This document shows positions 1 through 22,017 of a DNA stretch of 22,017 bases, in pieces (the stretch's first letter is position 1; each line of letters opens with the position of its first letter). The DNA comes from a virus, in IMG/VR virus record IMGVR_UViG_3300042906_000918, positions 1-22,017 of that record; one strand, 5' to 3'. Position numbers and translations under genes: made by a program. The notes under the pieces are model-generated. The model saw nothing but the letters and a program-made list of their open reading frames with translations. It was not told the DNA's origin and did not search any database.

Positions 1-2
1 CG

Positions 3-278
3 CCTCTGGAGCGTGTCGCTTGCGGGGTCGGCGGCGAGTCTTTGGACGCCCAGCGCATCGAGTCGATGGCCGACGAGGTTCGCCGCGGACGATTTTGCCC
101 CAATTTTCCCCCACACGATCCGTCGAGGTCGGGTTATCTCGGTCAGCGTCCGTCATCGTCGTTCTGCGCGGGAACGGTCGCAACACCCGCTCGGAGCGTC
201 ACTTGCGGTGAAGGTCCGTCAATGTCGGTCAGAGTCGGGCAAGGTCCGATTCTGGCCTTCAGATGCTTCCCAAGCTGA
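3..278 (+). CDS. Possible C-terminal part of a rightward gene cut by the window edge
   Basis: An open frame enters from the left edge and stops with TGA at 276-278, inside the tRNA-derived core. The first 30 or so residues (containing ESLDAQRIESMADEVRRG) have a plausible protein composition and mostly G/C third positions, but another frame is also GC-rich at third positions, so this is weak support. From about position 92 the frame runs through the attP arm repeats, so the true gene may be shorter or absent. I do not recognise a family. The direction is opposite to nearly all other genes here. The alternative is non-coding attachment-region DNA. Confidence 0.25.
   Translation, partial: PLERVACGVGGESLDAQRIESMADEVRRGRFCPNFPPHDPSRSGYLGQRPSSSFCAGTVATPARSVTCGEGPSMSVRVGQGPILAFRCFPS
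93..113 (+). promoter_or_regulatory. Left arm-type repeats of the attachment site
   Basis: TTTTGCCCCAA (93-103) is followed directly by TTTTCCCCCA (104-113). The same two words recur, in swapped order, at 343-365 on the other side of the tRNA-derived core. Paired short repeats on both sides of a core next to a tyrosine integrase gene are what arm-type integrase binding sites look like. Binding by this integrase is inferred. Confidence 0.6.
211..250 (+). repeat. Four 10-bp phased imperfect repeats left of the core
   Basis: Four consecutive 10-bp units share an aaGTC-G-C pattern: AAGGTCCGTC, AATGTCGGTC, AGAGTCGGGC and AAGGTCCGAT. They end 14 bp before the tRNA-derived core. The one-turn spacing suggests protein binding on one helical face, for example by excisionase or a host bending protein. 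No protein assignment is possible from sequence alone. Confidence 0.45.
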
Positions 279-308
279 ATGTCGCGGGTTCGAATCCCGT
301 CTCCCGCT
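265..308 (+). other. attP: attP core: 3' half of a tRNA-Gly(CCC) gene
   Basis: The stretch carries, in order, the anticodon loop context CTTCCCAAG (anticodon CCC), the 3' anticodon strand, variable region, a complete T-arm (GCGGG, loop TTCGAAT, CCCGT) and the 3' acceptor strand CTCCCGC plus discriminator T. The expected 5' half (acceptor GCGGGAG, D-arm) is missing upstream: positions 200-264 do not fold into it. Such 3' tRNA fragments are the usual core of integrases that target tRNA genes, because integration rebuilds the tRNA. Because the integrase gene lies on the 3' side and no tRNA 5' half is on the other, the arrangement fits attP and not attL. A tandem-prophage junction would look the same. 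Confidence 0.75.
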
Positions 309-310
309 TT

Positions 311-345
311 GCGGCGCGCAGGTTTATGCGCGCCGCTCTCGTTTT
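311..345 (+). terminator. Rho-independent terminator after the tRNA fragment
   Basis: A perfect 9-bp stem (GCGGCGCGC at 311-319, GCGCGCCGC at 328-336) encloses an 8-nt loop and is followed by TCTCGTTTTT. It begins 2 bp after the tRNA 3' end, where it could terminate the rebuilt host tRNA after integration. It could also be part of the recombination core. Confidence 0.6.
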
Positions 346-365
346 TCCCCCAGTTTTGCCCCAAT
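343..365 (+). promoter_or_regulatory. Right arm-type repeats of the attachment site
   Basis: TTTTCCCCCA (343-352) and TTTTGCCCCAAT (354-365) repeat the words seen at 93-113 in the same strand orientation, about 35 bp beyond the core. The T-tract of the terminator hairpin overlaps the first copy. Together with the left set they give the core two arms, as expected for attP. Confidence 0.6.
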
Positions 366-380
366 CGCGTTGGTGTAGTT

Positions 381-410
381 CGCGACAGACTGCGACAGTC
401 CGCGACAGTC
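381..410 (+). repeat. Three tandem 10-bp repeats abutting the integrase stop codon
   Basis: CGCGACAGAC, TGCGACAGTC and CGCGACAGTC lie end to end with an exact 10-bp period. The last unit overlaps the stop codon of the integrase gene (409-411). The position and phasing suggest binding sites for integrase, excisionase or a bending protein on the right arm. They are part of the non-coding 311-408 stretch. Confidence 0.5.
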
Positions 411-1587
411 AGCCGTGCCGGCGCACCCACTCGCGAAGCCGCGCGAGGTCCGTCTCCGCATAGACCTCGGTGACCTCGGCGTGACGGTGCCCGAGGAGGA
501 GCTGCGCGACATCGAGCCCGCCGCCGCGCCTCGCCTCGGTCGCCGCCGAGTGCCTCAACTGGTTCGGGCTCCAGTGCGGCTCGCCCGCCGCCTGAGCGGC
601 CCTGCGGATCGCCTGCGCGAACGAGACGGTGGTCCACTCGTCGCCGCGGTCGGATCGCCTCGGGCGTGCTGCGAGGCGCGACTGATAGCAACGCCAGGTT
701 CTGTAGTCGTGCGCGCCCTCGGGCGGCTCGTAGGCGGTGCGCGCGGCCTCGTCGCGCTCCTCCATCGCGAGGTTCGGCGAGAACACGCGCCCACCGATCG
801 CGAGGCCGACGAGCGGCGCGAGGATCGCCTGCGCGCGCGGGCCAAGCATGACGCGGCGGCGGTGGCCGTGGTGCGCCGTCTTGTGGTGGCGGGGCTCGTA
901 GACCCACACCTCGCCGCTGCGGTCGATCTCGCGCCACTCCATCGCGCAGACCTCGCCGGGCCTCATGCCCGTGATCCGCTGAAGCCTGACCATCGCTGCG
1001 ATCGACGGCGGCAGCGCGTCGCAGGTGCGCTCCACGACGCTGTCGGCGACGGGCCGTACGGGCTCAGTGACTCGGGCGGCGCATCGCCCGCGGCGCAGCG
1101 GCTCGAGCGCGCAGAGGCACTGCCACGACTCGATCGAGACGAGCCTCTTGCTCGCGAGCCACTTCCACGCGCGGCGGATCGTGCGCACCCTTTGGTTGAT
1201 GACCCCCAACGAGATGTCGCGCGCGACCTGAAGCTCGCGGTAGGCGTCGATCGTCTCGGGCCCGATCTCGCTCGCGAGCGTGTCGCCCGCGACCTCAACG
1301 AGCGCGCGGAGCGTGTGGCGGATGTTGAGCACCTCGCGCGAGCCCGCGTAGTAGGTCGCGGCGTGCGCCTCGTAGCGCTCGACGGCGAGCGCGACGGTGA
1401 GCGGGCCCGTGTCGCCGGGGTCACGCACCATCGGGTCTGATCGCCACTGGTTGACCCACGCGAGGTATCGGTTCCGCGCGGCGCGTCGGTCGGCGCCGAA
1501 GGACCGCTCGCGGCGCTTGCCTGCGCCGTCTGTCCATCGGACGCGGTAGTACCCGTCCTCGCGCCGCTCTAGTTTCGGTGGCTCCAT
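409..1587 (-). CDS. int: Tyrosine recombinase, phage integrase
   Basis: The 392-residue protein should catalyse site-specific recombination between attP and a host tRNA-Gly gene. The N-terminal half (about 1-180) holds an arm-binding-like segment and a SAM-like core-binding domain; the catalytic domain follows. Visible active-site residues are R209 (GMRPGE), K236 (HHK), R345 in NQLRH, H367 (LLLGH) and the nucleophile Y376 (EVYAE). The usual first His of the H-x-x-R box is Asn342, which I recall as common in planctomycete relatives. The ATG at 1587 has AGGGTGA upstream. It is the last gene of the early operon, 9 bp after the excisionase-like gene, and its stop touches the attachment repeats. 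This is the family assignment I am most certain of in the window. Confidence 0.96.
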   Translation of the reverse strand: MEPPKLERREDGYYRVRWTDGAGKRRERSFGADRRAARNRYLAWVNQWRSDPMVRDPGDTGPLTVALAVERYEAHAATYYAGSREVLNIRHTLRALVEVAGDTLASEIGPETIDAYRELQVARDISLGVINQRVRTIRRAWKWLASKRLVSIESWQCLCALEPLRRGRCAARVTEPVRPVADSVVERTCDALPPSIAAMVRLQRITGMRPGEVCAMEWREIDRSGEVWVYEPRHHKTAHHGHRRRVMLGPRAQAILAPLVGLAIGGRVFSPNLAMEERDEAARTAYEPPEGAHDYRTWRCYQSRLAARPRRSDRGDEWTTVSFAQAIRRAAQAAGEPHWSPNQLRHSAATEARRGGGLDVAQLLLGHRHAEVTEVYAETDLARLREWVRRHG

Positions 1588-1596
1588 GCAGTCACC

Positions 1597-1806
1597 CTAG
1601 CGGGATGCGATCCACCGATCAATGCTCTCGGCCTCGACCATGACCCAACGGCCCACGGCGACCCCTCGGAGTTCTCCGCGGGCGACCATCTCTCGGACCA
1701 CGCGCTCGGGCCTGCGCGAGACGCGGTCGAGCCCGAGCCGCCGCGCGGCCTCGTCGCGGGTGACGAGGAGCGGGGAGCGTCGGTCACCCTGCGGCTTCGG
1801 CTGCAT
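1597..1806 (-). CDS. Small MerR/excisionase-type HTH protein, probable Xis
   Basis: This 69-residue protein contains a helix-turn-helix that starts at LVTRDEAARRLG, a recognition-wing region around RGELRGVAVGRWVMV, and a C-terminal SIDRWI helix. That is the layout of the excisionase/AlpA winged-helix group. The ATG at 1806 has AAGGGGGA upstream and overlaps the end of the Hjc-like gene by 23 bp. Its place immediately before the integrase gene supports a role as recombination directionality factor binding the phased attachment-site repeats. A purely transcriptional role is the alternative. Confidence 0.8.
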   Translation of the reverse strand: MQPKPQGDRRSPLLVTRDEAARRLGLDRVSRRPERVVREMVARGELRGVAVGRWVMVEAESIDRWIASR

Positions 1807-2158
1807 GGCCGTCCCCCTTCGCGTTCGCGTTCGCGGCCTTGGCCTCGCGGAACCTGACGCTGTCGGCGGCCCACTGGTCGAAGGTCTGGATGACGAGCCA
1901 CGGCATCCGCGAGCCGCGGTGAACGACCACCCACGGCTTGCCGTTCGCATCGCGCGACGCCTGCGCGATCGCCTCGGCGAGCCTGAACTTCTCCACGCGC
2001 TTGACCTCGATGTGAAGGTCGAGCCCGTCGCAGGTGAGGTCGGCGTCGCCCGCCCGGCCGCAATACTGGACGGAGCGCCTCGACGGCACCCCTGCATCCG
2101 TGAACACGCGCGCGAGCTCCAGTTCGGCGGTCGCGCCCTTTCGTCGGCTATTCACCAT
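1784..2158 (-). CDS. Hjc-like PD-(D/E)XK nuclease, possible Holliday junction resolvase
   Basis: The 124-residue protein has the spacing of archaeal-type Hjc resolvases: an early Glu (E12 in ATAELELA), Asp at 38/40 (GDADL), then E51-V-K53 in LHIEVKR, all within the first 55 residues. In this family these residues bind the metal and cut four-way junctions. The start ATG at 2158 follows a strong AGGAGG. In a phage with recombination genes it would resolve branched replication or recombination intermediates before packaging. Other small nucleases share the fold, so the substrate is inferred. Confidence 0.72.
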   Translation of the reverse strand: MVNSRRKGATAELELARVFTDAGVPSRRSVQYCGRAGDADLTCDGLDLHIEVKRVEKFRLAEAIAQASRDANGKPWVVVHRGSRMPWLVIQTFDQWAADSVRFREAKAANANAKGDGHAAEAAG

Positions 2159-2633
2159 CGGTCCTCCTGAATCGCTCGTTGTTGGCATCGGCCTCGGCGG
2201 CGTCGCGCATGACCCACGCGCCGACCTGCTCGCCGTTCTCGTCGATGGACTTGGTCCAGCGCCACTCGTAGCCCATCGCCTCAACGGCGTCGATCATGGT
2301 TCTCATGTTGCCGACGAACGCGCGGAGGTTGTCCCCGTCTCTGCATCCCGCCGCCTCGCGGGTCTGCGTGAGATTTCGAAGCAGCACGGCGACGGGTCCT
2401 AAGATCGTGGTTTGGTGCGCTTCCATCGAGACGGCGAGTCGAGCGCGCGCCTCGTCGCGCTCGGCGGTGCGCTGCGCGAGGTCGGCTGCGAGAGCGTCGC
2501 GCTCGGCGGTGCGCTGCGCGAGTTCGCGTTCAAGTTCATACGCCAGCGATACAGGAACCACGGATTCTGAGCGCATTCCGCTATTCGTGAAGGCGTGTTT
2601 TCTCGCCGCGTCCGTCCTCGGTGTGTTGCTCAT
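2148..2633 (-). CDS. Phage coiled-coil protein with SNTPRTDA N-terminus
   Basis: This 161-residue protein starts with SNTPRTDAA, a beginning I recall from many small phage proteins of unknown function. Residues about 30-70 form a coiled coil built on a repeated RTAERD element, followed by an ordered tail with EWRWTKSIDENGEQVGAWV. The ATG at 2633 is preceded by AGGGGGAG and overlaps the stop of the upstream gene (ATGA). The DNA for the coiled coil contains repeats shared with the gene at 2818-3225. Function is unknown. Confidence 0.85.
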   Translation of the reverse strand: MSNTPRTDAARKHAFTNSGMRSESVVPVSLAYELERELAQRTAERDALAADLAQRTAERDEARARLAVSMEAHQTTILGPVAVLLRNLTQTREAAGCRDGDNLRAFVGNMRTMIDAVEAMGYEWRWTKSIDENGEQVGAWVMRDAAEADANNERFRRTDGE

Positions 2634-2979
2634 CGCTCCCCCTCATCTTGCGGCAATGCCGCGTCTTCCAAGTTCTTGACGAGGTCTTTCGCCGCGCTCG
2701 CCGTGTACGGCTCGTCGCGGTCGGTCAGGTGACCTCCCATCGTGATGGTGTCGGCCACGACCGCGACGGGGAGTCGCACGACGGCCACGCCTGCGCGAAG
2801 CAGGGATTCGGCAAAGTTCAGCATGTCTTGTTTCCTTCCTCAAAGCAGTCCCAGCCGCGCTCGGCGGCGAGCGCTTCCTCGCCAAACTTGGATGGATCTA
2901 GGTTTCCATGCTCCCAGTGGAGGTGTTTGTCTAACCTACACACCTCTCGCCGCGCCTCGTCGCGCTCGGCGGTGCGCTG
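2446..2979 (-). repeat. 29-bp exact direct repeat within two coiled-coil genes
   Basis: The 29 bases at 2446-2474 are repeated exactly at 2951-2979. Partial copies of the shared core TCGCGCTCGGCGGTGCGCTG occur at 2494-2528 and, with changes, at 3062-3096. All encode the AQRTAERD-type heptad element on the minus strand. The span given runs from the first to the last exact copy and includes the 64-aa gene between them. Confidence 0.85.
2630..2824 (-). CDS. Small protein of unknown function (64 aa)
   Basis: The 64-residue protein has a hydrophobic N-terminal half (LLRAGVAVVRLPVAVVADTI) and an acidic C-terminus (DLVKNLEDAALPQDEGER). The ATG at 2824 overlaps the end of the previous gene by 7 bp and the stop overlaps the next ATG, so it is embedded in the translationally coupled string of small early genes. 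GGAAGGA lies upstream. The hydrophobic part is short for a confident membrane segment. I do not recognise a family. Confidence 0.75.
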   Translation of the reverse strand: MLNFAESLLRAGVAVVRLPVAVVADTITMGGHLTDRDEPYTASAAKDLVKNLEDAALPQDEGER

Positions 2980-3225
2980 AGACAACACGCCGTCGATGCC
3001 GTCGAGTGTTCGCTGCGTGATGTCGCGAGCGTCAAGTGCCGCATTGCGCTGGCCTGTCATGCGGTCGCGCTCAGCGGTGCGCTCCGCGAGTTCGCGCTCC
3101 AGCCACCGCAGCCGCTCCAACCCGCGCTCAAGCGTCGGCATCGTGGACAGCGTCACGAACTGCGCCATCTCGCGCTGGGTCAGCGGCGGCGGTGGTTCCG
3201 TCTTCTCGGTCAGGTCAGAAATCAT
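2818..3225 (-). CDS. Coiled-coil protein of unknown function (135 aa)
   Basis: After a proline-rich start (EKTEPPPPLTQ), residues about 30-105 are a charged coiled coil carrying two RTAERD elements like those in the gene at 2148-2633. A C-terminal tail contains HLHWEHGNLDPSKFGEEALAA. The ATG at 3225 overlaps the stop of the previous gene (ATGA), with AAAGGA upstream. Shared repeats with the neighbouring coiled-coil gene suggest duplication or gene conversion of the heptad-coding DNA. Function is unknown; tail-end cysteines (C126, C135) have no clear motif. Confidence 0.82.
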   Translation of the reverse strand: MISDLTEKTEPPPPLTQREMAQFVTLSTMPTLERGLERLRWLERELAERTAERDRMTGQRNAALDARDITQRTLDGIDGVLSQRTAERDEARREVCRLDKHLHWEHGNLDPSKFGEEALAAERGWDCFEEGNKTC

Positions 3226-3494
3226 CGTGCGTTTTCCTTTCCATCAAGGCCCCGCAGCATCGCGTCGAGCGAGTTCTCGTCGACCGCGCGCAGCGCCGTG
3301 CGGAGTTCCTGCGGGCCGAGCGGCGCGGTCGTGACCGTCCTCCACTCTCCCTCCGTGTCCATGTACTCGACGCACACCTCCGCGAAGCAGTCGGGCTGCT
3401 CGTAGCGGATTACGGTGCGGTAGCGCGTGTCCATCTCGCTGTGCGTCCGGCTGAACACCTCGGGCGCGTTGTCGCAGTGGATCTCGACCCTCAT
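3222..3494 (-). CDS. Small phage protein of unknown function (90 aa)
   Basis: This 90-residue acidic protein contains alternating beta-strand-like segments (YRTVIRYEQPDCFAEVCVEY, then EGEWRTVTTAPLG) and an amphipathic C-terminal helix. I chose the ATG at 3494 because it overlaps the stop of the upstream gene by 4 bp (ATGA) like its neighbours; the frame extends further upstream but that part duplicates the C-terminal coding region of the preceding gene. No family was recognised. Confidence 0.78.
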   Translation of the reverse strand: MRVEIHCDNAPEVFSRTHSEMDTRYRTVIRYEQPDCFAEVCVEYMDTEGEWRTVTTAPLGPQELRTALRAVDENSLDAMLRGLDGKENAR

Positions 3495-3922
3495 GGCGTC
3501 TCCTCCGCACGGGCGACCCGCGCCAAATGCGACGCGTTCAGCGTGCGCAGCCTCGTGTTCTCGTTGATGAGCCACCGCCGCTCGGCCTCGTACTCCTCAA
3601 GCCGCTTCGCCGCCTGCCACTCCGTCGAGTCGGCGACCGACTTCTCGCAGTTCCGTTCCGCCGCGAGCTTCCGTAGATCGTCGGCCATCCTCAAGACTCC
3701 AACCAGCATGGGTACCTCCACAAGTTCGGTGTCCATCCGTTCCTCGTTCGCGCTCTCGACCGCGTCCTCCAACTTCGCCGCCCAGCGGTGAAGCGTCCGG
3801 TTGCGCTTGCTCGGCGCGCACTTCGAGATGTCCTCGGCCATCGACCGCAGGTAGTCCGCGATCAGCCGCGCGGCCTCGTCGAGCGTGGCCGCCGCCCGCA
3901 TGTGTGCGATGAGCGTGCTCAT
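3491..3922 (-). CDS. Helical protein of unknown function (143 aa)
   Basis: The 143-residue protein is predicted by eye to be almost wholly alpha-helical, with charged helices (DEAARLIADYLRSMAEDI, LEEYEAERRWLINENTRLRTL) and a possible short C-terminal coiled coil. The ATG at 3922 overlaps the stop of the DUF6378 gene (ATGA). It belongs to the block of small, coupled, early genes between replication and recombination/integration genes, a usual home for phage accessory or anti-host functions. No motif is diagnostic. Confidence 0.8.
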   Translation of the reverse strand: MSTLIAHMRAAATLDEAARLIADYLRSMAEDISKCAPSKRNRTLHRWAAKLEDAVESANEERMDTELVEVPMLVGVLRMADDLRKLAAERNCEKSVADSTEWQAAKRLEEYEAERRWLINENTRLRTLNASHLARVARAEETP

Positions 3923-4260
3923 GCCTTTTCGTCCACCTTTCTGCGCTCGATCTCGGCGCGCGCCCAGCCCTCGAGTTCGCGGCGCTTCTCGGCGGCGCGG
4001 ATCTCTCCGAGGCACGCGCCGTAGCCCGCCACATCGACCGCGTTGTCGCGCTTCGGAGCGTGCTGCTCCCGCGCGAGCTTGTCGATCACCATGAACATCG
4101 CCCAATCCGCGGCCGTGATCGGCGCGCGGAGCTTGTGCGCGAAGATCGCGCTGATCGCGCCCGCCGTGCGCGCGAAGTGCGCCTCGGGAGAGCCGTACGA
4201 CTCGCCGCGCTCGCGCACGATGCGCGCCGTCTCTTCAAGCAGTTTCACCCGTTCAGACAT
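3919..4260 (-). CDS. DUF6378-like phage protein
   Basis: This 113-residue protein matches the pattern I recall for the phage family DUF6378: RGESYGSPEAHFARTA near the N-terminus, a middle ITAADWAMFMVIDKLAR helix, then APKRDNAVDVAGYGACLGEI. The family is widespread in phages, lies near replication genes, and its activity is not known to me; the helical make-up with acidic residues is reminiscent of MazG-like nucleotide hydrolases, which is inference. The ATG at 4260 overlaps the end of the winged-helix gene by 8 bp. Confidence 0.8.
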   Translation of the reverse strand: MSERVKLLEETARIVRERGESYGSPEAHFARTAGAISAIFAHKLRAPITAADWAMFMVIDKLAREQHAPKRDNAVDVAGYGACLGEIRAAEKRRELEGWARAEIERRKVDEKA

Positions 4261-4612
4261 TGGCCTTGCCCCTTTCGCGTTCGGCGCGCTTGCGCCGTTG
4301 ATCCTGTGCCCTGCGCTTCGCGCTCTGACCCATCCAGCGGTCGAACTTCGGGACGATCGCGCCGCCATCGTCGAGCAGGAGCCAGCCCGCGCTCTCAAGC
4401 GCGTCGGCGAAGCCCGGGTGCTTGACCACCGCGTCGATGTCGCCCGCGACCACGCGCGGGAGCGACCCGTCCGCGCTCTCGGCGTCGACCCACGACCAGA
4501 AGATCACGCACAGCCCCACGGCGTGCGCGTCCGCGATGCCGAGGGTTCGCGCGAGTACGCGCACCTCCGTTCGGTTCGCGATCGTTGATGAAATCGGTAT
4601 CCAGCTGCTCAC
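4253..4612 (-). CDS. Winged-helix phage replication protein (DnaD/replisome-organiser-like N-domain)
   Basis: The 119-residue protein starts at GTG 4612, chosen because AGGAGGAG lies 6 bp upstream and the start overlaps the primase stop (GTGA). Residues 15-90 form a winged-helix-like domain (TEVRVLARTLGI, AVGLCVIFWSWVDAESADGSLP, GFADALESAGWLLLDDGGAIV) resembling the N-terminal domain of phage replication initiators. The C-terminus (95-119) is strongly basic. The usual long C-terminal domain of replisome organisers is absent, so it may act as a DNA-binding helper for the primase just upstream. The role is inferred from fold style and place. Confidence 0.72.
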   Translation of the reverse strand: MSSWIPISSTIANRTEVRVLARTLGIADAHAVGLCVIFWSWVDAESADGSLPRVVAGDIDAVVKHPGFADALESAGWLLLDDGGAIVPKFDRWMGQSAKRRAQDQRRKRAERERGKANV

Positions 4613-5655
4613 TTGATGCTCCTCCTGCGATGCCACATGCGCGCCGACACCTTCAACTCGATGAGTCGGAACGCCGTCTCCTCGTCGTTCTGCCTGACGA
4701 ACTGGCGGATGTCCTTGCATCCGAGACCCTCGCCGAGACCGCGCTGCGGCACGGCGACCTTGACGCGCGCGAACTCCGCGACGAGATCGTCGGCGAGCGC
4801 GTTCGCGCCCTCGACGCCGGGACCGTCCGCGTCGGCGATCACGACCACCTCGGGCTCGCGCGCGGCGAGGAGCCGCACCGCCTGCACGACGAGCTGGTGC
4901 TGCCCCGTGCACGACGCGCGGCCGATGACGGCGACGGGGTAGTCGCGGTAGACCCATTCGAGCGCGGCCGCGTCGGTCGGCCCCTCGACCACGAACACGC
5001 GGTCGAGCGAGGTTCGGCGCACGCCTGCGGGCAGGAACAGCCCCGCGCGGCTTCCCTTGAGCGCCCACTTCGCCGCGCCTTCATCGACGGGCTCGCGGAG
5101 TCGGATGCCGCACACGCGGCCCTCGCCGTCGTGCATCGGGAACGCCCACGAGCCGTCGCCCGCCGGGCACCACGCGAAGCCGTACGCCGTGAGCGCGGAC
5201 TCGGTGACGCCGAGCGTGTGGGCCGCGTCCACGACGCGCTGGAGCGTCGTGTGCATGCGCCACGCGTCGATGACCTCGCCGCAGTCCTCGCGGTAGCGGT
5301 GCTCCTCGATCTTCGGCGCCTTCGACGGGCGCTTCATCGGCACGGACGGCAGCGCAAATCCCTCGGCGATGCGGCGGACGGCCTCCGCGAAGTCGACGCC
5401 GTCGAAGTCCATCACGAACCTGATCGCGTCGCCGCCAGCGCCGCAGGCGTGGCACTTGTAGAAGCCGCGCCCCTTGTGCGTGATGACCGCCATCGACGGC
5501 GTGCTGTCCTCGTGGAACGGGCAGAGCGCGACGAGCTCGCGGCCCTTGCGTCGGAGCGCGACGCGCGAGCCGACCACCTCGACGATGCTCGCGAGCGATC
5601 GCACCTCGTCGGCGTCGGGCGCGGGCTTGGCCGCCTGTTCCCAGTTGAACGACAT
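4609..5655 (-). CDS. DnaG-type primase with CHC2 zinc finger and TOPRIM domain
   Basis: The 348-residue protein should make RNA primers at the phage fork. A CHC2 zinc finger is seen at C45-x2-H48 and C68-x2-C71. The TOPRIM catalytic core has the conserved Glu at E224 (VVEGPTDA) and the D275-A-D277 pair (VVVIADADGPG). It lacks a helicase-binding C-terminal domain and no fused helicase is present; the separate SF2 helicase is the gene just upstream. The ATG at 5655 is preceded by GGAGGTG and overlaps the helicase stop by one base. The open frame extends far upstream, but that part lies over the helicase gene and lacks protein character. Confidence 0.93.
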   Translation of the reverse strand: MSFNWEQAAKPAPDADEVRSLASIVEVVGSRVALRRKGRELVALCPFHEDSTPSMAVITHKGRGFYKCHACGAGGDAIRFVMDFDGVDFAEAVRRIAEGFALPSVPMKRPSKAPKIEEHRYREDCGEVIDAWRMHTTLQRVVDAAHTLGVTESALTAYGFAWCPAGDGSWAFPMHDGEGRVCGIRLREPVDEGAAKWALKGSRAGLFLPAGVRRTSLDRVFVVEGPTDAAALEWVYRDYPVAVIGRASCTGQHQLVVQAVRLLAAREPEVVVIADADGPGVEGANALADDLVAEFARVKVAVPQRGLGEGLGCKDIRQFVRQNDEETAFRLIELKVSARMWHRRRSIK

Positions 5656-7394
5656 CAGAACACCTCCGTGGAGACGGGGTACTGGCGCGGCTCGGCCGGC
5701 GCGGTGTAGGTCTTCTTGAAGATCGCGTCGAGCGCCTTCGTGGCGTCGGCCTTGCTCATGTTCGGGTCGAGCCCGTTCTTGCGCAGGATCGCGGCCTGCT
5801 TGAATGTGCACTTGCCCGTCTTGAAGCGGGCGATGATCTCCTGACAGAGCCGCCGCGCCTCGTCGCCGTTGAGCGAGCGCGGGTCGATGCCAGAGCGCGC
5901 GAGCATCTGCGCTTGCTTGTCGCTGATCGGGCGGCCCGAGCCCGTCCACTTGGCGAGCGCGGCGGGGTCGCGCCTGACGCCGAGCACCTCGAACGGATCG
6001 ACGGTGCTGGTGCGGTAGTCGGCGCGTGCGCGGAGGTTCGCGCGGCGCGCGGCCTCGCGGGCGATCTGCTCGTCGCGGAGCTTCTTCGCCGCGGCGCGGC
6101 GCTCGGCCTCCTCCTCGGCGCGTCGGCGCTCCTCCTCGATGCGCGCGCGCGCCTCGGCGAGGGCGGACTCGACATCGGCGCCGCGTCCCGCCTTGCGGGC
6201 GATCTCGGCCGCGAGGTCGCGCACGGGCTCGGGGTCGTTGCCGCCAAGGATGTCGGAGACCGAGATCAGGCGGTGGCGGCCCGTGTTGCCGACAAAGTCG
6301 ATGACCTCGCAGCATGGCTTCGCGCTCGCCGCGATCGCCGCGACGCGGTCCGCGGCCGTCTCGGGGCCGTCCACGATGCCCGGCAGCGGGCGGGTTCCGC
6401 GTCCGACCATCTGCGCGAAGAGCGCGCGAGACTTGGTCGGCCTCGCGAGAACGACCACCTCGACGCCAGGGTCGTCGAATCCCTCGGTGAGCACGCCGCA
6501 GTTGCAGAGGAACTGCGTCTGGCCGCGGGCGAATCGCGAGAGGATCGCCTGACGCTCGAGCTTCGGCGTCTCGCCGCTGACCATCGCAGCGGAGCCGCCC
6601 TTCCATCGGTTGATGATCTCGCCGATCCGCGTGGCCTGTTCGACGCTCGCGCAGAACACGATGGCGCGTCGGCCGCGCGCGACCTCGATCGTCGGGTGCG
6701 CGATCTGGTGGAGGGTCTTCTCCTCGTTGAGGATCTTGGACAGGTCGGCGCCGTTGAGGTCGCCCGCCGTGGTGCGGACCGACGAGTAGTCGAGGCCCGC
6801 GACATTCACGCTCGTCTGCCTGATCGGCGTCAGCCAGCCGTCGGTGACGGCGTCCGCGATGTCGTAGGAGTGGGCGACCGTCTCGAACACGGAGCCGAGC
6901 GCGAGCTCGTCGGCGCGGTCGGGCGTCGCGGTCACGCCGAGCACCCGCATCTCGGGGTTGATCGCGCGGAAGTGCTCGATGATGCGGCGGTAGGACTCGG
7001 CCGGCGCATGGTGCGCCTCGTCGATGACGAGGAGGTCGAAGCCGCTCGCGAACCGCTTCATGCGGCCCGTCGAGAGGGTCTGCACGCTCGACACGATCAC
7101 GCGGGTCGGCGCGTGGTCCCAGTCGAGCCACTCGGGCGTGGCCCAGTGCACGGCCATCTCGATCTGCGGCGAGACGCCCGTGACGGCGTGGATCTTCTGC
7201 GCGGCCTGCGCGATCAGTTCCTCGCGGTGCGCGATGACGAGCGCGCGGCCGCGGCCGCCGAGCCTGTCGATCGCGGTCGCGAACACGATCGTCTTCCCGC
7301 AACCCGTGGGGAGCACGACGAGCGCGGAGTCGTGCGAGGCGAACGCCTCGTCGATGCGCGCGATGGCCTCGGCTTGGTAGGGGCGGAGGCGCAT
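5655..7394 (-). CDS. Superfamily 2 DEAH-box helicase with duplicated C-terminal module
   Basis: The 579-residue protein shows SF2 motifs in order: Walker A PTGCGKT (29-35), DEAH (125-128), TATP (155-158) and motif VI QMVGRGTRP (328-336), so it is an ATP-driven DNA or RNA translocase of the type many phages use in replication. Residues about 405-465 are a charged coiled coil. The C-terminus carries two copies of a short helical module (KQAQMLARSGIDP at 493-505 and KQAAILRKNGLDP at 532-544), each followed by an EA/DA helix; I recall such modules as repeated tails in planctomycete and phage helicases. It lies directly before the primase and after the ParB-like gene. Confidence 0.93.
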   Translation of the reverse strand: MRLRPYQAEAIARIDEAFASHDSALVVLPTGCGKTIVFATAIDRLGGRGRALVIAHREELIAQAAQKIHAVTGVSPQIEMAVHWATPEWLDWDHAPTRVIVSSVQTLSTGRMKRFASGFDLLVIDEAHHAPAESYRRIIEHFRAINPEMRVLGVTATPDRADELALGSVFETVAHSYDIADAVTDGWLTPIRQTSVNVAGLDYSSVRTTAGDLNGADLSKILNEEKTLHQIAHPTIEVARGRRAIVFCASVEQATRIGEIINRWKGGSAAMVSGETPKLERQAILSRFARGQTQFLCNCGVLTEGFDDPGVEVVVLARPTKSRALFAQMVGRGTRPLPGIVDGPETAADRVAAIAASAKPCCEVIDFVGNTGRHRLISVSDILGGNDPEPVRDLAAEIARKAGRGADVESALAEARARIEEERRRAEEEAERRAAAKKLRDEQIAREAARRANLRARADYRTSTVDPFEVLGVRRDPAALAKWTGSGRPISDKQAQMLARSGIDPRSLNGDEARRLCQEIIARFKTGKCTFKQAAILRKNGLDPNMSKADATKALDAIFKKTYTAPAEPRQYPVSTEVF

Positions 7395-7397
7395 CGG

Positions 7398-8384
7398 TCA
7401 GTCCTTCCCCGCCAGTTCGGGCGCGACGCACTGCCACCCGGCGCGCGGCAGCCATCCGTTGCCCTTGCAAGCGTCGCACCCGTCGCCCGAGCAGTACGGG
7501 CACACGGCGTACGGCAGCGCCTCGGCGCGGACGGCGTTCGCGACCCGCAGGAGCGCCGCCTCGATCTCGGGCCACGCGAGCGACGCGTAGCCGCTCTTCG
7601 TCCGCTGCCCGAGGAGTCGCTCCGAAATCGCGCGGAAGTCGGCGAGCCACTCGTTCACATCGGCGCGCTGGTCGAGGAACGCCTCGGCGATGTTCTCGGG
7701 AATCACGCGCCCCTTGCCGTCGACGCGCGCGGGCTTCGCCGCCGCCGCCGCCTTCACGGGAGCCGCCGCAGGTTCGTCCTCCCCCTCCGAGTCCTCCCAC
7801 GGGTCGGACGGCTCCACGGGGCTCTCCGTGGCTTGGGCGCGGCGGCCTTCGTTGATGCCCGCCGTGCGGATCGGGTACTCGACGCCGTTGCGGACGGCGG
7901 TGCGTGGCGAGTCCATCTGGGGAATTTCCCCAGATGACTTGGCGCGCTGGATAGCCACGGTCTTGTGGTCGACCCCGCAGTGCTCCGCAATCTTGCGGTC
8001 GCTCAGCGTCGGCCGCAGCTCAAGCGCGAGGCGCACCGCCTTCTGCTTGTCGGCGGTCGTGCGATTGAGCCCGTGCTGGGTGTTCGCGCCCGCCGCGTGC
8101 CACCTGGCATCGTCGCGCGAGCCCTTGATGACCTGCGCGTCGATCCACTTCTCGCCGCGCTTCCGTGCCGCGTGGTAGCGGTGGAAGCCGTCCGCGAGCC
8201 AGTAGGTCGAGCCGTCGTGGTAGCACACGATCGGCGGGAGCTTCTCCTTCCGCCCCATCGCGTCGGCGTACTCGGCGACGGTGTCGTTGTTCAGTTGAAC
8301 GCGCGCCTGATTCTGAGGCTCGTACTCGATGCTATCGAGCATCACCTTGCGGGGGCGTCCTGCGGTCGGGGTCTTGGTGGTCAT
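7398..8384 (-). CDS. ParB-like nuclease-fold protein with HTH and C-terminal zinc knuckle
   Basis: The 328-residue protein begins with a ParB/Srx-type N-domain (PPIVCYHDGS, then ADGFHRYHAARKRG at 64-77), followed by a helix-turn-helix (LSDRKIAEHCGVDHKTVAIQR, 127-147), a low-complexity acidic/alanine linker (185-220), a helical region, and a Cys-rich tip (C295-x2-C298, C303-x2-C306) likely to bind zinc. The start ATG at 8384 has GAGG upstream. Such phage proteins have been called partition, nuclease or regulatory proteins; no ParA partner lies beside it, so plasmid-style partition is not indicated. Two tandem hairpin units lie just upstream and could be its target. Confidence 0.85.
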   Translation of the reverse strand: MTTKTPTAGRPRKVMLDSIEYEPQNQARVQLNNDTVAEYADAMGRKEKLPPIVCYHDGSTYWLADGFHRYHAARKRGEKWIDAQVIKGSRDDARWHAAGANTQHGLNRTTADKQKAVRLALELRPTLSDRKIAEHCGVDHKTVAIQRAKSSGEIPQMDSPRTAVRNGVEYPIRTAGINEGRRAQATESPVEPSDPWEDSEGEDEPAAAPVKAAAAAKPARVDGKGRVIPENIAEAFLDQRADVNEWLADFRAISERLLGQRTKSGYASLAWPEIEAALLRVANAVRAEALPYAVCPYCSGDGCDACKGNGWLPRAGWQCVAPELAGKD

Positions 8385-8406
8385 GGTGTTTGCCTCGCTG
8401 TCGAAA

Positions 8407-8488
8407 GCCTCGATGCACCGGGTGCAGCGCACCGAGGCCGATGGGAAGCCTCAATGCGCCGTTTCCGACGCACCGAGGCCGAGTGGAA
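8407..8488 (-). repeat. Two tandem 41-bp hairpin units upstream of the ParB-like gene
   Basis: Two head-to-tail 41-bp units (8407-8447 and 8448-8488) fill the gap between the SSB-like stop and the ParB-like gene. Each has the plan 10-bp arm, 12-bp loop, 10-bp arm, 9-bp tail. The second arm GCACCGAGGC is identical in both; first arms are GCCTCGATGC and GCCTCAATGC; loops differ. Read on the minus (transcribed) strand, every stem position pairs, with one G-U in the first unit and two in the second. There is no U-tract, so simple termination is unlikely. An RNA control element or a protein binding site is inferred. Confidence 0.7.
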
Positions 8489-8490
8489 TG

Positions 8491-9018
8491 TCAGAACGGA
8501 ACCTCGTCCTCGTCGATCGGACGAGACGCTGGCGGTCGCGCGGCAGCGGTCGGAGCCGCCGCAGGTGCGGGCGCGCTCGGCGGCGTGTTCACGCGGGCGA
8601 AGGCCGCTTGGATCGGCTCCGCCTCAAGCACGGGGTTCCCGTTCTTGTCCACGCGGTCGGCGTTCTTCACGCGGACAAACACGGTGCGCTGCTTCTCGAC
8701 GAGGTTCTTGCGCGCGAAGTCGAGGTCGGCGAAGTGCGCGGGCGTTATGCCCTTCGCGGTGATCGCGGCGAGGTCGATCGCGGGCTCGACCGCGCCCAGC
8801 AGCTTCGCGAGCACCCACGCCGACTTCTCGTTCAGCGTGAAGAACTGCGCGATCTGCGCGCCGCGGTGGTCTTGGTAGACCACCATCAGCTTCGGCGAGC
8901 CGTCGTTCGCCTCGAACATGCCGTTCTTGCCGCTGCGCTTCACATCCGTGATCGTGCACTTGTGGTCGCCCGGCTCGAGTTGCGGGGCGCTCACGCTCTT
9001 GGTCCAGTCGAATGCCAT
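8491..9018 (-). CDS. SSB-like single-stranded DNA-binding protein (DUF669-type)
   Basis: The 175-residue protein has an OB-fold-like first 130 residues, starting MAFDWTKSV with PGDHKCTITDVKRS, similar in style to phage DUF669 proteins. A proline/alanine linker follows, and it ends in the acidic tip IDEDEVPF, the hallmark C-terminal peptide by which SSB proteins recruit partners. The ATG at 9018 has AAAGGAGCC upstream. It sits between the RecT-like and ParB/helicase/primase genes, consistent with covering ssDNA in recombination and replication. The exact family is not certain, but the acidic tail is clear. Confidence 0.82.
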   Translation of the reverse strand: MAFDWTKSVSAPQLEPGDHKCTITDVKRSGKNGMFEANDGSPKLMVVYQDHRGAQIAQFFTLNEKSAWVLAKLLGAVEPAIDLAAITAKGITPAHFADLDFARKNLVEKQRTVFVRVKNADRVDKNGNPVLEAEPIQAAFARVNTPPSAPAPAAAPTAAARPPASRPIDEDEVPF

Positions 9019-9039
9019 TGTGTTTGGCTCCTTTCGGGT

Positions 9040-10122
9040 TCATGCGGTCGCCGACAGCGACGCGACCTTCGCGCGCTTGTCCTCGACCCGCTTCTTGAGT
9101 TCTGCGGCCTGTGCCGCGAGGTCGTTCGGGTAGGTCTTCTGCGCCCACGCGCGGATCGCCTTCACCGTGGTCTTCTTCTCGCCGAGCGCGTCGTTCAGCG
9201 CGACCAGTTCGTCGGCGAGCACCTCGATCTCGTCATCGAGCGCGGCGGGCGAGGCCGTCTCGGCGACCACCTCAAAGCCGAGCGGCGAGAGGATGTCCAT
9301 CGCCTTCTCGACGATGCCCGTCTTCGGTGGCGGCGAGGTGCCCGTGTCGATGCGGTCGGCCGCGGCGGCCTCGCGCGCGATGTTGTCCGAGAGCGTCTGC
9401 ATGACGCTCGCGGCATCGCTCGGGCTCGCGACGAACGGAGCGGCCTTCGCGAGCGTTGCGGCGGAGACGGACGCCGACTGATGATCCGAGACGATGAGTC
9501 CCTTGATCGCACTCGGCTGCGCGCCAGCCTCGAGTCCGTCCGCCGCCGCGTTCCCCGCCATGAGGCTGTCCGTGGTCCTGTCGCCCTTCGCGCTGCCGTT
9601 GCCGATCGGCGAGAACGCGGGCATGTCATCCTCGCCGTCAAGGCCGAGGCCGCAGAGCGAGAGCGTGACGCGGCGCTTGGCCTTCGTCTCGGCGCGCATC
9701 ATCTGGCCCGCGAGGGTCTCGTGCTTCATGCCCATGACGCCGACCGAGCCGATCGCGGTCTCGCTTCGGCCCTGGGCGTTCGTCGCCTTGACCTCGACGC
9801 AGTAGATCCCCTGCTCGGGCATGAACGAGCGCCCCGTCACCTCGATCGAGATGCCGTCGCGGCGCCTCAGCTGCGCGGCGCAGTCCTTCGTCGCGTACAG
9901 GATCAGCTTGTCCGCGGGCTTCACATAGATGAACGGGCTCGTCTCCCAGTTCAGCCCGAGGCCCGTGCAGACGCGCTGCATGTAGCGGACGCGCTGCTCG
10001 GGCGTGAGCGGCGTCAGGTCGCCGCCGATCACGACGCCCTCGATCGCGCGCCACTCGGCGTCGTTCGGCGCGGTGGTCGCGAGCGCCGTCTCTTCGTTCT
10101 GCTGTGTGATTCGCTTTGCCAT
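9040..10122 (-). CDS. Phage recombination protein, RecT-like annealing candidate
   Basis: The 360-residue protein has an N-domain (about 20-165) with LTPEQRVRYMQRVCTGLGLN, YVKPADKLILYATKDCAAQL and AETKAKRRVTLSLCGLG, a pattern I recall from phage proteins located where single-strand annealing proteins are found. The middle (170-270) is low-complexity and Ala/Ser-rich; the C-terminus is helical and charged. It is transcribed after the RecE-like nuclease (with one small gene between) and before the SSB-like gene, the usual exonuclease/annealing/SSB set. The annealing function rests mostly on this context. The upstream Shine-Dalgarno is a run of seven G's followed by AA. Confidence 0.65.
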   Translation of the reverse strand: MAKRITQQNEETALATTAPNDAEWRAIEGVVIGGDLTPLTPEQRVRYMQRVCTGLGLNWETSPFIYVKPADKLILYATKDCAAQLRRRDGISIEVTGRSFMPEQGIYCVEVKATNAQGRSETAIGSVGVMGMKHETLAGQMMRAETKAKRRVTLSLCGLGLDGEDDMPAFSPIGNGSAKGDRTTDSLMAGNAAADGLEAGAQPSAIKGLIVSDHQSASVSAATLAKAAPFVASPSDAASVMQTLSDNIAREAAAADRIDTGTSPPPKTGIVEKAMDILSPLGFEVVAETASPAALDDEIEVLADELVALNDALGEKKTTVKAIRAWAQKTYPNDLAAQAAELKKRVEDKRAKVASLSATA

Positions 10123-10124
10123 GT

Positions 10125-10511
10125 TCAGTTCCCCCCCGCTTGGTTTCTGCGGACCGCCTCGACCAAGCCAGCGTGATTACGCGCCTGTTCGTAGCCGACG
10201 AACTCCATGCGGTAGCCGTCTGGGTAGTGCTTGCGGAACTCCTCGTGACGGTCGGGCCGGGTGCCTTCGAGGATGCCGAGGTCGGCGGGCATGTACGCCT
10301 CGCTCGAGCATGCGTGCCCTCCGAGCGTCGTGCCGTCCTGCGCGATCAGCCGTGCGGCCATCAATCCGTACGAGCCGCCGTTGTTCCACCCGTAGATCAC
10401 GGGCAGTTCGTCGATCGGCTTTCCGTGCGGGTTGTGCACCGCGACCGCGAGACCCTCGTGCTCCCTGAGATGTTGCGCTTCGTAGTACGCTTCTGCTGCT
10501 GGTGTGGTCAT
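10125..10511 (-). CDS. Phage protein of unknown function (128 aa)
   Basis: The 128-residue soluble-looking protein contains PHGKPIDELPVIYGWNNGG, a segment rich in glycine and aromatic residues, and DRHEEFRKHYPDGYRMEFVG near the C-terminus. I do not recognise a family. The ATG at 10511 has AAAGGAAA upstream and the stop is 2 bp before the RecT-like start. Placement between the nuclease and annealing genes suggests a recombination or nucleic-acid role, but nothing in the sequence shows it. Confidence 0.82.
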   Translation of the reverse strand: MTTPAAEAYYEAQHLREHEGLAVAVHNPHGKPIDELPVIYGWNNGGSYGLMAARLIAQDGTTLGGHACSSEAYMPADLGILEGTRPDRHEEFRKHYPDGYRMEFVGYEQARNHAGLVEAVRRNQAGGN

Positions 10512-10557
10512 CGTTTGTTTCCTTTGCTGGTGTTGCGTGTTGGTGGTTGTGTGTCGC

Positions 10558-11415
10558 TCACTCGTCGCCGTATCCGCCGCGCAGCCACCAGCCGGGCAGA
10601 ACGAGATCCTGAATCTCCTCGGGGTATCCCGTGCGGTCGCCCGCCTTGACCTTCCACCAGCGCTCGACGAGTCGGTCGATGTGGTGGTCGGCCACGCTCA
10701 CCGCGACCTCGGGGAGGCGGTACACCGCGACGCAGTGCGGGCGCTCCTTCTCGATCGCGATGAAGACGAAGTCCTCGCAGCGGAGACCGATGCTGTCGAG
10801 GACGCGCGCGTAGAACGCCGCTTGGTGCGCGTAGCCGAAGGAGATGACCGAGCGCCCGAAGTCGCGGTTCGACGCCGACACGGTCGACTTCACATCCAGC
10901 ACGCAGACCTCGCGCCCGCCGTTCTTGCTCGCGAGAATGCCGTCGATCTTGCACTTCGCAGGGCGCCCGGCGATCTCGCCGATCGCGACGATCTCGCGCT
11001 CGACGCACGAATACAGGAGATGCGCGACGCCCTTGTGCGAGAGCGCGGCCGCAGCCATCGACTCCGCGAGCTCCGCGTCCTTCTCGGCGATCAGCGAGGC
11101 GCCGCGCTTCTCGGCGTCGATCTCCATCGCCGCCCACTGCGCCTTGCCTTCCTTCGTGCGGCGATCCACCTTCGGGCAGACCACGAACTGCTTCGCGACC
11201 TCGGCAGGCTGCAAGAGCCGCGCGTGGAGGTACGAGCCGACGAGCATCGCGTCCGTCTCGTCCTGCGGGTGGTCGCGCTCCCACGCGAGGTGCGCGTTCG
11301 TGCCGCTGATGAGCGGCTTCGTGCCGCTGCAGCTCGGGATGTCCAGCGAGAAGTACCGCCGATCCGCCATGCGGTGGAGGCCCTTCGCGGGGATGGTGTC
11401 GGTTCGTTCCTGCAT
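10558..11415 (-). CDS. RecE/YqaJ-like PD-(D/E)XK exonuclease
   Basis: The 285-residue protein carries nuclease-superfamily signatures in order: H64 in GSYLHARLL, D158 in CKIDGI, D174-V-K176 in VLDVKST, and a QxxxY motif (Q198 to Y202). This layout fits DUF3799/RecE-type 5'-3' exonucleases that feed single strands to an annealing protein. I chose the ATG at 11415 (AGAGG upstream); the frame stays open to 11472 with alternative starts, and the N-terminal phrase PAKGLHRM precedes the conserved part. It is the first enzyme gene of the early operon after the small HTH and membrane proteins. Confidence 0.85.
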   Translation of the reverse strand: MQERTDTIPAKGLHRMADRRYFSLDIPSCSGTKPLISGTNAHLAWERDHPQDETDAMLVGSYLHARLLQPAEVAKQFVVCPKVDRRTKEGKAQWAAMEIDAEKRGASLIAEKDAELAESMAAAALSHKGVAHLLYSCVEREIVAIGEIAGRPAKCKIDGILASKNGGREVCVLDVKSTVSASNRDFGRSVISFGYAHQAAFYARVLDSIGLRCEDFVFIAIEKERPHCVAVYRLPEVAVSVADHHIDRLVERWWKVKAGDRTGYPEEIQDLVLPGWWLRGGYGDE

Positions 11416-11501
11416 CGGTTCGTTCCTCTTGGCCGTGAGACAGCCGCGCGCAACGAGCGCGGGGAAATCCACTGGTTGGCTCTGTCGTGTGTGAATGGCG
11501 G

Positions 11502-11522
11502 GGCTCGGGCTTTCACCGAGCC
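11502..11522 (-). other. Small hairpin in the 117-bp gap before the nuclease gene
   Basis: A perfect 7-bp stem (GGCTCGG, loop GCTTTCA, CCGAGCC) lies in the 11416-11532 gap between the membrane protein and the RecE-like gene. No T-tract follows on either strand. It may be an attenuator or RNA processing site; chance is possible in GC-rich DNA. Confidence 0.35.
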
Positions 11523-11532
11523 GCGCGGTCGC

Positions 11533-11757
11533 TCAGGAGCCGAGAGCGCCGCTGTCCGCCGGTTGGGCGATGGGTCGGGAGTCGTCGGCCCGCGCACCGC
11601 TTGGTTGGTTCATTTGCTCGATCAGGATGGCGCCGATCGAAATGCAGACGAGCGCGACGAGGAACAGCACCCACGGCACGAGGCGGAAGTCCTCCGCGCC
11701 GTGGTAGTCGCGGCTGTAGTCGCCTTGGCCGAGCGAGACGAGCGGTGTGCGCTTCAT
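11533..11757 (-). CDS. Small single-pass membrane protein (74 aa)
   Basis: The 74-residue protein has one clear transmembrane segment (about residues 27-48, LVPWVLFLVALVCISIGAIL) after a short N-terminal region, and a polar tail of about 25 residues. The ATG at 11757 overlaps the stop of the HTH gene by 4 bp (ATGA), with AAAGGGG upstream. It is the second gene of the early operon. Phages often encode early membrane proteins that act against host or superinfecting phage, but no motif shows this here. Confidence 0.78.
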   Translation of the reverse strand: MKRTPLVSLGQGDYSRDYHGAEDFRLVPWVLFLVALVCISIGAILIEQMNQPSGARADDSRPIAQPADSGALGS

Positions 11758-11990
11758 CGGCGGCACCCCTTTCGTGCGCAGCGGCACGACTCGGCGGTGA
11801 CCGCCTCGCGCGCGGCGATGAACTCGGCGAGCGCCGTCTTGGAGACGCGGTAGTGGCCGCGCTCGGAGTAGCGCGATGCGGTGATCGAGCCCTTCGCGAT
11901 CAGCGAACGGACAAGGTCGGCTGAGATTTTGAGCCGCTCGGCGGTCTCCGCGACCGTGAGCATTTGGGGGGTGGTCTGAGAATCAATCAT
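11754..11990 (-). CDS. MerR/excisionase-type HTH protein, first gene of the early operon
   Basis: The 78-residue protein contains LTVAETAERLKISADLVRSL and a wing-like GHYRVSKTALAEF, the AlpA/excisionase DNA-binding fold. The C-terminus has a small basic Cys cluster (C69, C71, C76). It is divergent from the repressor gene across the control region, the place where lambdoid phages encode Cro. The ATG at 11990 was chosen by homologous length; no good Shine-Dalgarno precedes it, and an internal ATG at 11963 also lacks one. A Cro-like or early regulatory role is inferred; a second HTH of this type next to int is the better excisionase candidate. Confidence 0.78.
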   Translation of the reverse strand: MIDSQTTPQMLTVAETAERLKISADLVRSLIAKGSITASRYSERGHYRVSKTALAEFIAAREAVTAESCRCARKGCRR

Positions 11991-12020
11991 CGGATGGTCT
12001 CTGAAGCCCGCATTCAGCGG

Positions 12021-12059
12021 TAGTTCGGGGAAGTTACGGATAGTTTCGGCAGGAGTCAA
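12021..12059 (-). promoter_or_regulatory. Candidate early leftward promoter with phased 10-bp repeats
   Basis: On the minus strand TTGACT (12059-12054) and TAACTT (12036-12031) are separated by 17 bp, a reasonable -35/-10 pair for the early operon. Overlapping it on the plus strand are three 10-bp units: TAGTTCGGGG (12021-12030), AAGTTACGGA (12031-12040) and TAGTTTCGGC (12041-12050). A related AAGTTCGCGG is at 12085-12094. A half-site CGGTAG (12018-12023) lies about where transcription would start. Repressor or Cro-like binding is inferred. The -10 match is weak. Confidence 0.5.
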
Positions 12060-12091
12060 CCCCCTTCTGCACCTTTTTTCTGGAAAGTTCG

Positions 12092-12117
12092 CGGTAGCGC
12101 CGTAAACCCTGCTACCG
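12092..12117. promoter_or_regulatory. Candidate repressor operator (inverted repeat)
   Basis: CGGTAGC (12092-12098) and GCTACCG (12111-12117) form a perfect 7-bp inverted repeat with a 12-bp spacer, ending 7 bp before the repressor ATG. A CGGTAG half-site recurs at 12018-12023. Its size and symmetry fit a dimeric HTH repressor. It probably mediates autoregulation of the repressor gene. Confidence 0.55.
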
Positions 12118-12124
12118 TCAATAC

Positions 12125-12820
12125 ATGGAGCCAACCAATCAAGAAATCGGGGCGGCGCTGCGCGACCTGCTCGACGAGATGGGGGTCTTGCAGAAGGCTC
12201 TCGCCGCCCGCATGGGCAAGAAATCCGAGAGCACGGGGACCAAACTGGTGCAGGGCGAACTGCCGTTCACCGCGAAGCGGCTCGGCGAGATCGCGCTCGC
12301 GCTCGGCATCTCGCGCGACAGGCTCGACGCGGATCTACGCCGCATCATCAAGAAACGCCCGCTCTCGATGCGCGTCTCTGGCTCCATGCAGGAGAGCACC
12401 GCGCCGCGCGGCGTGCCGATGCTCGCGCCCGTCGCCGCCGGCAGCGCCAACCACAGCGCAGAGATCGACGCGCCGCGCTCGACGCTCCCGATCACCACGC
12501 AGGCCGTCGGCGACGAGCACGCGTTCGCGCTCGAGGTCGTCGGCGACTCCATGTCGCCGCTCTTCGACGAAGGCGACATCGTGGTCTGCTCGCCGCGCGC
12601 GTCGTGGAGCGACGGCGACCCGTGCTACGTCGAGATGCGCGACCGATCAGACACCATCAAGGCCGTCTACCGCCTCGGCGACGGACGCGTCGAGCTGCGC
12701 CCCCTCAACGCGCGGCGCCATCGCCCGCGAGTCGAGAGCGACGATCAGGACACAGGCCGAATCTCGCGCATCGTGCGCGTGGTCGGCCGATACACGCCGC
12801 TCAACGGGCGGCACAGGTAG
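12125..12820 (+). CDS. CI/LexA-type phage repressor with S24 peptidase domain
   Basis: The 231-residue protein should hold the lysogenic state by binding operators in the 11991-12124 region. Residues 5-70 are an XRE-like helix-turn-helix region. The S24 domain has a plausible self-cleavage site A105-G106, the nucleophile S142 (VVGDSMSPLFDEGD) and the general base K179 (DTIKAVYRL). This is the layout of RecA-responsive repressors, so SOS induction is likely. No Shine-Dalgarno is seen before the ATG at 12125, which suggests a leaderless or weakly translated message like lambda cI from PRM. It is one of only two confident rightward genes in the window. Confidence 0.93.
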   Translation: MEPTNQEIGAALRDLLDEMGVLQKALAARMGKKSESTGTKLVQGELPFTAKRLGEIALALGISRDRLDADLRRIIKKRPLSMRVSGSMQESTAPRGVPMLAPVAAGSANHSAEIDAPRSTLPITTQAVGDEHAFALEVVGDSMSPLFDEGDIVVCSPRASWSDGDPCYVEMRDRSDTIKAVYRLGDGRVELRPLNARRHRPRVESDDQDTGRISRIVRVVGRYTPLNGRHR

Positions 12821-12832
12821 GAGAGTCAAGCG

Positions 12833-13081
12833 ATGGGGAACGAGAAGCCAGGACCGAAGCGGAGATTCGGAGAGATCAGCCAGCGCGTGGCGAACTGGAA
12901 CATCGGCTGCGTGTTCTCGGTTGCGGGGTTCTTCCTCGTCGCAGGAATCGTGCTGTCGATCACGGTGCCCCCATGCGGACTCTGCTGCGTTCTGCCGCTC
13001 GGCATCTCATTCATGCTCGCCGCCGCGAAGCACGCCGTCGACATCAAGAACGGGAAAGTCGTGCCGATACGCGAGGACTAG
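12833..13081 (+). CDS. Two-pass membrane protein downstream of the repressor
   Basis: The 82-residue protein has two hydrophobic segments (about 24-45 and 48-69) after a basic N-terminus (GNEKPGPKRRF), with four cysteines near the inter-segment turn. The ATG at 12833 follows GGAGAG and is 12 bp after the repressor stop, so it is probably co-transcribed and expressed in the lysogen. Lysogeny-expressed small membrane proteins often mediate superinfection exclusion; that is inference. Its last 38 bp overlap the 3' end of the convergent metallopeptidase gene. Confidence 0.78.
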   Translation: MGNEKPGPKRRFGEISQRVANWNIGCVFSVAGFFLVAGIVLSITVPPCGLCCVLPLGISFMLAAAKHAVDIKNGKVVPIRED

Positions 13082-13361
13082 CAGGTTTCCGCGTCACATC
13101 GAACAACCGCTGCAACACCGTCGCGATCTCCGTCGCGCGCTGCGTCACCGCCTCCTCCGACAAGTCCCAGTCCTGCGCGTGGATCATCTCGTGGATCACC
13201 GTGTCGAGCAGCTCCCCGTCCGACTGCGACGGCGACAGGCGGATGCGCCGCGTGCGGCGGCACGAGCCAAACTCGCAGTGCCCGTAGTCCCCGATATGCG
13301 CGAACTCGACGCGCCACACATCGCCGCGGATCGTTGTGCGGATGGCCTTGCGACGGGCCAT
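13044..13361 (-). CDS. Zincin-like metallopeptidase (SprT-like style)
   Basis: The 105-residue protein contains H57-E58-M-I-H61 in LLDTVIHEMIHAQDWDLSEEAV, an HExxH zinc-protease motif with acidic residues E69/E70 as possible third-ligand candidates. A Cys pair (C29, C34) precedes it. Similar small proteins in phages are called SprT-like or putative metallopeptidases; substrate unknown. The ATG at 13361 has GAAAGGG upstream and lies 1 bp after the metallophosphoesterase stop; a TTG further upstream is less likely. It is the last gene of the late operon, and could serve in capsid maturation or against the host, neither shown. Confidence 0.8.
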   Translation of the reverse strand: MARRKAIRTTIRGDVWRVEFAHIGDYGHCEFGSCRRTRRIRLSPSQSDGELLDTVIHEMIHAQDWDLSEEAVTQRATEIATVLQRLFDVTRKPASPRVSARLSRS

Positions 13362-13362
13362 T

Positions 13363-14283
13363 TCAGTCGGCCCTTTCAAACTTGATGCTGATGCGGCGAT
13401 CTTTCGATTCTCCCTGCGGCACAGACAAGCACAACTTCATCCAGACCGCGCCGAGCGACTTCGGTGGACCGCCGCGCTCGATGTGCCAGCCGCCGAAGCC
13501 GTCGCCGTACTCGTCCTTGTAGGTGCCGCAGCGAACGTGGTACTGGGTGCTCAGTTCAACTTTGTAGTCGCCGTTCTTGGTCTTGAGCCGTTCGCGCTCG
13601 ACTTCCATGACCCATTTATCGTGCGTGTGACCACCAGCGATCACATCCGCGTCGGGAGTCCACGAGCCGATGCGCCGCACTCGCAGCGTGTCCATCGTCA
13701 TCAAACCGCCGCCGCCGGAGCCGTGGAAGTACTTCATGTTCAGGCAGTAGACCTGCGTGGTGTACTTGATACGAAACAGCACCCAGCCGCCGTAGCCACC
13801 CGAGTACACGCGATGCTTGCTTATGGCAGACATTCGCTCGCACAGACGCTCGGTGAGATCAGTCTCCTGATTCTTCAAGACGCTCGTCTCGTGGTTCCCG
13901 CGCGCGATCACCACGAAGTTCCGCGCGAACGGCGCGTAGAAATCCGCTGCGTGAGTCACGAGCGAATCGAAATAATCGTTCGCCATCGCGTGCTCGGGCC
14001 GCGTGACGCCGTGCTTGGCCCGCCGTGGATCGCCGCGCCCGCCCATTGCACAAAAATTATCTCCGAGATCGACAATTCCCGCGCCGCGATCGACCGCCTC
14101 GCGCAAGTGCTTCAACTCGAAATCGTGGTCGCTGTGCGGGTTGTCGTGGTGGCGATCGCTCGAGAGCAAAAACCAACGATCCTCTGACAGGCTTTTTAGC
14201 TCTATGTCCACGACGTGGATGTTCCGCGACTTCTGAGTGACGCGAAACAGCGGCGTCGGCGTCTTGGTTTTTTGCTTCCCCAT
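13363..14283 (-). CDS. Calcineurin-like metallophosphoesterase
   Basis: The 306-residue protein shows all the core metallophosphoesterase motifs: D43-R-H45 (SSDRHHD), G74-D75-N76, G129-N130-H131-E132, H188 (YFHGSG) and G218-H219-T220-H221. These bind two metals and cleave phosphomonoesters or phosphodiesters; phage members include phosphatases and nucleases. The ATG at 14283 has GGGAGG closely upstream and was preferred over a TTG at 14295. The gene ends 1 bp before the metallopeptidase gene. Substrate is unknown; DNA-end processing or signalling-nucleotide cleavage are possibilities only. Confidence 0.9.
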   Translation of the reverse strand: MGKQKTKTPTPLFRVTQKSRNIHVVDIELKSLSEDRWFLLSSDRHHDNPHSDHDFELKHLREAVDRGAGIVDLGDNFCAMGGRGDPRRAKHGVTRPEHAMANDYFDSLVTHAADFYAPFARNFVVIARGNHETSVLKNQETDLTERLCERMSAISKHRVYSGGYGGWVLFRIKYTTQVYCLNMKYFHGSGGGGLMTMDTLRVRRIGSWTPDADVIAGGHTHDKWVMEVERERLKTKNGDYKVELSTQYHVRCGTYKDEYGDGFGGWHIERGGPPKSLGAVWMKLCLSVPQGESKDRRISIKFERAD

Positions 14284-14295
14284 GCAGCCTCCCAA

Positions 14296-14592
14296 TCACC
14301 ATTTTTTTAGTGGGCACTCCGCCGCGGGCATCGTGAGTTTGATCGTCAGTCGAGCGCGAGCTGATGTCCCGCACCCGCACTTCCGGCAGAAGCCGATGTC
14401 ATCCGGCGGATCGGTATCGGTGGCTCGATGCTCGCACCCCATGCACGCAGCCTTGCGAGCCTCAAACACATCCGACGCGACAGGGCCGAGCACCGCGAGA
14501 GACGCCTCCGCCGCGACATACGACGCGACGTTGCGCACCGTGACCTTCCCCTTGCGCCAATCGAGGTTTTGTGCGCCTCTGCGTAGATACAT
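14296..14592 (-). CDS. Small zinc-ribbon protein
   Basis: The 98-residue protein has a helical N-terminal half and a treble-clef or ribbon-like C-terminus with C50-x2-C53, C69-x2-C72-x-C74 and C93 in the ending AECPLKKW. I recall similar short proteins (CEH..IGFC..CGC..KL.MP...CPL.KW) from phages and planctomycete prophages, function unknown. The ATG at 14592 follows CAGGAG. It lies 3 bp after the Cys-rich 669-aa gene and before the metallophosphoesterase, so three or four metal-binding proteins in a row end the late operon. Confidence 0.85.
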   Translation of the reverse strand: MYLRRGAQNLDWRKGKVTVRNVASYVAAEASLAVLGPVASDVFEARKAACMGCEHRATDTDPPDDIGFCRKCGCGTSARARLTIKLTMPAAECPLKKW

Positions 14593-14595
14593 GGC

Positions 14596-16605
14596 CTACT
14601 CCTGAACCTGGCATTCGATCTCGTGCCCGATGCAGTCGATCTGCCCCTCGAGCGAGTGAGGCGGGCAGTCGTTGTTTCCTTCGCACGTCGTGACAACCTG
14701 ACCGCAGCAGTCGAGCTCGCCCGCTGTTGTCGGGCAAGATCCACCGCAGCACATGTCTCCCTCCGAGTACAGCGGGTCGGCGTTGAGAATCCCGAGGCAC
14801 ACCGCCGTCGTGGCTTGGTGTGCGCCGATGATCGGTGGGAACAGATTCGGCACACCGAGTGGAGGGTTCTCAGGCCGACAGGTGTACGGCACGACGTCAG
14901 CCCACGAGTTACTCGATACGCGCGCGGGTATCAAGTACGAAAGCACAGAGCGAGCGCACGTTTCCTTGCCGTTGTTCTCGCAGTCCTCACAGGAGCCGCT
15001 GAACTGCGGAACGTACTTGTAGTACGCGTACACCATGCGAAGCCCCTCACAGAACGGCTCGACGCCGAACTGTTCACAGTCGCCGCTGCCGTTGCCTGTG
15101 TCGTTGCCGTCGCAGAGCGGCTGTCCGCCGCAGCCGACTTCGGGGATCGGGTCGCACTCGGGACACGACGAAGCGCACGAGCAGTTGGTGTAGGTGATGC
15201 CCTCACACTTGCACGATGCCGTGCACGGCGTGCAGGTGGGCGGCGGCAGCGGCCAACCACGAATAGCCTCGATGCACGTCGGATCGAAACGACCGCAGCC
15301 ATGCAGAATGGCTTGCTCCTCGTCGGTGATCCCGAGTTGCACACAGGCGTCGTCGCCGGGGGCGTTCCATCCCGCCCAAATCCAACCGCCCGGGACACCT
15401 CGGAAATACACCCACTGGCGATCAGCCCAGTATTCGTAGTCGCCAGCGTCGCCCGCAGTCCACCCGCCCGGGTAGTCGATCATGCACGACGCCTGCAACG
15501 TGGTGCCCGAGGCGGTGGCGTCGGCAGCTCGGAGAATCGGCTCGTCGATCTGAGCGGCGAACGGGTGCGTCAGCCGCCGGCGGAAGGGGCCAAGTTCATC
15601 CATGTCGCCAACAGCCTCTACACACGCGCCGTAGCCCGCTCCGGGGAATCGCGCGTCGAGGTCGATGAACGCCTGCCGCTGTTCCTCGCGCCAATCACGG
15701 GAGTCGAAATATCCGCCGGCGGCCATCTTCGCGAGCGTTGCCTGATCCGGCTGGATGCCCTGCGACGCGAGGTTCCGAACATCGTCAGCCTCGGTGCTCG
15801 TGATGAGTCCGCGACCCACGGCGTCCGTGAGATCGAAGTCGAACAGCGGAACGCCGCTGCAAGCGTGAATCCACCACTTCGGAACGAGATCGTCGCCTTG
15901 CACCGCCGGCCCGCCTGAGCACGAGTAGTCGCCGGTCACCGGGTCTTTCGTGCAGTCGGGTACGACGATTCGGTACTCGTTGCAGTCCGCCGTGCCTTGC
16001 GCGATGCGCCACCATCGCTCGAAGTACACGATGCCGAGAATCTGCCGATCGAGTCGTCCGAGTGTTCCGGAGAGCGCGTTGCCGTTCTTCCAACAGATCA
16101 CTTCCGGTGCCCACCGCGTGTCGGGGTCTTCCTGATACCGATCCAGTTGGTACTGGCTGTAGACCGAGTTACTGCTCGTTCCGCCACAGGCACAGCCCGA
16201 GGTGTTGCCGCCGAATGGTCCACTCGGGTTGCACGACGTGCAGTCGGGGTCATCGCCAAAGCACGCTCGAGTCGGGCACTCCGGGAACGGCGGCAGGATG
16301 TTCTTCAGCCCGCGTTGTGGCTGCGGACCGCCGAGGTACTGAACGCGCCAGAACGTGCCGTAATACTGATAGATGGCCTGCACCGGAGGCAGACCCGCGT
16401 GCGTCTTTGTCTCACAGATTTCACACCATGTGGGAGGGAATGTCTGCGTTTGCCACAGCACCTCGCGGCGCCCGCTGAATCCGGGACGCTCGCACCACAG
16501 AAGCAGGTGATCGCAGGAGTGACAGCACCCCGTGTCGATGGTGCCGCCGCTCAGGCAATCATGCGACGAACAGCCACCACAACAGCAGGATTTCTTGACG
16601 CTCAT
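14596..16605 (-). CDS. Cys-rich 669-aa late protein, possible tail fibre or adhesin
   Basis: By my count about 53 of 669 residues are cysteine (8 percent), in dense clusters at the N-terminus (SCCCGGCSSHDC, GCCHSC), around residues 440-505 (many C-x2-C and C-x-C pairs) and at the C-terminus (CCGGSC, DCCG). Between them are Trp/Tyr/Gly-rich segments (YWADRQWVYFRGVPGGWIWAG). The clusters could bind metals or form disulfides outside the cell. No signal peptide is seen. The ATG at 16605 overlaps the stop of the preceding virion-like gene. Its size and place after the tape measure and tail genes suggest a tail-tip or receptor-binding protein; no family was recognised. Confidence 0.85.
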   Translation of the reverse strand: MSVKKSCCCGGCSSHDCLSGGTIDTGCCHSCDHLLLWCERPGFSGRREVLWQTQTFPPTWCEICETKTHAGLPPVQAIYQYYGTFWRVQYLGGPQPQRGLKNILPPFPECPTRACFGDDPDCTSCNPSGPFGGNTSGCACGGTSSNSVYSQYQLDRYQEDPDTRWAPEVICWKNGNALSGTLGRLDRQILGIVYFERWWRIAQGTADCNEYRIVVPDCTKDPVTGDYSCSGGPAVQGDDLVPKWWIHACSGVPLFDFDLTDAVGRGLITSTEADDVRNLASQGIQPDQATLAKMAAGGYFDSRDWREEQRQAFIDLDARFPGAGYGACVEAVGDMDELGPFRRRLTHPFAAQIDEPILRAADATASGTTLQASCMIDYPGGWTAGDAGDYEYWADRQWVYFRGVPGGWIWAGWNAPGDDACVQLGITDEEQAILHGCGRFDPTCIEAIRGWPLPPPTCTPCTASCKCEGITYTNCSCASSCPECDPIPEVGCGGQPLCDGNDTGNGSGDCEQFGVEPFCEGLRMVYAYYKYVPQFSGSCEDCENNGKETCARSVLSYLIPARVSSNSWADVVPYTCRPENPPLGVPNLFPPIIGAHQATTAVCLGILNADPLYSEGDMCCGGSCPTTAGELDCCGQVVTTCEGNNDCPPHSLEGQIDCIGHEIECQVQE

Positions 16606-17516
16606 GCACACTCCCCGTCGATCGTGTTTGGCGGATCGAATACATGCCGGCCATTCGTCAGGCGACGCATCTCGACCACCGGATTCCGCTGCACCGATCC
16701 GCGCGTGAGTCCGATCGGACGCGGCAAGAACGTCTCGCCAGCGTCGATCTGATACGAAGCGCCCGCGAAGGATGAGGTGTTGTCGGCCTCCATCGCGTTG
16801 ATCGCGTATCGAGTCGTAGTCGTTCCCGAGCGCCCTCCCGGAACAAGCGCGAACGTGTCGCCCGATCCATACTCGGGCAACATCACCTCTTCCCACGAGT
16901 ACGCCCATCGGTAACTCGCACCCGATATGAGCGCCGAGCCGGTGATACGCGCGAAAAATCGCAGCGTCGATACACGCGAGAACAGAATGATCGCGCGTTT
17001 CGTGCCCGTTCCGGATTCACGCCACACCACGCGAGCGATGCCGTCGCTCACAAGCGAGAGTTTGGTCGCGTCGTTGTTCCGAACTTCGACGCAGCCCGGC
17101 AGTACCGTGGTACTCAGAGACTCAACACGGCAAGCCGCAAGCCCGGATACCTGGGCATGCCCGATCCCGTTGTTTGGGATCGCGCCCGCCAACACACCGA
17201 AATGCGCGGAGTGTGACGCGCGAGTGGGAATCGTGGCCTGCACCGTCGGACGAAATCGGAACTCGTCGAGATTGTCGGTCGGAGTGAACAGGACATCGCC
17301 GAATCCGACGATGTCGCCAGCGTCGAGAGCCGTGCCGGACGAGTTGCGGACACGAACCAATCCCGGCGCAACATTCGGAGAGAGCGAGCGCTGAGAGCTC
17401 GACTCCATCTGGGCGATCCGCCGCGCAGATTCGATCATCGCGTTCCACGCGGCAGCACTCGGTGCAAACGGCTCACCGGGCAGTACGCGCTTCAGAGGGT
17501 CGCCGGACGTCGACAT
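16602..17516 (-). CDS. Probable virion/tail protein (304 aa)
   Basis: The 304-residue protein begins PLKRVLPGEPFAPSAAAWNAMIESAR, a beginning I associate with phage structural proteins of planctomycete prophages. The rest is beta-rich, with Gly/Ser/Thr-rich segments, a middle part alternating VRVRNSSGTALDAGDIVGFG and similar, and C-terminal ETFLPRPIGLTRG. The composition suggests a trimeric or fibre-like virion protein. It is transcribed after the tape measure protein and one other probable tail gene and overlaps the Cys-rich gene by 4 bp. Function beyond that is not visible. Confidence 0.85.
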   Translation of the reverse strand: MSTSGDPLKRVLPGEPFAPSAAAWNAMIESARRIAQMESSSQRSLSPNVAPGLVRVRNSSGTALDAGDIVGFGDVLFTPTDNLDEFRFRPTVQATIPTRASHSAHFGVLAGAIPNNGIGHAQVSGLAACRVESLSTTVLPGCVEVRNNDATKLSLVSDGIARVVWRESGTGTKRAIILFSRVSTLRFFARITGSALISGASYRWAYSWEEVMLPEYGSGDTFALVPGGRSGTTTTRYAINAMEADNTSSFAGASYQIDAGETFLPRPIGLTRGSVQRNPVVEMRRLTNGRHVFDPPNTIDGECA

Positions 17517-17519
17517 GGT

Positions 17520-18320
17520 TCAGATTCCGAGTGACGAGAGATTCGCGTACGGGAACACCTGCACGACGTATGCGTGCTGCGGTCGTTTCACGACGCGCTT
17601 CGCCGTCGTGTCCTCCTCCTCAACCGAGTGGACCCACAGGTAATCCCAGCCCTTCTTCGTGACGCCTGTGAACGGGCCGAACGTCGCGCCGCTCACGTTC
17701 GGGAGCGCGCTGAACGAGAACGTGATCTCGTAGTCGCCGTTTGCGTTCGACGCGCCGCGAGCACCGAGGAACAGCACCTCGCCCGCGGCGAAGCCCTTGA
17801 ATGTGGCGTTGTTGACCTTCCCTGTGAGCGAGAAGATCGTCGCCTTGTAGGCCGACGTAAACGAAGCCGCAGCGATCGTGTGCGTCTCGCTGAAGTTATA
17901 GACGGGAACAGGCCGCGATATCCCCTGTGGGCCGTCGCTCGTGACGTTGATGCCACCCTTCATGTCGGGGGCAGTACCAGCGCCAGGTGCCGCGTACGAG
18001 GCGATCGTCGACAGAGCGAGGAACATCTGCTCGCTGCCGCCTGTCGTGTCGAACTCAAACCGAGGAGAAGCGCCTGCCGCACTCTCAAACCGGTTTGGTT
18101 GATATGTCACCGTAACCACGAACGTCGACGCGTCAATCGTTTCGCACGATCGACTTGATCGCGGCATCCCGTTGTAGGTCGATGGCGCCGCAGTCGCCAC
18201 AGCCGCGAGAGCATCGCTCTCGTCGGTTGCGTCCTTCACGGTGTATCGAAGACGGGCACTCGGGCTTGCGCCCGTCGTGACCTCAGTCCCCTCGAGATTC
18301 CATAGCGCCGTCGCTGGCAT
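17520..18320 (-). CDS. Probable tail protein (266 aa)
   Basis: The 266-residue protein is beta-rich with few charged residues and alternates Thr/Ser/Ala/Gly with aromatics (SFSALPNVSGATFGPF, KKGWDYLWVHSVEEED). The position directly after the tape measure gene is where distal tail proteins lie in siphophages. A strong AAGGAGG precedes the ATG at 18320. I do not match it to a named family such as Dit; the C-terminal GWDYLWV segment is one I recall from planctomycete prophage proteins. It ends 3 bp before the next gene. Confidence 0.85.
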   Translation of the reverse strand: MPATALWNLEGTEVTTGASPSARLRYTVKDATDESDALAAVATAAPSTYNGMPRSSRSCETIDASTFVVTVTYQPNRFESAAGASPRFEFDTTGGSEQMFLALSTIASYAAPGAGTAPDMKGGINVTSDGPQGISRPVPVYNFSETHTIAAASFTSAYKATIFSLTGKVNNATFKGFAAGEVLFLGARGASNANGDYEITFSFSALPNVSGATFGPFTGVTKKGWDYLWVHSVEEEDTTAKRVVKRPQHAYVVQVFPYANLSSLGI

Positions 18321-18329
18321 TCTTCCTCC

Positions 18330-20072
18330 TTACGACCACACGAGCGCGTCGCGCTGCCGTTTGCCTTGCTCGAGTAGCTTCTGTAGATACTCCGCCGATT
18401 TCTTTGTGTGCTCCTCGATTTTCGATCCCGAGTCACCGAACATTCCGCCAAGCGCGGCCGCGTTGAAACCGCCCATCGCCGAGAGGCGAGTCTGAATCTC
18501 CGCTTGCGCGGGGGCGAGATCGGGTAGAGCTGGAGCATCGACGCCCGGCAATTCCGGGAGCGCGGGCGCAGATGGCGCGATGTCATCGGGTTCGATCGGA
18601 CGCGACGCAGGAGACGCGTCTCGACGCGCTTCGCGGGCGCGCTTCGTCAACTCGTCGAGCTCGCGTTGCGCTTGCGATCCGCCGAAATCAATCAGCCCGC
18701 CCGATGCACTCAGCGCCGCACCGAAATCCGCGACCGATCCAAGCCCCGGAATCTTCCCGATGATCTTGTAGACCTTCGCCGCGAACGGAATCACCACGCG
18801 CGAAACGATTCCCTCGAGTCCTCGCCGGATGGCAACCTCGAGTCCCTGCACCGCGATCTCTCCCGCGAGACTCCAATCATCGGCGGCGATCGCGTCGGTC
18901 ACTCCCTGCCACGCCGCCACAAGGCCGCTCGCCGTCTCGACGCCGACATCCCACAGCGCGGAGAACGACGCCGCCGCCGCTCCGAGCAGCCCCGTCGCGT
19001 ACGCGATCGCGGCGCCGAGCGTGAGGACGCCGGCGACCGCGAGGAACACCGGGCCTGTTACCGCTGCCCATGCAGCAGTAGCCGCTGGGACGATTCCCGC
19101 GAACGCCGTCGCGACGAGCGAGGACGTTGCCGCCAACGCGCCGAGCACCGTAGACGTAGTTGAGATGAGGACGCCGAACGTCACAAGCCCTGCGCCGACG
19201 ATGCCGATCGCAGTGCCGACGCCGAGCAGCGCGACGCCCGCTGCCGTGACGCCGAGAACGAGCCCTTGGTTCTCGCGGATGAACTGGATCACGCGGCCGA
19301 CGAGCCCCTGCATCACCGCGACGAAGGCGTTCGCCACAGGTAGAAGCGCTTCACCAATCGCTACAGCGATGCGGCCGAACTGATCTTGCAGCACCTCGAT
19401 CTGCGCGCCGAGCGCGTCGGCCGCGTCGGCAGTCTCGCCGCTCAGGCTGAAGCCCATCTCGCGCGCCTTGCGCCGGAACTCGTCGATGCCAGCGCCGCCC
19501 GCTTCGAGGACGGGAAGCAACTTGTACGCGCTCTTGCCAAACAACTCCATCGCGAGCGCGAGGCGGTCGGTCGGGTTCTTGACCTTCGACAGCGCGTCGG
19601 CGATCTTGAGGAACTGCTCGTCGGCAGAGAGGTCGATCAGTTCGGACGCAGTCAGGCCGAGCCTGCCGAGCGCCTCGGCCGCGCCCTTCGATCCCTGCGC
19701 CGCCTCGGAGATGAAGCGGCGCAACTTCACGACCGACTTGGAAAACTCTTCCACGCTCGATCCGGCGTCCTTGAGCGCCATCTCCAGTTCGCTCATCAGC
19801 TCGGCCGTCAGGCCCGTCTGCGCAGCGAGGTCGGAGAAGTCGCCCGCGATCTTCGCGAACGCAGCCACGCTCGCAGCCGCCGCGACGACGATCGCACCGC
19901 CGAACGCGGTCACAGCCGCGCCGGCCATCGCGACCGCGCTCCCGATCTCCTTCACCTTCTCGCCGAACAACTCCATGCGCTTCTCGGCGCGACGAAGTGG
20001 CTCCGTGATTTTGTCGCGCATCGACAACTCGACGTACGCAGCGCCCGCCTTGATTCCGCCTTGCTTAGACAT
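18330..20072 (-). CDS. Tail tape measure protein
   Basis: The 580-residue protein has the classic tape measure plan: a helical N-terminus, a hydrophobic segment (about 43-75), a long helical coil (80-260), a large Ala/Gly/Val-rich membrane-like region (about 270-372), and a proline-rich then charged tail (PSAPALPELPGVDAPALP and onward). This identifies a long-tailed phage. By the usual rule of about 1.5 angstroms per residue the tail would be near 87 nm, which is inferred. AAGGGGAGG precedes the ATG at 20072, which overlaps the gp10-like gene by 8 bp. No chaperone frameshift pair is seen just upstream in this window. Confidence 0.93.
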   Translation of the reverse strand: MSKQGGIKAGAAYVELSMRDKITEPLRRAEKRMELFGEKVKEIGSAVAMAGAAVTAFGGAIVVAAAASVAAFAKIAGDFSDLAAQTGLTAELMSELEMALKDAGSSVEEFSKSVVKLRRFISEAAQGSKGAAEALGRLGLTASELIDLSADEQFLKIADALSKVKNPTDRLALAMELFGKSAYKLLPVLEAGGAGIDEFRRKAREMGFSLSGETADAADALGAQIEVLQDQFGRIAVAIGEALLPVANAFVAVMQGLVGRVIQFIRENQGLVLGVTAAGVALLGVGTAIGIVGAGLVTFGVLISTTSTVLGALAATSSLVATAFAGIVPAATAAWAAVTGPVFLAVAGVLTLGAAIAYATGLLGAAAASFSALWDVGVETASGLVAAWQGVTDAIAADDWSLAGEIAVQGLEVAIRRGLEGIVSRVVIPFAAKVYKIIGKIPGLGSVADFGAALSASGGLIDFGGSQAQRELDELTKRAREARRDASPASRPIEPDDIAPSAPALPELPGVDAPALPDLAPAQAEIQTRLSAMGGFNAAALGGMFGDSGSKIEEHTKKSAEYLQKLLEQGKRQRDALVWS

Positions 20073-20703
20073 CGCCGCCTCCCCTTACGCTCGTTGACCA
20101 CATCGGCGCGAGCTTCGGCAGCGAGCGCTCAAGCGCGGGCGCCATGAACGGCCGCTCCGCCACCCTGATCGTGCGCGGCCCGAATATCTCACGGTTGATC
20201 CGCGTCGCGCGGTCGGCCTGAGCCTGCGTGCGGATCTTGCCGTACACGACGCGCACGCCGGGGCGGACCTCCTTGCCCCGCTGCGACGCGCGGAGGAACT
20301 TGCCCGACGAGTCGCGCTTCACGCCCGCCGCCGCACCGCTCACCACGCGGATCTCGCCGCCGTCGCCGACATTGCGCACCACCGAGTTGTCGATCACCGA
20401 GTCGCCGCCGAACTCGAGGACATTCGGAGCGCCCGTGCCCCAATCGAACCTGACAGGCCCGACAACCGCCTCGCTGATTCCGCGCTCGTAATGCGCTTGG
20501 ATGCCGCGCTTCAGATCACCGCGAACAGAGCGCGGCGCCTGACCCGGTTGCGACGGACTCTTCCGCCGACGGATCGAGTTACGCGCAGCGCGACGCAGGT
20601 AGAGCGCGTTGCGCTTCAGCCCCTCGAACTCGATCCGCTCGACCTCAGTCTCGACGATCACGCGATCGAAGAACTTGGATGTGTCGGCCTTCATCGTGAA
20701 CAT
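20065..20703 (-). CDS. HK97-gp10-like head-tail or tail completion protein
   Basis: The 212-residue protein contains an RRRKSPSQPGQAPRSVRGDLKRGI-type segment near residues 46-70, a long middle insertion, and ends with RPFMAPALERSLPKL. The PSxPGxxP...L+.I and RPFM.PAL pair is typical of HK97 gp10/minor tail proteins that join tail to head or terminate the tail tube. The ATG at 20703 has AAGGAG upstream; a second ATG three codons in is possible. It lies directly before the tape measure gene, consistent with the tail module. Confidence 0.82.
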   Translation of the reverse strand: MFTMKADTSKFFDRVIVETEVERIEFEGLKRNALYLRRAARNSIRRRKSPSQPGQAPRSVRGDLKRGIQAHYERGISEAVVGPVRFDWGTGAPNVLEFGGDSVIDNSVVRNVGDGGEIRVVSGAAAGVKRDSSGKFLRASQRGKEVRPGVRVVYGKIRTQAQADRATRINREIFGPRTIRVAERPFMAPALERSLPKLAPMWSTSVRGGGDV

Positions 20704-20707
20704 CGGC

Positions 20708-20935
20708 CTACTCCTTCTCCTCCACGAACGAGGGCGGCACGCAGTACCACCCCTCGGGGATCTCGACCCTGTTCTCGCTCAGCACCCACTCGCCGCCGTC
20801 AAGGGCGTAGACGCGGGTTCTCGTCTCGGGGCCGATCCGAATCGGGCTCGACTCGGGGACCAAGACTGTTCTGCTGCAACCACTCGCGAATCCGAGCACC
20901 GCCGCGGCGCAGCCGATCCCGATCCACAGCAGCAT
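20708..20935 (-). CDS. Small lipoprotein, outer-spanin-like, overlapping another gene
   Basis: From the ATG at 20935 this 75-residue protein has a short hydrophobic signal sequence and a lipobox ending at C20 (LGFASGC), then a mature part with VPESSPIRIGPETRTRVY and PEGWYCVPPSF. A longer form from an ATG at 21022 (104 aa) or a TTG at 20971 is possible, since no clear Shine-Dalgarno marks the 20935 start. It overlaps the gene at 20799-21026 out of frame by 137 bp. Overlap with a preceding small membrane-associated gene, plus the lipobox, recalls Rz1. The phage lysis role is inferred. Confidence 0.68.
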   Translation of the reverse strand: MLLWIGIGCAAAVLGFASGCSRTVLVPESSPIRIGPETRTRVYALDGGEWVLSENRVEIPEGWYCVPPSFVEEKE

Positions 20936-21026
20936 CCACGGCGCGATGCCGTGACTCAGCGCGGCTCTCAAGCCAGCGAAACAGGCCGAGAGCCACGGCC
21001 GCGACGATGCGGTCGAGGGCATTCAC
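20799..21026 (-). CDS. Small GTG-start protein overlapping the lipoprotein gene, inner-spanin-like candidate
   Basis: The 75-residue frame starts with GTG at 21026, whose TGA neighbour forms a GTGA overlap with the holin-like stop. It has a hydrophobic N-terminus (LDRIVAAVALGLFRWLE) followed by charged helical sequence (DRDRLRRGGARIREWLQQN) and a disordered tail. I recall similar proteins (DRDRLRRAGARIREWLQ) beside lysis lipoproteins in other phages. About 60 percent of it lies out of frame over the lipoprotein gene. AAGGGGG is very close to the GTG. It is plausible that both frames are translated; this one could instead be a shadow. Confidence 0.6.
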   Translation of the reverse strand: MNALDRIVAAVALGLFRWLESRAESRHRAVDAAVDRDRLRRGGARIREWLQQNSLGPRVEPDSDRPRDENPRLRP

Positions 21027-21208
21027 GCCCCCTTCTTGGCCATGCCGCGAGACACCGTGTATCCGAGCGAGGCCAGAACGGTAGCGGCAAGGCCGAGGAT
21101 TCGATCGCCGCCCGAGTCTGCCTCAAACACACCGCTTGCCATCGCCGCGCCGACGATCATCGCCGCGACAGAGAGCCAAAATTCCGTGGTCTTATAGCCT
21201 GGCTTCAT
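21023..21208 (-). CDS. Holin-like small membrane protein
   Basis: The 61-residue protein begins MKPGYKTTEFWLSVAAMIVGA and has two hydrophobic segments (about 11-27 and 37-52) ending in TVSRGMAKKGA. I recall this start and end from phage proteins annotated as holin-like. A holin would form membrane lesions to time lysis. The ATG at 21208 overlaps the preceding gene by 4 bp and the stop overlaps the next GTG, so all are co-translated. A non-lysis membrane role cannot be ruled out. Confidence 0.75.
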   Translation of the reverse strand: MKPGYKTTEFWLSVAAMIVGAAMASGVFEADSGGDRILGLAATVLASLGYTVSRGMAKKGA

Positions 21209-21441
21209 CGTGTTCTCGTCTTTCTACGGCACGAGGCCGCGTTGGTGTTACATGACTTCTCCACCGCGTCGACGCGGCGCTCGAGCTGCGTCACGCGCTC
21301 CGAGTGAACTTGCAGAATCCCCTTGATTTCCGCGATCTCGAGACGGATGCCTGAGGCTATCTGCCCGAGCTTCCATCCGACGCCGAGGATGCTTGTGACG
21401 ACGGTCAGCACTGCGACGACGAGATTCAGGTCGATGCTCAT
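21205..21441 (-). CDS. TM plus coiled-coil protein of the lysis cassette (78 aa)
   Basis: The 78-residue protein has an N-terminal transmembrane segment (NLVVAVLTVVTSILGVGWKL), then a short coiled coil (IRLEIAEIKGILQVHSERVTQLERRVDAVE) and a basic end. The layout resembles Rz-type inner spanins or class II holin partners, although the soluble part is short. The ATG at 21441 has GGAGG upstream and overlaps the stop of the 53-aa repeat gene (ATGA). Placed directly before the holin-like gene, it probably acts in lysis or tail assembly. Confidence 0.75.
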   Translation of the reverse strand: MSIDLNLVVAVLTVVTSILGVGWKLGQIASGIRLEIAEIKGILQVHSERVTQLERRVDAVEKSCNTNAASCRRKTRTR

Positions 21442-21599
21442 TGCCACGATCCTCCACTCTTCCAGAACGGCTGCGCGGGTTGCCAAGTGCCGCTTACCTT
21501 GATGAATACCGTGGCGAGTTCCCACACGCCGCTCACCTTGATAAACGCCTGCGTGCCGACCGGGGGTGCGCCAGACAATGAGAGCAGCGTGAGGAACAT
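21438..21599 (-). CDS. 53-aa protein with IKVSGTW repeats
   Basis: This short gene runs from ATG 21599 to TGA 21438-21440. It contains two clear copies of a FIKVSGxWxxA repeat (at about 19-29 and 32-42) and a third degenerate FWKSGGSW copy. The same repeat is common in phage tail and fibre proteins, where it probably forms beta structure. AAGGG lies upstream, the start overlaps the previous TAA by 1 bp and the stop overlaps the next ATG, all supporting a real gene. Its function as a free mini-protein is unknown. Confidence 0.72.
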   Translation of the reverse strand: MFLTLLSLSGAPPVGTQAFIKVSGVWELATVFIKVSGTWQPAQPFWKSGGSWQ

Positions 21600-21763
21600 T
21601 ACGCGAGCCCTTCGAGCGCGGCGACGGTGTCCTCCGTTGTCGCGATCTTCGCGTCAAGCGCGGCGACAAGAGCCGAGTCGCCCTGCGACCATGCGTGCTC
21701 TCGCTGCCGCGCCAGCGTGGCGAGTTTGTTTCGCGCGAGGTCGAGAAGTTCTTGGATCGTCAT
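21599..21763 (-). CDS. Small helical protein of unknown function (54 aa)
   Basis: The 54-residue protein is a probable two-helix hairpin (IQELLDLARNKLATLARQREHAW, then SALVAALDAKIATTEDTVAALEG), similar in size and style to small phage proteins found between tail or fibre genes. The ATG at 21763 shares its A with the stop of the upstream structural gene and the TAA overlaps the next ATG by one base. No family is recognised. Confidence 0.75.
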   Translation of the reverse strand: MTIQELLDLARNKLATLARQREHAWSQGDSALVAALDAKIATTEDTVAALEGLA

Positions 21764-22017
21764 CAGATCACCATCATCCTTGCGTGAATAGTGGAGGTGT
21801 TCATCAGCATGTGCAGATACGGGATGCTGGTCGCGCCGTCCTTGTAGACGACATCGAAAGCCGTGTCTCCGACGATGGCCGTGCCCTGCCCGACATTCAT
21901 CGTGGTCATGCCTTCCATGCCGCTCTGGGCGATGTCGTAGCGGAACCATCGGCCTGTGACTTCCTTCGTGCCGTACAGGTAGTCTCCCGCGTAAATCCAC
22001 TTCGATCCCGTGGTGAA
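21763..22017 (-). CDS. C-terminal part of a probable virion protein, truncated by the window edge
   Basis: The last 84 codons of a leftward gene are visible, ending with TGA at 21763-21765, which overlaps the next ATG by one base. The sequence is beta-rich with aromatics (SKWIYAGDYLYGTKEV, RWFRYDIAQSGMEGMTTMNV, AFDVVYKDGATSIPYLHM), as in phage tail or fibre proteins. The start lies beyond 22017. The family is not recognised. Confidence 0.75.
   Translation of the reverse strand, partial: FTTGSKWIYAGDYLYGTKEVTGRWFRYDIAQSGMEGMTTMNVGQGTAIVGDTAFDVVYKDGATSIPYLHMLMNTSTIHARMMVI

Follow-up and report, generated by a model that had tools for sequence, protein, structure and literature searches.

In the literature on cysteine-rich phage virion proteins, the only relevant precedents were Agrobacterium phage Milano and the lambda tail-tip protein gpL. 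Milano virions are disulfide-crosslinked, and their structural proteins contain 2.1–2.4% cysteine (PMC10811340, PMC10491603). gpL carries a [4Fe-4S] cluster on four cysteines exposed at the tip surface (PMC10721106). Here, we analyzed a cysteine-rich (Cys-rich) protein encoded in a 22,017-nucleotide stretch of IMG/VR virus record IMGVR_UViG_3300042906_000918, hereafter referred to as the window. Its likeness to Milano lies in elevated cysteine as a virion trait, with crosslinking shown for Milano and proposed here; the protein combines cysteine richness, a place among structural genes and the absence of an export signal. However, Milano spreads its cysteines over many known structural proteins, whereas here 7.9% cysteine is found in one protein whose tail neighbours contain 0–1%, and no structural protein of a phage was retrieved as a relative by sequence or by fold. 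gpL is likewise encoded just after the tape measure and has a cysteine-containing tail-tip role, but it has four cysteines and one cluster, in contrast to ~50 cysteines, 18 of them invariant, over 669 residues; no gpL-like match was obtained in sequence and fold searches. Collagen-like fibres, described in aquatic phages (PMC7029224, PMC10202952), directly precede the gene in its T4-like relatives, whereas collagen repeats are absent from the Cys-rich protein itself.

A cysteine-rich protein family of uncultured tailed phages

The first-pass annotation had described an open reading frame with extreme cysteine content, and this was borne out: 53 of 669 residues (7.9%) are cysteine, against a mean of 1.4% over the other listed genes of the window. 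At the latter rate, the binomial probability of at least 53 cysteines is ~2e-23, which excludes a chance origin; even at a rate of 3% it is 3e-10. The tape measure has no cysteine and the 212-, 266- and 304-aa tail neighbours have 0, 1 and 3, respectively, so the cysteine wealth is not phage-wide. The gene lies on the minus strand (Table 1), and a plus-strand frame with the same coordinates was rejected as an artefact containing a stop. The start codon is supported by the alignment of relatives at Met1 and by an ATGA sequence in which it overlaps the stop of the preceding 304-aa gene. As had been claimed, a signal peptide is lacking: no hydrophobic N-terminus, signal peptide or transmembrane stretch was found in any full-length family member, which fits virion parts assembled in the cytoplasm.

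Table 1. Positions of the Cys-rich gene, the regions of its product and the neighbouring genes in the window.
Feature	Coordinates	Strand	Basis
Cys-rich protein, 669 aa, 53 Cys, family defined here	14596..16605	-	sequence analysis
N-terminal Cys block, residues 1–40 (CCC-x2-C-x4-C ... GCCHxC)	16485..16605	-	alignment and model
Conserved Trp/Arg-rich core, residues 151–420, few Cys	15346..16155	-	alignment and model
C-terminal Cys-dense part, residues 458–666	14608..15234	-	sequence and model
Tape-measure protein, 580 aa, 0 Cys	18330..20072	-	phrog_8462 match, E 1e-40
266-aa protein after the tape measure	17520..18320	-	no family match
304-aa fibre-like protein, directly upstream, ATGA-coupled	16602..17516	-	domain alignment
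98-aa six-Cys zinc-ribbon-like protein, directly downstream	14296..14592	-	weak phrog_13558 / DUF6171-like
Metallophosphatase-like protein	13363..14295	-	PHROG 'DNA repair exonuclease'

Comparison with the closest distinct relative (L003, 77–80% identical) gave a dS of ~1.07, with synonymous sites near saturation, and a dN/dS of 0.15. All 53 cysteines are kept between the two proteins, although 22 of them are encoded by TGT in one gene and by TGC in the other. The Cys-rich gene is real and under purifying selection, and each cysteine is maintained at the protein level.

Iterated IMG/VR searches recovered ~25 relatives with 34–80% identity, and two further relatives were found on contigs of GTDB genomes, both freshwater MAGs, one labelled as an uncultured actinobacterium (Loclat) and the other as Alphaproteobacteria (pond). 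An absence of conservation in relatives, named beforehand as grounds for discarding the proposal, is thereby excluded. Family members contain 5.7–9.5% cysteine. All full-length members share 18 Cys with the window protein, together with 9 of its 19 Trp, 7 of its 31 Arg, one Glu (E196) and one Asp (D304); there are no invariant positions for His, Ser, Thr, Lys or Asn. A tblastn search of 50,697 annotated phage records with four different members as queries returned no relatives. Profile searches of the Cys-rich protein against Pfam, PHROGs, NCBIfam, PADLOC and PDB sequences were likewise empty, and a known family was rejected because nothing in the first four exceeded the cut-off. The earlier statement that no described family resembles the protein thus held in both sequence-profile and fold searches. 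This previously unnamed family, apparently of new fold, thus occurs repeatedly among uncultured tailed phages of several groups that are unrelated to each other, although the search of annotated phage records did not find it.

Gene neighbourhood and phage types

The window is contained whole in IMGVR_UViG_3300042364_000225 (G006; L005/L041/L042), a contig of 35,122 bp that ends in a 127-bp terminal repeat and therefore represents a complete temperate phage genome. This parent phage carries a terminase, portal- and capsid-region genes, a tape measure, an S24 repressor and an integrase; the portal, capsid and integrase were named by reading the sequence, without a profile match. Its genes run in the order terminase, portal, capsid, fibres, lysis, tape measure, 266 aa, 304 aa, Cys-rich, ribbon and metallophosphatase. 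The Cys-rich gene hence closes the tail/fibre module as the third gene downstream of the tape measure, and the match of the tape measure to its PHROG confirmed the claimed position right after the tail genes. The C-terminal YxWxYxWEE domain of the 304-aa protein aligns with the neighbours that precede the Cys-rich gene in L015, L018 and L020, and hhalign of this fibre domain against the neighbours in T4-like phages gave a weak match (probability 19%, E 0.0012). A metallophosphatase gene also lies near the Cys-rich gene in 12–13 related loci, and a SprT-like gene is nearby in the window. Beside the integrase of the window, at ~263–308, we observed a tRNA-Gly(CCC)-like 3' half (anticodon read by eye), which, judged by its sequence, is likely the attP core.

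The ribbon gene directly follows the Cys-rich gene in 18 of the 20 loci with an intact flank, 10 of which show a −4 start–stop overlap; it is not the next gene in L021 and in the T4-like L025. Its product carries the motif CxxC...CxxCGC...CPxxKW (in L022 at 12025–12456). The ribbon protein matched phrog_13558 with E-values of 1e-5 to 2e-6 and DUF6171 (PF19668) below the gathering cut-off, a likeness limited to this small partner, as the Cys-rich protein matches neither. As a lead into cultured phages, the ribbon yielded only a weak 33% match in Rhizobium phage RHph_TM30, where the surrounding region has no annotated structural genes.

The family occurs in phages of differing type. Siphovirus-like phages of ~35–46 kb include the window phage and that of L029; L015, L019 and L020 belong to a second type with proteins of 900–2300 aa after the ribbon gene; L025 and L028 are T4-like; and L027 (42.6 kb) has a terminase that is different again. 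Since both phage types and terminases differ, the gene has probably been transferred between phage lineages. In the close relatives represented by the window and L003, the Cys-rich, ribbon and metallophosphatase genes are held in common. The genes upstream are wholly different, with a tape-measure block in the window (16602–20703) and BppU-like/TNF-like genes in L003 (1556–2433). This contrast suggests that modules have been swapped immediately before the Cys-rich gene.

In the T4-like loci, the Cys-rich gene lies between gp20, the portal (Portal_T4, E 4e-173), and gp21, the prohead protease (E 8e-39), and is immediately preceded by a collagen-like fibre gene whose PPGPQGPPG repeats are flanked by Cys. 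This fibre gene (L025 2692–4095; L028 5371–6804) is inserted between gp20 and gp21 along with the Cys-rich gene. Other phages carry the Cys-rich gene after BppU-like/fibre genes. Structural genes thus adjoin it wherever the flank is readable, but the tail module does not in every case. The proposal of a tail-tip adhesin stands in part: the window and its siphovirus-like relatives have the gene in the tail/fibre module, as expected of a receptor-binding protein, and an adhesin is plausible there, whereas 'tail tip' cannot hold generally because the T4-like copies lie in the gp20–gp21 head/neck block. As its place varies among phage types, the gene is not linked to any single part of the virion.

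The suggested planctomycete host gained no support: in named genomes, relatives were confined to the two MAG contigs labelled actinobacterium and Alphaproteobacteria. The former (L029/L034/L035, G001:C349) is a complete phage genome of 45,657 bp with a 141-bp terminal repeat, simply binned with the MAG; binning is therefore weak evidence of the host, and the label was set aside. The 42-bp attP core did not point to a host either, being absent at ≤1 mismatch from the 396 and 398 genomes (~800 in total) sampled from the phyla of the two MAGs.

Cysteine arrangement and predicted fold

Cysteine clusters had been placed at both ends and in a central block. The N-terminal block and a dense C-terminal third were recovered, but the layout differs slightly in that residues 250–420 are nearly Cys-free. 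There are 11 cysteines in residues 1–64, 6 in 110–140, 5 in 171–249, only C328 and C374 in 250–420, ~15 in 421–519 and the rest up to residue 665. C8, C12, C17, C27 and C28 of the N-terminal block are invariant. The Cys-poor middle is the most conserved region of the family, with the motifs ERWW.IA, LVPKWW..ACSG, DWR..Q..A, LGPxRxR and RQWVYFRG.PGGW.W..W.

AlphaFold2 on the family alignment modelled the window protein with a pLDDT of 76.5 and a pTM of 0.80, and the L029 member with 79.7 and 0.82. Confidence was low for residues 1–14 of the window protein. Residues 151–420 are predicted to be mostly helical with Trp-rich strands, and the C-terminal part to contain a long beta hairpin/meander at residues 511–560; no signal of internal duplication was found for the two beta meanders. 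Foldseek gave no match at E ≤ 0.001 in PDB for either model or in BFVD, the viral predicted folds, for the window model. A known fold was thus rejected, and the models point to a likely new fold relative to these libraries, which hold no cellular predicted structures.

Several CxxC pairs retain one partner far more often than the other: C28 is present in 26/26 members against 14/26 for C31, C64 in 24/26 against 14/26 for C61, and C461 in 24/25 against 13/25 for C458. Such half-kept pairs are unlike zinc or Fe-S ribbons and would favour disulfides, as would the absence of an invariant His and the retention of all 53 cysteines in L003 through 22 codon switches. Joint losses were also observed: C328/C374 are both missing in L008 and L025, C140/C171 in L021, C620/C641 in L004 and L027, and C550/C619 in L018. 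A swap-randomised co-loss test over all Cys pairs was not significant (p 0.36–0.51), so these losses are suggestive only, and co-loss was dropped as statistical proof of pairing.

Possible roles of the protein

The family is conserved, under purifying selection and encoded in a structural module beside fibre-type genes, coupled to a fibre-like gene and usually followed by the ribbon gene. We infer that the protein is present in the virion, that its cysteines form disulfides rather than bind metal, that it takes part in host contact and that the ribbon protein serves it as a holdase or escort. Our preferred reading, held with moderate confidence, is a structural protein of the host-contact (fibre/tail-tip) apparatus that is made in the cytoplasm and locked by disulfides after lysis. 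The protein would be synthesised and assembled into the particle in the cytoplasm, its chain would fold around the Trp/Arg core, and dense intramolecular, perhaps inter-protein, disulfides would form when the particle has left the reducing interior of the cell; the ribbon protein may act as a holdase or escort for the reduced chain before assembly. The conservation of the core exceeds that expected of a receptor-binding tip, which counts against this reading.

The clusters might instead bind several Zn ions or Fe-S clusters, giving a metal-loaded virion protein built for stability or for offering iron to host receptors (a 'Ferrojan horse'). The gpL tail tip, with its [4Fe-4S] on four cysteines, is a precedent (PMC10721106), the direct downstream neighbour is a six-Cys ribbon, and the N-terminal CCC-x2-C-x4-C is invariant or almost so. 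However, profile searches matched no metal-binding family, no His and only a single Asp and a single Glu are invariant, and the CxxC pairs are often broken across the family. Vicinal CC and CCC are also unusual in metal-binding sites, and we consider a metal-loaded protein unlikely.

A late protein left out of the particle, serving as an assembly, redox or metal-sequestering factor, would agree with the position of the gene at the structural/recombination border in several phages, where PD-(D/E)XK/RecT-like genes follow (by reading of the sequences), with the metallophosphatase and SprT-like genes beside it in the window and with the strongly conserved core. We likewise consider this unlikely: the upstream neighbours are of fibre type in most loci, T4-like loci have a block of portal, fibre and protease genes there, and 640–900 residues are large for a chaperone. 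An enzyme, such as a glycan- or peptide-cleaving tail enzyme with a fold stapled by disulfides, could use the invariant E196 and D304 and the cluster of invariant Arg/Trp, but without an invariant Ser, His, Lys or Asn and without any enzyme family or fold match it is highly improbable.

If the cysteines of the preferred virion protein do form disulfides, ~25 bonds must arise after assembly in a particle built in a reducing cytoplasm, at a cysteine density several times that of the Milano structural proteins; the control of thiol oxidation in assembly and release, and the surface met by the tip, would then become testable questions. A bolder version, to which we assign a low probability, is a new virion module in which a hyper-disulfide protein of new fold is held in the reduced state by a co-translated zinc-ribbon escort, becomes oxidised only after lysis and acts as a redox-triggered lock or adhesive fibre tip. 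Were it true, tailed phages that are unrelated to one another and infect uncultured bacteria, some of them from freshwater, would have the module in common.

One group of these phages has a further conserved neighbour. A protein of 76–94 aa without a useful family match (DDITPLYxAExAAR...FWRHQIGNAMLCNAL) is encoded by the gene that immediately precedes the Cys-rich gene in L016 (9723–10004) and L029 (9720–10004), and also in L022, L026 and L030.
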